DNA of 64,000 bases from Anaerolineales bacterium (lineage in GTDB: Bacteria > Chloroflexota > Anaerolineae > Anaerolineales > UBA4823). The translations under genes were made by a program, and so were the position numbers. The stretch is taken from the NCBI GenBank assembly GCA_016935755.1, contig JAFGQI010000117.1:1-64000 (forward strand). Reading direction: 5' to 3'. Shown here piece after piece: positions 1-64,000 of this stretch; the first letter of the stretch is position 1; every line of letters begins with the position of its first letter. The notes under the pieces were generated by a model. That model worked only from the letters and a program-made list of their open reading frames with translations, did no database searches and had not been told where the DNA came from.

Positions 1-1670
1 GAGATGACGCGCGTGCCGCGCCCCAGCATCTGCTCGAACAGCACCCGCGAGCGCACCGCCCGCATGAATACCAGCGCTTCCAGCGGCTTGATATCGGTGC
101 CGGTGGCGATCATGTCCACCGTGACAGCGATGCGCGGGTTGTAGGAGGTGCGAAAGGCGCCGATCAGCGTCTCTGGCTGCCCGGCGGCGCGGTAGGTGAT
201 CTTCTGGCAGAAATCGTCGCCCTTGCCGAAGACCTCCCGGGCCAGGCGCACGATCTCCTCGGCGTGGTTGTCATCCTTGGCGAAGATCAGCGTCTTGGGG
301 ACTTCCGCCCGCCCGGGGAAAAGCTCCGCCAGGCTGTCCCGGTAAGCGGTCAGGATGGTGCGAATCTGGCTGAGCGAGGTCACCTGGCGGTCCAGGTCTT
401 CTGGATCGTAGGAGAAATCCTCGTCGAGCATTTCCCAGCGCTGGCGGCGGGTGCGCTTATCCCGCTTTCCCACCACCCAGCCCTTTTCGATCGTGCTGCC
501 CTGCTCGGTGATGCGCGTGCGGATGCGGTAGACCTCCCCGTCTACGTTGACCCCGTCCGCCACAGCGCGCTGGCGGGGGTACTCCATCACCAGGTTCTGG
601 TTAAAAAAGCCGAAGGTCTGCACGCTGGGCGTGGCGGTCAGGCCGATGAGATGGGCGTCGAAATATTCCAGCACCTGCCGCCACAGGTTGTAGATCGAGC
701 GGTGGCACTCGTCGGTGATGATGAAATCGTAATACTCGATGGGCAAACGCGGGTTGTAGCGCACCTGCATCTCAGCCTGCCCCCTCAGGGCCAGTTCCGC
801 CTCCCACAGGGAGGCTTCTTCGTTGGCCGGGTCGAACTCCTCCTCCCCGCACAGCATCGAATACAGCCGCTGGATGGTGGTGATATGCACCCGGCTGACG
901 TCATCCAGCAGGTTGGACTGCAGGTGCTGCAGGTTGTATAGTTCGCTGAACTTGCGCCCGTCGTCCGGGGTGATGAACTGGTCGAATTCCTTGAAGGTCT
1001 GGCGGCCCAGGTTGTTGCGATCCACCAGGAAGAGCACCCGATGGGCCTTGCTATGCTTGATCAGCCGGTAGACGAAGTTGACCGCGGTGAAGGTCTTGCC
1101 GCTGCCGGTCGCCATCTGGATCAGGGCGCGCGGGCGGTCGGCGGCGAAGGAACGCTCCAGGCTGCGGATGGCCTCCACCTGGGCGGGCCACAGGGCTTCG
1201 GTGATCAGCGGGAAGCGCTCCGGCATGGCGCTCAGCCGGAAGCGCAGCGTCTCAGGCTGGGAGAGCCACTCCGCCAGGGTCTCGGGGCGGTGGAAGGCGA
1301 ACACGCGCCGCGAGCGCGGCTGTGGGTCGCGGTTGTCGCGGAAGAATGTCTCCACGCCGGTGCTTTCGTAGACGAAGGGCAGCGGCAGGGACACATGGGG
1401 GATATTGGCTGGCAGCCCCACCGCATACCCGCCCGCCTGCTCCGCCACCGCCGAGAGCGGCACCCCCTCCGCCTTGGCCTCCAGCACCCCGGCAGCTTTG
1501 CGGTCCACGAAGAGCAGGTAATCGGCATAGCCGGTCTGCAGGGGGAACTCGCGCACCGCCACGCCGCGCCCGGCGTACAGGTTCATGGCGGCGCGATCCT
1601 GCACCACCCAGCCGCAAGCGGCAAGCTGGGCGTCAATATTCTGGCGGGCGCGCGCTTCAGGAGTGGTCAT
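1..1670 (-). CDS. hsdR: Type I restriction-modification system endonuclease subunit R (HsdR), 3' part beyond left window edge
   Basis: Reverse-complement translation from ATG at 1670 gives an open frame to position 1: MTTPEARARQNIDAQLAACGWVVQDRAAMNLYAGRGVAVREFPL...VLEAKAEG...ALIQMATGSGKTFTAVNFVYRL (Walker A)...FIITDECHRSIYNLWRQVLEYFDAHLIGLTATP (DECH)...VTVDMIATGTDIKPLEALVFMRAVRSR. SF2 helicase/HsdR layout. Not in the ORF track because it lacks a stop in the window. Confidence 0.93.
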   Translation of the reverse strand, partial: MTTPEARARQNIDAQLAACGWVVQDRAAMNLYAGRGVAVREFPLQTGYADYLLFVDRKAAGVLEAKAEGVPLSAVAEQAGGYAVGLPANIPHVSLPLPFVYESTGVETFFRDNRDPQPRSRRVFAFHRPETLAEWLSQPETLRFRLSAMPERFPLITEALWPAQVEAIRSLERSFAADRPRALIQMATGSGKTFTAVNFVYRLIKHSKAHRVLFLVDRNNLGRQTFKEFDQFITPDDGRKFSELYNLQHLQSNLLDDVSRVHITTIQRLYSMLCGEEEFDPANEEASLWEAELALRGQAEMQVRYNPRLPIEYYDFIITDECHRSIYNLWRQVLEYFDAHLIGLTATPSVQTFGFFNQNLVMEYPRQRAVADGVNVDGEVYRIRTRITEQGSTIEKGWVVGKRDKRTRRQRWEMLDEDFSYDPEDLDRQVTSLSQIRTILTAYRDSLAELFPGRAEVPKTLIFAKDDNHAEEIVRLAREVFGKGDDFCQKITYRAAGQPETLIGAFRTSYNPRIAVTVDMIATGTDIKPLEALVFMRAVRSRVLFEQMLGRGTRVI

Positions 1671-1704
1671 CGCTTCCCCCGAAAATGGGGACAATTCTAT
1701 TATA
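1671..1704 (-). promoter_or_regulatory. Candidate hsdR promoter -10 (TATAAT) and short leader hairpin overlapping the purine-rich SD region
   Basis: Minus strand reads TATAAT (1704-1699) then AGAATTGTCCCCATTTTCGGGGGAAGCG-ATG; CCCC/GGGG arms flank a 6-nt loop. Confidence 0.4.
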
Positions 1705-1742
1705 GTTTCATTTCATCCGAGGGGCAATAGAAACCAGCGCGC

Positions 1743-4700
1743 TCAGCTGAGGTAGCTGTCGATCATGTAGCGCAGCTCGCGGTTAGCCGGGATATTCTCC
1801 AGGAAAATCTGTTTGATCGCCGGGCTTTCCTGCAGCTCCGCCCGCTCCATCAGCCAGGCGCGGCTCAGCTCCACCGCCTGCGCCAGGCGGGCGTCCCCGG
1901 CCCGCTCCAGGGCCTGGCAGCAGACCAGGTAGACATAGGCCGGTTCCATCAGCCCCACCAGGGGTTGAGCCTGGATATAGGCCAGGATTTTCTCGGCCTG
2001 CGCCAGGGCCTGGGGGATATTGCCGCGCAGCAGTTCCAGCTGGGTCATCCCGGCCAGCGCCTCCATGGTCAGGTTGGCGTGGTTGTCGCGCTGCCAGGTC
2101 TGGACTGATTCTTCAAAAGCCTGCCGGGCTTCTTCCATGTTTCCGCGCACCAGCTGGGCATGTCCCAACAAAGTCAGCCCATAGCCCAACACGTCATCGA
2201 GCTTCAGCTCCCGCCCGGCGGCAGCACATTCCTCGGCGATTTCATTGACCCGGTCGTAGTCGCCCAGCCGGAAGTTGAGCAGCCCGACATCCATCAGGAT
2301 GCGCTCCCGACTGACGCGATCGCCGATTTCATCGGAGAGAAGCATCACTTCTTCGTAGCGCCGCCGGGATGTTTCCAGATCGCCCTGGCACAGATCCAGA
2401 AAAGCCTGCGCCCAGAGGGCGACCAGGGTGTCGAAGCGCGCCCCGGCCCCTTCCAGAAGAACGAAACAGCGCTCCAGATAGCCTCGGGCGATCACAAAAT
2501 GATATTTCATCGTTTCGGTGATCGCCAGATTCATCAGCACGCCGGCTTCCCCCAGGATATCCCGAAATTCACGCGTGATCTGCTGATCTGCCTCAAAAAA
2601 ACGGCTGGCCTCATCGTAATCATCATGGTCCATGGCGATGATGCCCAAATTATTCAGCGACGCCCCCTCGCCCCGCCGATCGCCAATCTGGCGGCACAAA
2701 TCTAAAGATTGCTGGTAGTACTGGCGGGGTATCTCAGTGGGCGAGACATCGAACTCAACGTTGCCCAGGTTGCGCAGGCAGTCCGCCTCGATCTGGCGGT
2801 CGCCAGCCCTCTGCGCCAGGGTCAGGCCGCGCTGCAAACACTGGCGGGCAATGTCGTGCTCGGCGCGGCCCATCCAGGCCATCCCCAAGACCAGCGCAGC
2901 GTATGCCTCCAGCGCAGTCACGCCCCGATCCTGGGTCAGCTTCTCCGCTTCTGCAGCCACCTTGACCGCTTCAGGGAAGTCAGCCGTCAGGACATACATG
3001 CGCCCTTGCTGAACCAGCAGACTGCCCAGCACCCGGCTGTTCTCCGGGGTCGGGTCAATGGAGTGCTGGTCACGGGCGCACTCTAACGCCGACTCCAGCA
3101 CCTGCAAACCTTCTCTCAGGAGCCCGGTAAAGGCGCAGAAATTGGACAGGCCCGCCAGCCCCTGCTCAACCAGGTCCAACAATTGATTCTCGACTGCAAA
3201 ACGCCAGGCGGAGCGCACATTATCCAGCTCGCGGCGGATTTCTTCCTGGGCGCGATGATCCTGGTGCAGCCGATCGGCGCGCTCCTGCAGGAAGGCCATG
3301 TAATACTTGCAGTGAGCCAGCCTGGTCTTTCTCTCTTCTGGCAAGGATCGCTGCAGCCGCTTCAGGGCATACTGCTGTAAGAGCAAATGGGTTTCATACC
3401 TGGAAGAAGAGGCGCTCGAGACGGGATCCATCGCTTGCCGGCGAAGGTAAGACTGCGCCGACAGGGCGTACAGGAAGAACTGCGAGGCGCCTGCCACCTG
3501 TTGGGCTGCCTGGGCATTAAAGCCGCCCCGGAAAACCGACAGCCTGCGCAGCACATCCTGCTCGTAATCCGAGAGCGTGCGCCAAAAAGCATCGAGCACG
3601 GCATACAGGCTGGGTTCACCATCCGAATTTGTTTTCCTCTCCGCCAGGAGGAATTCCAGACTCTGCTCGATCTCGTCGGCGATCTCCCGGCAAGAAAGCG
3701 TATCCACGCGCGCCGCAGCCAGTTCCAACCCAAGGGGGATGCCGCGCACCAGCCGGCAGATGCGCCCCACCGACAGCCAATCCACCTCCCGCCCACTGCC
3801 CTGGTAAGCGGCGCGGCGCGCATCGTGAAGAAAAAGCTGCACTGCCGCATAAGTTTGCGGGTGGCTTTCCGCCCCGCTTTCCGGGTATGCCAGGGCTTCC
3901 AGCTCCATCACCACCCCCACTGGGGGCTCCAGACGCCTGCGCGAGGCAACAACCAGCCTCACCCCCAAGGCCTGTTCAATGATTTCCACCAATAAAGGTG
4001 TGGCTTCCAGCAGGTGCTCAAAGGCGTCCAGGATGATGAGCATTTTCTTCGGTTTGAGATAGGCCAGCAGCTCCTGGCGAAGGTCCTGGGAGGGTTTGAC
4101 CGAGAACTGCAGAGCCTCAGCCAGGGTGGTAAGGATATGATCCGTCGAGGCCAGCGGCGCCAGGGGGATAAAAAATACTCCGTCACGATAATCTGGCAAG
4201 CATTCGGCAGCCAGCTGCATGGCGAGGCGGGTCTTCCCCAGCCCGCCAGGTCCCAGGAGCGTGACCAGACGCTGTTCCTGCAGCAGGCTTTTCAACCGGC
4301 GCAGTTCTGCCTCGCGGCCGACAAAATCGCTCAGCCTGCCGGGTAAGTTGTTTTTCGGCGCGCCGCCCACCAGCTGCCAATCAAAGTGATAACCCCTGGT
4401 AAAGAAGGGGGTCAAATTCCAGAAACCCGCCTCATTACTGAGCAGTTCTCGCTCGATTAACAGTTCCACCAGCTTCTTGAGCCGGGATGGGCATCCGCTG
4501 GTCTCTTGATACAGCCAATCCACCAGTTCCTGGGGCGCTTCCCACTGCAGCGAATGCCGCAGCCACAACCTCACCCCCTGCAAGCTGAAGGGCGTCAGGG
4601 AGATGAGCGAGGGGCGGGCAACTTCATGTAAAAAATCCAGGCTGACGCCATCGCTATCATCGGCATAGGCCAGCGCCAGCTGAACCAGGTCGTTGGAGAA

Positions 4701-5648
4701 GTATAAATCATGCAGAAACTCCAGCGAGGCGTGATCCACGTATCTCAGATCGTCCACCACCATCACCAGCCCAGCCCAGCCTTCATCGACGACTTTTTTA
4801 CTCAGGATGGCAGAATAAGCGGCGACACCTGCCGAGGGGTGCGGCAGCCCATCCATCCCCTGCATTTCGGTCAGCGCGCCATAGACGCGCGCCTGTAAAG
4901 CCCGGCTGCCGCGCAGCTTCAGCACAGCCAGCCCATGCAGGCGCGATAGATTTTCAACCTCGGCTAAAAAGCGCGTCTGGCCGCACCCAGATTTGCCCGT
5001 CACCCGCAGTACACTGCGCGGGTGCACCTTCAGGCTGTCCAAATAGCGATGCAGCCGTTCCTGGGCTTCGTCTCGTTCGATCAGCCTAGACAAATCATCG
5101 AATGAAAGCTTACCCCCCTCCTGAGCATCTTCGATCACCACCCGGTCCCGCCCCAGACGTTTCGCCAGATAGGCATGCCGGTCGGCGGTTCGCATCAGTT
5201 CACTGGGTGTGGGGCCCTCATGCAGGAAGAAGGAAACACCAATGCTGACGGTCAATGTAATCGGAGGCTCGGTGTCAAATGGCTTACTGCGCACGGCTTC
5301 CAGCAGCCGTTGGGCGACTCGGGTTGCTTCATCCTTCCCGGTATTGGGCAGCAGCAGCACAAACTCATCGCCGCCCAGGCGAAAGATCAGGTCACCTCGG
5401 CGGGTGGCTTCCTGCAGGCGGTTGGCGAACTCTACCAGAGCTTTATCGCCAATCTCATGACCGAAGCCATCGTTGATGCTCTTAAAATGGTCAATATCAA
5501 CAATAAGCAGGGAGAAAGGCAACATATAGCGCTGCGCTCGAGCGACTTCTTCCTGCAAGCGAGAATCAAAAGAGGCCCGCGAGTACACCCCCGTCAATGG
5601 GTCTAACAGCTGGTTGGAACGATTGGCTTTACGGACGTTCCTTAGCAT
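1743..5648 (-). CDS. GGDEF domain + two tandem AAA/STAND-type ATPase regions + C-terminal TPR-like repeats (signalling protein)
   Basis: N-terminus LTGVYSRASFDSRL...IDHFKSINDGFGHEIGD...RRGDLIFRLGGDEFVLLL (GGDEF with RxxD 5 residues upstream); second ATPase DFVGREAELRRLKSLL...LLGPGGLGKTRLAMQLA...KKMLIILDAFEHLL; long helical TPR-like C-terminus. Confidence 0.9.
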   Translation of the reverse strand: MLRNVRKANRSNQLLDPLTGVYSRASFDSRLQEEVARAQRYMLPFSLLIVDIDHFKSINDGFGHEIGDKALVEFANRLQEATRRGDLIFRLGGDEFVLLLPNTGKDEATRVAQRLLEAVRSKPFDTEPPITLTVSIGVSFFLHEGPTPSELMRTADRHAYLAKRLGRDRVVIEDAQEGGKLSFDDLSRLIERDEAQERLHRYLDSLKVHPRSVLRVTGKSGCGQTRFLAEVENLSRLHGLAVLKLRGSRALQARVYGALTEMQGMDGLPHPSAGVAAYSAILSKKVVDEGWAGLVMVVDDLRYVDHASLEFLHDLYFSNDLVQLALAYADDSDGVSLDFLHEVARPSLISLTPFSLQGVRLWLRHSLQWEAPQELVDWLYQETSGCPSRLKKLVELLIERELLSNEAGFWNLTPFFTRGYHFDWQLVGGAPKNNLPGRLSDFVGREAELRRLKSLLQEQRLVTLLGPGGLGKTRLAMQLAAECLPDYRDGVFFIPLAPLASTDHILTTLAEALQFSVKPSQDLRQELLAYLKPKKMLIILDAFEHLLEATPLLVEIIEQALGVRLVVASRRRLEPPVGVVMELEALAYPESGAESHPQTYAAVQLFLHDARRAAYQGSGREVDWLSVGRICRLVRGIPLGLELAAARVDTLSCREIADEIEQSLEFLLAERKTNSDGEPSLYAVLDAFWRTLSDYEQDVLRRLSVFRGGFNAQAAQQVAGASQFFLYALSAQSYLRRQAMDPVSSASSSRYETHLLLQQYALKRLQRSLPEERKTRLAHCKYYMAFLQERADRLHQDHRAQEEIRRELDNVRSAWRFAVENQLLDLVEQGLAGLSNFCAFTGLLREGLQVLESALECARDQHSIDPTPENSRVLGSLLVQQGRMYVLTADFPEAVKVAAEAEKLTQDRGVTALEAYAALVLGMAWMGRAEHDIARQCLQRGLTLAQRAGDRQIEADCLRNLGNVEFDVSPTEIPRQYYQQSLDLCRQIGDRRGEGASLNNLGIIAMDHDDYDEASRFFEADQQITREFRDILGEAGVLMNLAITETMKYHFVIARGYLERCFVLLEGAGARFDTLVALWAQAFLDLCQGDLETSRRRYEEVMLLSDEIGDRVSRERILMDVGLLNFRLGDYDRVNEIAEECAAAGRELKLDDVLGYGLTLLGHAQLVRGNMEEARQAFEESVQTWQRDNHANLTMEALAGMTQLELLRGNIPQALAQAEKILAYIQAQPLVGLMEPAYVYLVCCQALERAGDARLAQAVELSRAWLMERAELQESPAIKQIFLENIPANRELRYMIDSYLS

Positions 5649-5765
5649 GTGCGATTTTCTACGATGCTAGAGTATATCACCTGATATTCGAATCGAGCAC
5701 GTGCGAATGTGCCTATTTTCTGGATATACAGGCTAATTGTAATACATGTTTTTTGGTATCTGTGC

Positions 5766-5771
5766 TAGAAT
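5766..5771 (+). promoter_or_regulatory. Extended -10 (TGC-TAGAAT) 7 nt before the fmt ATG; possible leaderless start
   Basis: TGTGCTAGAATTCCGCTC-ATG; no Shine-Dalgarno-like sequence between it and the ATG at 5779. Confidence 0.35.
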
Positions 5772-5778
5772 TCCGCTC

Positions 5779-6693
5779 ATGAAACCGAAAATCATCTTCA
5801 TGGGTTCTCCTGATTTTGCTGTGCCGACCCTGAAAGCCCTGGCGGGACATTATCCTGTCGCCGGGGTGATTACCCAGCCCGACCGGGCGTCGGGCCGCGG
5901 CCGGGCGCTGACACCACCGCCAGTCAAGCTCCTGGCCCTGGAGTTGGGCCTTCCGGTGATCCAACCAGCGCGGCTGCGCCAACCGGAAGCGATGGAGCAG
6001 CTGCGGCACTGGGCGCCAGACCTGATCGTAGTGGCAGCTTTCGGCCAGATTCTACGCTCCGAAGTGTTGGATCTGCCGCAGTATGGCTGTATCAATGTAC
6101 ATGCATCTCTGCTGCCCCGTTGGCGCGGCGCCGCCCCGATCCAGGCAGCGCTCCTGCACGGCGATGCTGAAACGGGGATTACCATCATGTGCATGGATCC
6201 GGGCGTTGATACCGGGCCCACCCTGAGCCAGCGCGCTGAGCCCATCCTGGATGCAGATACCGCCTCTTCACTGAGCGAACGGCTGGCTCAACTGGGCGCA
6301 GAACTGCTCATCGAGACTCTGCCAGGTTATTTGAACGGGGACATCCGCCCGATGGTGCAGGATGATTGCTTTGCCACTTATGCACCAATGCTCAAAAAAG
6401 AGCATGGCGAATTGGACTTTACCCGCCCTTCGGTTGAATTGGCCCGCCAGGTGCGCGCCTTCAACCCCTGGCCTGGCGCCTTTACCACCTGGCAGGGCCA
6501 GACCCTGAAAATCCACCGGGCGCATGCCGTCCAACTGGAGAGCGCTCCCCCGCCAGGCGTGCATGTAATATTTAAGGGGCTGCCCGCCATCGCTGCCAGC
6601 GATGGTTTGCTGGTGTTGGATGAACTGCAGCTGCCCGGTAAAAAAGCCCTGACTGGGAAAATATTCTTACAAGGAGCCCGCAACTGGGTATGA
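5779..6693 (+). CDS. fmt: Methionyl-tRNA formyltransferase
   Basis: MKPKIIFMGSPDFAVPTLKALAGHYPVAGVITQPDRASGRGRALTPPPVK...CINVHASLLPRWRGAAPIQAALLHGDAETGITIMCMD; start moved to internal ATG from the ORF-track start 5746. Confidence 0.96.
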   Translation: MKPKIIFMGSPDFAVPTLKALAGHYPVAGVITQPDRASGRGRALTPPPVKLLALELGLPVIQPARLRQPEAMEQLRHWAPDLIVVAAFGQILRSEVLDLPQYGCINVHASLLPRWRGAAPIQAALLHGDAETGITIMCMDPGVDTGPTLSQRAEPILDADTASSLSERLAQLGAELLIETLPGYLNGDIRPMVQDDCFATYAPMLKKEHGELDFTRPSVELARQVRAFNPWPGAFTTWQGQTLKIHRAHAVQLESAPPPGVHVIFKGLPAIAASDGLLVLDELQLPGKKALTGKIFLQGARNWV

Positions 6694-8039
6694 CTGCTGA
6701 ATTCCCACTGGCAAAACGCCTGGAGCTCTTCCCCCGCTCCACCCGACTGGAATCCCGAGGAGGGCAGAGCTTCCTGTCTATCGCTGGTACCAGCCTGATT
6801 GAGCTGGCCAAGCAGTACGGCACGCCCCTGTATATCTACGATCAATCCACCCTCGACGATGCCGTGCAGCGCTACCGGCAGGCATTGGCAGACAGCTACC
6901 CCGGTCCTTCTGGGCTGACCTATGCCGGCAAGGCTTTTCTCTGTCTGGGCATGGCCCAGTGGACCCAGCAGCAGGGCTTGTGGCTGGACTGCACCGGGAT
7001 CGGAGAACTGGGTATCGCTGCAGCTGCTGGTATTCCCCGCCAGAATATCCTGATGCATGGAGTCAATAAAAGCCAGGCTGATCTGCAAGCCGGGCTTGCC
7101 CAGGCTGGCACGCTGGTGGTGGATAATTTAGTTGAGCTGCAGCGGTTAGCCGATCTGGCCCGGGACGTCACGCATCCCCTGCCTGAAATCTGGCTGCGTT
7201 TTCGCCCTGGGCTGGCAGTAAAAACGCACGCTTTCACTCAAACCGGCCAGGATGACAGCAAATTTGGTCTCAGCCCAGCCGAAGTGGTGCAGGCAGTGCA
7301 GCTCTGCCAGAGAGAGGGCCTGCCCCTGGTTGGACTGCATTTCCACCAGGGCTCGCACTTTCACGATCCTGATCCAATCGGTCCGGCTTTGGATACCGCT
7401 CTGGATGTCATCATCGAAGCACACAGTTCAACCGGCTGGATGCCCCGCACCCTGTGCCCTGGAGGGGGCTGGGGTGTGCCGTATCACGAGGACGATTTGC
7501 CTCACCCGAGCCTGGAGAGCTATGTCCATTTTGTCGCCCAACGCCTGGCTGCTGGCTGCCAGGAACGCGGCCTGCCTCTGCCGCATCTGCAGTTAGAGCC
7601 CGGGCGAAGTCTGGCCGCCCAGGCTGGCGTGGCTGTCTACCGGGTCGACTCGGTCAAGACCACCCCGCACAGGCGCTGGCTGCTCCTGGATGGCGGGCTG
7701 GCAGATAACCCTCGCCCGGCGCTATACGGAGCGCGCTATACGGCGCTGCCCGTTGAAGGGCTGGAACGCCCAGCAATCGGCCTGGCCTGGTTGGCGGGGC
7801 CATTCTGCGAAAGCGGAGATATTCTCATACAAGAACTCCCCATGCCGGAAATATCTCCTGGAGAACTGGTGGCTGTCCCGGTGAGCGGCGCATATCAGCT
7901 GAGCATGGGGAGCAATTACAACGGCGCCCGCAAACCGGCAGTTCTGTGGCTGCATGAGGCAAAAATATCTGTGCTGCAGCGCCGCGAAACGCTGGAAGAT
8001 CTCTTCCGGCGGGATCTGCCGCTTAAATTCGCCTCATGA
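6690..8039 (+). CDS. lysA: Diaminopimelate decarboxylase-family PLP-dependent (fold type III) decarboxylase
   Basis: YGTPLYIYDQSTLDDAVQRYRQAL...LTYAGKAFLCLGMAQWTQQQGLWLDCTGIGEL...KFGLSP...HFHQGSH...LEPGRSLAAQAGVAVYRVDSVKT...CESGDIL...GAYQLSMGSNYN; overlaps fmt by ATGA. Confidence 0.85.
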   Translation: MTAEFPLAKRLELFPRSTRLESRGGQSFLSIAGTSLIELAKQYGTPLYIYDQSTLDDAVQRYRQALADSYPGPSGLTYAGKAFLCLGMAQWTQQQGLWLDCTGIGELGIAAAAGIPRQNILMHGVNKSQADLQAGLAQAGTLVVDNLVELQRLADLARDVTHPLPEIWLRFRPGLAVKTHAFTQTGQDDSKFGLSPAEVVQAVQLCQREGLPLVGLHFHQGSHFHDPDPIGPALDTALDVIIEAHSSTGWMPRTLCPGGGWGVPYHEDDLPHPSLESYVHFVAQRLAAGCQERGLPLPHLQLEPGRSLAAQAGVAVYRVDSVKTTPHRRWLLLDGGLADNPRPALYGARYTALPVEGLERPAIGLAWLAGPFCESGDILIQELPMPEISPGELVAVPVSGAYQLSMGSNYNGARKPAVLWLHEAKISVLQRRETLEDLFRRDLPLKFAS

Positions 8040-9076
8040 CCGAGAAGCCTATGCGCATCCTCAGCTTCGGCGCAGGCGCGGTGGGAACCTATATCTGCGG
8101 AAGCCTGGCTCTTCAAGGGCAGCAGGTTGTGTTCCTGGAAAGGCCTGCCGTTGCCCAGGATCTGCGCCAACGCGGACTGCGACTGGAGCTGGTGGGCCAG
8201 ACTCATGTTATCCCTGCGCCACAGGTTGTCGGTTCTATTGAGGAAGCGTTAACCCTGGGCCCATTCGATATCTCGATTTTCGCGTTAAAATCCTTTGATA
8301 CCCGGCCCACATTGGAACTGATCAAGCCATTTCTTGCCCAAATGCCGCCCGTCTTATGCCTGCAAAATGGCGTGGAAAACGAAGCTTTGCTGTCCAGCCT
8401 GCTAGGAGCAGATAGAGTGATTGCCGGAACGATAACCAGCGCCATCGCTCGCCGCGATGCTGGCGACATTACGCTGGAGCGCCGGCGCGGCGTTGGCATC
8501 GCGGCTGGGCATCCACTTTCGACCCGCCTGGTGGAGGCTATGACCCAGGCAGGGCTGCAAACTCGCCTGTACCCGCGCGCTGCGGATATGAAATGGTCAA
8601 AGATGCTCACCAACCTGCTTGCAAACGCCACTTCGGCCATCCTGGATATGACGCCGGCCCAAATTTTTGCCCATCCGGGGCTGTTTCGCCTGGAAATTTT
8701 TCAGCTGCGTGAAGCATTGAAAGTGATGCAAGCCCTGAGTATCCAGCCTGTGGATCTGCCAGCCACGCCAGTGCGCATGCTGGCTTTCAGTGTCCGGTCG
8801 CTGCCCCTGGCAATCTCACGCCCCCTGCTGATCCGAGCGGTTGGACGCGGGCGTGGAGAGAAAATGCCTTCCTTCCATATCGACCTGCACAGCGGGCGCG
8901 GACAATCTGAGGTGGATTATCTGAATGGCGCAGTTGCCAGGTTTGGCGATACCTGTGGAGTACCCACCCCGGTCAACCGGATGCTCAATAAAACCTTACT
9001 TGATTTAACCAGCGGAGAAATCCCTGCCTCGTTCTATGCGCACCAACCAGAAATACTACTGAGGCAGGTGAGCTGA
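8036..9076 (+). CDS. panE: 2-dehydropantoate 2-reductase (ketopantoate reductase family)
   Basis: MRILSFGAGAVGTYICGSLALQGQQVVFLER...ALKSFDT...VLCLQNGVENEALLSSLLG...DMKWSKMLTNLLANATSAILDM; ATGA overlap with upstream gene. Confidence 0.85.
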   Translation: MTEKPMRILSFGAGAVGTYICGSLALQGQQVVFLERPAVAQDLRQRGLRLELVGQTHVIPAPQVVGSIEEALTLGPFDISIFALKSFDTRPTLELIKPFLAQMPPVLCLQNGVENEALLSSLLGADRVIAGTITSAIARRDAGDITLERRRGVGIAAGHPLSTRLVEAMTQAGLQTRLYPRAADMKWSKMLTNLLANATSAILDMTPAQIFAHPGLFRLEIFQLREALKVMQALSIQPVDLPATPVRMLAFSVRSLPLAISRPLLIRAVGRGRGEKMPSFHIDLHSGRGQSEVDYLNGAVARFGDTCGVPTPVNRMLNKTLLDLTSGEIPASFYAHQPEILLRQVS

Positions 9077-9106
9077 GCAGGCAGGAGAAGGATGAGTGGA
9101 GGAGAT

Positions 9107-10459
9107 TTATTGCTTCAACTCGGTCGGCGGGCTGCCGGGCTGCAGATCATCCGACCACTTGACCAGTCCATAGAAAAGAGGCAAGGGTTCGACCGGCTCA
9201 TCGCTCCAGGTGTGCGCTTCCAGGAGCGCCTGGCGCGCCTGCGCCAACGTTTCTGGCTGGTTAGCGTGGATCGTGAACAAGGGCTGACCTTCACGCAGAT
9301 GATCCCCGACCTTATGGTGTATCATAATCCCCACCGCATGGTCAATTGGGTCCCCTTTTTTCGCTCGTCCGGCTCCTAACAGCACAGCTGTCTCTCCGAC
9401 GATGCGGGCGTGAATCCCCTGCAGGTAGCCCGAACGAGGCGCAGCGACTGTTTCAATGAAAGCAGCTCGCGGGAAATTCTCCGGCTCATCCAGATAGCGG
9501 AGGTCGCCTCCCTGCGCTTGCACCAGCTCTCGGAAACGCTGCCAGGCTTTCCCCTGCAGCAGGGCCTGTTCTGCCATGCCGCGCCCGGCGTCTTCATCCG
9601 GAGCCAATCCCCCCAACGCCAGCATATGCCCGGCTAAGACCAGGCAGTGCTCCTGAAAATCCACTGGCCCGTGTCCATGCAGAGTTTGGATGGCTTCACG
9701 TACTTCCAGGGAGTTTCCAACGGCGTTACCAAGCGGCTGATTCATATCTGAAAGCAGCGCCACAGCTTTTCGTTCAGATAATTTGGCAATCCAGGCCATC
9801 GTTTCAGCCAGCACCCGCCCCGCCTCCAGGCTGGTCATGAAAGCGCCGCAGCCCACCTTGACATCCAGCACAATCGCCTGCGCCCCAGCGGCGATTTTCT
9901 TGCTCATCACCGAAGAAGCGATCAGCGGGATCGACTGCACCGTGCCAGTGACATCGCGCAGCGAATATAACTTGCCATCAGCTGGAGCCAGGTTCGCCGT
10001 CTGCCCTGTCAGCACCAAACCAATGCGGCGGAGCTGATCCAGGAATTCATCTGTGGTCAGGTTCACCCGATAGCCCGGGATCGATTCCATTTTGTCCAGG
10101 GTGCCCCCGCTGAACCCCAGGCCGCGCCCAGACATCTTGGCTACCGGCAGCCCACAAGCCGCTACGGTCGGCTCCACGACCAGGGTTGTTTTATCGCCTA
10201 CCCCACCGGTGGAATGCTTATCAACTGCAATGGGCACAACCTGAGACAGATCCAATACATCCCCCGAAAAAGCCATCGCCAGGGTCAGATCGGTGATCTC
10301 TCGCAAGGTCATGCTGTTAAGCACCACTGCCATAGCCCAAGCAGAAGCCTGGTAATCCGCGATATCCCCGCGTGTGAATCCCTGGATGAAGAACTCAATC
10401 TCCTGGCGGGTCAGCTCCTCTTTATCCCTTTTCTTAACAATGATGTCGACAGCGCGCAT
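9107..10459 (-). CDS. pdp: Thymidine/pyrimidine-nucleoside phosphorylase
   Basis: MRAVDIIVKKRDKEELTRQEIEFFIQGFTRGDIADYQASAWAMAVVLNSM...VDKHSTGGVGDKTTLVVEP...KMSGRGLGFSGGTLDKMESIPGY; GGAG upstream of ATG 10459 (ORF track begins at 10474). Confidence 0.95.
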   Translation of the reverse strand: MRAVDIIVKKRDKEELTRQEIEFFIQGFTRGDIADYQASAWAMAVVLNSMTLREITDLTLAMAFSGDVLDLSQVVPIAVDKHSTGGVGDKTTLVVEPTVAACGLPVAKMSGRGLGFSGGTLDKMESIPGYRVNLTTDEFLDQLRRIGLVLTGQTANLAPADGKLYSLRDVTGTVQSIPLIASSVMSKKIAAGAQAIVLDVKVGCGAFMTSLEAGRVLAETMAWIAKLSERKAVALLSDMNQPLGNAVGNSLEVREAIQTLHGHGPVDFQEHCLVLAGHMLALGGLAPDEDAGRGMAEQALLQGKAWQRFRELVQAQGGDLRYLDEPENFPRAAFIETVAAPRSGYLQGIHARIVGETAVLLGAGRAKKGDPIDHAVGIMIHHKVGDHLREGQPLFTIHANQPETLAQARQALLEAHTWSDEPVEPLPLFYGLVKWSDDLQPGSPPTELKQ

Positions 10460-10484
10460 ATGAAACTCCGTCAAGGGGAAATTC

Positions 10485-10520
10485 GGGGTATTGGGGCGGG
10501 TAAAGCCGCCCTAATACCCC
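10485..10520 (-). repeat. 15-bp inverted repeat (one G-T pair), 6-nt loop, in 5' leader of the phosphorylase gene
   Basis: ggggtattggggcgg-gtaaag-ccgccctaatacccc located 26 nt upstream of the start codon at 10459. Confidence 0.6.
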
Positions 10521-10652
10521 CATCCATCCACTAACTGCGTAAGCCCTACCATTATAACGCCTTCCCCTGACATTTCTACGTGCAGGGGGTGTTTTCATAG
10601 CTGTAAGGATAAAAAGTATTCAGCAGATTATAATGCTACTATCGTACATCCA

Positions 10653-10678
10653 GGCGAAAGCCCGGTAAGGAAATACCG
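10653..10678 (+). promoter_or_regulatory. Two adjacent small hairpins in the leader of the 10699 ORF
   Basis: GGC-GAAA-GCC (10653-10662) directly followed by CGGTA-AGGAAA-TACCG (10663-10678), then AAGGAG SD; TATAAT at 10629-10634. Confidence 0.4.
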
Positions 10679-10698
10679 AGTAAGGAGTGCAGATCGGC

Positions 10699-11250
10699 AT
10701 GTCAGCAAACCCAGGCGCAGCGCCATATGCTCTTGAAGAAGGGGAAAAAACTACCCCCATAATGGCTTATACCCAAAATATGCTGGTTTTGGGAGATGTT
10801 GTCACCAAAGATGCCATCCGGGTCAGCATATGGCTGCGGACCTCTGCCATCCCCAGCTATATCTTGATCTATGGTGTGCGAGTGGTCAGGTTTAGTGAAG
10901 GCAGCCTCTCCAAACCAGAGCAGTTCTCAGAGCTTCACCTGCCTTCCTCGCAGATCATAGCCTTTCATATCAAACCTCCTGCTCAGGAGCCGCTGGATTA
11001 TGATGCGAACGAGCCAATGCGCAAAATGCACCCCACTATTGCGCTGGTGGGAGCATTCCGGTTCGATGGCTACCTGCGCATGTCCACCCACACGAACCTG
11101 GAACGTTTCCTGGACGCGGCAAAAGAGGCTTTCATCGGCATGTATGATATTTCAATCACCCAACCGGGCTCCCCAGCTACGGGGGCGATGAAGATACCTT
11201 ACGCGGTTTTACGCAAAGAAAGTGTGATGTTTCTTTCTAACGCGCGTTAA
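10699..11250 (+). CDS. Hypothetical protein
   Basis: ORF with leader TATAAT, AAGGAG SD and ATG (MSANPGAAPYALEEGEKTTPIMAYTQNMLVLGDVVTKDAIRVSIWLRTSAIPSYILIYG...); no family recognised by eye. Confidence 0.75.
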   Translation: MSANPGAAPYALEEGEKTTPIMAYTQNMLVLGDVVTKDAIRVSIWLRTSAIPSYILIYGVRVVRFSEGSLSKPEQFSELHLPSSQIIAFHIKPPAQEPLDYDANEPMRKMHPTIALVGAFRFDGYLRMSTHTNLERFLDAAKEAFIGMYDISITQPGSPATGAMKIPYAVLRKESVMFLSNAR

Positions 11251-11289
11251 ATATCTCAAGATCAGCGGTCAGGCAGGATTGGGTGGGAT

Positions 11290-12312
11290 TTATAAGATCA
11301 GCATGGCATCGCCAAAGGAGTAAAAGCGATAGCCTTGGGCAATAGCCGTCTGATAAGCAGCCAGAATACGCTCGCGCCCCGCGTAGGCGCTCACCAGCAT
11401 CAGCAAGGTTGACCGGGGCAGATGAAAATTGGTCACCAGGGCGTCTACCGACTGAAATCGAAAACCTGGCAGGATGAATAAATCCGTGGAACCTTCATAA
11501 GGGGCGACTGTCTGGCTTCCCGCAGCATGACGCGCCGCGCTTTCCAGGCTGCGTACGCTGGTAGTGCCAACCGCCACGATGCGCCTGCCCTCTGCCCGCG
11601 CCTGGTTCACTGCCCTGGCTGCTTCCAGCGGGACCTGGCACCATTCCGTATGGATTTGGTGCTGCCGGGGATCATCTTCGGTAACCGGGGCGAAGGTATC
11701 CAGCCCAACATGTAATGTGATCGTGACAAATTGGAAACCCTGCTTCTCCAGGCTCTCCATCAGGTGAGGGGTGAAATGCAAGCCAGCCGTGGGGGCTGCC
11801 GCTGATCCCGGCAGGCGAGCATAAACAGTCTGGTAGCGTTCAGGGTCCTGAATGGGCCTGTGAATGTAGGGTGGCAATGGGACATGCCCAATGCGATCCA
11901 GCTCAGCGTCCAGGGGTTTGGAAAAACGCACCAGGCGCCGCGCCCCTCCCAGCACAGCCAGAATTTCTGCGCTCAAGCCCTCCGAGACGTACAGATGTTT
12001 GCCCGGGGTGAGGCCTTTGCCGCCCACCAGAGCTTCCCAGGTCTGCTCATCTACACTGTGCAGCAGCAGGATTTCTACCTTTCCTCCCGTTGACTCCTTA
12101 GATGCGAACAGCCGGGCAGCAATAACGCGAGTTTCGTTGACGACAAATAAATCTCCAGGACGAAGATAATTGCCGATTTCATTGAATTGAGCATGTTGGA
12201 TATCCCCGCTTTGGCGATCCAAAATCAGCAGCCGGGAGGCGTCGCGCGGCTCTACCGGCGTTTGAGCGATATACTCCGGCGGGAGATGATAATCAAAATC
12301 CGATGTTTTCAC
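11290..12312 (-). CDS. queA: S-adenosylmethionine:tRNA ribosyltransferase-isomerase
   Basis: MKTSDFDYHLPPEYIAQTPVEPRDASRLLILDRQSGDIQHAQFNEIGNYLRPGDLFVVNETRVIAARL...GSAAAPTAGLHFTPHLM...LHVGLDTFAPV. Confidence 0.97.
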   Translation of the reverse strand: MKTSDFDYHLPPEYIAQTPVEPRDASRLLILDRQSGDIQHAQFNEIGNYLRPGDLFVVNETRVIAARLFASKESTGGKVEILLLHSVDEQTWEALVGGKGLTPGKHLYVSEGLSAEILAVLGGARRLVRFSKPLDAELDRIGHVPLPPYIHRPIQDPERYQTVYARLPGSAAAPTAGLHFTPHLMESLEKQGFQFVTITLHVGLDTFAPVTEDDPRQHQIHTEWCQVPLEAARAVNQARAEGRRIVAVGTTSVRSLESAARHAAGSQTVAPYEGSTDLFILPGFRFQSVDALVTNFHLPRSTLLMLVSAYAGRERILAAYQTAIAQGYRFYSFGDAMLIL

Positions 12313-12563
12313 TTATTCAACCAGCGAGAGATCAGGTTCAAGAGCACCGTCAGGATCACCGAGATCAGGATCGATGTGCCTAAGGCCAACACACAGGTAA
12401 AGTTCCCCCGTTCAAAGCGGATATCACCCGGGAGCCGGCCTGGGATGACACCAAATCGCGCCGCCAGATAAATCAGGCCGCCTGCAATCATCAAAACAGC
12501 CCCTGCCAGCACCAGGAACCGGGCTACTGCAATCATATCTTTCTGCCTGTCAAAGATTGTCAC
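12309..12563 (-). CDS. DUF2905-like small membrane protein
   Basis: Two TM segments with central RFGVIPGRLPGDIRFERGNFT motif; between ruvB and queA, overlaps queA start by 4 nt. Confidence 0.8.
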   Translation of the reverse strand: MTIFDRQKDMIAVARFLVLAGAVLMIAGGLIYLAARFGVIPGRLPGDIRFERGNFTCVLALGTSILISVILTVLLNLISRWLNK

Positions 12564-12578
12564 AGATCAAAATTCAAC

Positions 12579-13604
12579 TCACAGTAATTTTGGCTGGTCT
12601 TCTTTCGCGTAGGTCAGGTTCAGATGTTCATAGGCCTGCCGGGTAGCTACGCGCCCTTGAGGCGTACGCTCCAAAAAACCAAGCTGAAGCAAATATGGCT
12701 CGACCACATCCATGATGGTGTCTGGCTCCTCGCTGATCGAGGCGGCGATCGTGCTGAGACCAACCGGCCCACCACGATATTTTTCGATCACGGTCAGCAG
12801 GACCCGGCGATCCAGGTCGTCCAATCCCAGGGCATCCACATCCATGAGATCCAGTGCATCATGTGAGATTGACCGGGTGATGATCCCCTGGGCGCGCACT
12901 TCTGCGAAGTCGCGCACGCGCCGCAGCATTCTCAGCGCTACCCGCGGGGTGCCGCGGCCGCGCCGGGCGATTTCATCCACGCCTTCGGGATCAGCATCTA
13001 CACCCAACACGCTGGCTGCCCGGCTGACAATCTTGCACATGGCAGGGATATCATAGAAATCCAGCCGGTAAACCGCCCCAAAACGCGCCCGCAAGGGCGC
13101 GGTCAGCAGGGCCAGGCGCGTCGTTGCACCGATCACCGAAAAGCGCGGCAGTTTCAGGCGGATCGAGCGCGCCGAAGGCCCCTTCCCGATGATAATATCC
13201 AGAGCAAAGTCTTCCATCGCCGGATACAGCACTTCTTCAATTGAACGCCCGAGGCGGTGGATTTCATCCACAAAGAGAATATCTCCTGCGCGCAGGTTGG
13301 TTAAAATAGCAGCCAGGTCTCCGGGATGTTCGATAGCAGGGCCGGAGGTAATTTTGATATTCACCCCCATCTCGTTGGCTAAGATATGCGCCAGAGTTGT
13401 TTTTCCCAGGCCAGGCGGGCCATAGAACAGCACATGATCTAAAGGCTCGCCGCGCTGTCGGGCAGCCGCAATTAAGATCTCCAGGTTCTCGCGCACTCGA
13501 TCCTGTCCAATCAAATCGGCAAGGCTCTTGGGGCGCAGGGCCGGGTCCAGCCGGTCATCTGCCTGGGGCCGGGGGTTCACCAATCTTTCAGTTGTTTCAC
13601 TCAT
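12579..13604 (-). CDS. ruvB: Holliday junction branch migration ATPase RuvB
   Basis: [82 protein letters not shown]...[24 protein letters not shown]. Confidence 0.98.
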
Positions 13605-13611
13605 GGGGGTG

Positions 13612-13617
13612 ATTATA
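13612..13617 (-). promoter_or_regulatory. Perfect -10 (TATAAT) 7 nt before ruvB ATG; possible leaderless start
   Basis: Minus strand GGGTTATAATCACCCCC-ATG; no SD. Confidence 0.45.
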
Positions 13618-13666
13618 ACCCGGTTTCCAGCTATAATAAACGTATCCTCAATCTAGGAGCAACTGT

Positions 13667-14293
13667 ATGGAAAATCTGTTCCCTTCCTCCCATCCCCTGA
13701 TTGCACATAAACTCACCAGATTACGCGATAAAGGCACCGACCCCAAAAAATTCCGCGAACTCGTACGGGAGATTTCTGCCTTGCTGGCTTATGAAGCGAC
13801 CGCTGATCTTTTGCTCCAGCCTCGCCAGGTGGAAACTCCGCTGGCGATATTCAATGGCTCGGAACTGATGGAAAAGATTGGGCTGGTTCCCATCTTGCGG
13901 GCAGGCTTAGGCATGGTAGAAGGCGTTTGGAATCTGATGCCTTCCGCCGAAGTCTGGCATATCGGCCTGTTCCGCGATGAACGGACCCTCAAACCAGTCC
14001 AATACTACAACAAACTGCCCATCGAACCCACCGTCACAGTTTGCCTGGTGCTAGACCCGATGCTGGCTACCGGCGGATCGGCAGTGGCTACCATCGATAT
14101 CTTGAAGCGATGGGGTGTATCCAAGATCAAGTTCGTGGGCCTGATCGGCGCTCCAGAAGGCATCGAGCTGGTGCAGAAAAATCACCCCGAAGTGCCCATC
14201 CACCTGGCTGCCATTGACGAAAGACTCAATGAAAAAGGATACATCCTCCCCGGCCTGGGCGACGCGGGCGACCGCCAGTTCGGCACAGGTTAA
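13667..14293 (+). CDS. upp: Uracil phosphoribosyltransferase
   Basis: [39 protein letters not shown]...[13 protein letters not shown]...[23 protein letters not shown]...[17 protein letters not shown]. Confidence 0.97.
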
Positions 14294-14910
14294 AACAGAA
14301 AAGGGATAAACAGCTTACTGCGAGCTTTGTAATCTGCAAAGCCTATCAATCCCGACAGCACCTGATCTTTCTGGCGCATGCGCGGCAGCCAGTAGAACAG
14401 CACCCAGACCAGTAAGATGGCAACTGGCAGCCAATGCCTAGCCAGCAGGCTGAAGCTCAAGTAGATCAGCAGCTCACCGAAATAGTTGGGGTTGCGCAAG
14501 CGGCTAAATAACCCATCGGTGATCAGAACCCCTGGGTTGAGTTTAAGCGAGGCATGTTTCTGCATGTCTGAGGCGAAATGGAGGAAGAGACCCAAAGCAA
14601 ATAAGGAAATACAAAACGCCTGAAGCCATGCGGGAGCCTGCACTGCCTGCGAGGTGATGATCCAGGGAGCTGTCCAGTATAAACATAATGCCAACCAGCT
14701 GACCACCCCAAAGCCCAGGCTGACTTTTTGCTCCCAGGACTGGTCAGGGAAAATATTGCTCTTCAATACCCACAGGATGCCATAAGTGCCATGCAGAGCC
14801 AGGTAGATCCAGGCTGTCGAATTGTTCCATTGATTGAAAACAGCCATCATGATCAAGATAATTATGGCTGTGACACCTTTGTTGGTATCGATAAAGAATT
14901 TTTGTTTCAT
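14290..14910 (-). CDS. DUF1295/isoprenylcysteine methyltransferase-like integral membrane protein
   Basis: Multiple TM segments; [27 protein letters not shown]...Y motif typical of steroid-5-alpha-reductase/ICMT-like families; start re-set to ATG 14910 with AGGA upstream. Stop codon overlaps upp stop (convergent). Confidence 0.75.
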
Positions 14911-15022
14911 GATTGTTTTCCTAACAGACTTGCCTAAAACCTCGATCATGTTATACAATTGGGACATGTTCTGTAGAAAATAATCCGGAGATCGCACTCT
15001 CTGTGCATGGGATATTCTTCAT

Positions 15023-17254
15023 ATGATAACAGAAAAGTTTGGCCGATACGAAATAAAATCCGAAATCGCCCGCGGGGGCATGGCAACAGTCTTCCATGCC
15101 TACGATCCGAGCTTTGAGCGTGATGTGGCGCTCAAAGTCTTACCGCAGGTCTTTCTGCATGACCCGCAGTTCCGGACGCGCTTCGAACGCGAAGCTAAAA
15201 TGATCGCCCGTCTGGAACACCCCGCAATTGTGCCTGTATACGATTTCGGCGAAGAAGAGGGACAACCCTATATTGTTATGCGCTATATGTCGGGCGGAGA
15301 TTTAACCGAACGCATTGAAAGCAGAACGCTATCACTGGCAGAAACCGCCAAAATCGTCAACCGTATTGCCCAATCCCTGGATGCCGCCCACGCCCGGAAC
15401 ATCGTCCACCGCGATCTCAAACCCGGCAACGTTCTTTTCGACCAATATGGGAATGCCTTCCTATCTGATTTTGGCATAGCCCGCATGGCCGAAGAAGCTG
15501 GCCCCACGCTAACAGGCACATCTATCCTGGGAACGCCTTCCTACATGAGCCCTGAACAGGTACAGGGCGAAAAAGATCTGGATGGGCGCAGCGACATCTA
15601 TGCCCTGGGAGTGCTCGTCTTCCAAATGCTTACCGGGGTCATGCCCTACCAGGGGGATACGCCGGCCAAAGTCATGATGATGCATGTCTTGCAGCCGGTC
15701 CCCAGCATTCTGGATTTCAAGCCAGACCTGCCCACTCACTGCGAGGCGCTGATCCTCAAAGCGATGGCAAAAAGCCCGGCAGACCGCTTTGCCACGGCAG
15801 GCGAATTATCCCTGGCGCTGGATAGCATCGCCCGCGGCGAGCCGTTACCATCGCTCTTCTCTACTACGGATACAGTAATCGCTAAGGGCGCCCCCGCCGT
15901 CATCCCATCCGGGGCAGGTACCCAACCAGCCTCTGCCGCTCAAACTGTTCTCTCACGCCCAAGACCAGGGGCTGTCCCGGCTGGGCCTGAAATTGCCGAA
16001 CCGCCCCAGGCGAAGAAATCATCGCCCATTATCCCCATCGTGATCTTCGCGGCGCTTTTCCTGGCAGTGGTGGGAGGGCTGGCATTCTTTGGCACGCAAG
16101 GGAAAGGCCCCCTGGCCATGTTAGCCCCAGCCACGGCGACGACACAGCCCAGCCCCACGGCTGTACCGGCTACCGACACACCCCCTACAAGCACTACCGC
16201 TCCCACGGCTGTGGAGAACCTGCCGGCAGTTGTCACTGCCACCGAAGCGCCGACCGAGCCGCCAACGGAGATCCCAGCCACGCCAACCGAAACAGCTACC
16301 CCTGTACCGACCGCTCCAATCATCGGTGGGGCAGATAAGATCGCCTGGTTGGACAAGAACGATATTTGGATCGCCAACCTGGATGGCAGTGAGCTGGCGC
16401 AGCTGACCGAGGATGGCACGATCAAGAGCGGGCTGCAGTGGGCGCCGGATGGTCAGGCGGTTTACTATATCTCCGGGAAGTGTGTGCAGTCCGTCCGGCT
16501 TTCCGATACGCGCATCGACATCATCACCTGCTTCAACTACGTTGACTATCTCAAATCCTTTGAAATCTCCCCCGATGGTTCTACTGTTGCCATCAGCCTG
16601 GACAACCAGCTCTACCTGGTGCCTTATGATCTGCAGCTCCTGTCGGAGGTAAAGGTGCGCTCCGACCTGACCGATCTGGCTGAGTGCAAGGATTTTGCAC
16701 CCTATCTGAAAAACTTCGTTAAATACGCTCACTGGTCAAAGGATGGGCAGTTCCTGGCGATGGTCATCTTTGGGGTTGCCTCCGACATTGGCTCGGCGGA
16801 TATCGTCCAGGTGATTCCCATCACCCAATGCACAGCCAACCCGCGCGCCGTGGATAATTTCCCGCCGCCGCGCTTCCGCCCGGCGGAGTATGAAAAAGCG
16901 CCCATGATCCCCAGCTTTGCCTGGGATGGACTGGTGCTGTTTGCAATGCACACGGTGATGCGCACAAACGGGTACGGCGATCTGTATATTTACAATATGG
17001 ATCTTCACAAAGCGCAAAGCAAAGTGAATCCGGTCAAGAACTCTTGCTGCTACCGCGATCCATACTGGAGCCCGGATGGCACCCATCTGTTGATCTCTTA
17101 CCAGAACTGGACCGATGGTCCAGCCAGCCCGGTTTCGCTTTATTACATCCCGTATGGCACGATTGGATCTGGCGCCACCTACGACCCACTCCCCATCCCC
17201 CCCATTACTGGAGATATGGCCAACCCGCAGCCCATCTTGAGAATAGCGCAGTAG
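15023..17254 (+). CDS. Membrane Ser/Thr protein kinase with C-terminal TolB/PD40-like beta-propeller region
   Basis: FGRYEIKSEIARGGMATVFHAYDPSFERDVALKVL...IVHRDLKPGNVLFDQYGNAFLSDFGIA...GTPSYMSPEQ; single TM IIPIVIFAALFLAVVGGLAFF; T/P-rich linker; DIWIANLDGSELAQLTEDG...LQWAPDGQAVYY repeats. Confidence 0.92.
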   Translation: MITEKFGRYEIKSEIARGGMATVFHAYDPSFERDVALKVLPQVFLHDPQFRTRFEREAKMIARLEHPAIVPVYDFGEEEGQPYIVMRYMSGGDLTERIESRTLSLAETAKIVNRIAQSLDAAHARNIVHRDLKPGNVLFDQYGNAFLSDFGIARMAEEAGPTLTGTSILGTPSYMSPEQVQGEKDLDGRSDIYALGVLVFQMLTGVMPYQGDTPAKVMMMHVLQPVPSILDFKPDLPTHCEALILKAMAKSPADRFATAGELSLALDSIARGEPLPSLFSTTDTVIAKGAPAVIPSGAGTQPASAAQTVLSRPRPGAVPAGPEIAEPPQAKKSSPIIPIVIFAALFLAVVGGLAFFGTQGKGPLAMLAPATATTQPSPTAVPATDTPPTSTTAPTAVENLPAVVTATEAPTEPPTEIPATPTETATPVPTAPIIGGADKIAWLDKNDIWIANLDGSELAQLTEDGTIKSGLQWAPDGQAVYYISGKCVQSVRLSDTRIDIITCFNYVDYLKSFEISPDGSTVAISLDNQLYLVPYDLQLLSEVKVRSDLTDLAECKDFAPYLKNFVKYAHWSKDGQFLAMVIFGVASDIGSADIVQVIPITQCTANPRAVDNFPPPRFRPAEYEKAPMIPSFAWDGLVLFAMHTVMRTNGYGDLYIYNMDLHKAQSKVNPVKNSCCYRDPYWSPDGTHLLISYQNWTDGPASPVSLYYIPYGTIGSGATYDPLPIPPITGDMANPQPILRIAQ

Positions 17255-17344
17255 AATCACGGAGTTGCCAGGCCTGTGATAAAATTATAAGGTTTTACAA
17301 AGCCCACTATGGGTTTTTATTCGTTCGGAGGAAAGGAATTCCTG

Positions 17345-18403
17345 ATGTTCAAAACCCAAATTTATCTTGTGCTGGCAATTTTATCCCTCAGCATGCTTTT
17401 ATCTGCCTGCGCACCGGCTGCTTCGCCACAGCCGACCGCCACCACTGCCCCCCAACCCACCGCGCCTCTGGAACCTACCGGGATAGAGGTTATCAAACTT
17501 AAAGTATCGACCCTTCCATTTGTGTCTTATGCCCCATTTTTTATCGCTCAGGAGGAAGGTCTGTTCGCCGAGCAAGGGCTGGAAGTTGAGTTTGTCAAGA
17601 TTGACAAAACCTCCGAAGCCATGGCTGGGCTGGCTCAAGGCCAGATTGACGTAGCGGCTGGTTTCTTCGATGTGAGCACATTGAACGCCATCGCCAAAGG
17701 CGGTCAGATCAAATATGTATCCGATAAAGGCTACCTGGATACCAACGGCTGCGATGCTTCCACCTTCGTCGCTCGCAAAGACCTGCTGGAAAGCGGCAAG
17801 CTTGACGATCTGAAGAACCTGGCTGGCATGAAGATCGCCCTGACCCCCACCAGCACGGCTGAATATGCCTTAGATGTTCTCTTGAAAGGGGTCGGCCTGT
17901 CCAGTAAAGATGTCGAAGTCCTGGATATCCCGCTGCCTGCCCGCCTGGAAGGCATGGGATCAGGCTCAGTGGATATTGCCGCTACATCTGACCCCTGGAC
18001 CATCCGCATGGTCAACGCAGGCTCCGGCGTCGTCTGGAACCCCTGGCAGAAATTAATGCCCAATCTGCAGTTTTCAATCATCATGTACGGGCCTAACCTG
18101 CTGGAGAAAAACCGCGACGCTGGCGTCCGCTTCCTGATCGCTTACCTCAAGGCTGTCAAGCAGTATCACGAAGGCAAGACGGATCGCAATGTTGAAATCA
18201 TTGCCAAGTACACTCAACTCAAAGTAGAAGAAGTCAAGCAATCCTGCTGGATGTCCATGCGGGCCGACGGATCAGTAAACCTGGATGGAATGGATGATTT
18301 CCAACAATGGGCGCTTGACAAGGGTTACCTCGTCAGCATTGTTCCTGAAGATCAACTGCTGGATCTGGGATTTCTGGAGGCTGCCAACCAGGCTCTGAAG
18401 TAA
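17345..18403 (+). CDS. ABC transporter substrate-binding lipoprotein (NMT1/THI5-, SsuA/TauA-like)
   Basis: Signal peptide with lipobox LLSAC; LKVSTLPFVSYAPFFIAQEEGLFAEQGLEVEFVKI...GQIDVAAGFFDVSTLNAIAKG. Confidence 0.9.
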   Translation: MFKTQIYLVLAILSLSMLLSACAPAASPQPTATTAPQPTAPLEPTGIEVIKLKVSTLPFVSYAPFFIAQEEGLFAEQGLEVEFVKIDKTSEAMAGLAQGQIDVAAGFFDVSTLNAIAKGGQIKYVSDKGYLDTNGCDASTFVARKDLLESGKLDDLKNLAGMKIALTPTSTAEYALDVLLKGVGLSSKDVEVLDIPLPARLEGMGSGSVDIAATSDPWTIRMVNAGSGVVWNPWQKLMPNLQFSIIMYGPNLLEKNRDAGVRFLIAYLKAVKQYHEGKTDRNVEIIAKYTQLKVEEVKQSCWMSMRADGSVNLDGMDDFQQWALDKGYLVSIVPEDQLLDLGFLEAANQALK

Positions 18404-18430
18404 TTTATTTTCTCAGCCCAGGTCACCTTT

Positions 18431-19207
18431 ATGGGTTTTCAGTGCATTCAACTTAGCAAGAAATATTCATCGCGCCAAGGGGAAGTCACCGCCTTACAGG
18501 CGGTTGACTTCCTGGTTGGCGAAGAGGAATTCGTGTGCATCGTTGGTCCCAGCGGCTGCGGGAAGACCACGCTGTTGAAAATCATCGCCGGTTTACTCAG
18601 ACCTTCCACCGGGCAAATCTTCTACAATCACGCCCCCATTAACAGTCAACCCCGCACTGCCATGGTCTTTCAGGATCAGGGTCTCTTCCCATGGATGACC
18701 GTCTTGGATAATGTTGCTTTTGGTCTGGAAATGCAAGGAGTTGGCCGGGAGGAACGTCGTTCCCAGGCGGAAAATTTTCTATCCAAAGTAGGCTTAGCTA
18801 ATTTTATTCACAGTTACCCGCATGAGCTGTCAGGTGGCATGCGGCAGCGCGTGGCCATCCTGCGCGCCTTCCTGGCAAATCCTCAAATCCTGTTGATGGA
18901 TGAGCCATTTGGAGCGTTGGATTCTCAAACCAGGCTCGTGATGCAGGAAGAACTGCTGCGCATCTGGAAAGAGCACCGCAAGACGGTTATCTACGTTACG
19001 CATGATATTGAAGAAGCCATTTTATTGGGCGATCGCGTCCTGGTGATGAGCGGGAGGCCTGGACATATCCGTATGGATATTCCGATACCCCTGGAGCGTC
19101 CACGCCACCTGGCAAACAGGGATCACCCAGATGTTGCGGAGATTAGATGGCAAATCTGGAAAATGTTGGAAGACGAAGTACGGAAAGAGCTGCGTATCCT
19201 GGTTTGA
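18431..19207 (+). CDS. ABC transporter ATP-binding protein (SsuB/TauB-like)
   Basis: IVGPSGCGKTTLLKIIAGLLRPS...MVFQDQGLFPWMTVLDNVAFGLEMQGV...HELSGGMRQRVAILRAFLANPQILLMDEPFGALD. Confidence 0.96.
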   Translation: MGFQCIQLSKKYSSRQGEVTALQAVDFLVGEEEFVCIVGPSGCGKTTLLKIIAGLLRPSTGQIFYNHAPINSQPRTAMVFQDQGLFPWMTVLDNVAFGLEMQGVGREERRSQAENFLSKVGLANFIHSYPHELSGGMRQRVAILRAFLANPQILLMDEPFGALDSQTRLVMQEELLRIWKEHRKTVIYVTHDIEEAILLGDRVLVMSGRPGHIRMDIPIPLERPRHLANRDHPDVAEIRWQIWKMLEDEVRKELRILV

Positions 19208-19998
19208 AAATCAAATTTGATCAGGTCTGGCTGCGGTTCGAGCCCTGGATTTCCACCCTGTTTGTCCTGGTCGGACTGGCAATCTGGGAGGTGGCGGCGC
19301 GCGCGGGGAAAGTTTCGATTCTATTCTTCCCCGCTCCCAGCACCATCTTTAGCACCCTTTTTGAATTGACCGTCAGCGGGAAAATTTTCGAGGCGACCGC
19401 AGCTACCCTCAGCCGATTAGTGATAGGCTTTATTATCGGTAGTGTTCCAGGGCTGATCCTGGGACTGACGATGGGTTGGCTGCCACGTGTGCGCGCCATT
19501 GCCGATCCAATCATTGCCGCCCTGCATCCCATCCCCAAAATTGCCATCTTTCCACTGATCATGATCATCTTCGGCATCGGCGAGGCATCTAAAATCGTGG
19601 CGATTGCTATCTCTGCCTTCTTCCCGGTGCTGATCAACAGCATGGCGGGGGTGCGCCAGATCAATCCAGTGTATTTCGAAGTGACCAAGAACTATGGCGC
19701 CAATCCATGGAAAATTTTTACCAGGGTGATCTTACCGGGCAGCCTGCCCCTGGTTCTCACCGGCGCCCGGCTGGCGATTAATATCGCCATGGTGATCGGG
19801 ATCGCGGTTGAGCTATCGGCTGCCAAAGAAGGTCTGGGCGTGATGGTCTGGTTCTCCTGGCAGACTCTGCGCACAGAAGAACTGTACGCCAGCCTGATCA
19901 TTATTGGCCTGCTCGGGTTTGGCATCAACCAGATCTTACAGCACCTTTCGCACCGGTTGGCCCCCTGGTACGATCTGCAAACTGACAAACAGTATTAA
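19204..19998 (+). CDS. ABC transporter permease (SsuC/TauC-like)
   Basis: TM-rich; GSVPGLILGLTMGWLPRVRAIADPIIAALHPIPKIAIFPLIMIIFGIGEASKI...EVTKNYGANPWKIFTRVILPGSLPLVLTGARLAINIA. TTG at 19204 overlapping upstream TGA is the likely start rather than 19147. Confidence 0.92.
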   Translation: MKIKFDQVWLRFEPWISTLFVLVGLAIWEVAARAGKVSILFFPAPSTIFSTLFELTVSGKIFEATAATLSRLVIGFIIGSVPGLILGLTMGWLPRVRAIADPIIAALHPIPKIAIFPLIMIIFGIGEASKIVAIAISAFFPVLINSMAGVRQINPVYFEVTKNYGANPWKIFTRVILPGSLPLVLTGARLAINIAMVIGIAVELSAAKEGLGVMVWFSWQTLRTEELYASLIIIGLLGFGINQILQHLSHRLAPWYDLQTDKQY

Positions 19999-20000
19999 TC

Positions 20001-22745
20001 ATGGCAAAACCATTCACCGAACCCGCTATTCAAAAACCCAAAGACTTCATTCCATTCCCCAAAGAAGTCCTGCAAAGCTCCTTTGTCCATCGTTTTGAAC
20101 AGATGGCGCGCCAGTTTCCAGCTGCTATGGCGGTGCACTCCCTGACTGAAACCTTCACTTACCAAAAGTTGAATGAGACGGCTAATCGTCTGGCCCATAC
20201 CATCCTGAACCAGCGCGGCCAAGGTTCTGAGCCGATCGTATTTATCCTGGAACACGACTCAGCAGCTATCCTTGCCCTGGTGGGAATATTGAAGGCGGGG
20301 AAGGCCTATGTGCCTGTTGATCCGGCTTATCCGCCAGCCCGCATCGCCCACATACTGGAGAATACCCGTACTCCGCTGGTAATTACGAACGATCAAAATC
20401 TGGGCCTGGTGAACAGGCTGCTGGAACAGCACCAGGACATTGAGGTGGTAAATCTACAGCACCTGCCCGTAAATGCTCGCTCAGATAACCCGGCGCTGGA
20501 AATATCCCCCGAAGATCTGGCTTATATCCTGTATACCTCAGGCTCAACCGGTCAGCCGAAAGGGGTGATGCACACTCACCGGGACGCGCTGCACAACACC
20601 TTTGCTCTCTGCAGCGATTTTCACATTTCGCCCAGCGACCGGTTTGCGCTCTTTATTACTCTGGGTTTCGAGGCATCACGTTTCTCAATCTACAGCGCCC
20701 TGTTGAACGGCGGCGCCCTGTGCATGTACGATATCCGTTCCCTGGGGCTATCTTCTCTGCCTGCCTGGATCAACCAGCAGGGTATCACCGTCCTGCTCTC
20801 CACTCCTTCGACATTTCGCCACATGTTTGATCTGGTACCCATGGGCGAAAAACTATCCAGTGTGCGTCTGATTATCCTGGGCGGCGAAGCGGTCCGCAAT
20901 CAGGACGTACGCCTGTTTCGCCAGCATTTTACCAGGACCTGCGTACTGGCAAACACCCTCGGCATGACTGAAACCGGCGTGGTCGCCCGTTACATTGTTG
21001 ACCACCAGGCCCGCCTGGCAGGTCACAATGTTCCTGCAGGTTTCCCCACAGGCGACAAAGTCATTCTGGTAGTTGATGAAGCTGGAAAGCCAGTGGGCGA
21101 GAACCAGGTGGGTGAGATCCTGGTCAGAAGCCAGTATCTTTTCCCCGGCTATTGGGCGGACCAGGCTCTGACTAATCAGAAAATCTATACCGACCCGGGC
21201 GACAGCCGCTACCGCATTTTCCGCACCGGTGATTTGGGCCAGAGAAGGCCGGACAGCGTTTTGGAACACCTGGGCCGGAAGGATTCACAAATTAAGATCC
21301 GCGGCTATCGAGTTGATACGGCTGAAATCGAGGCCGTGCTGGAACAGCACCCTGGTATCCGGGATGTCGCCGTGATCGCCCGCCCCAGCCAACTCTCGCC
21401 AGATGAGAATCAACTGGTGGCCTATGTAGTCACCCAGAGCAGGCCTGCGCCGACCAAGAAAGAGCTGATCGGTTTTGTAGCCAGAGTACTCCCTGACTAT
21501 ATGGTTCCTTCACTGATGGTTTTCATGGATTCCTTGCCCTTGACCTCCACCGGAAAAGTAAACCACCAGTCCTTGCCAGCGCCCGAAGAACTGGGTCAGG
21601 CAAAAGAGAGCGAATATATCGCCCCCAGGAACGATCTTGAGAAGCAGTTGGTGAGTATCTGGGAAAAAGTGCTGAAAAAACACCCGATCGGCATCAGAGA
21701 AGATTATTTTGAGTTAGGTGGCAGTTCGTTAAGCGCAGCCCAGCTCTTTACGCAGATCGAAAAAACGCTCCATAAAAAGCTGCCCCTATCTACCCTGTTT
21801 CAGGCCCCCACGATAGAAAAACAGGCCGAACTGCTCCAGCATGGCAACTGGGCTCCAGAATGGTCCTCTCTGGTAGGTTTGCAGACCTCCGGGTCCAAGC
21901 CACCCATTTTCCTGGCTGCTCCTGTGGGCGGGAACGTGCTATCCTACCACGATTTGCTCATGCATCTGCCCCCCGACCAGCCCTGTTATGGTTTGCAGGC
22001 AGTTGGATTGGATGGCATCCAGGTTCCACAGAAGAATGTTGGCGAAATCGTCGATCACTATATCAAAGAAGTCCTCACCGTGCAGCCAGAGGGACCTTAT
22101 TACCTGGCAGGCTCTTCCTTTGGTGGCATCGTAGCCTATGAGATGGCCCAAAAACTCCATGACATGGGCAAACAGATAGCGTTAGTCATCATGTTTGACG
22201 CCTATGGGCCGAATTACCCCAATCGCCTGCCCAGTACATCCCGTCTACACCGACGCGTGTTCAAATACCTGCGGCGCATTGACACCCACCTGAGCAATTT
22301 GGCTTATACAAATTGGAAAGGCCGAATGGCGTATATTCGGGTGAAAGGTAAAAAGCTTGTTACTCGCCTTTCGCGTTGGTTCCGCGAGCGGGTAGATCAG
22401 ATCATCCACCCACTGCCTCGCGAGTTGAAGAAAATTAAAACTGTCCACATGGGCGCGGCAAAGAAACGAAACCGCCATATGAGAGAAATGCGCCGCTTCG
22501 GGGGCAGGCTGGTGCTGTTTCGCGCCACCAAACAGCCCATGGGTATCTACCCTGATCCCACCCTGGGATGGGGCAAAGTGGTTGGCGAAGCCATCGAAGT
22601 ATATGAAATCCCCGGCCATCATACTTCGATCATTTACGAACCACGAGTGCATTCGCTGGCAGATATTATCAACCGGATTCTCGCCGAGGCGCAAAGCAAA
22701 AACAGCCGCCCGGTAGATGAAAACCCGGCTGATCAGACCAGCTAA
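20001..22745 (+). CDS. Single-module A-T-TE nonribosomal peptide synthetase-like enzyme (adenylation, carrier, thioesterase; no condensation domain)
   Basis: LAYILYTSGSTGQPKGVMHTH (A3); NTLGMTE (A5); YRIFRTGDLGQRRPD (A7); LGRKDSQIKIRGYRVDTAEIE (A8); LPLTSTGKVN (A10); DYFELGGSSLSAAQLF (carrier Ser); AGSSFGGIVAYEMA (TE GxSxG), candidate His in PGHHTSII. Confidence 0.93.
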   Translation: MAKPFTEPAIQKPKDFIPFPKEVLQSSFVHRFEQMARQFPAAMAVHSLTETFTYQKLNETANRLAHTILNQRGQGSEPIVFILEHDSAAILALVGILKAGKAYVPVDPAYPPARIAHILENTRTPLVITNDQNLGLVNRLLEQHQDIEVVNLQHLPVNARSDNPALEISPEDLAYILYTSGSTGQPKGVMHTHRDALHNTFALCSDFHISPSDRFALFITLGFEASRFSIYSALLNGGALCMYDIRSLGLSSLPAWINQQGITVLLSTPSTFRHMFDLVPMGEKLSSVRLIILGGEAVRNQDVRLFRQHFTRTCVLANTLGMTETGVVARYIVDHQARLAGHNVPAGFPTGDKVILVVDEAGKPVGENQVGEILVRSQYLFPGYWADQALTNQKIYTDPGDSRYRIFRTGDLGQRRPDSVLEHLGRKDSQIKIRGYRVDTAEIEAVLEQHPGIRDVAVIARPSQLSPDENQLVAYVVTQSRPAPTKKELIGFVARVLPDYMVPSLMVFMDSLPLTSTGKVNHQSLPAPEELGQAKESEYIAPRNDLEKQLVSIWEKVLKKHPIGIREDYFELGGSSLSAAQLFTQIEKTLHKKLPLSTLFQAPTIEKQAELLQHGNWAPEWSSLVGLQTSGSKPPIFLAAPVGGNVLSYHDLLMHLPPDQPCYGLQAVGLDGIQVPQKNVGEIVDHYIKEVLTVQPEGPYYLAGSSFGGIVAYEMAQKLHDMGKQIALVIMFDAYGPNYPNRLPSTSRLHRRVFKYLRRIDTHLSNLAYTNWKGRMAYIRVKGKKLVTRLSRWFRERVDQIIHPLPRELKKIKTVHMGAAKKRNRHMREMRRFGGRLVLFRATKQPMGIYPDPTLGWGKVVGEAIEVYEIPGHHTSIIYEPRVHSLADIINRILAEAQSKNSRPVDENPADQTS

Positions 22746-22848
22746 CATCCATCAGGTAAAAATTTTCCTGCCTGGAGAGATGGATTCCCGGGGTATAATC
22801 TAATCAATCTGATATCTATCACTTTACTATCATAACAAGGAGGCTTGT

Positions 22849-23493
22849 ATGCTCGTCGGCGAACGTATGTCAAAACCGGTTATTACCATTTCCCCCGACA
22901 TGCCCATCGTGGATGCTCTCAATATGATGCGGCGCGAACATATTCGTAGGGCTCCAGTTGTTAAAGACGGGAAAATGGTGGGCATTGTCTCAGACAAAGA
23001 TTTGCTCAATGCCTCTCCCTCGCCGGCTACCTCACTTAGCGTTTGGGAGATGAATTACCTGCTGAGCAAAATTACCGTCAAAGAAGTGATGACCAAGGAT
23101 ATTCTTACGGTAACCGAGGACACCCCTATCGAAGAAGCTGCCCGCGTGATGGCAGATAATAAAGTCGGCGGTTTGCCAGTTTTGCGAGGAGATCACGTTG
23201 TTGGCATCATCACCGAGACTGATCTATTCAAGGTTTTCTTGGAACTGATGGGCGCTCGTGAACCGGGCGTTCGCCTCACGGCTTTGATGCACGAGAAAAA
23301 GGGTCAGCTTGCCAGGCTCTCACAGGCAATCTCTGCTGCAGGCGGCAATTTTGTTGCTTTTGGGCAGTTCATCGGCTCCGATCCTTCCAATCGTCTGATC
23401 ACTTTCAAAGTCGCCGATCTGGATTTGCAGCAGTTGAAAGATATTGTCGAACCGATGGTGATCAAGATAGTCGATATCCGCGACTGTCCATAA
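22849..23493 (+). CDS. CBS-pair + ACT-like domain protein (AcuB-like)
   Basis: MSKPVITISPDMPIVDALNMMRREHIRRAPVVKDGKMVGIVSDKDLL...VKEVMTKDILTVTEDTPIEEAARVMADNKVGGLPVL...VGIITETDLF; C-terminal ACT-like; AAGGAGG SD; TATAAT at 22794-22799. Confidence 0.88.
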   Translation: MLVGERMSKPVITISPDMPIVDALNMMRREHIRRAPVVKDGKMVGIVSDKDLLNASPSPATSLSVWEMNYLLSKITVKEVMTKDILTVTEDTPIEEAARVMADNKVGGLPVLRGDHVVGIITETDLFKVFLELMGAREPGVRLTALMHEKKGQLARLSQAISAAGGNFVAFGQFIGSDPSNRLITFKVADLDLQQLKDIVEPMVIKIVDIRDCP

Positions 23494-23515
23494 TCGCGAG
23501 CCTGTCTTCTAATAG

Positions 23516-23561
23516 AGAAGTGCAATGCGCTGGCCGTTAAACACCGGTGCGTTGCACTTCT
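23516..23561. terminator. Inverted repeat between convergent genes (candidate bidirectional terminator)
   Basis: AGAAGTGCAA (23516-23525) ... TTGCACTTCT (23552-23561), 26-nt loop that includes the stop codon of the minus-strand gene. Confidence 0.45.
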
Positions 23562-25015
23562 TTCACTTCTGCTGTTTTCAGTTTCCCCCAGCCAGCCCGC
23601 TTGAGCCTCTGACCTTCCTGGGAAATGCGCTGCCAGGATTTTTCAATTTCATCCACCTCATCCGGGGTCTCCGGGTATTCTCCATAACGAACCCGGACAT
23701 AGGCTTGCGTAATCAGCGCCAAATCAGCATGTACAGCCGCGAATAATTCTCCCATGATGGGCAGAAACTCCAGCGGGGTCTTTGACGGCGGGCGGGGTAG
23801 ATTTAATTCCTGACATAATTCCATCAACTGAGCATAGATGCGCCGCACACGGGCAGCCGCCAATAATCGCTGAGCTGGTCTCAGCCGGGCGGCCCATCCA
23901 TCCAGGGCGTCTTGCAAGGCTTTACGCAGCAGCCTGCGAGCATCACCCTCCCGAAGTAAAGATTCCATCTCGCCAACATTGCGAGGTTGGCTTCTGTTGA
24001 ATGCCCGGCGGGCGCGCAGGATCAGGAGGATCACGATCAGCAGCACGACTGCCCAGAAAATCACCGCTTGCAGCCAGGGAGCAATCGGTTCTGGTGGTTG
24101 GTAGATTTCAGGAGGCAAATATGCCAGAGGCGCTTGCTCGGGAAGAACGGTAGGCGTATCCAAAAATTTTCTAAGGAGTGGGATCAGGGGACCCATGAAT
24201 TGCGAAATTGCCAGCGCAGGCAGAGCCACAATGAACAAGGCTATCGCCACCAATAGTTTGACGCCCTCGGCTAGCAGGTTCAGGAGCAACTGATATTGAC
24301 CCGTCAATAAGCTGCCGAATACTGCCGAAATAGCAACCGCAGAACCAAGAACCCCCGTCGTGCCCAAGAACCAGCGGCGATCAAAAGGGTTCTTGCTGAT
24401 CCCTTTGTGGATGCCTACATAGGAAACCCGGGCGATAATCACAGCTAAAAAGCCAACGAACAAAAAGAGAATATACCAGAACAACCCTGGCGAATATTCT
24501 GTAAATTGGTTGACCATAAACAGGTAGCCGATAAACAGCAACAGGCCCAACTCAAACCTGCGCCAGGCAGTCATCGGCCGGATCGCTTCGCGCCCCAGAG
24601 TGAGCCCTCGCCACCATAACCACAAAACAAAAAACAGCACCAGGACAGCCCCCGGATCCAGATTTACCAGCCCATTGACCACCATCAAGGGGGGTCTCAG
24701 CAGCAATAAATTCTCTGCCAGGATCAGGCAAATGAACAGCAAAGCCCCCAGGATGATGATTTGGACATGCTTCAAAAACCTCAGCGTCTCCAGAGCGAGA
24801 GCGACGGCATAGCCTGCCAGCATAATCCCACCCAGCACAAGCCCGGCGCGGGGCAGCGAAGCGACATGGCTGATCTGAATGACTGTGCGATACCAGGGTA
24901 ATATCCAGCACAGTTCAACCACCACCAACAGCATCGCGGTAACCTGAGGCCACCACAACATGGGCGATCGCAGGGATCGATTTCGAACAACTGGTAGGTC
25001 GGGCTGATCTGACAA
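23537..25015 (-). CDS. Multi-TM membrane protein with DUF4129-like C-terminus
   Basis: Long TM-rich N-terminus; C-terminal RRIYAQLMELCQELNLPRPPSKTPLEFLP...YVRVRYGEYPETPDEVDEIEKSWQRI typical of DUF4129; next to DUF58 and MoxR. Confidence 0.8.
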   Translation of the reverse strand: MSDQPDLPVVRNRSLRSPMLWWPQVTAMLLVVVELCWILPWYRTVIQISHVASLPRAGLVLGGIMLAGYAVALALETLRFLKHVQIIILGALLFICLILAENLLLLRPPLMVVNGLVNLDPGAVLVLFFVLWLWWRGLTLGREAIRPMTAWRRFELGLLLFIGYLFMVNQFTEYSPGLFWYILFLFVGFLAVIIARVSYVGIHKGISKNPFDRRWFLGTTGVLGSAVAISAVFGSLLTGQYQLLLNLLAEGVKLLVAIALFIVALPALAISQFMGPLIPLLRKFLDTPTVLPEQAPLAYLPPEIYQPPEPIAPWLQAVIFWAVVLLIVILLILRARRAFNRSQPRNVGEMESLLREGDARRLLRKALQDALDGWAARLRPAQRLLAAARVRRIYAQLMELCQELNLPRPPSKTPLEFLPIMGELFAAVHADLALITQAYVRVRYGEYPETPDEVDEIEKSWQRISQEGQRLKRAGWGKLKTAEVKEVQRTGV

Positions 25016-25021
25016 GGTTGG

Positions 25022-26209
25022 CTATCCCTGGAATGGCGAATGGTATATTGTTACGCCAGGAATAACCGGTGGAGCCTGGCGAGCGAATGAAAATAACATG
25101 ACCTGGCGACCATGCTGTCGTAAACGCAAAATGGTCTCTGGCAAAGACTGGTCGACCAGACCAGTCACAATCACCAGGGTAGCGCCATACGGCAGGCGCG
25201 TTGCTTCATTGATCAAAAATCGTTCAAATGAGCCAGCTGAAAAAGGAGTCACACCAGCTAGAGCGGTCAACAAATGAACCAGCTGTTCGGGGGACCGCCC
25301 AGGCGGGACTCGAAAGGGTTGGTCGGCATGCGCCAGACAGCCATTGGAGATCAAGCCCACACGATACCCACTCTCCAACCCATGCTGCACCAGCGTTGCA
25401 GTCACGCGAACCAAATGCTCCAGCAGTTCCGGGTCAGTCCCCTCCCAATAGTGTGGAAAAGTAACGACATTCAAACAAATCACCATCACCTGGGCTGAGA
25501 TCGGCTGAAAAACCCGGACCATCAATTGGCTGGTCCGGGCTGTCGCAGGCCAGTGAATACGGCGGAAATCATCCTCCGGCTGATATTCGCGCACACCCAT
25601 CGGCTGGTTTGGATCTTCGTATAAACGTCTGCGGGCACGCCGGTCTCCAAAAGGATTGCTGGTAGGAAGCTGCATGGCCTGAAATGGAAACGGCTGCGGG
25701 AATACGGTCAGATAATCTGCCTGATCGTCCTCCCTCTGCCGTTCGAACAAGCCAAAGAGATCGCCGGATTCCAACCGGGCGGGGCCCAATTTGTAGATGC
25801 CTCGCTTGCGCAATAGCAATTCATAAGTCCGGCGATCGCGTTCGTACCAGCGCAGGCTGAAGAGGCTCAACAATGTCCCTATATCTGGCATATGGGTTGG
25901 AGAAAGCAGGTTTTCGTCGCTGGGCCCAACCAGCCGGGGCAGCGGATCAAACACCCGCAGCCAGGAAATCGGCAAAAATTTTCGGTTTTCCACCTCTAAT
26001 TGTAAGCTTAGCGATTCACCGGGAAACCCCCGGCGATAGATAAACCTCCGGTTATAAGAGACTTGGTCCAGAGAGCGGCGCTGCCACCAGCGCGCCAATC
26101 CACTGATCGCGGATAACATCAGTGTGAAGGCTGCTAATGGATAGATTTTTAGCCAAATAGCAGCAAGAAAGACCAGTCCAAGAAAAGGCCACCAGCTGAG
26201 CGGAGCCAA
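25022..26209 (-). CDS. DUF58 domain protein
   Basis: Two N-terminal TM; RRFIYRRGFPGESLSLQLEVENRKFLPISWLRVFD...DPNQPMGVREYQPEDDFRRIHWPATARTSQLMVRVFQP. TTG at 26209 preceded by GGAGGAG is a better start than 26299. Confidence 0.88.
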   Translation of the reverse strand: MAPLSWWPFLGLVFLAAIWLKIYPLAAFTLMLSAISGLARWWQRRSLDQVSYNRRFIYRRGFPGESLSLQLEVENRKFLPISWLRVFDPLPRLVGPSDENLLSPTHMPDIGTLLSLFSLRWYERDRRTYELLLRKRGIYKLGPARLESGDLFGLFERQREDDQADYLTVFPQPFPFQAMQLPTSNPFGDRRARRRLYEDPNQPMGVREYQPEDDFRRIHWPATARTSQLMVRVFQPISAQVMVICLNVVTFPHYWEGTDPELLEHLVRVTATLVQHGLESGYRVGLISNGCLAHADQPFRVPPGRSPEQLVHLLTALAGVTPFSAGSFERFLINEATRLPYGATLVIVTGLVDQSLPETILRLRQHGRQVMLFSFARQAPPVIPGVTIYHSPFQG

Positions 26210-26210
26210 A

Positions 26211-27146
26211 TCACTCCTCCACTGGCACTCGCACGGTGTCCACGATGCTGGCAACCAGTTCTTCCGGCCGGCGGCCGCGCAGCTGCGCCTGAGGCGCAAT
26301 CATCATCCGGTGAGTCAGCACATGAGGCGCCAGCTGTTTGACATCATCCGGTGTCACATAGTCGCGCTCCTGGATCGCCGCCCACGCCTGGGCTGCCTGG
26401 AAGAGAGAAAGTGTCGCTCTGGGGCTGGCGCCCAACTCAATCTCCTGGTGTTTGCGGGTGGCGCGCGCCACCTGGACAATATAATTGCGCACAGCCTCGG
26501 CAACCCGCACCTGCCTGCGCAGCGTCTGTAAATGCAAAATTTCTTCGGGGGTGGTCACCGCTGCCAATTCGGGCAGCGGGTCAGCCAGACGAAAACGCTC
26601 CAGGATTTCGTTTTCTTCCTCCTCAGTGGGATAGCCAATGGCGATGCGCAGCAGAAAACGGTCAATTTGAGCTTCAGGAAGAGGAAAAGTGCCTTCCAGC
26701 TCGACCGGGTTTTGGGTAGCCAGCACCAGAAACGGCCTGGGCAACGATCTGGTGATGCCATCTACTGTGATCTGGCGCTCCTGCATAGCTTCCAACAGAG
26801 CGGATTGCGTGCGCGGTGTCGCCCGGTTGATTTCATCCGCCAGAACCACCTGGCTCATAATCGGCCCCGGACGAAATTCAAATTCTTGTTTCTTCTGGTT
26901 GAACCAGTTCAAACCAGTGACATCAGAAGGCAGCAGATCGGGCGTGAACTGGATGCGCCGAAACGAAGACCCCAAGGAAACCGCCAGAGCCCGCGCCAGG
27001 GTTGTTTTCCCAATCCCAGGGACATCCTCTAGCAAGGCATGTCCCTCGCACAGCACTACCACCAGAGCCAGATTAATAGCCTCGTCCTTACCCACAATCA
27101 CTTTCTGAACATTCTCTCTTAAACGCCGGGCGACTTCTGCAATCAT
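26211..27146 (-). CDS. MoxR-family AAA+ ATPase
   Basis: VIVGKDEAINLALVVVLCEGHALLEDVPGIGKTTLARALA...QFTPDLLPSDVTGLNWFNQKKQEFEFRPGPIMSQVVLADEINRATPRTQSALLEAMQE. Confidence 0.95.
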   Translation of the reverse strand: MIAEVARRLRENVQKVIVGKDEAINLALVVVLCEGHALLEDVPGIGKTTLARALAVSLGSSFRRIQFTPDLLPSDVTGLNWFNQKKQEFEFRPGPIMSQVVLADEINRATPRTQSALLEAMQERQITVDGITRSLPRPFLVLATQNPVELEGTFPLPEAQIDRFLLRIAIGYPTEEEENEILERFRLADPLPELAAVTTPEEILHLQTLRRQVRVAEAVRNYIVQVARATRKHQEIELGASPRATLSLFQAAQAWAAIQERDYVTPDDVKQLAPHVLTHRMMIAPQAQLRGRRPEELVASIVDTVRVPVEE

Positions 27147-27283
27147 AGAAACCTCAAGTAGAAGAATATAATCTTCCATATAGTTTACCAGAGCTTAGAC
27201 GAAAAGGTTTTATCTCATCGAACGCTTACCGGAAAGCACTCGTGTTCTATATTATCAGCCTTTTGCGTTATAATCCTTCCACT

Positions 27284-30082
27284 ATGGAAACCATCGTTGC
27301 GCTGGACATTGAGACAACCGGGCTGGACCCGGAAAAAGACACCATCATTGAAATTGGCGCTGTTAAATTTACTGGTCACCGGGTAGAAGCCGAATGGTCA
27401 ACTTTAATTCATCCAGGGCGACGGATCCCACCATTTATCACTCAATTAACCGGCATCACCGATCAGATGGTGCTGCGCGCCCCGCCTATTCAGGATATCC
27501 TGGCTGAATTGGCGGATTTTGTCGGGAACACGCCCATCCTGGGTCAAAATGTGCGCTTTGACCTGTCATTCCTGCGCCGCCAGGGCCTCTTCCGGCACAA
27601 CACCCTGCTGGACACCTATGAAATGGCTTCTGTACTGCTGCCTACCGCGGGGCGCTACAACCTGGGCTCGCTGGCTCAGGCGCTGGGCGTGCTGCTGCCC
27701 GCCAGTCACCGCGCCCTGGACGATGCCAACGCCACCCGCGGCGTATTCCTGCGTCTGTTCGAAGAGGCGCTGGAGCTGCCCCTCAACCTGCTGGCGGAGA
27801 TCGTCCGTTTGGCAGAGGGATTGGACTGGACTGGCTATTGGCCTTTTCGCCTGGCCCTGCGCGAACGCTCTCACCAGGTGGTCTCGAGCGAATCGGTCAG
27901 GCACAGCTACTCTGGTCCGCTATTTACCGATCCTCCAGTTCGCCAAACGCCCCCCCTTCAGCCGGATGGCGAGCCAATACCTTTAGATACAGATGAAGTA
28001 TCCGCCATCCTGGAACCAGGCGGAATATTTGCCCATCATTTTCCACAATTCGAATATCGTCCGCAGCAGGTTGAGATGCTGCGGGCGGTGGCCCAGTCGC
28101 TTTCCCAGCCAGGGCATTTAATGGTGGAAGCAGGCACCGGCACAGGCAAAAGCATGGCTTACCTGATCCCAGCAAGCCTGTGGGCGCTGAAGAACGGACG
28201 CCGGGTGGTCATTTCCACCAATACAATCAATCTGCAGGATCAACTCATCAATAAGGATATCCCGGATCTGCGGGAAGCGCTGGGATTGGACATCCAGGCT
28301 ACGATAATGAAGGGGCGTTCAAATTATCTGTGCCCGCGCCGGTTAGAAAGCCTGCGCCGTCGAGGCCCAGACAATGCAGATGAGATGCGCGTGCTGGCCA
28401 AGGTGTTGGTCTGGCTGCAAGGTACGCATACCGGTGATCGCTCAGAGATCAATCTGAATGGGCCAACCGAGCGCAGCATCTGGCTGCGATTTTCGGCTGA
28501 AGATGAAGGCTGTACCACCGAAACCTGCCTGAAGCGCACCGGCGGCGCATGCCCCTTCTACCGTGTGCGCCAGGCTGCCCAGAGCGCCCATATCCTGATC
28601 GTCAATCATGCTCTGCTGCTGGCAGACGTAGCCACCGGGAACCGCGTCCTGCCGGACTACCAATACCTGATTGTGGACGAGGCGCACCACCTGGAAGATG
28701 CCACCACCAATGCCTTGAGCTTCCGTGTCACCCTGGCTGACGCCGAACGCCTGCTGGCTCAATTGGGCGGCCCCAACGACGGTATGTTGGGTTGGATTCT
28801 AAGCGCCACCCAGGAGATTCTTTCACCGGTTGAATATGCCAGCCTGAACAACCTGGTGCAGTATAACACCGACCTGGCTTTCCGCCTCCAACACCTGATG
28901 CAGCAGTTTTTTTACAGCCTGAATGAATTCCTGGCACAGCAGCGCGAAGGCCACCCACCCAGTATGTACTCCCAGCAGGAACGCATCCTGCCCGCCACCC
29001 GCGCCCAGCCTGCCTGGGGGGAAGTCGAAGCTGCCTGGGATGAAGGCGAACGCACCTTGCACGCCCTGGTGGAAGGGCTGGCTCGTCTGGCCGAGGGCCT
29101 GGTAGAAATCCAGGATGCGCTCCCGGAAGAAGATGAGGATTTGTACACCGGACTGCTGAATATCTATCGCCGTTTTAGCGAACTTCACAGCCAGTTGAAT
29201 GCCCTGGTGTTTACCCCCTCCGCGGAGCAGATCTATTGGGCAGAGACGCAGCCGAATGGACGCCCACTGGCGTTGAACGCCGCACCGCTGCATATTGGTC
29301 CCCTTATGCAAAAACACCTGTGGCATGAAAAAGCCTCCGTTATCCTGACTTCGGCCACTCTGACTGCTGCCGGCGAGTTTGACTATTTACGCGGGCGGCT
29401 GAGCGCGGTCGAAGCGGATGAGCTGCCTTTGGGATCACCTTTTGATTACGAAAACGCCGCGCTGCTCTACCTGGTCAACGATATCCCCGAACCCAACGAC
29501 CGCAATGGGCACCAGCGAGCGATTGAATCCGGATTGATCCACCTCTGCGGCGCGACAGGCGGAAAAACGCTGGCGCTTTTCACCTCTTACGATCAACTTA
29601 AAAAGACCGCTCAGGCGATTACCCCGGTTCTGTCGCGCAATGATATCCAGGTTTACGAACAAGGCGATGGAGCCTCTGCGCACACCCTGCTGGAAACCTT
29701 TCGGGCGGCTGATCGGGCGGTCTTGCTGGGTACGCGCGCCTTTTGGGAAGGGGTAGATGTACCCGGCGAGGCGCTTTCCGTGCTGGTCATCGCCAAGCTG
29801 CCCTTTGACGTGCCCTCTGATCCAATCGTGGCTGCCCGCTCAGAAACTTTTGATGATCCATTCAATGAGTATTCCCTGCCCGAGGCAATCCTGCGTTTCC
29901 GCCAGGGCTTTGGGCGCCTCATACGCACGCAGTCTGACCGGGGCGTGGTGGCGATTTTCGACCGGCGCATCCTGTCCAAACGGTATGGCCGCCTGTTTCT
30001 GGAGTCTCTGCCAGAGTGTACCGTGCAGACTGGCCCCCTGGCGGATTTGCCCCGCGCGGCAACCCAATGGCTGGGGTTTTAA
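27284..30082 (+). CDS. dinG: DnaQ-like 3'-5' exonuclease + DinG/XPD-type helicase fusion
   Basis: METIVALDIETTGLDPEKDTIIEIGAVKF (DEDDh exonuclease), HRALDDANAT; MVEAGTGTGKSMAYLIP; LIVDEAHHLED; Cys set NYLCP...GCTTETCLKRTGGACPF; LLGTRAFWEGVDVPGEALSVLVIAKLPF. TATAAT 27269-27274 just upstream of ATG 27284. Confidence 0.93.
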   Translation: METIVALDIETTGLDPEKDTIIEIGAVKFTGHRVEAEWSTLIHPGRRIPPFITQLTGITDQMVLRAPPIQDILAELADFVGNTPILGQNVRFDLSFLRRQGLFRHNTLLDTYEMASVLLPTAGRYNLGSLAQALGVLLPASHRALDDANATRGVFLRLFEEALELPLNLLAEIVRLAEGLDWTGYWPFRLALRERSHQVVSSESVRHSYSGPLFTDPPVRQTPPLQPDGEPIPLDTDEVSAILEPGGIFAHHFPQFEYRPQQVEMLRAVAQSLSQPGHLMVEAGTGTGKSMAYLIPASLWALKNGRRVVISTNTINLQDQLINKDIPDLREALGLDIQATIMKGRSNYLCPRRLESLRRRGPDNADEMRVLAKVLVWLQGTHTGDRSEINLNGPTERSIWLRFSAEDEGCTTETCLKRTGGACPFYRVRQAAQSAHILIVNHALLLADVATGNRVLPDYQYLIVDEAHHLEDATTNALSFRVTLADAERLLAQLGGPNDGMLGWILSATQEILSPVEYASLNNLVQYNTDLAFRLQHLMQQFFYSLNEFLAQQREGHPPSMYSQQERILPATRAQPAWGEVEAAWDEGERTLHALVEGLARLAEGLVEIQDALPEEDEDLYTGLLNIYRRFSELHSQLNALVFTPSAEQIYWAETQPNGRPLALNAAPLHIGPLMQKHLWHEKASVILTSATLTAAGEFDYLRGRLSAVEADELPLGSPFDYENAALLYLVNDIPEPNDRNGHQRAIESGLIHLCGATGGKTLALFTSYDQLKKTAQAITPVLSRNDIQVYEQGDGASAHTLLETFRAADRAVLLGTRAFWEGVDVPGEALSVLVIAKLPFDVPSDPIVAARSETFDDPFNEYSLPEAILRFRQGFGRLIRTQSDRGVVAIFDRRILSKRYGRLFLESLPECTVQTGPLADLPRAATQWLGF

Positions 30083-30089
30083 TTGAAAG

Positions 30090-30117
30090 CAGGCGCACCT
30101 GCAGCCAGGCACGCCTG
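30090..30117. terminator. Imperfect hairpin between convergent genes (candidate terminator)
   Basis: CAGGCG-ca-CCTG-cagc-CAGG-ca-CGCCTG; no T-tract. Confidence 0.3.
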
Positions 30118-30139
30118 ATAATCCTTCAGAGAGCGACCC

Positions 30140-30784
30140 TTACTGCTTCCGCCAGATAAATGACCGCAGGATGATCACGATCCCAACGCCAATTAAGATG
30201 ATTGGGATCATGTAAGCCATCAGGTTTTCGACAGCCGCGATCATCAGCAGCCCCATACCCGTCAGCACAGCAGCTGGAATCCAGGCCCATTTCATCTGCC
30301 CTTGTGAAGTGGGCAGCAAGGCGACCAACCCGAAGGTTATCCCCAATCCCAGGAAGAAAACACCCCCCGTCTCGACCCCCGGTAGAAGAGACTCCACCAG
30401 GTCAACGAACCCCAGAGTCAGCAGCACCCCACCCGGGATCAGCGCCCACCAATGCTGCCGGTCGAATAGATAAATCACCAGGAAGCTCAATCCCAAAGAT
30501 CCCAGAACGAACAGCCCTCCCCAGGTTCCCCCGATCGCTGGCGCAATCCAATCCAGGCCAATGGCTGCCGCGACACCCAGCAATCCAAACCCTGGGATCA
30601 AACTCCACCAGTTGAGACGATTCTGGAAAAATACGGAAATAAACAGCACCCCTCCCAGGCCAAAAACCAGCACCCAAAACAAATCCCCCAATTTCAAGAT
30701 GCCAAGGTTATCCAGCAGAAAGATGATTCCCCCCAAGATCAGCAGAGATCCCCATAAGATGCGTGATTCTAAAAATTTAAACAT
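30140..30784 (-). CDS. LiaI/LiaF-type (DUF5668-like) multi-TM membrane protein
   Basis: SRILWGSLLILGGIIFLLDNLGILKLGDLFWVLVFGLGGVLFI pattern and further TM hairpins. Confidence 0.65.
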   Translation of the reverse strand: MFKFLESRILWGSLLILGGIIFLLDNLGILKLGDLFWVLVFGLGGVLFISVFFQNRLNWWSLIPGFGLLGVAAAIGLDWIAPAIGGTWGGLFVLGSLGLSFLVIYLFDRQHWWALIPGGVLLTLGFVDLVESLLPGVETGGVFFLGLGITFGLVALLPTSQGQMKWAWIPAAVLTGMGLLMIAAVENLMAYMIPIILIGVGIVIILRSFIWRKQ

Positions 30785-30823
30785 CGTGCTCCTCCTGATA
30801 ATGATCCCTTTTGACGAAAAATC

Positions 30824-32374
30824 TTACTCAGGCGATAAAGCCGTTTCAATCAGTTTTTGTTTTAAGTCCCATAAGCGCTGAGTCAGCGACACGTGATAAA
30901 TATGAGGGTACATGATACGCCTCACCCCAGGGTCTAAACGTTCGACATCCGCCTGGCGGCAGGAACGCATCTTATCAATTGTCGGCAGTTCATAGACGAG
31001 CTTTCCCTCCCGCAGCACCTCGACCAGCAGCGGCTCAATCTCCGGGATATCCTCTGCCGCGTGAGAGCGAACCTTCGTGTGGTCAGTGGGATGGCGCAGA
31101 ATGATCTGCTGCATCTGGCGTGGGGATTCATCCTCCAGGCCGATCAAATCGGCAGAGGCTTTGCCGCGCTGATCATACAGCCGCCAGACTCGTTTATTGC
31201 CGGGATTGGGCGTTTTGGATGGCGATTCAGAAATCTTAATCGCCGGAATCCACTGCCCCTGATTCTCAACAGCCACCAGCTTATAGACTCCCCCTAAAGC
31301 TGGCTCGCCCCAGGAAGTAATCAGGCGTGTCCCGACCCCATACACCAGGCGGCTGATCAATCGATCCGGGTCTACATCATACCGGGGAGCTTCCTGAGTG
31401 ATCTGAGTGATGATCTGCCAGATAACCAGTTCATCCAAATTGTTAGACAGGACAATCGACACATCCGGAAAACCGGCTGCATCCAGCAGCTTGGCTGACT
31501 GGATGCTCAGATACGCCAGGTCGCCTGAATCCAGGCGCACACCCACAGGTCGGTAGCCTTTCATACGCAGTTCTTCAAACACCTGAATCGCATTCGGAAT
31601 GCCGCTCTTCAAGGTATCAATCGTATCCACCAACAGCGTGCAGTCATCCGGATAATTATCTGCGTAAGCGCGGAAAGCGTCCAGTTCACTCATGCCCAAA
31701 GAGATAAACAGCTGCACCATGCTGTGGGCATGCGTGCCCTTAGGCGGATAGCCCAGCACAGCAGAAATCCCCACATTCGAAGTAAAATCTGCCCCACCAA
31801 TCAGCGCGGCCCGTGCTCCAGCATTACCGCCTTTACCGTGCGCCCGCCGCAAACCAAACTCCAGCATCACCTGACCGCGGCCAATTTCTCGGATGCGCGC
31901 CGCCTTCGTAGCAATCAGGATTTGAAAATTCAGGTGATTGAGCAAAGATGTCTCAAGAATTTGGGCCATCGCCAGCGGACCCTGGATAATCGTCAGCGGC
32001 ACATTGGGATGGATCACGCGGCCTTCTGGGATCGCCCACATGCTGATCCCGGAGAAATCACCATGGCTGCGCAGCCAATCCAGAAAATCATCCCCAAAAA
32101 GAGGCGAGCCAGTGCGAGATTTCAGGCTGCGCAGATAAGCTACATCCTGCTCACGGAAATGCGCCTGTTTCATCCAGTCTAAAAGCCATTCAAGCCCGGC
32201 ATTGATGCAGTAACCAGCTTTGTGGGAGCCGTAATCCGGATAATTACGAAAATAATGATCAAACTGCACCAGCCTTTCGTGCAGGCCCACCCGGTAATAA
32301 AGCTGCGCCATGGTGAGCTGGTACATATCGGTGAACAATATCCCTTCAGCCGTGTCCTGTTGTGAATTTTTCAT
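30824..32374 (-). CDS. pncB: Nicotinate phosphoribosyltransferase
   Basis: [36 protein letters not shown]...[33 protein letters not shown]...[13 protein letters not shown]...[24 protein letters not shown]. Confidence 0.95.
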
Positions 32375-32394
32375 CGCCTCATCCACTGCATCGC

Positions 32395-33186
32395 TCAGCC
32401 GATTTCAACCGAGCCTACACCGGTCTCAATTTCAATATCGACTTTATTTTGAGCCAGGTCATAGTCCGTGGACTGGTAACCCCTCTCTGCACGAGGGAAG
32501 CGTTCTTTATCCACACTGACGCTCGCCAGTCCGCTACTGTAGTGGATCGAGGCGGCCACACCCTGGGGGACACGCACTTTCACCGAGGCCGCTCCAGTCG
32601 AAATTTTTACCCGGGTATATCCAGCCACTGCAGGGAGAGTGAGATCCGTTGAACTGGCTCCAGAGCTAAGGCGTAAGCTGGTAACCTTTAACTCGGTCAG
32701 ATCCACCCGGGCATCATTGGCCCCGGTCTCTAGCTCCAGGCCGAGCGGCACCTCGTTTGTCAGCCGCAGCGACCAGTTCAGGGTATCTCCTGGCGACCAG
32801 GCAAATGGGAAGGACCAGGTCTGAGAAGGGTTTAAACGCACACCCAGGGTATCAGCCTGGCGTTTCTTATCAATTTCAACCCCGCCGCCGAACTCGCCAT
32901 CCAACAGGTTGCCTGGCCCAGCGCCAGAACCGATCTGTAATCGCCCGGCGGCATGCCCAATGCGCACAGAGGCCTGGCTGGCGCCTTCCAACGGGATGCT
33001 GGCTTGCTCAACCTCCAGATTGCGCCGGAGAAAAAGACCCAGGATAATCCAGACGCCGAAGAGGATCAAACCAATCGGCCAGATGATCCCCCAGATATTC
33101 GCGGTTACAATCCCCATATTGCTCAACAATAACAGCACCCCCAGCAAGACCAGGATCGTACCCCAGAAAATCGTATTCGATCGCAT
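32395..33186 (-). CDS. LiaF-like protein: N-terminal TM (LiaI/DUF5668-like) + C-terminal toast-rack-like adhesin domain
   Basis: [46 protein letters not shown]-terminal repeated beta pattern [51 protein letters not shown] before ATG 33186. Confidence 0.75.
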
Positions 33187-33307
33187 GTGCTGACCTCCAG
33201 ACTGCATCATGAGCGTACAGAATAGTTTACGCCCACAAATAGAAAAAGTTGCGCAGAACAGATTGCCTAAGCAGCAACGGTGATCAGGCAGCTTGACCAG
33301 ACCCGAC

Positions 33308-33400
33308 TTACATGCTCTGTATCAGGGCAAAGATGACCGCCAACACAACGATGACAGCGCCAATGGCGATCGCTAACCAGGTTGAAAACTTCTGGCGCAC
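33308..33400 (-). CDS. 30-aa single-pass membrane small ORF (not in ORF track)
   Basis: Minus strand TAAGGAGAGCCT-GTG: MRQKFSTWLAIAIGAVIVVLAVIFALIQSM*. SD AAGGAG overlaps the stop codon of the upstream reductase gene. Confidence 0.6.
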   Translation of the reverse strand: MRQKFSTWLAIAIGAVIVVLAVIFALIQSM

Positions 33401-33409
33401 AGGCTCTCC

Positions 33410-34741
33410 TTAAACAAGATTGAATCGTTCCGCATGAAAATCGCCAAATGGAACCTTCAAGTTTATAAGTGCTTTTTCCACCGCATTCATCATGGGCTGG
33501 GGGCCACAAATAAAAACTTCAAACGTATTGCGCTGCCTTGCCTGAGGCAGGAAGCGTTCCAGAATAGCTTGCGAGACAAAACCCGACTCACCACTCCAGT
33601 CAGCTGGCGGTTCCTGCAAAAGCTGCACTACAGTTAGATTCAGCGCATCTTTCAAGTTCTCAATTTCCTCGCGAAAAATTACACTCTCCCAGTCTCGATT
33701 GGCGTAGATCAGCACCAAAGGACGACGATCACCACGCTCAGCCAGAGTGCGCAGCATACTCATGATGGGTGTAATCCCTACTCCACCAGCAATAAAAACG
33801 AACTGTTCTGCATGCGAATGACGATCTACACTGAAATTGCCAAAAGGCCCATCCACGAACACCTTCTCTCCAGGCGACAAATTTTTAATCTGGCGAGTGA
33901 AATCCCCTAATTCCTTGATGGTGAAGGTCAACCGATCGGATTGGCAGGCATTGGAGGAGAAAGAGAACGGATGTTCGCCGTCTAAAAAGGGTGAACTCCG
34001 GATAGTGATCCAGGCAAACTGGCCCGGCATAAACTTCATCCCTGCATGCCCCACGGGTTTGACAGTCAGGCTCCAGGCATTACCGCGTTCAGAGTGAATG
34101 TGCTCAACCTCGTATGGACGCCTGAGAAGCTGAAGAGGCTTGATGATGCGAACATAGATCAATAAACTCACCCAGAACACACCATAGATTATCCAAAAAG
34201 ACTGCTTCCAGGGGGTGTTCAGGTAGTGTCGAGCTAAGATCACATGAGTCATCGCCAGAACAACCACGGCAGTAGCCAAAATGCCATGCCAAACCCGCCA
34301 GGTGGTATATTCAAGCTTGAACCGCTTTCGCCATAGCGAAGCAGCAACAAGCCCCATCAACAACAGCACCGCAGTTACGCCTGCTCTCGCCCGCCAGGGT
34401 GCAGTAAACAGGTTTAGTAAACCCAGGGTATCCGGTGAAAAGGCAAAGAGCAGCAAGGGGTGAGCCAGAACCAGGACAAAAGCCACCAGAGAAACCTGGC
34501 GATGAAAATGGTAAACAATATCCGCGCCATAAGGGGCTTTAATCGACTTAAACCGGGCGGTTAACACAAACTGCAGAGACATCATTGCCAGACCAGCAAA
34601 GCCCAGCGCTACCGAGAGCTCCCGCCAAAATTCACGCCCCTCCGGGACATTGCCAATCAACAGGATCATGAGCGGAGCGCTCACAATCAGGATATACATA
34701 AAAATCCAAAACGCACCTTGAAATAGATACTTCTTTCTCAC
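33410..34741 (-). CDS. Ferric reductase-like transmembrane domain + FAD/NAD(P)-binding oxidoreductase
   Basis: Six-TM N-terminus with His pairs (YHFHRQVSLVAFVLVLAHPLLL, WRVWHGILATAVVVLAMTHVILARH); FMPGQFAWITIRSSPFLDGEHPFSFSS; VDGPFGNFS; VFIAGGVGITPIMSMLRTL; FICGPQPMMNAVEKAL. Confidence 0.9.
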   Translation of the reverse strand: MRKKYLFQGAFWIFMYILIVSAPLMILLIGNVPEGREFWRELSVALGFAGLAMMSLQFVLTARFKSIKAPYGADIVYHFHRQVSLVAFVLVLAHPLLLFAFSPDTLGLLNLFTAPWRARAGVTAVLLLMGLVAASLWRKRFKLEYTTWRVWHGILATAVVVLAMTHVILARHYLNTPWKQSFWIIYGVFWVSLLIYVRIIKPLQLLRRPYEVEHIHSERGNAWSLTVKPVGHAGMKFMPGQFAWITIRSSPFLDGEHPFSFSSNACQSDRLTFTIKELGDFTRQIKNLSPGEKVFVDGPFGNFSVDRHSHAEQFVFIAGGVGITPIMSMLRTLAERGDRRPLVLIYANRDWESVIFREEIENLKDALNLTVVQLLQEPPADWSGESGFVSQAILERFLPQARQRNTFEVFICGPQPMMNAVEKALINLKVPFGDFHAERFNLV

Positions 34742-34865
34742 CTGGTCATTCTCTCAGATGCCTGCAAATGTAAACCCAATAACCTTAGAACCCGTGTTAA
34801 TGCTTGTAACCGTGGGGTTTTATATCCTCCGCTGATTGTGAAGCACATGAATCAATAACCGTAGA

Positions 34866-35300
34866 TCAGCGCATTCCCTGGATATAATTTTCAAGTTGTT
34901 TAACCATGAACTGCAGTTCCTCGATCAGATCCTTGACCACATCCCCAATCGACAGGATCCCCACCAGGCGCCCCTCTTCGAAGACCGGTAAATGGCGGAC
35001 ACGATGCTCTGTCATCAGCGCCATGCAGGCATTGACGGATTGCTTGGGGCTAACGGTGATCAGCTCTCTTGTCATTACTTCTTCTACCTTAACTTTTTCG
35101 GGCTCTTTACCCAAAAGCCCTACCCGGCGAGCAAAATCTCTCTCAGAAAATATCCCTGCGACAACCTCACCATCCATGACCACGACAGAACCAATTCCAT
35201 GATCGGCAAAGTGTTTCAACGCTTCTGAAACTGGTGCATCTTTGGTGATTGTCCAGACAGTGCTGCCTTTAGCCTTCAAGATTTGACCAACAGTGTTCAT
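34866..35300 (-). CDS. CBS-domain pair protein
   Basis: VSEALKHFADHGIGSVVVMDGEVVAGIFSERDFARRV...VEEVMTRELITVSPKQSVNACMALMTEHRVRHLPVFEEGRLVGILSIGDVVKDLIEE. Confidence 0.92.
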   Translation of the reverse strand: MNTVGQILKAKGSTVWTITKDAPVSEALKHFADHGIGSVVVMDGEVVAGIFSERDFARRVGLLGKEPEKVKVEEVMTRELITVSPKQSVNACMALMTEHRVRHLPVFEEGRLVGILSIGDVVKDLIEELQFMVKQLENYIQGMR

Positions 35301-35363
35301 TTTTCTACTCCCTATGGGTTTTGTTTTTCTCTCAGCAATTATACAATGGATTTATCCGGTTCG

Positions 35364-38180
35364 TTATCGTCTGTCATCTTCCTTGCGCCGGATAAACCAT
35401 TTTTGGATCTCAACCACCCAGAACAAGGATGTGGCAAGGACAAGACAAATCAGCAGTTCTGGCAGCGGCAAAGCCTTGGTATCGAAAATGGATTGCAGCG
35501 GAGGCAGGTAGATGACCGCCAGCTGCAGCAGGGTGGTCAAGACAACCGCTCCGGCCAGGGCGCGGTTGCTGAACAAACCAATCGTAAACAGCGAATCGCG
35601 CCGGGAGCGGATCGCCATCACATAGCCCATCTCCGATAGGGTCAGGGTGGAGAAAACCATCGTCTGCCACATTGGGTTGTCCATGCGCCAGTACCAGAAG
35701 CCCACCCCCAGCGAAATCAGGCCCATCAGTAAACCAAGCCAAAGGACATTCACCCCCAGGCCGCGGGCGAAGATGTTCTCTTTGGGCGGATAGGGTGGGC
35801 GCTGCATGGTGTTTTTTTCACCAAGCTCAACCCCCAGGGCCAGGCCCGGCAACCCATCTGTGACCAGATTGATCCACAAGATCTGGATAGGCAGGAGCGC
35901 CAGCGGCATCCCCAGGAAAGGCGCCAGCAGCATCACCCAGATCTCGCCGGCATTGCTGGTCAGGGTATATTGAATAAATTTACGAATGTTATCGTAAATA
36001 ATGCGCCCTTCGCGCACCGCGGCAACAATCGTGGCGAAATTGTCATCCAGCAGCACCATATCCGAAGCCTCTTTAGATACGTCGGTGCCAGCGATGCCCA
36101 TGGCTACGCCGATATCCGCTTTCTTAAGGGCCGGAGCATCATTAACCCCATCGCCTGTCATGGCAGCGATATGGCCGCGCCTTTGCAGAGCCTGGACGAT
36201 CTTCAGCTTATGCTCGGGTGTAACCCGAGCATATACCGAAACCTGCATCACCATCTCATCCAACGCTTCGGGGGTTAATTGGTTTAATTCCTGCCCAGTT
36301 ACAACCCGATCATCGGTCATGAAGCCAAGTTCCCTGGCGATATAACCTGCTGTCAGCGGGTGGTCGCCAGTGATCATGATGGGCCGCACGCCAGCAGTTC
36401 GACAGGTTTGCACGGCATCCTTCACTTCCCCACGAGCAGGATCGATCATGCCTACCATGCCAACAAAGATCAGCTCATCTTCAAACGGGAACCCATCCGG
36501 CGAGGATTGGACCGAGCTTTCAGGCAGATCTGCTAATGTGCGAAAGGCAAACCCTAAGACCCGCATGCCTTTTTTTGCCAGACGCTCGTTGCCAGCTTCA
36601 ATTCTCTCCCGCCAACCCTGATCCAGAGGCTCTATATGATCCTCTACCCAGACATGATCCGAGATTTCCAGCAGGCTGTCAATCGCGCCTTTGGCAAAGG
36701 CGACATAAGGCGTCCAACCTGTCTTTCCCAAGGCGTGCCAGTCCCAGATGCCCCGCAATGATTCTGTGATCTCGGCAGTTGAAGCTGGCATTTTATGCAC
36801 AGTAGTCATTCGCTTGCGATCCGAATCAAAAGGCGCTTCAGCCACCCGGGGGAAATTACCTTCCAGCAGGTTCTTGAATAATCCCATCCGAGCGGCCATC
36901 AACAACAAAGCGCCCTCGGTAGGGTCGCCTACAATTTGATAACCAGCCTGCTCTTCATCACGCTCCAGGACAGCATCGTTACACAACGCTCCCCCAGCCA
37001 GCATGAGCGGCAGCGCGGGCAGTGAACACATCACCTCCTGCTGCTTCTGATCCGGTTCCAGGATATCCGAAACCAGAGTCTTGCCGCGTAAGGGCAGGTT
37101 GATTTCCTGTTGGCTCAGATCAAATTCATGCTCAGCCATATCCAGGATCGTGACCGTCATTCGATTTTCAGTGAGTGTGCCGGTCTTATCAGAGCAAATC
37201 ACCGTCACCGAACCCAGCGCCTCCACGGCGGGGAGCTTGCGGATCAAAGCCTGGCGGTTGAGCATGCGGCGTGCGCCCAGGGCCAGGGCGATGGTTACCA
37301 CCGCTGGCAGCCCCTCAGGAATAGCCGCCACAGCCATGCCAATGGAAGTCAAAAGCAATACACGGATATCCTCTCCGCGCAGCAAACCCAGGATGAAAAC
37401 AATTACAACCAGGACAAAAGCAGCCAGCGCTAAACCCTTACCCAATTGGGTTAGCCGGCGCTGCAGCGGGGTGGGTTCCTGTCCAGCAGCCTGCATCAGC
37501 CCGGCAATGCGCCCCAGTTCAGTCTGCATCCCGGTGGCAGTGACCAGCGCTGCGCCGCGGCCATAAGTGACCGCAGTGCCCATAAACACCATGTTCCGCC
37601 GATCAGCCAGGGGAAGTTCGGCCCCACTTGCAGGAGAAAAATGAGCATCCTTGGTCACCGGAACCGATTCGCCCGTTAGTGCTGATTCCTGGGTGCTCAG
37701 GTTGACGCTCTCCACCAGGCGGCAATCGGCGGGGATCATATTCCCCGCTTCCAAGACAACAATATCCCCCGGCACCAGCGCTCGGGCGGAGATCTCCTGC
37801 AAATGCCCAGCCCGACGGACGCGCACGATCGGCACCGCCAACCGCTTCAGGGCGGCCATAGCTTGTTCAGCCTGGTATTCTTGCCGGAATCCCAACAGCG
37901 CGTTCAGAACTACGATGACCATGATCACGGCTGCGTCTTTATATTCACCCAGAAAAGCCGATATCAAAGTGGCAATGATCAGGACAACCACCATTGTCCC
38001 CTTGAACTGCTCGAATAGGATCACCCACGGACTCTTTACCCCCTGCTCCTCCAGCTCATTCGATCCATATTCCGTCTGCCGTCGGGTGACTTCGGCATGA
38101 TCTAATCCCCGCGCGAGATCACTTTTCAACTCAGTTAGCGCTTGCTCGGCGGATAACCGGTACCATTCAGTTGTAGTCAT
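35364..38180 (-). CDS. Cation-translocating P-type ATPase (Ca2+-type/P2A-like)
   Basis: [71 protein letters not shown]-terminal cation ATPase TM domain. ATG 38180 overlaps upstream TGA. Confidence 0.94.
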
Positions 38181-39190
38181 CTGGATGCTCGCTTTCTGAT
38201 CCAATAGCTGATCCCTTTCCACACAAGGAATGTAGATGCGGCTCCGATCAGCAGAGCCGAAAAATGCGTTACCATCCACAGGCCGCTTTGCAGCGCACTA
38301 CGATAACCATCTACTCGAGACCTGCTATCCTCCGGCAGCAAGAGAGGGCTGTCCCAGACAAAAAAAGGCAGGCGCTTTAGAAAGCCTTGCTGGATGCAGC
38401 CTTCCAGGCTAAAAATAAACAAATCATTGCAGTAATACCAGGCCAGGCGTAAATCCCGCGCGAATTCCTCCCAGGTGAGCGGAGGAACACTCAACCCGAG
38501 CTCAACCCCTCCGCCCGTACTGCCCAGACCCACACATTGCGCTTCAGGCGCATAGCTGGCGATAAAACCAGCCCCGTTAGGGCGGATAAAACTGCTGTAA
38601 AGCATCCACACTTCTCGATCGACCGATAAATCCACCAAACCAACCGCTCGCTGCAGCAAGGTAGAACCCGCCTTGCGCTCATCAGAAATGAAAGGGAATT
38701 GATAAGCATCCACTGGATAGCCATCGGCGTGGATTTGAGCTACCAGGGTCTGATAAATCGTGCGAGCTGTTTTTAAGTGCCGCCGGTTCCAAATGCGCCG
38801 GATAATCTTTGGAACCACTTTCCATTTTTGCTGCGAAAGCTCGGTGATTTCATTGATATCTGGCTCGATATCCAAGCCTATTCCAGCCCATTTCAAACCA
38901 TGCTCGGCTGTCCAGGTCATAAAATCATCATATCGTGCAGCCGCCTGGGGCGCATTATACAGGTTGAACCAATACCCTTGCTCCTTGGGCAATAGCAGCC
39001 AGGCGATAACAGGCACCCCAGCGCGATTCAGCTGGCGGACGGTATCGGCGCGTTCCGTGCTTAAATCCAGAATACCCAGGCTGAGATGCGCTTCTAAGGC
39101 TAACAAATCATCCAGGACCTGCTGGGTCATTATTTTTTGTAGGGCCTCTGCATCAAGTTCACATGCAAAGGTGAGTCGAGGTTTTGCCAT
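38177..39190 (-). CDS. Hypothetical protein: TIM-barrel/glycosidase-like N-terminal region with C-terminal TM helix
   Basis: GLKWAGIGLDIEPDINEI resembles the strand-4 acidic motif of GH18-type barrels; C-terminal hydrophobic segment WMVTHFSALLIGAASTFLVWKG; ATGA overlap with P-type ATPase. Confidence 0.5.
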   Translation of the reverse strand: MAKPRLTFACELDAEALQKIMTQQVLDDLLALEAHLSLGILDLSTERADTVRQLNRAGVPVIAWLLLPKEQGYWFNLYNAPQAAARYDDFMTWTAEHGLKWAGIGLDIEPDINEITELSQQKWKVVPKIIRRIWNRRHLKTARTIYQTLVAQIHADGYPVDAYQFPFISDERKAGSTLLQRAVGLVDLSVDREVWMLYSSFIRPNGAGFIASYAPEAQCVGLGSTGGGVELGLSVPPLTWEEFARDLRLAWYYCNDLFIFSLEGCIQQGFLKRLPFFVWDSPLLLPEDSRSRVDGYRSALQSGLWMVTHFSALLIGAASTFLVWKGISYWIRKRASR

Positions 39191-39334
39191 TACAACGCTC
39201 CTAAAAATAAATCAGGGGTCTAGCAATACACAGAGTATACCCGTATTTACGGCAATTTTGCACCGCGATCAACAAAAAAACTAGAATTCATTTTATTGAT
39301 TCGCAGCCAATTTCCTTGAAAATCGGGGGCGAGG

Positions 39335-41089
39335 GTGATAGACTTGCCCATTATGCAAATAGAGAATCATAGTTTATCAACTGCTATTAATGATTTCCAC
39401 CGGGCGCGAAATCAGGCGGATCTGCAAGAGCTTATTTCACTGCTTACCGGAGAGCCAACACAGCTATTGTCCTTTGATGAAGTCATCGAGAAGCTAAAGC
39501 TTCTCGGCAGCGCTGAGCGTGGGCTGAAAGATATTCCGCTCGATGCGATCATCGGCAGCGTCGGTCGTTACACAGACTTCACTCGAGACTTCTTGCCCCG
39601 CCGAGAAGTAAACCCCGAACGGTGGGCGCGGGTGAAAATAGCCGCCTCTGGGCTGGTGGGATTGCCCCCGATCGTTGTATATCAAATCGGCGAAAGCTAT
39701 TTTGTTATCGATGGCAACCACCGTGTGTCCGTTGCCCGACAGTTTGGCGCCACCCATATCCAGGCATATGTGACCGAAATGAAAACTCGCGTCCCACTGA
39801 CGCCTGATGTAAAGCCAGATGATCTGATTCTGAAAGCGGAATACTCCAATTTTTTGGAACAGACCAGAATTGATGAACTGCGACCAGGCGCCGATTTAAG
39901 TGTAACCATTCCAGGGCAATACCCCAAACTGATCCTTCATATTGGTGTTCATCGCTACTTCATGGGGCTGGACTATAAACGCGACATCTCTTACGAAGAA
40001 GCTGTCACTCACTGGTATGATGCAGTGTATCTGCCTGTCATCCACATCATCCGAGATCAAGGCATCTTACACCGATTTCCGGACCGCACAGAAACAGACC
40101 TCTACCTGTGGCTGGCGGAGCACCGCGCCAACCTGGAAGAGCAGTTGGGTTGGCAGATTAAGACAGAGTATGCTGCCAGCAACTTGCTAGAAAAATATAG
40201 CTCTGGCGAGGCTACTACCATGAGCCGAATAGGCAGCAGGTTGTTAGAGATCATCCTGCCAGAGAAGCTTGAACCTGGCCCACCTGTGGGTCTTTGGCGC
40301 AGCACCCGCTCCAACCAATCCAAAAATTACCTCTTTGGTGAAATCCTGGTACCCGTGAATGGTAGAGAAGATGGCTGGTGCGCCCTGGAACAGGCCCTGA
40401 TCCTCGCCAGGCGCGAAGGCGCCCAAATCCATGGTCTGCATGTAATCGCCTCGGATTCCGAAGAAGAGAAACCGGAGGCTGACAGTATCCGGGCCGAATT
40501 TAACCGGCGCTGCAATGACGCTGGGATCAATGGAGCGTTGGTGATGGCAACAGGTGAAATTGCCCGGCAGATATGCCTGCATGCCAAAGTAACAGACCTG
40601 GTTGTCGCCAATCTGAGCTACCCACCTGCCCCACAGTTATTGGCTCGCCTCAGTTCTGGATTTCGCGATCTGCTCTTACGCTGCCCCAGGCCAATCCTGG
40701 CAACTCCACATACCGTTGCTCAACTTAGCCGTCCCCTGCTGGCATACGATGGCAGCCCCAAAGCTCAAGAAGCGCTCTACATCGCCACATATCTCTCGGG
40801 TAAGTGGCAAATCCCACTGGTGGTCGTGTGCGTCGAAGATTCCAGCCGGGTAACCAGTCAAACCCTGAACAGCGCGCTAGAATATCTGAGTCAGCACGGA
40901 GTAGGGGCAGAAGGCGTGATTGCCGAAGGCCCTGTTGGGCAGGCTGTCCTGGCAACCAGCCAGGCGCATAACTGTGATTTTCTGATCATGGGCGGTTATG
41001 GGTTTACCCCAGTTCTGGAAGCAGTGCTGGGAAGTTCGGTTGATCGAGTGCTGCGTGAGAGCCGGATGCCGATGCTGATATGCCGCTGA
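39335..41089 (+). CDS. ParB/sulfiredoxin-fold-like domain + uncharacterised HRYF/EEAV/TETDLYLW module + two C-terminal UspA-like domains
   Basis: IPLDAIIGSVGRYTDFTRDFLP...YFVIDGNHRVSVARQFGATHIQAYV; FLEQTRIDELRPG...HIGVHRYFMGLDYKRDISYEEAVTHWYDAVYLPVIHIIRDQGILHRFPDRTETDLYLWLAEHR; C-terminal GEILVPVNGREDGWCALEQALILARREGAQIHGLHVIA and RPLLAYDGSPKAQEALYIATYLSG...CDFLIMGGYGFTPVLEAVLGSSVDRVLRESRMPMLICR. Confidence 0.8.
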   Translation: MIDLPIMQIENHSLSTAINDFHRARNQADLQELISLLTGEPTQLLSFDEVIEKLKLLGSAERGLKDIPLDAIIGSVGRYTDFTRDFLPRREVNPERWARVKIAASGLVGLPPIVVYQIGESYFVIDGNHRVSVARQFGATHIQAYVTEMKTRVPLTPDVKPDDLILKAEYSNFLEQTRIDELRPGADLSVTIPGQYPKLILHIGVHRYFMGLDYKRDISYEEAVTHWYDAVYLPVIHIIRDQGILHRFPDRTETDLYLWLAEHRANLEEQLGWQIKTEYAASNLLEKYSSGEATTMSRIGSRLLEIILPEKLEPGPPVGLWRSTRSNQSKNYLFGEILVPVNGREDGWCALEQALILARREGAQIHGLHVIASDSEEEKPEADSIRAEFNRRCNDAGINGALVMATGEIARQICLHAKVTDLVVANLSYPPAPQLLARLSSGFRDLLLRCPRPILATPHTVAQLSRPLLAYDGSPKAQEALYIATYLSGKWQIPLVVVCVEDSSRVTSQTLNSALEYLSQHGVGAEGVIAEGPVGQAVLATSQAHNCDFLIMGGYGFTPVLEAVLGSSVDRVLRESRMPMLICR

Positions 41090-41102
41090 CAGGCGCAGCC
41101 GA

Positions 41103-42455
41103 CTACTCATCCCCTGCTGCTTTACTTTTCGCCTTTTTCCCCTTCTTAGATCCAGGCCCAGAAAAATCCTCGGTGAACTTTTCTGCTGCTTCTTCCAATG
41201 GGATTTCCGCCTCATAGGCCTGTTGAAGATACCAGCGGTGCGTGATGATCCAGAGATACAAGTCCGTCTCGGTCCGGCCAGGGAACTTCTCCAATATGCC
41301 CTGCTCGCGGATGATCTCAATCAACGGGAGATAGATTCGATCGTACCAGGATGCGACTGCTTCATCGTAGGGCGTCTCAGCCTGGCGTTGTTCGCCCAAA
41401 TACCAGCGGTGAACAGCAATATGCTCGCGAATTCTATTGCATTGACCGGGCAGGGTTGGAATGATTTGTGATCCCGGGCGCAGCTGATCCAGGCGTGTCA
41501 GTTCTAAAAATTCGACCCTTTCCTGCTCCAGGATGATATCATCCAGCCAGTGCGCCCGATTCACCAGCGAGATCAACTTTTTCACCGCTGGCAGCGGATA
41601 ATCGCCCAGCAGCTGCCTGGCAGCAGTGGTTTCAGCATCCATATCATCGGAATCATCTTCCCCCATTTGGTTGTACGCTCGTCGCAGATAACCTTGATAT
41701 TCCATCAACCACAGACATAAATCCGCCTCTGTGTGGCTGGAAAAATCCTTTAGAACGCCATGCTCCCGGATCATTACGACCAGGGGTTGATAGATCTGAT
41801 CATACCAGGAGACCACTGCTTCTTCGTAAGGGATTTCTTTACTGCGCCGTTCTCCCAAATACCAGCGGTGCAGATCAATGTGACGCAGGACTTCCGGGTA
41901 AAAATCCGGTCTGGATAATTCGATCTCTGCCTCTGGATAGAATTCGTTCAACCGTGTATTGAGCAAGAAATCTGCATACGCCTGCTTAAGATCAAGCTCA
42001 GATAATTGTAAATCGCTGGTCAGCTTGATTGGCGTATCGATCTCAATCACATAGGCATCAACATAATCCTGGCCGCGCTCACGCGCGACTGACACGCGGT
42101 GATTGCCATCTTTTACAAAATAGATATCACCAATCTGATAGAGTTCCACCGGGGGCAAGGGAACCGCTTCATAGTGCGCCAGATCAACGCTGATCCAACG
42201 ATCGCGTGTGCGGCGCTGTAGGGGCAGAAAGGCGCGATCAAAGTCATGGTACCGTCCCATGCTGCCGCAGATTTTATCAATTGGAACCTGCCGGAAACCG
42301 ATATAATGCTGCCCACGGATGGGCAGCCGTTTGCGGATTTCATCGAAGGGCAGGAGTTGGGTATCTTTCCTGGTCAGAATGCTGAGCACTTTACGCCAAA
42401 ACCCCTTGGACACGGCGCGCTCAAAATCCTTTTGAGCTAGCTGGCTGATCGTCAT
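41103..42455 (-). CDS. ParB/sulfiredoxin-fold-like domain + two tandem copies of the HRWYLG/EEAVxSWYD/TETDLYLW module
   Basis: VPIDKICGSMGRYHDFDRAFLP...YFVKDGNHRVSVARERG; copy 1 FLLNTRLNEFYPE...HIDLHRWYLGERRSKEIPYEEAVVSWYDQIYQPLVVMIREHGVLKDFSSHTEADLCLWLMEYQ; copy 2 FLELTRLDQLRPG...HIAVHRWYLGEQRQAETPYDEAVASWYDRIYLPLIEIIREQGILEKFPGRTETDLYLWIITHR. Confidence 0.8.
   Translation of the reverse strand: MTISQLAQKDFERAVSKGFWRKVLSILTRKDTQLLPFDEIRKRLPIRGQHYIGFRQVPIDKICGSMGRYHDFDRAFLPLQRRTRDRWISVDLAHYEAVPLPPVELYQIGDIYFVKDGNHRVSVARERGQDYVDAYVIEIDTPIKLTSDLQLSELDLKQAYADFLLNTRLNEFYPEAEIELSRPDFYPEVLRHIDLHRWYLGERRSKEIPYEEAVVSWYDQIYQPLVVMIREHGVLKDFSSHTEADLCLWLMEYQGYLRRAYNQMGEDDSDDMDAETTAARQLLGDYPLPAVKKLISLVNRAHWLDDIILEQERVEFLELTRLDQLRPGSQIIPTLPGQCNRIREHIAVHRWYLGEQRQAETPYDEAVASWYDRIYLPLIEIIREQGILEKFPGRTETDLYLWIITHRWYLQQAYEAEIPLEEAAEKFTEDFSGPGSKKGKKAKSKAAGDE
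41211..41510 (-). repeat. Internal protein-coding duplication, copy 2 of the HRWYLG/TETDLYLW module
   Basis: Approximate bounds from translated alignment with 41671-41970 and 39851-40155. Confidence 0.7.
41671..41970 (-). repeat. Internal protein-coding duplication, copy 1 of the HRWYLG/TETDLYLW module
   Basis: Approximate bounds from translated alignment. Confidence 0.7.
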
Positions 42456-42477
42456 TGCTCGAACTCCTGTTTATTCG

Positions 42478-43122
42478 TTAGAAGGTTCTGGGCATTTCAT
42501 GATCTATAACCGTCTCGCGATAGCCAAAGGTATTAATGACCTGCGTCCGGCCTAGGCGCGTTTCTGTAATGGTATCCGGGCGATAAATATGGATATGCCC
42601 GTGGAAATAATAAGAGGGCTGAAAAACGCTGATCAGCCAGCGAAAAGCTTTGATCCCCTGGTGGGGTAAATCCGCAGCGTCGTGTATCCCCACAGGCGGG
42701 GAATGGGTGATCAGAACATCCAGAAAGCGCCCATGCACCAGACGGTTGGCGAACAAGCCCGGTAATAGAGTAAAAACATGCGCCCACATATTCTGTTGCG
42801 TGTACTGGTAAGGACCTGGGCGGTAACGCAAGCTGCCCTCTACACCAGCCATCAGTAGACCCTTATGATTGTATGTCCGCCGGTGCAGGTCGACGCCTCC
42901 ATGCGGCGCGGTGCGCTGACCTTCCACGCTGTATTCGACAATCTTATCGTGGTTGCCGCGCACGAAAAAAAGCGGGGTATCCAGCGCATTAAGCACATAT
43001 TCCAGGTAATAATAAGCCAGATCCCCGCACCCAATCACAAGATCAACGCCGTTGAAACGACGGCGCACTTGCGGGCTGTAAAGAAAAGGGACAATCTGAT
43101 CGCTAAGGGATAAAACTCTCAT
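42478..43122 (-). CDS. Calcineurin-like metallophosphoesterase
   Basis: MRVLSLSDQ...DLVIGCGDLAYYYLEYVL...LFFVRGNHDK...DVLITHSPPVGIHDAADLPHQGIKAF...YFHGHIHIY. Confidence 0.88.
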   Translation of the reverse strand: MRVLSLSDQIVPFLYSPQVRRRFNGVDLVIGCGDLAYYYLEYVLNALDTPLFFVRGNHDKIVEYSVEGQRTAPHGGVDLHRRTYNHKGLLMAGVEGSLRYRPGPYQYTQQNMWAHVFTLLPGLFANRLVHGRFLDVLITHSPPVGIHDAADLPHQGIKAFRWLISVFQPSYYFHGHIHIYRPDTITETRLGRTQVINTFGYRETVIDHEMPRTF

Positions 43123-43280
43123 GGCGGATAGCCTGTTAATTCAGTGCTTATACCTTGATTGACACATCTTGTCAACATCCCAAGATCAAGGCAGATGTCA
43201 CATTAAAAGACGATCATTTGACACTTGAAATGAACCCGAACAGCAATTATCTTTGTATAATGGGTGAAATAAGGAATATT

Positions 43281-43952
43281 GTGGTGCTGAAGAATTTCTG
43301 GCAGCTTATCGGTTTGCTCTGTCTGTGTGCAGCTCTGACAGCCTGTGCAGTGCCTGCTGCGGGCGCGGCAGAACTGCTCCAGCCCACTCCCACAATCGAC
43401 CGGCTGGCAGCGCCTCCTATGCCTGAACATCCAACTCAGGCTGATCTGGGGGCTCATGTTTATTACCAGGTCTGCATGGCCTGTCATGGCGATCGAGGTC
43501 AGGGCTTGACCGATGAGTGGCGGGAAATTTGGGAAGAGGACGCAAACTGCTGGCAGGCAGAGTGTCATGGAAACGATCATCCATCATGGGGCTTTAGCTT
43601 CCCACCCACCTGCTGTACCGCCATTATTGGCCCGATTTCTCTGCCGACGTTCCAAAACGCCCAGGAGCTGTTTACCTACACCATCACCGAAATGCCCTGG
43701 TGGAATCCCGGTTACCTCAAAACGGAAGAATTTTGGCAGGTGACGGCCTACCTGATGCGCGCCAATCATGTCCTGCCTGAGGGGGTTGTTTTAGACGAAA
43801 ACAATGCTTTCGTTTACAACTTGCATCCGGTTGACCCCCATCCAGAAGATAACCGCGCCCAGATTCTGCTCGTTACCGGCTTGCTGGCAGCCATTGCCGG
43901 TCTGGTATTTTTCCAGAGTCATTTTAGCAACGGTTCCTCGTCCCAAAAATAA
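43281..43952 (+). CDS. c-type cytochrome lipoprotein (CX2CH plus CX4CH), C-terminal TM
   Basis: Lipobox LTAC; HVYYQVCMACHGDRGQGLTDEW and ANCWQAECHG; TEMPWWNPGYL; C-terminal hydrophobic segment. GTG at 43281 has AAGGA 5 nt upstream; TATAAT at 43256-43261 overlaps the alternative ATG 43260. Exact start uncertain. Confidence 0.75.
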   Translation: MVLKNFWQLIGLLCLCAALTACAVPAAGAAELLQPTPTIDRLAAPPMPEHPTQADLGAHVYYQVCMACHGDRGQGLTDEWREIWEEDANCWQAECHGNDHPSWGFSFPPTCCTAIIGPISLPTFQNAQELFTYTITEMPWWNPGYLKTEEFWQVTAYLMRANHVLPEGVVLDENNAFVYNLHPVDPHPEDNRAQILLVTGLLAAIAGLVFFQSHFSNGSSSQK

Positions 43953-44067
43953 ACCAGCAGCATGGTGCTGGGGCGCCATTCTTGACGCACATGTGTTATA
44001 ATTTTTACGACGCAGCGCGTCATATTATCTATAGGTCAAATTGTCTACTCAAAAGGGAGAGAATGAC

Positions 44068-44439
44068 ATGTCCACACAAACTCAGGAAGAAGAGCCTGGA
44101 AAACCAGGTGAAGATAAAGAGGAACACTATCCTATGCTGGAAGCTGCCCGCAAGATCCTGCTGGCTGGTATTGGCGCCATGGCAATTGCCCAGGATGAGA
44201 TCGAAGAATTCGTTCAAAAGCTGGTCGATCGGGGTGAAATTGCTGAAAAAGACGGCCGCAAACTCGTGCGCGAGATTATGGATAAGCGCAGGAAACGCGT
44301 CGAACACGCTGAGGCTGAACTGACCACCCGGATAGAAGACATCCTCAACCGCATGAGTGTGCCAACCAAGAAAGACATCGATGCCTTGAGCGAAAAGATA
44401 GCCATTCTGACTCGCAAAGTCGAGCAGCTTAAAAAGTAA
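44068..44439 (+). CDS. Phasin-like (polyhydroxyalkanoate granule-associated protein-like) coiled-coil protein
   Basis: MLEAARKILLAGIGAMAIAQDEIEEFVQKLVDRGEIAEKDGRKLVREIMDKRRKR...coiled coil; GGGAG SD before ATG 44068; 5 nt before a PhaR-like gene. Confidence 0.75.
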   Translation: MSTQTQEEEPGKPGEDKEEHYPMLEAARKILLAGIGAMAIAQDEIEEFVQKLVDRGEIAEKDGRKLVREIMDKRRKRVEHAEAELTTRIEDILNRMSVPTKKDIDALSEKIAILTRKVEQLKK

Positions 44440-44444
44440 CCGGG

Positions 44445-44792
44445 ATGGTTTTGATCAAACGCTATCCTAACCGCAAGTTATATAGTACTGAAACAAAACA
44501 ATATATCAAGCTAGAAGAAATCGCAGCCCTCATTCGCCAGGGGGAAGAAATCCAGGTGACCGATCACGTCAGCGGGGCGGATATCACCGCGCTGACCCTC
44601 ACCCAGATTATCCTGGAACAAGAGAAGAAAAAAACCGGTCTGCTGACCATCTCTGTGCTGATCGGCCTGATTCGTTTCAGTGGAGTCGGTCTGCTCGCCC
44701 TGCAGCAGCAAATCCCCACCCGCGCAGATATCCAGCGGTTAAACCACCAGCTAGAAGAATTAGCCGCTAAAATCGAAGAAATCTCCAGATAA
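44445..44792 (+). CDS. PhaR-type PHA accumulation regulator DNA-binding domain protein
   Basis: IKRYPNRKLYSTETKQYIKLEEIAALIRQGEEIQVTDHVSGADITALTLTQIILEQE matches the PHB/PHA_acc_N signature; C-terminal coiled coil. Confidence 0.85.
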   Translation: MVLIKRYPNRKLYSTETKQYIKLEEIAALIRQGEEIQVTDHVSGADITALTLTQIILEQEKKKTGLLTISVLIGLIRFSGVGLLALQQQIPTRADIQRLNHQLEELAAKIEEISR

Positions 44793-44817
44793 GAATTTGT
44801 CCATCCGGGTAACCCTC

Positions 44818-46854
44818 ATGAAAATCAATGCCTGCATCTATCTGCTTGTTATCCTATTGGCGATGACAGGACTGGCCTGCCAGATTACCAGTTTCCCGAA
44901 TGTATCAGCGACTCAATCGCCATCCCCATCTGTACCGACTCAAACAGCCACACCCTTGCTCCCCCAACCAGTAAAACCGGGTATAAGCAACCCCGAAGAA
45001 CCCGTTTTTATCACCGGCGAAATCCCATACACATCTCCCTTTTTTGTCAATTCGATTTCACAGCCCTTTGTATTGCTAGAAGACGAAGCGGGTTTTGTGC
45101 AGCGCGATCCATACTTCGTATTTCCTCTGCCTGGTCAGGCAATCGGCCCGGTGAAGATCGATAGTGATAATCAATTAACCTATATGCTGGCACTGCCTGC
45201 CTTACCCCAGGGCACATTTGTAGATGTGGATAATGATGGATCTGTCGACCAGGGTGTGCAGATATTTGCGATCGCATATTGGTCGAATATTTGGGGGGAT
45301 CCATTTCTGGAACAACGGGATGGGACTGGCTGGTCGACGGCATATACCTCGGCGATTGTCGATCCAGAGAATGACGATGAAATCATCGGCGGAACGCTGA
45401 TGCTTTGGGCGCCAGATGACCAGCAGAAATTCCCAACCGGCTTTGGCGCGGACGGAAAACTCTTTACCAGCGATGACCCCGTTGCACCCGTCCAACCTGG
45501 CTACAGTCTGGCAGACATAAACCAGGAACCTTTCCGTATATACAAAGAAGCTCAACCTGTAATCAACCTGAATGAAGGAGCGATCGCGGTAAATGATTAC
45601 TCCCAATTGAGCTACTCCGAGGCGTTTCAAGCCTTGTTCGATAAAGCCTCGCGTGAATATCCATTTACTGCCGAGAAGAACATCGACTGGACATCGCTGG
45701 AGGGTGAATTCCTGCCGCGCTTCAAGGCAGCCAGATCAGATGAGGATTTCTACCGCGCTTTACGTGACTTCAGCCTCAGGATCCCCGATGGGCATGTGAA
45801 CCTATCCTTCGATGCGGACATATTTTACGAGCAATTTGGCGGCAGCTTTGGTCTGGTATTAGCCGAATTGAGCGATGGGCGCATTATTGTCACCCAGGTG
45901 ATTGCAGATACAGAAGGGATGAAGGCGGGCATAAAACCTGGCGCAGAAATCCTAACCTGGAATGGCAAGCCCGTTGGCGAGGCGATCAAAGATGTCACTC
46001 CCGTTCTTGGCCCCTACTCAGCAGATCATACTCGCCGCCTGGAGCAGGTCAACTCCCTGACCCGGGTGCCTCCCCAAACCGATATCACCATCGGATTCAT
46101 CAATCCCGGATCTGCGCAGGAAACCATCGCCAGTCTGACTGCCCAAATAGAATACGATTCGCTCTTCAAGACCATTCCCAGCTTCAACCAGGATGAATTA
46201 GCCTTACCCATTGAAGCGAATATTTTGGATGAATCGAGACTCGGTTATATACGCATCAGCACCTTCAGCGATGATTACCACCTGATGGCAAACCTGTGGC
46301 AGCGCTACCTCCAGGGTTTACTAGATGAAGATATTTCTGGGCTGATCATCGACCTGCGCGCCAATAACGGCGGTTCGTTGGGCATAGCGCTGGATTTCGC
46401 TGGTTATTTTTTTAATGCCGAATTTGAACTGTACCGCACCAATTACTACAATGAGAACACCCATCAATTTGAGCCAGATGAATATCCTGCTCGCGTCCGT
46501 CCCGGTCCCTTGATCTATGATGCGCCGATTGCTGTGCTGGTCAGCCCAAACTGCGTCAGCGCCTGTGAAGGCTTTGCGCACGCCCTGCAGCAGCAAGACC
46601 GGGCAATCATTATCGGTCACTATCCCACAGCAGGCGCCTTTGGTGAAATCGGACGAGGGCAATACAAACTGCCAGGCGACATTACCATACAGTTTCCAAC
46701 CGGCAGATCGGAAACGCTGGACGGGGAACTTCTGATCGAAGGCAGTGGTGTGGCTCTCGATATCACCGTTCCGGTGACACTTGAGAGCGCCTTGGGCAGC
46801 TTCGATGCTATCCTGGAAGCTGCCGTTAAGGCTCTCCTGGAAAGCATCGAATAA
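44818..46854 (+). CDS. S41-family (C-terminal processing/tricorn-like) peptidase, lipoprotein
   Basis: Lipobox MTGLAC; PDZ-like region GMKAGIKPGAEILTWNGKPV; RLGYIRISTFSDD...GLIIDLRANNGGSLGIALDFAGYF; VLVSPNCVSACEGFAHAL (Ser); GAFGEIGRG. Confidence 0.88.
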   Translation: MKINACIYLLVILLAMTGLACQITSFPNVSATQSPSPSVPTQTATPLLPQPVKPGISNPEEPVFITGEIPYTSPFFVNSISQPFVLLEDEAGFVQRDPYFVFPLPGQAIGPVKIDSDNQLTYMLALPALPQGTFVDVDNDGSVDQGVQIFAIAYWSNIWGDPFLEQRDGTGWSTAYTSAIVDPENDDEIIGGTLMLWAPDDQQKFPTGFGADGKLFTSDDPVAPVQPGYSLADINQEPFRIYKEAQPVINLNEGAIAVNDYSQLSYSEAFQALFDKASREYPFTAEKNIDWTSLEGEFLPRFKAARSDEDFYRALRDFSLRIPDGHVNLSFDADIFYEQFGGSFGLVLAELSDGRIIVTQVIADTEGMKAGIKPGAEILTWNGKPVGEAIKDVTPVLGPYSADHTRRLEQVNSLTRVPPQTDITIGFINPGSAQETIASLTAQIEYDSLFKTIPSFNQDELALPIEANILDESRLGYIRISTFSDDYHLMANLWQRYLQGLLDEDISGLIIDLRANNGGSLGIALDFAGYFFNAEFELYRTNYYNENTHQFEPDEYPARVRPGPLIYDAPIAVLVSPNCVSACEGFAHALQQQDRAIIIGHYPTAGAFGEIGRGQYKLPGDITIQFPTGRSETLDGELLIEGSGVALDITVPVTLESALGSFDAILEAAVKALLESIE

Positions 46855-46898
46855 AAAAAGGCGTTTTACTGTTTATTATCATTACCGGTAAAACGCCT
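46853..46898 (-). terminator. Rho-independent terminator for the minus-strand operon ending with the 46919 gene
   Basis: AGGCGTTTTAC (46859-46869) / GTAAAACGCCT (46888-46898), 11-bp perfect stem; followed on the minus strand by a T7 tract (A7 at 46853-46859, the last base shared with the stem). Confidence 0.85.
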
Positions 46899-46918
46899 CC
46901 AAAATACGCTCTGCCCTC

Positions 46919-48433
46919 TTATGGCCCCCATTCCACATATACCGGCATGGCTCCGGCGGTGATCTGCTGGGAAACGGGGATGGCCTGTCCAAAAACATCA
47001 TAGATTGCTGCCGGCAGGTCTGGCGCCTGCACCTGATGTTCAGCCCCATCCAGCGACCAGATGATCCAGGAGCGTTTACCATCCCGGGTATATTCATATC
47101 CAGTGACGCCAGGGATTTCAGTGATGGCGCGGCTGAAGGTGGCCCCGGTCAGCTGTCCTGCGCTGATCCGAAAAGCCTCCAAAGCGGGCAAAGCCTTTCC
47201 CTCGCGGATCAGGCCTGTGCCTCGCCAACCTGTCAGGCTGTACCAGATGTTTCCCCACAAGCCCTCAGCCATAGCAGCAGCATGCGCCTCCGCCATGTAA
47301 GCCGCCTTGGTCAGCTGGAATTCATCTGCCAGGCAATCTGGCTCGTTGCCATCCCGCCCGCAAAGAATCCCCACTTCCGTATTGATTAAGAATTTATCCG
47401 GTTGACCATACGCCACCAGCAGATTCCGCAAAAAGCGCGCCTTCACCACCAGAACCGGGCCATTCACATTCCAAACGCTGGACCAATTGCTGTTTCCATA
47501 CATAGTGGGTCCGAGATAATAATCATAGGCGTGAAAACTAATCCCATCCAGATAATCACCGCCGCCACTGCGCAGCACCCCTTCCATGAAACGCGAAGGG
47601 GCGCAATCCCGGCCCTCCGGCGGATTAACCGGATCGCAGTCTAACAGCAAACCGCCAACCAGCACTTTCGACTGAGGGTCTGCTGCCTTGACCTGCGGAT
47701 AAACACTCTTCAACATTTCAGCATAATAACCGCCGCCATAATAAGCATCTTTCTGATCGCCCCAACAACCGAAGATGCTGTCTGGGCCTACCAGTCCCGG
47801 ATCGACATCAGGCTCATTTCCAAATTCCCAATACTTCACATTGTAAGGGGGCTGGCTGTATCGCGCCACAACATCATGCACAAAGCTGGCAAATGCCGGT
47901 AATTTTTCCGCGGCAACCGGTCCGCAGAACGAACCCGGTACTTTTTGCGCCCAGGCAGGTGTGCGCCGGATCACCAGGATAAGCTGGAGATTTCTTTCCG
48001 AGGCATTTTTCAATTCCTGTTCCAGTCCAGCCAGGGCTTCCCAATTTCGCTGCCCTTCTTCTGGCTCAACTTCCGACCAGGATAATCCGTTGCGCCTCAG
48101 CCAATATGCCCCCATCTGGACAACTAAATCCAGCTTATCCAGCGATCCCAGTGATTCAAGCTCAATCCCAGGGATTGGATAAGGGCTTCCCACAAACATG
48201 GGTGTTGGAGCGGGCAGGGAGGTCGACTGGAGCGCTTCTGGCGAGGTGACCACACCGGGTGAAGCAGGCTCAGTCGCCTGTCCTTTTGGAGCCACCGCAG
48301 GCTGGCCCGTACCTGCCTGATCAACCAGAGTTGGCGAAGGCGCAGCCTGCGAATTGCAGGCGACCAGGATCACCATCAAAAATAAGACCCCCAGGCGCAG
48401 TATCTTGCTAATAAGGTGCATTTCTCGCTTCAT
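46919..48433 (-). CDS. Secreted clan-A-like glycoside hydrolase lipoprotein
   Basis: Lipobox ILVAC; NVKYWEFGNEPDVDPGL (acid/base NEP), FLINTEVGIL (candidate nucleophile), TIM-barrel-like GGDYLDGISFHAYDYY. Confidence 0.75.
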   Translation of the reverse strand: MKREMHLISKILRLGVLFLMVILVACNSQAAPSPTLVDQAGTGQPAVAPKGQATEPASPGVVTSPEALQSTSLPAPTPMFVGSPYPIPGIELESLGSLDKLDLVVQMGAYWLRRNGLSWSEVEPEEGQRNWEALAGLEQELKNASERNLQLILVIRRTPAWAQKVPGSFCGPVAAEKLPAFASFVHDVVARYSQPPYNVKYWEFGNEPDVDPGLVGPDSIFGCWGDQKDAYYGGGYYAEMLKSVYPQVKAADPQSKVLVGGLLLDCDPVNPPEGRDCAPSRFMEGVLRSGGGDYLDGISFHAYDYYLGPTMYGNSNWSSVWNVNGPVLVVKARFLRNLLVAYGQPDKFLINTEVGILCGRDGNEPDCLADEFQLTKAAYMAEAHAAAMAEGLWGNIWYSLTGWRGTGLIREGKALPALEAFRISAGQLTGATFSRAITEIPGVTGYEYTRDGKRSWIIWSLDGAEHQVQAPDLPAAIYDVFGQAIPVSQQITAGAMPVYVEWGP

Positions 48434-48505
48434 CACTTTATTTGACTCCCAAGAAAAACCGGACCTTGAGCTTCTGTATATATGGAAATGTCAGGGTGGT
48501 CTAAT

Positions 48506-50488
48506 TTACGAATAATACCTGGCAATCGTCAGCCAGGAGAGGATATCTAACAATAGGAATGAGACCAGAAAACCTGCCGCCAGGTACTGATCAAGAACTT
48601 CTCTGCGGGCAGGCTGAAGCGCGTCGCTTGATGCGCGCGCCTTGAAAACCCTGATCCAGATATGTTTAATCAGGTAAGCCATTTCCAGCCAACCGATACA
48701 TAAGACCAGCATCGTCAGGATCACCACCGGATAGGCATGGCGGGCGACCGGGATATAAAACCCCGGCAAAGCAATATAGCTGATGCCTCTCATCAAAGTG
48801 ATCGCCCAGGTCAGCAGTCCCACCGCCATTAAACAAAAGACAACCTCCCAGGAGAGAGAATGCCGCCGGCGAACCAACCCATATAAGCAAGCGACAAGTG
48901 CAATACACGTGATCACCAATAAAATATCGTATGGCACAGGTGTTCCAATCAACTCGATATGTCCCCACCCAAACTTAGCCCAGAAGGTTCGAAAAAGCTG
49001 CTCTGCAGAGGCTTTGTAGTGTACAGACGAGCCTGGCATGTCCAATAGAGAAACCAACAGGTAAGATGGACGGGTATTATCGGGCAGAATACTGGTGGCG
49101 AAATTATCAATCTCCGGGCGCAGGCGCGGCCCCGGTTTTTCAGCTGAAGCATTGCGGAGTAAATTTATGAAAGGCTGCCCTCCCCAAACGCCTCGCTCGC
49201 CGTTCACATCCTCGAACTGAGGAGGCATATCCAGGGCGTATTCCCCTTCCGCCAGCACCAGACCATCATAATACAGCCAGGCCTTCTTAACAGTAGGAGA
49301 GGCTGGCGATAAATAAACCCAAATCCGGAAGCTCTCTGCAGGGATCGTCGCTTGAAGCGCATAAAACTCGGGTTCGACGCCAAGGTCAACTTTCTCATTG
49401 AACAATCTCTCGGACGTCCTGATCGAAACTGGTTTATTCACCGTCAGGGGTTGGCTCGCCCACATCCAGACGCCCAGGGTAACTGTTTTCCCTGCCAGCC
49501 CTTGCGCCACCTCTATCGGCACAGGTTGGTACAGAGCCGGGGACCAAGTGGGGACCACCTTCGCCTCCAGATCCAGCTGCAGGATGTAATTGCCTGAGAC
49601 AGCCTGCTCGTGCTGAGCGCGTACAGGAATCCCTTGCGATGTGGCCCGGTACCAGGCCAGGGCATCATCCAGACGGATGCTCACAAACAATGCACCAACC
49701 AGGGCAGCCACCGCCAACCCCCAGGCAGCTATGCGCAGCCGTCCCCTGAGAAATGTAAATAATAAAATCAGCAAGTACCCTGGGATGACCATCATGGTAG
49801 TATTTTTTGCATAGTAAGCCAACCCAAGCACACCAGTCAGCCATAATAAATCCAGCAGGCTTGGGCCGCGCTTGACCAGCCGCACACCCGCCCACAAGAA
49901 CAGCGAAACAGTCACTACAGCCGCAGCATCGTTATTTACCGCAGTCATCAGATCGGCGAGACCCGGCAGTAATGCCAGGCTGACCGGAAGCATCCAGCGC
50001 AGTGGGTGGCCTGCCGAAGTCAATTCAACAGCAATCCCCCAGGCAGCCAGGATGGTGATTAGAAATAAGAGTAAAGAAACCAGACGTACGCTGTATAACT
50101 GCAAATCGACGCGATCAAACTGCAGCCACCGCAAGGGCAGTGACGCCAGGGCATAATATAAGCGCGGCTCGCTAAATTGGGCGTAACCAAAAATATGAAT
50201 GGGCTGGTCTGACTCGAAATCGGGCTGATAGTCCATCCCCTTGAAAAACCCATACTCAACCATAGACTGAACCACCGCGCGGCTCATCTCAGGATCAAAA
50301 TCCCCCTCCACGGGCCAATGGTCTAAATGAGCAGCCAGCCAGGCATATTCAAAGTGATTTGGCTCATCATAATGCTGCCAGGGAGGCACCAGGACAATAT
50401 ATACCAGGCCGTGAATCAAGGCCACGATCAGGCTGATGACCAGCCAGGTTCGGTCCTTCTTAGATACCGCATCCCATCTCCTGGCCAT
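48506..50488 (-). CDS. DUF2142/GT-C-like polytopic membrane protein
   Basis: PPWQHYDEPNHFEYAWLAAHLDHWP N-terminal acidic motif, many TM segments; ATG 50488 lies 1 nt after upstream TGA. Confidence 0.75.
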   Translation of the reverse strand: MARRWDAVSKKDRTWLVISLIVALIHGLVYIVLVPPWQHYDEPNHFEYAWLAAHLDHWPVEGDFDPEMSRAVVQSMVEYGFFKGMDYQPDFESDQPIHIFGYAQFSEPRLYYALASLPLRWLQFDRVDLQLYSVRLVSLLLFLITILAAWGIAVELTSAGHPLRWMLPVSLALLPGLADLMTAVNNDAAAVVTVSLFLWAGVRLVKRGPSLLDLLWLTGVLGLAYYAKNTTMMVIPGYLLILLFTFLRGRLRIAAWGLAVAALVGALFVSIRLDDALAWYRATSQGIPVRAQHEQAVSGNYILQLDLEAKVVPTWSPALYQPVPIEVAQGLAGKTVTLGVWMWASQPLTVNKPVSIRTSERLFNEKVDLGVEPEFYALQATIPAESFRIWVYLSPASPTVKKAWLYYDGLVLAEGEYALDMPPQFEDVNGERGVWGGQPFINLLRNASAEKPGPRLRPEIDNFATSILPDNTRPSYLLVSLLDMPGSSVHYKASAEQLFRTFWAKFGWGHIELIGTPVPYDILLVITCIALVACLYGLVRRRHSLSWEVVFCLMAVGLLTWAITLMRGISYIALPGFYIPVARHAYPVVILTMLVLCIGWLEMAYLIKHIWIRVFKARASSDALQPARREVLDQYLAAGFLVSFLLLDILSWLTIARYYS

Positions 50489-50489
50489 T

Positions 50490-50957
50490 TCAAACGGCTT
50501 CTGCCTTAGAAAGCTGGCTGATTTTCTCAAATCCCTGATCCAGGATCAGGTCAATCTCCCTGGAAGTATGTTCGTAATCTTCCAGAGGGTGGCCGACAGG
50601 GTCAGCAATATCCAGGCTCTCACCAATCATCTCACTCATCAAAAAAATTCGTGGGGCGTATTCAGGGAAAGCCGCTCGCAAAGCTTCTTTATGCCCACGT
50701 TCCATAACCAGAATCAGATTGAAAGCCTCAACCAACGAGGTCGTAATGGGCTGCGACCGGTGCGAGCTGACATCCCCTCCCCGGGCTTTGATAATGATTT
50801 GCGTGTTGACTGCTGCCGGGTCGCCCGAATAGGCCCAGATACCGGCTGATTCGATCTTCCAATCATCAGCCTCATCTTTGACTTTGATCTTTAACAACCC
50901 CATTGCCATCGGCGACCGGCAGATATTAGCTGAACAAATAAATAATACAGAATGCAT
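50490..50957 (-). CDS. Low-molecular-weight protein tyrosine phosphatase
   Basis: MHSVLFICSANICRSPMAMGLL (CX5RS P-loop); IADPVGHPLEDYEHTSREID (general acid Asp). Confidence 0.93.
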   Translation of the reverse strand: MHSVLFICSANICRSPMAMGLLKIKVKDEADDWKIESAGIWAYSGDPAAVNTQIIIKARGGDVSSHRSQPITTSLVEAFNLILVMERGHKEALRAAFPEYAPRIFLMSEMIGESLDIADPVGHPLEDYEHTSREIDLILDQGFEKISQLSKAEAV

Positions 50958-50976
50958 GTCGAAATACCTGAGCCAA

Positions 50977-51972
50977 TTAGGTTGAAATTGAAAAATCAGT
51001 CCCGCAGGCTTGTGAGGCAGACAACGCCTGCAAATCAGCTTTCACCATCTGTTGGACTAATTCTTCAAAAGATATCCTGGGCTCCCAACCCAGTTCCACT
51101 TTAGCCTTGCGGGGATTTGCTACCAGCTGCTGTGTTTCGATGGGTCGAAAAAGATGGGGGTCCATAATCACATAATCCTGATAATCCAGATCCAGGCAGG
51201 CAAAGGCCAGCTGACAAAATTCACGCACAGAATGGGTGATCCCGGTTCCAACCACAAAATCCTCAGCGATATCTCGGTTGAGCATCATCCACATGGCTTC
51301 CACATAGTCGCCAGCAAAACCCCAATCGCGTTGGGCATCCAGGTTTCCCAGGTGCAACTCATACTCAAGCCCGAGCTTGATCCTGGCTGCAAAATGGGAG
51401 ATTTTACGGGTGACAAAATCCAGGCCGCGCCGCGGGCTTTCATGATTATACAATATCCCTGATGCACAAAACAGGTTGTATCTTTCACGATATCGCACTG
51501 TCATCCAGTGTGCATATAATTTTGCTATTCCATAGGGATTGCGCGGACGAAAAGGCGTAGTCTCACTCTGGGGGACTTCGACAGGATCGCCAAACAGTTC
51601 ACTGGAGGAAGCCTGGTAAAATCGGGCAGCAGGGACAATCAGGCGCATGGCTTCCAGCAAGCGCGCCACTCCCAGCCCAGCGATATCCCCCACCAGAACG
51701 GTCGCGTCCCAGGAGGCATAAGGAGCCGAAGGCGCCGCCAGGTTGTATATCTCATCCGGGCGGTGTTCCTCCAAACAGGCATACAGGTTATCCTGGAGGG
51801 CTAAATCTCCCGCTGCCAGTGTAATCCTCCCCTGGACATTCTGCAGGTTGTGTAAACTGATCGGGAAAGCCTCTGGAACCCACCCAACGACCTGGTAGCC
51901 TTTGCCCAGCAAAAGCTCTGCCAGGTAGGAGCCATCCTGCCCATCCACACCTAAGACCAGCGCTGTTTTCAA
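50977..51972 (-). CDS. NAD-dependent epimerase/dehydratase, GDP-mannose 4,6-dehydratase-like paralog
   Basis: [44 protein letters not shown] (YxxxK); [40 protein letters not shown]. Confidence 0.88.
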   Translation of the reverse strand: MKTALVLGVDGQDGSYLAELLLGKGYQVVGWVPEAFPISLHNLQNVQGRITLAAGDLALQDNLYACLEEHRPDEIYNLAAPSAPYASWDATVLVGDIAGLGVARLLEAMRLIVPAARFYQASSSELFGDPVEVPQSETTPFRPRNPYGIAKLYAHWMTVRYRERYNLFCASGILYNHESPRRGLDFVTRKISHFAARIKLGLEYELHLGNLDAQRDWGFAGDYVEAMWMMLNRDIAEDFVVGTGITHSVREFCQLAFACLDLDYQDYVIMDPHLFRPIETQQLVANPRKAKVELGWEPRISFEELVQQMVKADLQALSASQACGTDFSIST

Positions 51973-51976
51973 AATG

Positions 51977-53044
51977 CTAAACTCCCATGCTGGTCACCTG
52001 GTCTTCCCAGCGGTGCCATTTACCGTGGTGAGCTTCTAAAATACCGCGACCCTCACCTGGAGAGGTCAAACCCTGCAGTTCTAGATCAGCATCCACCATG
52101 ATCCGGACGAGATCGCGAAAATACACCCGCGGTTCCCAGCCCAATACCGTGCGTGCCCTGGCAGGATCCGCCATGAGATAATCAACCTCAGTAGGGCGGA
52201 AATAGCGCGCGTCGATCTCCACATAATCATGCCAATCCAGACCTGCATATCCAAACGATTCATCTAAAAATTCGCGTACAGAATGGGCTTCGCCTGTGCC
52301 AATTACAAAATCATCCGGCTGATCGCATTGGAGCATTTTCCACATGGCGGCAATATAATCTGGAGCATAACCCCAATCCCGTTTTGCATCCAGGTTGCCC
52401 AAATAGAGCTTCTTCTGTTTCCCCGCCACGATATTTGCCAGGGCGCGGGTGATTTTCCGGGTCACAAAGGTCTCGCCGCGGCGGGGAGATTCATGATTGA
52501 ACAGGATGCCATTGCAGGCAAAAAGGCCATAGCCTTGGCGGTAGTTTTTAGTCACCCAAAAAGCATATACCTTTGCTGCCGCGTAGGGGCTTTGGGGTTG
52601 AAACGGGGTCAGTTCATGCTGAGGCGGTTTGGCGCTGCCAAACATCTCGCTCGAGGAGGCCTGGTAGAAACGGGCCTCGAGGCCGCTCTTGCGAATCGCC
52701 TCCAGAATGCGGATCGTGCCCAGACCAGTAATATCCCCTGTATATTCAGGCAGATCAAAACTGACCCGCACATGACTTTGCGCTGCCAGGTGATAAACCT
52801 CATCCGGGCGTATATTATAGATTAGATCAACCAGGTTGCCTGCATTGGCCAGATCGCCATAATGCAGATGCAGCATCACCTTCTCGCCATTATGCGGGTC
52901 ACGGTAAAGATGGTCAATTCGCTGGGTGTTAAACGTGCTGGCGCGTCTGATCAAGCCATGGACTTCATATCCCTTCGACAGCAACAATTCAGCCAGATAA
53001 GAACCATCCTGCCCGGTGATCCCGGTTATTAGAGCTTTCTTCAT
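51977..53044 (-). CDS. gmd: GDP-mannose 4,6-dehydratase
   Basis: [110 protein letters not shown]. Confidence 0.96.
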
Positions 53045-53072
53045 AAATCACACTCAAAATCCTTAATCCTGA

Positions 53073-53585
53073 TTATTTTTTCCTGCGCACAATCTGACTT
53101 GCTTCAATCTCCAGCGGAACCTGACGCTTGCTGCCAAGCAGTTCGAGCAGTACTCGCACCCGCTCCCCCCCCGGCAGAGTAGCGTCAAAAATCGCTTCAT
53201 AACCCCGAAATGGGCCTTCGCTGATCTGAATCACATCACCCTGTTTCAACCCGGTAAAAATTTCTCCACCTGCCGCATTGATCTCATCCACTCGCTTGCG
53301 AATTTCAAAAATCAGGTTTTCGGGCACCGTGGCGGGCTCGCCGCCAAAAGAAACCAGGCCAATGGTATGAGGCATCCACTGAAAAACGGATAAACCTGCT
53401 TCATCTAAGTCTGCTCGCACAAACAAGTAGCCCGGGAAATATGGATGCACTTTGCGCGCCCGAGGGTTAACCGGGTGTACCCGTAAACGCGGATAATAGG
53501 TTTCAAAACCCTGAGTTTGCACCTGTCGCCACACTGCATCTTCCTTGCGGGGCTTACAGCGTAATGCATACCAATAACTTGCCAT
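53073..53585 (-). CDS. NusG-family paralog (RfaH/LoaP-like transcription antiterminator)
   Basis: WYALRCKPRKEDAVWRQVQTQGFETYYPRLRV...PYFPGYLFVRADLDE; C-terminal KOW LKQGDVIQISEGPFRGYEAIF. Confidence 0.88.
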   Translation of the reverse strand: MASYWYALRCKPRKEDAVWRQVQTQGFETYYPRLRVHPVNPRARKVHPYFPGYLFVRADLDEAGLSVFQWMPHTIGLVSFGGEPATVPENLIFEIRKRVDEINAAGGEIFTGLKQGDVIQISEGPFRGYEAIFDATLPGGERVRVLLELLGSKRQVPLEIEASQIVRRKK

Positions 53586-53662
53586 ACGAGCGTGCTACCT
53601 CCAATGATCGACGATTGCCTTTTCTCGTGCATTCGCCGAGTCAGCATTATATCATCTAACCC

Positions 53663-54421
53663 TCAGGCTACCTCCATGCGAAGGAATGCAGATAAAAGAC
53701 GACGAACACCCCAGACAGGCAGCCATAAAACCAGGTGGACCAGAAGACTGATCCCAAAAACAAGCGCAATGGATCGCAGCACCTGATTAAACGGCGCAGC
53801 CAGATGGCTCGCCAACCAGGGCCCGGCACCTCCGAGAAGACTTAAACACAGAAGTAAGATCAAAACTGCGGCAACAGGCAGCCAGGCCCTACGATCTGAA
53901 GCAGAAGGAAGCATCGTGCTGCTGACAGCAATGGCAATGTAAAACCACAACCAGAAATCCGGCTGGCCAGTTACCTCCTGGATTGCACTTGAGAAGGTCA
54001 CCAGGCCCCCCTCCAGCCATCGTTCCCAGAGCGCTGAAAGCCCCAGCCGGCTCAGGCCGGTATAGGCTACCACGACACCACCGACCAGTAGCGGCGCCGC
54101 GCCAATCAGCGCGTCACGGATGATGTCGGTAGCCTCTGTTTCCACAAAACCCAATTGAAGCTTGCCGCTCTTCATCGGTCGAGGGATGAGCGAAAGGCGT
54201 CCGGTGCGCACCCCAAGCAATCGCGCCATCAGGTAATGACTGCCCTCATGCAGGAATACTCCGGGCAGAAATAGCAATGAGAAAAGAGTCAGTGCAATTT
54301 CAAGGCGGCGAGTGAGCAGTAAAAAGACCGCCTGGATTTCCCGGTGCAGGCTGCGCTGTAAAATCAGCAGCGGGCCTAATAACAGGATGACCCAGACTAA
54401 ACCGTCCAGATTGGCAGGCAT
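53663..54421 (-). CDS. M50-like integral membrane metalloprotease-like protein
   Basis: LFLPGVFLHEGSHYLMARLLGVRTG (HExxH in TM) ; DALIGAAPLLVGGVVVAY; multiple TM. Confidence 0.7.
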   Translation of the reverse strand: MPANLDGLVWVILLLGPLLILQRSLHREIQAVFLLLTRRLEIALTLFSLLFLPGVFLHEGSHYLMARLLGVRTGRLSLIPRPMKSGKLQLGFVETEATDIIRDALIGAAPLLVGGVVVAYTGLSRLGLSALWERWLEGGLVTFSSAIQEVTGQPDFWLWFYIAIAVSSTMLPSASDRRAWLPVAAVLILLLCLSLLGGAGPWLASHLAAPFNQVLRSIALVFGISLLVHLVLWLPVWGVRRLLSAFLRMEVA

Positions 54422-54436
54422 CAACCAGAGAATGTG

Positions 54437-55207
54437 CTACCCTGCAGCAGCCTTCACGATCTGAGTGAAATCAGCCACTTTCAAACTGGCGCCTCCAACC
54501 AGGGCGCCATCGATTTCTGGTTCGGCGAAATATTCGGCTGCATTGCTGCCAGTAACTGAACCACCATAGAGCACCCGCACAGCCTGGGAAAATGCAGCGC
54601 CAAACAGTTCTGCCAGGGCTGGTCGGATCACATCCACAACCACTGCCCGCGCGCCAGCAGCGGTCGAAGGCCTGCCCGTGCCGATCGCCCACACGGGCTC
54701 ATACGCTACCACGACCGAACTGGCGCTGCTGGCTTCGAAAAAACCTCCAATGCCGGCGAATCCCTGTCGGATTTGGCGGGACACAACCTGCGCAGTCTGA
54801 CCAGCTTCGTTTTCTTCCAGGGTTTCCCCCACGCATACGATCGGGATCAGGCTATGAGTCAGGGCAGCCTGTACTTTACGGTTGACAGTCTCGTCAGTCT
54901 CGCCAAAATATTTGCGCCGTTCAGAGTGGCCGATGATGACATAACGACACAGTTCAGCTACCATAACCGGAGAAATCTCGCCCGTATAGGCGCCCGAAAT
55001 TTCCCAATGTAAATTTTGCGCCCCCAGGCCAATATCTGTCCCCTCCAGCAAGGCTGCAGCTGCGAGCAGGGCAGTAAAAGGCGGGCATAAAACTTTTTCT
55101 ACACCCTCGACTGCCTGTAAGCCAGGGACCAGCTCCGATATCAGGTGGCGAGCCTCAGCCACTGACTTGAACATCTTCCAATTTCCTGCTACAAATGGTG
55201 TACGCAT
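54437..55207 (-). CDS. tpiA: Triosephosphate isomerase
   Basis: MRTPFVAGNWKMFKSVAEAR; IGAQNLHWEISGAYTGEISPVM; VIIGHSERRKYFGETDE; VVAYEPVWAIGTGR; VLYGGSVTGSN. Confidence 0.98.
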   Translation of the reverse strand: MRTPFVAGNWKMFKSVAEARHLISELVPGLQAVEGVEKVLCPPFTALLAAAALLEGTDIGLGAQNLHWEISGAYTGEISPVMVAELCRYVIIGHSERRKYFGETDETVNRKVQAALTHSLIPIVCVGETLEENEAGQTAQVVSRQIRQGFAGIGGFFEASSASSVVVAYEPVWAIGTGRPSTAAGARAVVVDVIRPALAELFGAAFSQAVRVLYGGSVTGSNAAEYFAEPEIDGALVGGASLKVADFTQIVKAAAG

Positions 55208-55214
55208 GTTGACC

Positions 55215-57032
55215 TCAAGGATTGATTTGTTTTAGATACGAATCCGCGTAAAAACGAATCCAGCGCGGCGCATCCTGGTTCTGAACTAAATTTTCTAAAA
55301 TCTCTATGGCCGTATCTTTATCTCCCCTTCGATACGATACTTCCGCCTCAAGAAGCTTTAGCTCAAAAAGAGTAGCACCCTGAGTCCTCAGAGCGCCAAT
55401 AATACTCTCGGCTTGGGCAGGTTCATTGTGATAAAAAGCAAAACGGGCGCGAGCTACATCTAACATGAACGGATCAACTTTTTGCTGAGGAGCTCGATCC
55501 AGCATATCCAGGAACAAATCCTCCTGAGCAGCCAGGAACAGGCATTGGTTCACTCTCTCGCTCATATCTTCAGAGATCGGTTCGGTCGCGACCTCCACAG
55601 CCTGAAGATACAGCCTAGCGGCAAGCAGCCAGCTCTTCTTGAGCATTAATTGCGCCCCCAACCGGCTGTAGAATTCCATATTCTCCCCAGCATATTGGAT
55701 CATCAAGTTTAGCTCTTGATCTGCTTCTTCATACCTCCCTGCATCAACTAGAGCAACCGCCAATGAAAAATGCGCCGTTGCGTCTTGCGGGTTTTGAGTC
55801 ACCCGGCGGCGAGCATCCTCTAGTGGGGTTAAAGTGGCAACTCGAGTTTTGGTGAAAATTTCAGTGATGGTGGGTTGCAGTATTGCACTCTCGGTAGCCA
55901 GCATTCCAGTCGCCGTTTCAATCACGTTAGTGGACATCAGTGTTGGTTGGGCCGAGCCCTGGGGGTTTTGCGGTCCAGGGCGCAAACGCGGCAATATCAC
56001 CAGGGTGACAAACGCGCATAGACACAGAACAGTGATGATAATAATAGCCAACCGCCAGCGAGAATGCTTTTTGGGCCTGTCAATTCGATCCGCTTCGACG
56101 ACAGGCAGTCTCTCTGCACTTTCAGAGATAGCTCCATCTGAAGCAGCCAGGGTTGAAGCAGCAGGTGGTATCTGCTGTCCAGGTGGGGCAATCGCGGAGA
56201 GTTCAGCGGTCTGGTACGCTTCCTTCAACGCATGAACCATCGTCCCCACGTCCGGGTAGCGATCGGCGCGCTCCTTAGCTAAAGCCTTGAGCAAAACCTG
56301 CTCCACAGCTTCTGGGATGCCCGGATTGATCGCCCGCGGCTGAGGCAGAGGCGTATAAATATGGTCATGGATGATTGAATACGGCGTATCCGCGCTAAAA
56401 GGCACCCTGCCAACCAGAATTTCATAGAGCACGACGCCAAAGGAATAGATGTCGGTGCCGCTATCCAGATCATGGCGCCCCATGGCTTGTTCCGGAGAAA
56501 TATATTGAGGCGTGCCCAGCATCACATCCGAAGAGATGGTGGACTCGCCAGCCTCGGCAATGCGCGCCAACCCAAAATCCGCCAGGTAGATGCGGCCATC
56601 GTTCGCCAGCAGAACATTGGATGGTTTGACATCGCGGTGCAAGATGCCCTGTTTATGGGCGTAACCCAGGGCTGCGCCAACGCTTTCTATAATCTTTTGG
56701 GTCTCATCACGGCTCAACGGCCCACGGCTCAAGCGCGCTTTGAGGGTTTCCCCCTCAATAAACTTCATAACCAGGTAGGGACGGCCTTCATGTTCAGCAT
56801 AGTCATAGATAGGCACAATATTCGCATGCTCAAGCTTAGCAACTACCTGGGCTTCCCGTCGAAAACGAGCCAGAAAGTTTGGTTCGATCGTAAAAGCGGG
56901 GTGTAGAGCTTTGATGGCGACATACCGGTCCAGGGCTGGATGATGAGCCTTGAACACGGTCGCCATACCGCCCTGCCCCAATTGTTCAATCAATAAATAA
57001 GGGCCTATCGTTTCACCAGCAGCAAAACCCAT
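55215..57032 (-). CDS. Ser/Thr protein kinase with TM segment and C-terminal TPR-like region
   Basis: IGPYLLIEQLGQGGMATVFKAHHPALDRYVAIKAL; ILHRDVKPSNVLLANDGRIYLADFGLA; GTPQYISPEQ; TM WRLAIIIITVLCLCAFVTLVIL; RRVTQNPQDATAHFSLAVALVDAGRYEEADQELNLM. Confidence 0.93.
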   Translation of the reverse strand: MGFAAGETIGPYLLIEQLGQGGMATVFKAHHPALDRYVAIKALHPAFTIEPNFLARFRREAQVVAKLEHANIVPIYDYAEHEGRPYLVMKFIEGETLKARLSRGPLSRDETQKIIESVGAALGYAHKQGILHRDVKPSNVLLANDGRIYLADFGLARIAEAGESTISSDVMLGTPQYISPEQAMGRHDLDSGTDIYSFGVVLYEILVGRVPFSADTPYSIIHDHIYTPLPQPRAINPGIPEAVEQVLLKALAKERADRYPDVGTMVHALKEAYQTAELSAIAPPGQQIPPAASTLAASDGAISESAERLPVVEADRIDRPKKHSRWRLAIIIITVLCLCAFVTLVILPRLRPGPQNPQGSAQPTLMSTNVIETATGMLATESAILQPTITEIFTKTRVATLTPLEDARRRVTQNPQDATAHFSLAVALVDAGRYEEADQELNLMIQYAGENMEFYSRLGAQLMLKKSWLLAARLYLQAVEVATEPISEDMSERVNQCLFLAAQEDLFLDMLDRAPQQKVDPFMLDVARARFAFYHNEPAQAESIIGALRTQGATLFELKLLEAEVSYRRGDKDTAIEILENLVQNQDAPRWIRFYADSYLKQINP

Positions 57033-57089
57033 GGTTGGTCACCAGCCTATCCCTGATCCGAATTGGGAGCTAAGCTAACTGAAATATTG

Positions 57090-57122
57090 GTGAGGGATAA
57101 AAGTCCAACTTTTACCCCTCAC
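57090..57122 (-). repeat. Intercistronic hairpin between pgk and kinase gene
   Basis: gtgagggataaaagt-cca-acttttacccctcac, 15-bp stem with one G-T pair. Confidence 0.65.
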
Positions 57123-57134
57123 TTATAAAAAAGT

Positions 57135-58310
57135 CTATTTATCTAACAACGATGCTACACCTGGCAGCGTCAGGCCTTCCAGCATCTCCAGGGAGGCGCC
57201 GCCGCCCGTAGAAATGTGGGTAATCCGCTCCTGGAGACCTGACTGGTTGATGGCAGCTACCGAGTCACCCCCACCCACGATAGAGGTGGCGCTGCTCTCA
57301 GCGACTGCCCTGGCTACTCCAAAGGTGCCTCTGGCAAAGCGCGGGAACTCGAACACGCCCATCGGCCCATTCCAAACCACTGTGCCAGCCCCATGAAGCA
57401 CTTTGGCATAAGCAGCAATCGCCTCAGGCCCGATATCCAGAATCCGCCAGCCCGAGGGGATTGGACCCATTTCCAATTCTTTTGCTTCAGCTTCAGCCTC
57501 GAAACGATCAGCAATCACCACATCCACCGGCAGACGCAGACGCGTGCCACCTTCGGCCAGCAGCTGGCGGGCCGTGTCCAGAACTTCATCCTCAACCAGC
57601 GAATCGCCAACCGGATAACCTTGAGCTTTGAAGAAAGTATTGGCCATGCCACCGCCGATCAGTACCAGATCCGCCTTCGCTAACAAGTTGCGGATGACGC
57701 CAATCTTATCGCTGATCTTGGCTCCACCAAGAATGGCGATAAAAGGTCGCCTGGGATCTGCAATTGCCTGGCCCAGATAAATGATTTCTTTTTCCATCAA
57801 GAAACCAGCCACAGCGGGGAGAAAATGCGCTACACCTTCAGTAGAAGCATGGGCGCGATGCGCAGAACCAAAAGCATCATTGACAAACAGATCCGCCATG
57901 GCAGCCCACTGGCGGGCAAGTTCCATATCATTCTTGGTTTCGCCCTTATAGAAGCGCGTGTTTTCCAAAACCAGCACATCCCCCGGCTTCAGCGCTTTGG
58001 AAGCCGCTTCAGCAATCGGGCCAACTGCTTCTTCTGCAAAAGCTACTGGCTTGCCAAGCAGTCCAGCAAGATGTTCGGCAGTAGGGCGCATAGAAAATTG
58101 AGGATCGGGGCCTTCTTTTGGCCGTCCAAGATGTGAGAACAGAATGACCGACGCACCGTGGTCTAAAAGATACTTGATTGTTGGCAGCGCCGCCACAATG
58201 CGGGTATCATCTGCCACCTTACCATTCTTGATCGGAACATTAAAATCAACTCGCACCAGGGCGCGCTTCCCCTTCACATCTACATCCGTTACCAGCTTTT
58301 TGTTAAACAT
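57135..58310 (-). CDS. pgk: Phosphoglycerate kinase
   Basis: [101 protein letters not shown]. Confidence 0.98.
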
Positions 58311-58325
58311 TCAAACCTCCACATA

Positions 58326-58361
58326 CGGGATGCGCAATACCAGATCGTATTGCGCATCCTG
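58326..58361 (-). repeat. Intercistronic hairpin between gap and pgk
   Basis: ggatgcgcaatac-cagatc-gtattgcgcatcc, 13-bp perfect stem extendable by 2 pairs; no T-tract. Confidence 0.75.
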
Positions 58362-58381
58362 TATTTGATCATTCGTCTTAT

Positions 58382-59437
58382 CTATAGATACTTGGCCATC
58401 ATAGCTGCCAGGTCAGCCGTGCGGACCGAGTAGCCCCATTCATTATCATACCAGGCAACGATTTTAACAAAATTGCTGCCTTCTTTCCCCAACACCATGG
58501 TGAAGGGAAGATCAACCGATGAGCTGTGCGGATCACCCTTGAAATCAATGCTTACCAGGGGCTCGTCCACTGCCTGAAGGATGCCCTTAAGTGGGCCGGC
58601 AGCCGCGTCGCGGTAATCCTGGCGAAGCTGCTCGGTGGTGGTGGGCACTTCCAGTTCGGCTGTCAGGTCAATGATGGAGACGGTCGAGGTGGGAACTCGC
58701 AGAGCATAACCATCCAAACGTCCAGCCATATCGGGGATAACCAGCTTCAATGCCTTGGCGGCGCCGGTGGTGGTCGGGATAATGCTCATTGCGGCTGCCC
58801 TGGCGCGGCGCAGATCGCTGTGGGGAAGATCCAGGATCTTCTGGTCATTGGTGTATGAGTGAATGGTGGTCATGAAGGCGCGCACCAGTTTGTAACGGTC
58901 ATGGATGACCTTTACTGCCGGGGCCAGGCCATTGGTGGTGCAGGAGGCGTTTGAAATCACATGATGGACAGCAGGATCATAGCGATCATGGTTCACGCCC
59001 AACACAATGGTAATATCCTCGCCCTCAGCCGGAGCAGTGATAATCACTTTCTTGGCTCCACCGTGGGTGATATGATTCTCGGCCCCTTTGACCTGTTTGC
59101 CTTTCTTATTCACGCCGTCTTTCTTGATCGTGAAAAGCCCAGTACCTTCGATCACGATCTCTACCCCCAGGTCTCCCCAGGGGATATTGGAGGGATCGGT
59201 CTCTTTGAAGGCTCTGATCGGTTGACCATCAATGATGATCGCGCCATCGCCCACTTCCACATGACCATCAAAGCGGCCATAGTTGGAGTCGTACTTCAAC
59301 AAATGAGCCATCGTCTTCAGATCGCCGATGTCATTGAACGCAACTACTTCCAACAAGTCAGGGTGAAAATCCCGAATTGCTTTGAGTACTTGCCGGCCGA
59401 TGCGGCCAAAACCGTTGATACCTACTTTTACTGCCAT
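58382..59437 (-). CDS. gap: Glyceraldehyde-3-phosphate dehydrogenase, type I
   Basis: [86 protein letters not shown]. Confidence 0.98.
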
Positions 59438-59541
59438 TCTAAACCTCCGTAAATTTTTGAATTATTTTGTTTTTTTGATGATAAAACTCAAACGTTCATG
59501 GAGACAGCCAGACAGCCTGATCTCCTGGTCGGTCCAATCCT

Positions 59542-60885
59542 CTATTCTACCAAAGGTCCGGTCTTTTCCTGGAACAAATCTATGATTGCCCGAGCCAATT
59601 TTTGCGAATCGTGCCGCCAGGGATGCAGAGAATCGGCCAGATCAGCCTGGTAGATCGGATAATCTTCCGCCAGGTCGGAGTCTAACATCACCCATTCCAC
59701 CCCCGCAGGCAGCTTCTGTGAGTAATCCTGATTCACGACTGCAATATCGAATAATCCTCCGCCTGCATGTTCTTCGAAAGCACGCAGATGATCTCCACAA
59801 GAATATCCGTCCGTCTCGCCCCGTTCGGTTGCCACATTACAGACATATAGCTTCAAACCCCGGCTGGCGCGTACTGCCTCAGCCAGATCAGGAACCAGCA
59901 GGTTAGGAAGCAGGCTGGTGTACATGCTGCCAGGTCCGACAATAATCAAATCGGCCTGCAGAATGGCCTGAACTGCCTGCGGAAAAGCTGGCGGGTTGCT
60001 GGGTTCCAACCAGACTCGCCGGACGATCCCTTTGCTCTTCGGGATCTGGCTCTCCCCCTGGATCCGTACTTCGGTGATTGCATCTGGCAGCACCACATCC
60101 GCGACCAGACGGACGTCGTGCAATGTGCCCGGAAGAACGCGCCCCTGAACAGCTAGGACGCGCCCCGACTCGGCCACCGCCTCCTCAAAACTGCCCGTGA
60201 TTTCCGCCAGAGCCGTAATGAATAAATTGCCAAAGGAGTGACCCGCAAGCCCCGAATCGCCATCCGGGAAACGATACTGGAAGAGCTGCCCCAGCAGCGC
60301 CTCATCGTTGGACAATGCTGCCAGGCAGTTGCGAATATCCCCAGGAGGCAGGATGCCAACATCCCGCCTGATTCGCCCGGAAGAGCCACCATCATCGGCA
60401 ACATTGACGACCGCGGTGATGTGGTTTGAGTATGCCTTCAAGCCCCGCAGCAGAGTTGCCAACCCATGCCCGCCGCCGATGGCAACAATGCGGGGGCCAC
60501 GCTCCCTTTGCCGGTGCACCAGGAATGTATCCGCCACCCGATCTCCTGGACGAATGAAGGGTTTGATCAGCGAGCGGTTTAATTTCCAGATACCGATCAA
60601 AATAAGGCCCAGACCGATACCCCCAAATATGAAGGCGCGCAAAGGTCGCGCCAAAAATCTCAGCGAGGCCGCCGAAAGCGCTGGCAGCCACCAGGTGTCA
60701 GGCGCGGTCCGGTAGATTTCAAGTATCACCACACCTACCCCAATGCCTAACAAAGTTGTGCCAAGCAGGATGACGATGATCCAGCGTTTGATGTTATAGC
60801 CAGGCAATAATAAGGTCAGGTACTGAGTCAGGCGCTGCGGCAGCCACGGCTTTCGTGAAGATCTTTTACCTTTCATACAATCCAT
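59542..60885 (-). CDS. yvcK: YvcK/CuvA-like gluconeogenesis factor with N-terminal TM segments (start approximate)
   Basis: GPRIVAIGGGHGLATLLRGLKAYSNHITAVVNVADDGGSSGRIRRDVGILPPGDIRNCLAALSNDE; LIIVGPGSMYTSLLPNLLV. Confidence 0.93.
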   Translation of the reverse strand: MDCMKGKRSSRKPWLPQRLTQYLTLLLPGYNIKRWIIVILLGTTLLGIGVGVVILEIYRTAPDTWWLPALSAASLRFLARPLRAFIFGGIGLGLILIGIWKLNRSLIKPFIRPGDRVADTFLVHRQRERGPRIVAIGGGHGLATLLRGLKAYSNHITAVVNVADDGGSSGRIRRDVGILPPGDIRNCLAALSNDEALLGQLFQYRFPDGDSGLAGHSFGNLFITALAEITGSFEEAVAESGRVLAVQGRVLPGTLHDVRLVADVVLPDAITEVRIQGESQIPKSKGIVRRVWLEPSNPPAFPQAVQAILQADLIIVGPGSMYTSLLPNLLVPDLAEAVRASRGLKLYVCNVATERGETDGYSCGDHLRAFEEHAGGGLFDIAVVNQDYSQKLPAGVEWVMLDSDLAEDYPIYQADLADSLHPWRHDSQKLARAIIDLFQEKTGPLVE

Positions 60886-60969
60886 GATGATAGCAGTCTT
60901 TAGGCCAGAAGTCAATCGGCAGGCCAGAGAAAACATCGGGGAAACCAAAACCAGGAGATATTTTTATGC

Positions 60970-60975
60970 TATACT
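60970..60975 (+). promoter_or_regulatory. Extended -10 (TGC-TATACT) 7 nt before ROK kinase ATG; possible leaderless start
   Basis: TTTTTATGCTATACTTTGCCAC-ATG; no SD. Confidence 0.4.
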
Positions 60976-60982
60976 TTGCCAC

Positions 60983-61954
60983 ATGAGACGATATATTGCT
61001 GTAGATATTGGCGGCACTCAAGTTCGGGCGGCATGTTATCCAGCCAGCAAACTGAAATCGATCAAGATCGCTCGCACCACCACCCAGGCGACCGATCCGG
61101 AAGACCCGGTCACATCCCCGTTGGAGCGCATCCAGAATTTAATTGCTTCGATCTGGCCGGCGGATGGCAAGGTGTGCGCGATCAGTGTAGCAGCCCCTGG
61201 CCCGATCAACCCTTACCAGGGCATCCTGGTGGAGGCGCCCAATATTCCTGGGTGGATTAATGTTCCCCTACAGCAAAATTTGTCCGAGCGCTTCAAGGTT
61301 CCCGTCGTCCTGGGCAATGATGCTAATCTGGCTGCGTTGGGAGAATGGAAATACGGAGCTGGCAAGGGTCACCATCACCTGATCTACCTGACAGTCAGCA
61401 CCGGCATTGGGGGGGGAGTAATCATCGATGATCGCCTGCTCCTGGGCGCTAACGGGCTGGCTGCTGAGCTAGGACATACCACAGTCATGATCGATGGGCC
61501 GCTGTGTGGCTGCGGCCAGCGAGGCCATCTGGAAGCGGTCGCCTCTGGCACCGCCATCGCCAATTGGGTGGAAGCCGAACTTTCGCAAGGGGTTCAATCC
61601 ATCCTGCCCATCGATAAACCTGTATCGGCAAAAAGGATTTCTGAGGCCGCCCAAAAAGGCGATAAGCTGTGCATCGCAGCCCTGGCGCGCGCCGGCCACT
61701 ATATTGGGCGTGCCCTGGCAGATTTTCTACACATCTTCAACCCTTCGATCGTAATCATTGGCGGCGGTGTATCCAAGAGCGGCCCTCTGCTTTTAGATCC
61801 AATGTACAAAGCCATGCAAGAACATGTGCTAAATCCACACTATTTGGACGGTCTGGTGCTGACAACCGCTGCGTTTGGGGATGAAGTCGGCCTGGTCGGA
61901 GCGTTGGCCCTGGGCCGCACAACCTATCCAGATTGCCGTTCTAAAAAAAGCTAA
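60983..61954 (+). CDS. ROK-family sugar kinase (glucokinase-like)
   Basis: RYIAVDIGGTQVRAACY; APGPINPYQGILVEAPNIPGW; LGNDANLAALGEWKYGAGKGHHHLIYLTVSTGIGGGVIID; AAELGHTTVMIDGPLCGCGQRGHLEAVASG. Confidence 0.94.
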   Translation: MRRYIAVDIGGTQVRAACYPASKLKSIKIARTTTQATDPEDPVTSPLERIQNLIASIWPADGKVCAISVAAPGPINPYQGILVEAPNIPGWINVPLQQNLSERFKVPVVLGNDANLAALGEWKYGAGKGHHHLIYLTVSTGIGGGVIIDDRLLLGANGLAAELGHTTVMIDGPLCGCGQRGHLEAVASGTAIANWVEAELSQGVQSILPIDKPVSAKRISEAAQKGDKLCIAALARAGHYIGRALADFLHIFNPSIVIIGGGVSKSGPLLLDPMYKAMQEHVLNPHYLDGLVLTTAAFGDEVGLVGALALGRTTYPDCRSKKS

Positions 61955-61957
61955 GAG

Positions 61958-63679
61958 ATGTCAACTTTATCTAAACGCTGGCAGGTAGCCTCACCAGTAT
62001 CGGCTGAGGCGATATCTGAACTAGGCGATTATTCGCCCATTTTTCGACAAATTCTGTTTAATCGCGGCTACAGTACGCACGACTCCGCGCAGCGATATCT
62101 GCATGCAGAACCCCAACAAGAGGTGGATTTCCAGGAAATGCGGGGCGTGCCAGAGGCAGTAGAGCGCATCTGGGCGGCAATCCAGCAAGATGAACCCATC
62201 GCCGTCTATGGCGACTACGATGTGGACGGCGTCACCGCGACTGCCTTGTTGGGCCAGGTTCTGCTTTCTCTGGGCACCAGGGTAATGGGGTATATCCCCA
62301 ATCGCTTCGATGAAGGCTATGGGGTCAACAATGAAGCCCTGGATTATCTGCACACCCAGGATATTCGCCTGGTGATCACCGTTGATTGTGGCATACGCTC
62401 GCCTGAAGAGGTCGAATATGCGCGTCGCCTGGGAATGGAGATGATCATCACGGATCACCACCATCCGGGGGCAGAGATGCCAGACGCCAGAGCAGTGATC
62501 AACCCCAAGCAGCCAGGAGATCCATATCCAGATAAAGACCTGGCTGGTGTTGGGTTGGCTTATAAACTGGCAGAAGCGCTGTTAAAAAATGCTCCTTCAG
62601 GCGGTTATGGTCGCGTCGAAGCCCTGACAGCCACAGAATATCTGGACCTGGTGGCCCTGGGAACCGTGGCTGATCTGGTCCCCCTGGTGGGTGAAAACCG
62701 CTGTCTGGTCAGGGCCGGTCTGGATAATATTCGCCATCCATCTCGCCAGGGGTTGATTGCCCTGCTGGGAGTATCCGGGATCAACCCGTCCCAAATCAAT
62801 TCCGAACACATCGGCTTCGCCCTGGGGCCGCGCCTGAATGCGGCCGGACGGCTCGACTCTGCAAAAGCCGCCCTCGAACTGCTGACCACCCCGGATAGGG
62901 CTCGCGCGGCCTACCTGGCGCAGCAGCTGGATAATCAAAATCGAGAACGACAGCAAATCACCCGCGATATCCAGGAACATGCCGAACAGCAAATCCTCGC
63001 CCGCGATCCAGACGCCAACTTGCTGATTGCCGTGGATGCCAGTTATAACCCCGGAGTGGTCGGGTTGGCTGCTTCTCGGCTGACAGAAAAATACTACCGT
63101 CCAGCCATCGTTGCCCAAAAAGGAGAGGAATACACTCGCGCCTCCTGTCGCAGCATTGCCGAATTCCACATTACCAGAGCATTGGACCAATGTGCGGATA
63201 TCCTGGTTCATCACGGCGGGCACGCTGCCGCGGCAGGATTTACCGTTCATAACCGACACCTGGATGAACTGATCGAGCGCCTAACCAGCATCGCCAACCA
63301 GGAGCTGTCTGGTCTCGACCTGCGCCCTGTCCTTCAAGCGGATGCCCAGGTTGCCCTGTCAGAGCTGAGACCCAACCTGCTCAAAGAGCTGGCCTGGCTG
63401 CAGCCTACCGGGCAAGGCAACCCTCAGGCGATGTTCGTTTCACGTGATGTACAGATCCGCCAGAGCAAGGCGGTTGGCAGCGACAAGGCTCATTTGAAAC
63501 TGGTGCTTACGGACGGGAAAATTACCTATGACGCCATCGCTTTCCGCATGGGAGAACGGCAAAGCGAACTGCCAAACCGGATTGATATTCTATTCAGCTT
63601 CGAATTGAATGAGTATAACGGAAGAACAACGCTGCAGCTGAATATTCGCGATCTTAAACCAGCCGGGACGCTCGATTAA
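61958..63679 (+). CDS. recJ: Single-stranded-DNA-specific exonuclease RecJ
   Basis: IAVYGDYDVDGVTATALLGQVL; LVITVDCGIRSPEEVEYAR; MIITDHHHPG; AVINPKQPGDPYPDKDLAGVGLAYKLAEAL; HHGGHAAAAGFTV. Confidence 0.97.
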   Translation: MSTLSKRWQVASPVSAEAISELGDYSPIFRQILFNRGYSTHDSAQRYLHAEPQQEVDFQEMRGVPEAVERIWAAIQQDEPIAVYGDYDVDGVTATALLGQVLLSLGTRVMGYIPNRFDEGYGVNNEALDYLHTQDIRLVITVDCGIRSPEEVEYARRLGMEMIITDHHHPGAEMPDARAVINPKQPGDPYPDKDLAGVGLAYKLAEALLKNAPSGGYGRVEALTATEYLDLVALGTVADLVPLVGENRCLVRAGLDNIRHPSRQGLIALLGVSGINPSQINSEHIGFALGPRLNAAGRLDSAKAALELLTTPDRARAAYLAQQLDNQNRERQQITRDIQEHAEQQILARDPDANLLIAVDASYNPGVVGLAASRLTEKYYRPAIVAQKGEEYTRASCRSIAEFHITRALDQCADILVHHGGHAAAAGFTVHNRHLDELIERLTSIANQELSGLDLRPVLQADAQVALSELRPNLLKELAWLQPTGQGNPQAMFVSRDVQIRQSKAVGSDKAHLKLVLTDGKITYDAIAFRMGERQSELPNRIDILFSFELNEYNGRTTLQLNIRDLKPAGTLD

Positions 63680-64000
63680 TCCACAAAACGATACTTGATC
63701 AATGTCCAGACAGCCTCAAAGGCGTCTTTCAATTTGATCTTTTTCCCTTCGCTGTAATCGCGTGGATTGAAAGTGATGGGGACTTCAAAGATGCGAACTT
63801 TACGCTTCAAAATTTTGGCAGTAAATTCAGGTTCAAAATCAAAGCGACGGGCATGAATCTTAATATCCGCCACCACTTCGCGCCGGAAAACTTTGTAGCC
63901 TGTTTCCATATCGGTGAGGATATTGTTATAAAGAATGTTGGTCATTAAGGTCAGCAGCTTATTCGCCACCATGTGCCAAAACATCACCGGTCGCCTGGCC
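63676..64000 (-). CDS. Family 2 glycosyltransferase (dolichol-phosphate mannosyltransferase-like), N-terminal part beyond right edge
   Basis: ILTDMETGYKVFRREVVADIKIHARRFDFEPEFTAKILKRKVRIFEVPITFNPRDYSEGKKIKLKDAFEAVWTLIKYRF; frame remains open to base 64000. Stop overlaps recJ stop (convergent). Confidence 0.88.
   Translation of the reverse strand, partial: ARRPVMFWHMVANKLLTLMTNILYNNILTDMETGYKVFRREVVADIKIHARRFDFEPEFTAKILKRKVRIFEVPITFNPRDYSEGKKIKLKDAFEAVWTLIKYRFVD

Follow-up and report, generated by a model that had tools for sequence, protein, structure and literature searches.

The closest described relatives of the locus reported here are proteins of the ParB/sulfiredoxin fold. In sulfiredoxin, the catalytic cysteine stands in a G-C-H-R motif. 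The fold has a precedent as a free-serine kinase, SerK, which carried a ParB annotation before its function was found (PMC5120207). Many proteins of the ParB-CTPase fold are switches and not kinases, and a PNAS 2025 survey described the fold as widely fused and as binding CTP, ATP or GTP; DUF4032, Usp or metallophosphoesterase do not occur in its main text (PMC12704722). The family described below scores under the PF02195 cut-off, therefore a survey based on PF02195 would probably miss it. Our literature search found no paper on DUF4032 or PF13224, and none on an operon of ParB-like, metallophosphoesterase and Usp genes or on the core architecture of this family.

In the window, the whole stretch of 64,000 nucleotides that was analysed, protein A (584 aa; 39335..41089, + strand) consists of a ParB/sulfiredoxin-fold domain, one module corresponding to the C-terminal part of DUF4032 (DUF4032-C) and tandem Usp domains. 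Protein B (450 aa; 41103..42455, - strand) combines the same fold domain with two DUF4032-C modules and a lysine-rich C-terminal tail (41106..41168, -), which was read from the translation and had low confidence in the AF2 model. The fold domain with its DUF4032-C module is referred to as the core. The stop codons of the two reading frames, as read from the window, are separated by 13 bp. A and B were aligned without gaps over 251 aa with 44% identity (E = 7e-72), and the single module of A was 49% identical to the second copy of B over 127 aa (E = 1e-36). An earlier note made from the sequence had described two homologous reading frames 13 bp apart, with one module and two UspA-like domains in A and two modules and a lysine-rich tail in B; each of these points was borne out by the coordinates, the alignment, the translation and the domain searches given below. 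In the tree, A and B clustered each with its own subfamily, and for this reason they are, as judged from the phylogeny, old paralogues and not the outcome of a recent duplication. The neighbourhood survey did not bear out conservation of the convergent pairing of A and B, which the earlier note had proposed to check. The arrangement of the window, a metallophosphoesterase (MPE), B and convergent A, recurred only in locus L011, and the pair was rejected as a conserved unit. The conserved partner turned out to be the MPE adjoining B, which that note had not mentioned.

The N-terminal domain spans approximately aa 45-152 of A (39467..39790, +), as delimited by the alignment with B and the secondary structure of the model, with a ParB_N match of 0.037 that is below the cut-off. 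In B it spans approximately aa 48-142 (42030..42314, -) according to the AF2 model, Foldseek, the alignment and the profile search. The AF2 model of B had a pLDDT of 90 and matched Noc/ParB, sulfiredoxin, SbnI and SerK in Foldseek. The leading matches to Noc and to sulfiredoxin had probabilities of 0.95-1.0, reaching 1.0 with a TMt of 0.5-0.6 for sulfiredoxin, and the E-values were modest (best 6.8e-3). With the profile of the isolated domain as a query against the PDB, the top eight matches were all ParB, sulfiredoxin or SbnI chains and everything else ranked below them. The isolated domain was needed for the match to ParB, which did not appear in PDB sequence searches with the full proteins or profile A3. 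In the register of the PDB profile matches, DGNHR lay over GERR, and FLPR over QPRK. By alignment and register, the DGNHR motif (aa 126-130 of A, 39710..39724, +; aa 116-120 of B, 42096..42110, -) is the counterpart of the GERR/GCHR phosphate-binding motif. D116, G117, R120, S122 and A124 (B numbering) were invariant in 113 family rows and H119 was kept in 112 of them. Both features of the superfamily, the alpha/beta fold and the G-x-x-R phosphate-binding motif, were found. The agreement of fold, register and motif supports the assignment of the domain to the ParB/sulfiredoxin fold; the homology is termed remote because the Foldseek and profile E-values were modest. The superfamily membership claimed in the earlier note was upheld by the eight top PDB matches and by AF2 and Foldseek, and the structural comparison to ParB, sulfiredoxin and SerK that it had suggested recovered the fold with matches to all three. 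Its further idea of nucleotide-dependent enzymes or switches, in which the module binds something and Usp is a second nucleotide-binding layer, is plausible.

Within this fold, the family resembles SerK and SbnI in structure (5x0g, 5x0b, 5ujd and 6nr6 in Foldseek; SbnI in the profile search) and in the place of the nucleotide-binding motif. It differs from SerK by a family-specific insert, GSxGRYxDFDRxFLP, at aa 64-78 of B, which was nearly invariant in the 113 rows. We know of no SerK that is linked to a DUF4032 module, to Usp or to an MPE. Identity with SerK (NF053625) was rejected, the NCBIfam SerK score of 10.7 bits lying far under the cut-off, 380; among the 68 aligned family members, seven matched the SerK model weakly (best E = 0.024). 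At aa 71, the best acidic candidate for a catalytic acid of the SerK type, the 113 rows had D in 84, E in 19, Q in 9 and A in 1, so this position is not invariant.

ParB, Noc and KorB share with the family the N-terminal NTP-binding fold and the position of the P-motif, whereas the C-terminal domain and the partner genes are different and the core family has neither an HTH nor ParA. A canonical partition ParB was rejected by the ParB_N score (14.5 against 26.3 bits) and the lack of an HTH and of ParA in the inspected neighbourhoods. It is very improbable that the proteins are relatives of ParB which bind DNA and serve nucleoid occlusion or the partition of chromosomes or plasmids, even though Noc and ParB are among the closest solved folds and the homologue in Tsukamurella bears the annotation "chromosome partitioning protein ParB". 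The profile searches revealed no HTH or other DNA-binding domain, ParB_N stayed below its cut-off, ParA was missing from the inspected neighbours, and both the MPE partner and the Usp fusions are foreign to ParABS. Sulfiredoxin is similar by its compact fold (TMt 0.5-0.6), and its matches of this kind had the highest probability; together with the stress role suggested by Usp, this would suit a repair enzyme by which an oxidised cysteine of a partner protein is reduced at the expense of ATP. However, the position of the Cys in GCHR was occupied by Asn (71) or His (42) in the 113 rows. The absence of the catalytic Cys led to the rejection of sulfiredoxin identity and makes the repair function hardly credible.

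The DUF4032-C module was found with the module HMM at aa 162-269 of A (39818..40141, +; 9e-48) and at aa 152-259 (41679..42002, -) and 305-412 (41220..41543, -) of B, the first copy of B being related to the kinase-DUF4032 family by hhalign and the second overlapping the best stretch for Pfam DUF4032, 370-429. B scored 49.4 bits with PF13224 (DUF4032), above the gathering cut-off of 23.8. Each of the 68 family members in the alignment matched the model with E ≤ 0.5, the best value being 1.7e-15; A has no Pfam listing for DUF4032, and its module is homologous to that of B. Of the 163 positions of the Pfam model only the C-terminal part was covered, approximately 76-160 in the relatives and 105-160 in B, and the family lacks the first part. 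At the level of sequence, the module is shown to be the C-terminal helical half of DUF4032, a named domain of unknown function. The module had been regarded as an uncharacterised repeat. Its function is indeed uncharacterised, but the name already exists, and the tandem arrangement applies to B, while most family members have a single copy and eight, B included, have two. A strongly conserved set of aromatic, His and Asp residues was seen in the module: H192, H196, W217, Y222, D245 and W249.

Elsewhere, DUF4032 is located behind a WaaP/Kdo-type kinase domain. The module HMM built from A, B and relatives also matched the C-terminal end of a kinase-like protein that is encoded on another contig (C92) of the same genome, and the comparison of the B module with the kinase-DUF4032 family by hhalign resulted in a probability of 97.3 and E = 2.3e-11. 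The C-terminal helical modules of the two groups are therefore homologous, whereas the N-terminal domain of the kinase group is unrelated to the ParB/sulfiredoxin fold. K65, D155, N160 and D176, which we take to be the kinase catalytic residues, were invariant in 15 aligned kinase-DUF4032 members. With the catalytic residues kept in the WaaP-like kinases, the same module is placed behind two unrelated phosphate-transfer folds. DUF4032 is thereby placed in a further structural context, and a role behind both folds can be tested. Mutual exclusion of kinase-DUF4032 proteins and the core across genomes was not significant (7/25 vs 83/201, p = 0.19).

Directly upstream of B, a calcineurin-like metallophosphoesterase of 214 aa is encoded (42478..43122, -). 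The gap between the genes is 22 bp and contains AGGAG. The Pfam Metallophos score was 33.6 bits (7e-8) against a cut-off of 21.5. The active-site ligands D8, D34, N57, H58, H140, H174 and H176 are conserved, and apart from the His that is usual in the first metal motif (DxH) and is missing here, the protein has the score and metal ligands of the calcineurin-like class. Non-Usp family members with enough upstream sequence provided 84 assessable loci. In 73 of these the MPE was the immediate upstream gene in the same orientation, and the two genes often overlapped by several bases. Two further loci brought the linkage to 75/84: L050, where the MPE overlaps the core since the called start of the reading frame is too long, and L016, where the MPE is read through in frame into the core as a 542-aa fusion. 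The junction of the L016 fusion keeps a ribosome-binding-like sequence and an in-frame ATG, so the fusion may be due to the loss of a stop codon or to an assembly error, and it was given little weight. When the 84 loci were counted again from the start of the domain and with a stricter rule for overlaps, 71 and the read-through had the MPE upstream, and in three others it was slightly beyond 450 bp.

The core was detected in 126/301 Chloroflexota genomes, which places the architecture of A and B far beyond chance. The MPE was present in 116/301, as a single copy each, and 114 of these 116 genomes also had the core (odds ratio ~820 by a Fisher test that ignores phylogeny). The MPE-core order is also annotated in Tsukamurella (Actinomycetota) and Cetobacterium (Fusobacteriota), the records outside Chloroflexota being plasmids. 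The conserved linkage shows a functional connection of the core family with this specific MPE. It is improbable that the adjacency is only an inherited gene order and that the role of the core is unrelated to the MPE. The sample is indeed largely of one phylum, the Fisher test takes no account of phylogeny, and further synteny around the locus is also common to relatives in Anaerolineales. Against this, the order is the same in Actinomycetota and Fusobacteriota, and in 27 genomes the MPE and the core are both present but apart. An orphan ParB-fold family is in this way connected with a dedicated phosphatase by adjacency, by presence and absence, and across three phyla. The core belongs to a known fold, on which its subfamily, architecture and operon are new. 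Phage origin was rejected, as the viral matches were only four, weak and partial; the PADLOC defence matches were weak and generic (A, PD-Lambda-5_A, 0.0072; MPE, PDC-S10).

The two Usp domains of A (approximately aa 334-584; 40334..41086, +) were recognised by Pfam Usp (9.8e-19, 68.7 bits) and by the match of the model of A to the tandem USP TTHA0350, including its ATP-bound form (Foldseek 4.1e-16). The second domain contains the ATP-binding-type motif G-2x-G-9x-GS, GGYGFTPVLEAVLGS (40991..41035, +), as read from the translation; A thus has both the Usp profile and the ATP-type G-2x-G-9x-G(S/T) motif. In the tree, A fell among 17 Usp-fused proteins that form a clade with strong support (100/100), and a second Usp-fused pair, L038/L063, was placed elsewhere. 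In nine divergent Chloroflexota loci (L125, L128-L131, L133-L135, L139) Usp is at the N-terminus. From the separate clades and the two domain orders it follows that Usp was joined to the core repeatedly, before it as well as behind it, on no fewer than two occasions and probably on three. In L142, the core is fused to a FUSC-like membrane domain. None of the 16 assessable Usp-form genes had the MPE directly upstream, and with three Usp-form genes the MPE was convergent and just downstream.

The relatives of A and B are probably a phosphate-handling enzyme or switch. The reading which we tentatively prefer, with somewhat less than even confidence, is that of an NTP-dependent phosphotransferase for a small molecule, in which DUF4032 is the substrate or effector domain, the MPE opposes the reaction and Usp adds ATP sensing. 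It is suggested by one module following two unrelated phosphate-transfer folds and by the ParB-fold version travelling with a phosphatase. The ParB/sulfiredoxin domain would bind the nucleotide via DGNHR, and the phosphate would be passed to a small molecule held on the DUF4032 domain, in the way in which SerK and SbnI, on the same fold, phosphorylate serine. The MPE would strip this phosphate, and the two genes would form an on/off phosphate cycle. A would be an older paralogue, whose ATP-binding Usp may couple the core to the energy or stress state. Against a phosphotransferase weigh the variability of aa 71, the many switches among proteins of this fold (PMC12704722), the lack of a sugar link among the Chloroflexota neighbours, the SerK score of 10.7 bits and the missing first-motif His of the MPE. 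Should the phosphate cycle prove true, much of Chloroflexota would possess a regulatory or metabolic system that is new.

The main rival is an NTP switch or regulatory subunit that binds CTP, ATP or GTP, perhaps hydrolysing it slowly, and shifts the DUF4032 helices, by which the MPE, a transporter or some other effector would be switched on or off, with Usp and FUSC as alternative inputs or outputs. We consider this a real possibility, though a somewhat less likely one than the phosphotransferase. The switch proteins ParB, Noc and KorB are among the nearest structures of the fold in Foldseek, and in the 2025 survey proteins that bind CTP, ATP or GTP occur with a variety of fused domains (PMC12704722). 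The MPE linkage would suit a regulator, and the Usp fusions in both orders and the FUSC-like fusion of L142 would suit a sensory module. However, the module is also present on WaaP-type kinases with the catalytic residues kept, where a substrate-binding role is simpler, and the set H192, H196, W217, Y222, D245 and W249 resembles, in our judgement, a binding site more than a lever.

The phosphotransferase reading can be extended to a two-gene cycle which would adjust how much of a phosphorylated metabolite or messenger is present and thereby control carbohydrate import or the energy state, with DUF4032 recognising the substrate and Usp sensing ATP; in this extended form it is rather doubtful. 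The Pfam tally of core neighbours in Chloroflexota revealed no link to sugar transport, a MalK-type ABC being found in one locus only, and so the reading is not committed to a sugar substrate. In Cetobacterium, a cluster of maltodextrin ABC, glycogen phosphorylase and malQ genes is near the locus, and in Tsukamurella a sugar ABC, ugpC and alpha-amylase. These neighbours in two other phyla hint weakly at alpha-glucan or maltodextrin/trehalose import. Just upstream of kinase-DUF4032 genes, ugpC was detected in Actinomyces, in two Arthrobacter, one of them with a larger gap, and in one Chloroflexota genome.

In protein A, two Usp domains follow the core, which consists of a ParB/sulfiredoxin-fold domain and a module corresponding to the C-terminal part of DUF4032 (PF13224). 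In contrast, the Usp domain was N-terminal to the core in the divergent relatives at the loci L125, L128-L131, L133-L135 and L139. In an 877-aa protein (L142:7751-10384), the core (aa 569-814) was fused to a membrane region resembling FUSC_2/ArAE (aa 227-349), and the genome G111 likewise contained a homologue, a long ORF of 717 aa. In the case of L016, a single open frame (6290-7918) spanned the core and the metallophosphoesterase usually encoded directly upstream of it. Since GGAGGTGATTATG was retained at the junction, this frame may reflect the loss of a stop codon or an assembly error.

The genome of proteins A and B also encoded a 408-aa WaaP-like kinase with a full-length DUF4032 (L001:790-2016). 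This type occurred in 25 of 201 Chloroflexota genomes as well as several records from actinomycetes. Some of the kinase genes were adjoined by a ugpC or Usp gene, and the cluster otsA - otsB - ugpC - kinase-DUF4032 - GH13 on a plasmid of Arthrobacter sp. ERGS1:01 (L174) suggests a link of the DUF4032 kinases to trehalose or alpha-glucan.

The DUF4032 module was not detectable in a 159-aa protein with a ParB-like domain from a Rubrobacter tropicus plasmid (L007:3803-4282), the gene of which was surrounded by arsenic-resistance genes.

Directly upstream of protein A, the window carried a divergent gene for a 337-aa protein (38177-39190, minus strand), which had no match in the Pfam search. By eye only, the products of two small ORFs at 44041-44792 resembled proteins of the phasin-like and the PhaR type, the latter type being a regulator of PHB accumulation.
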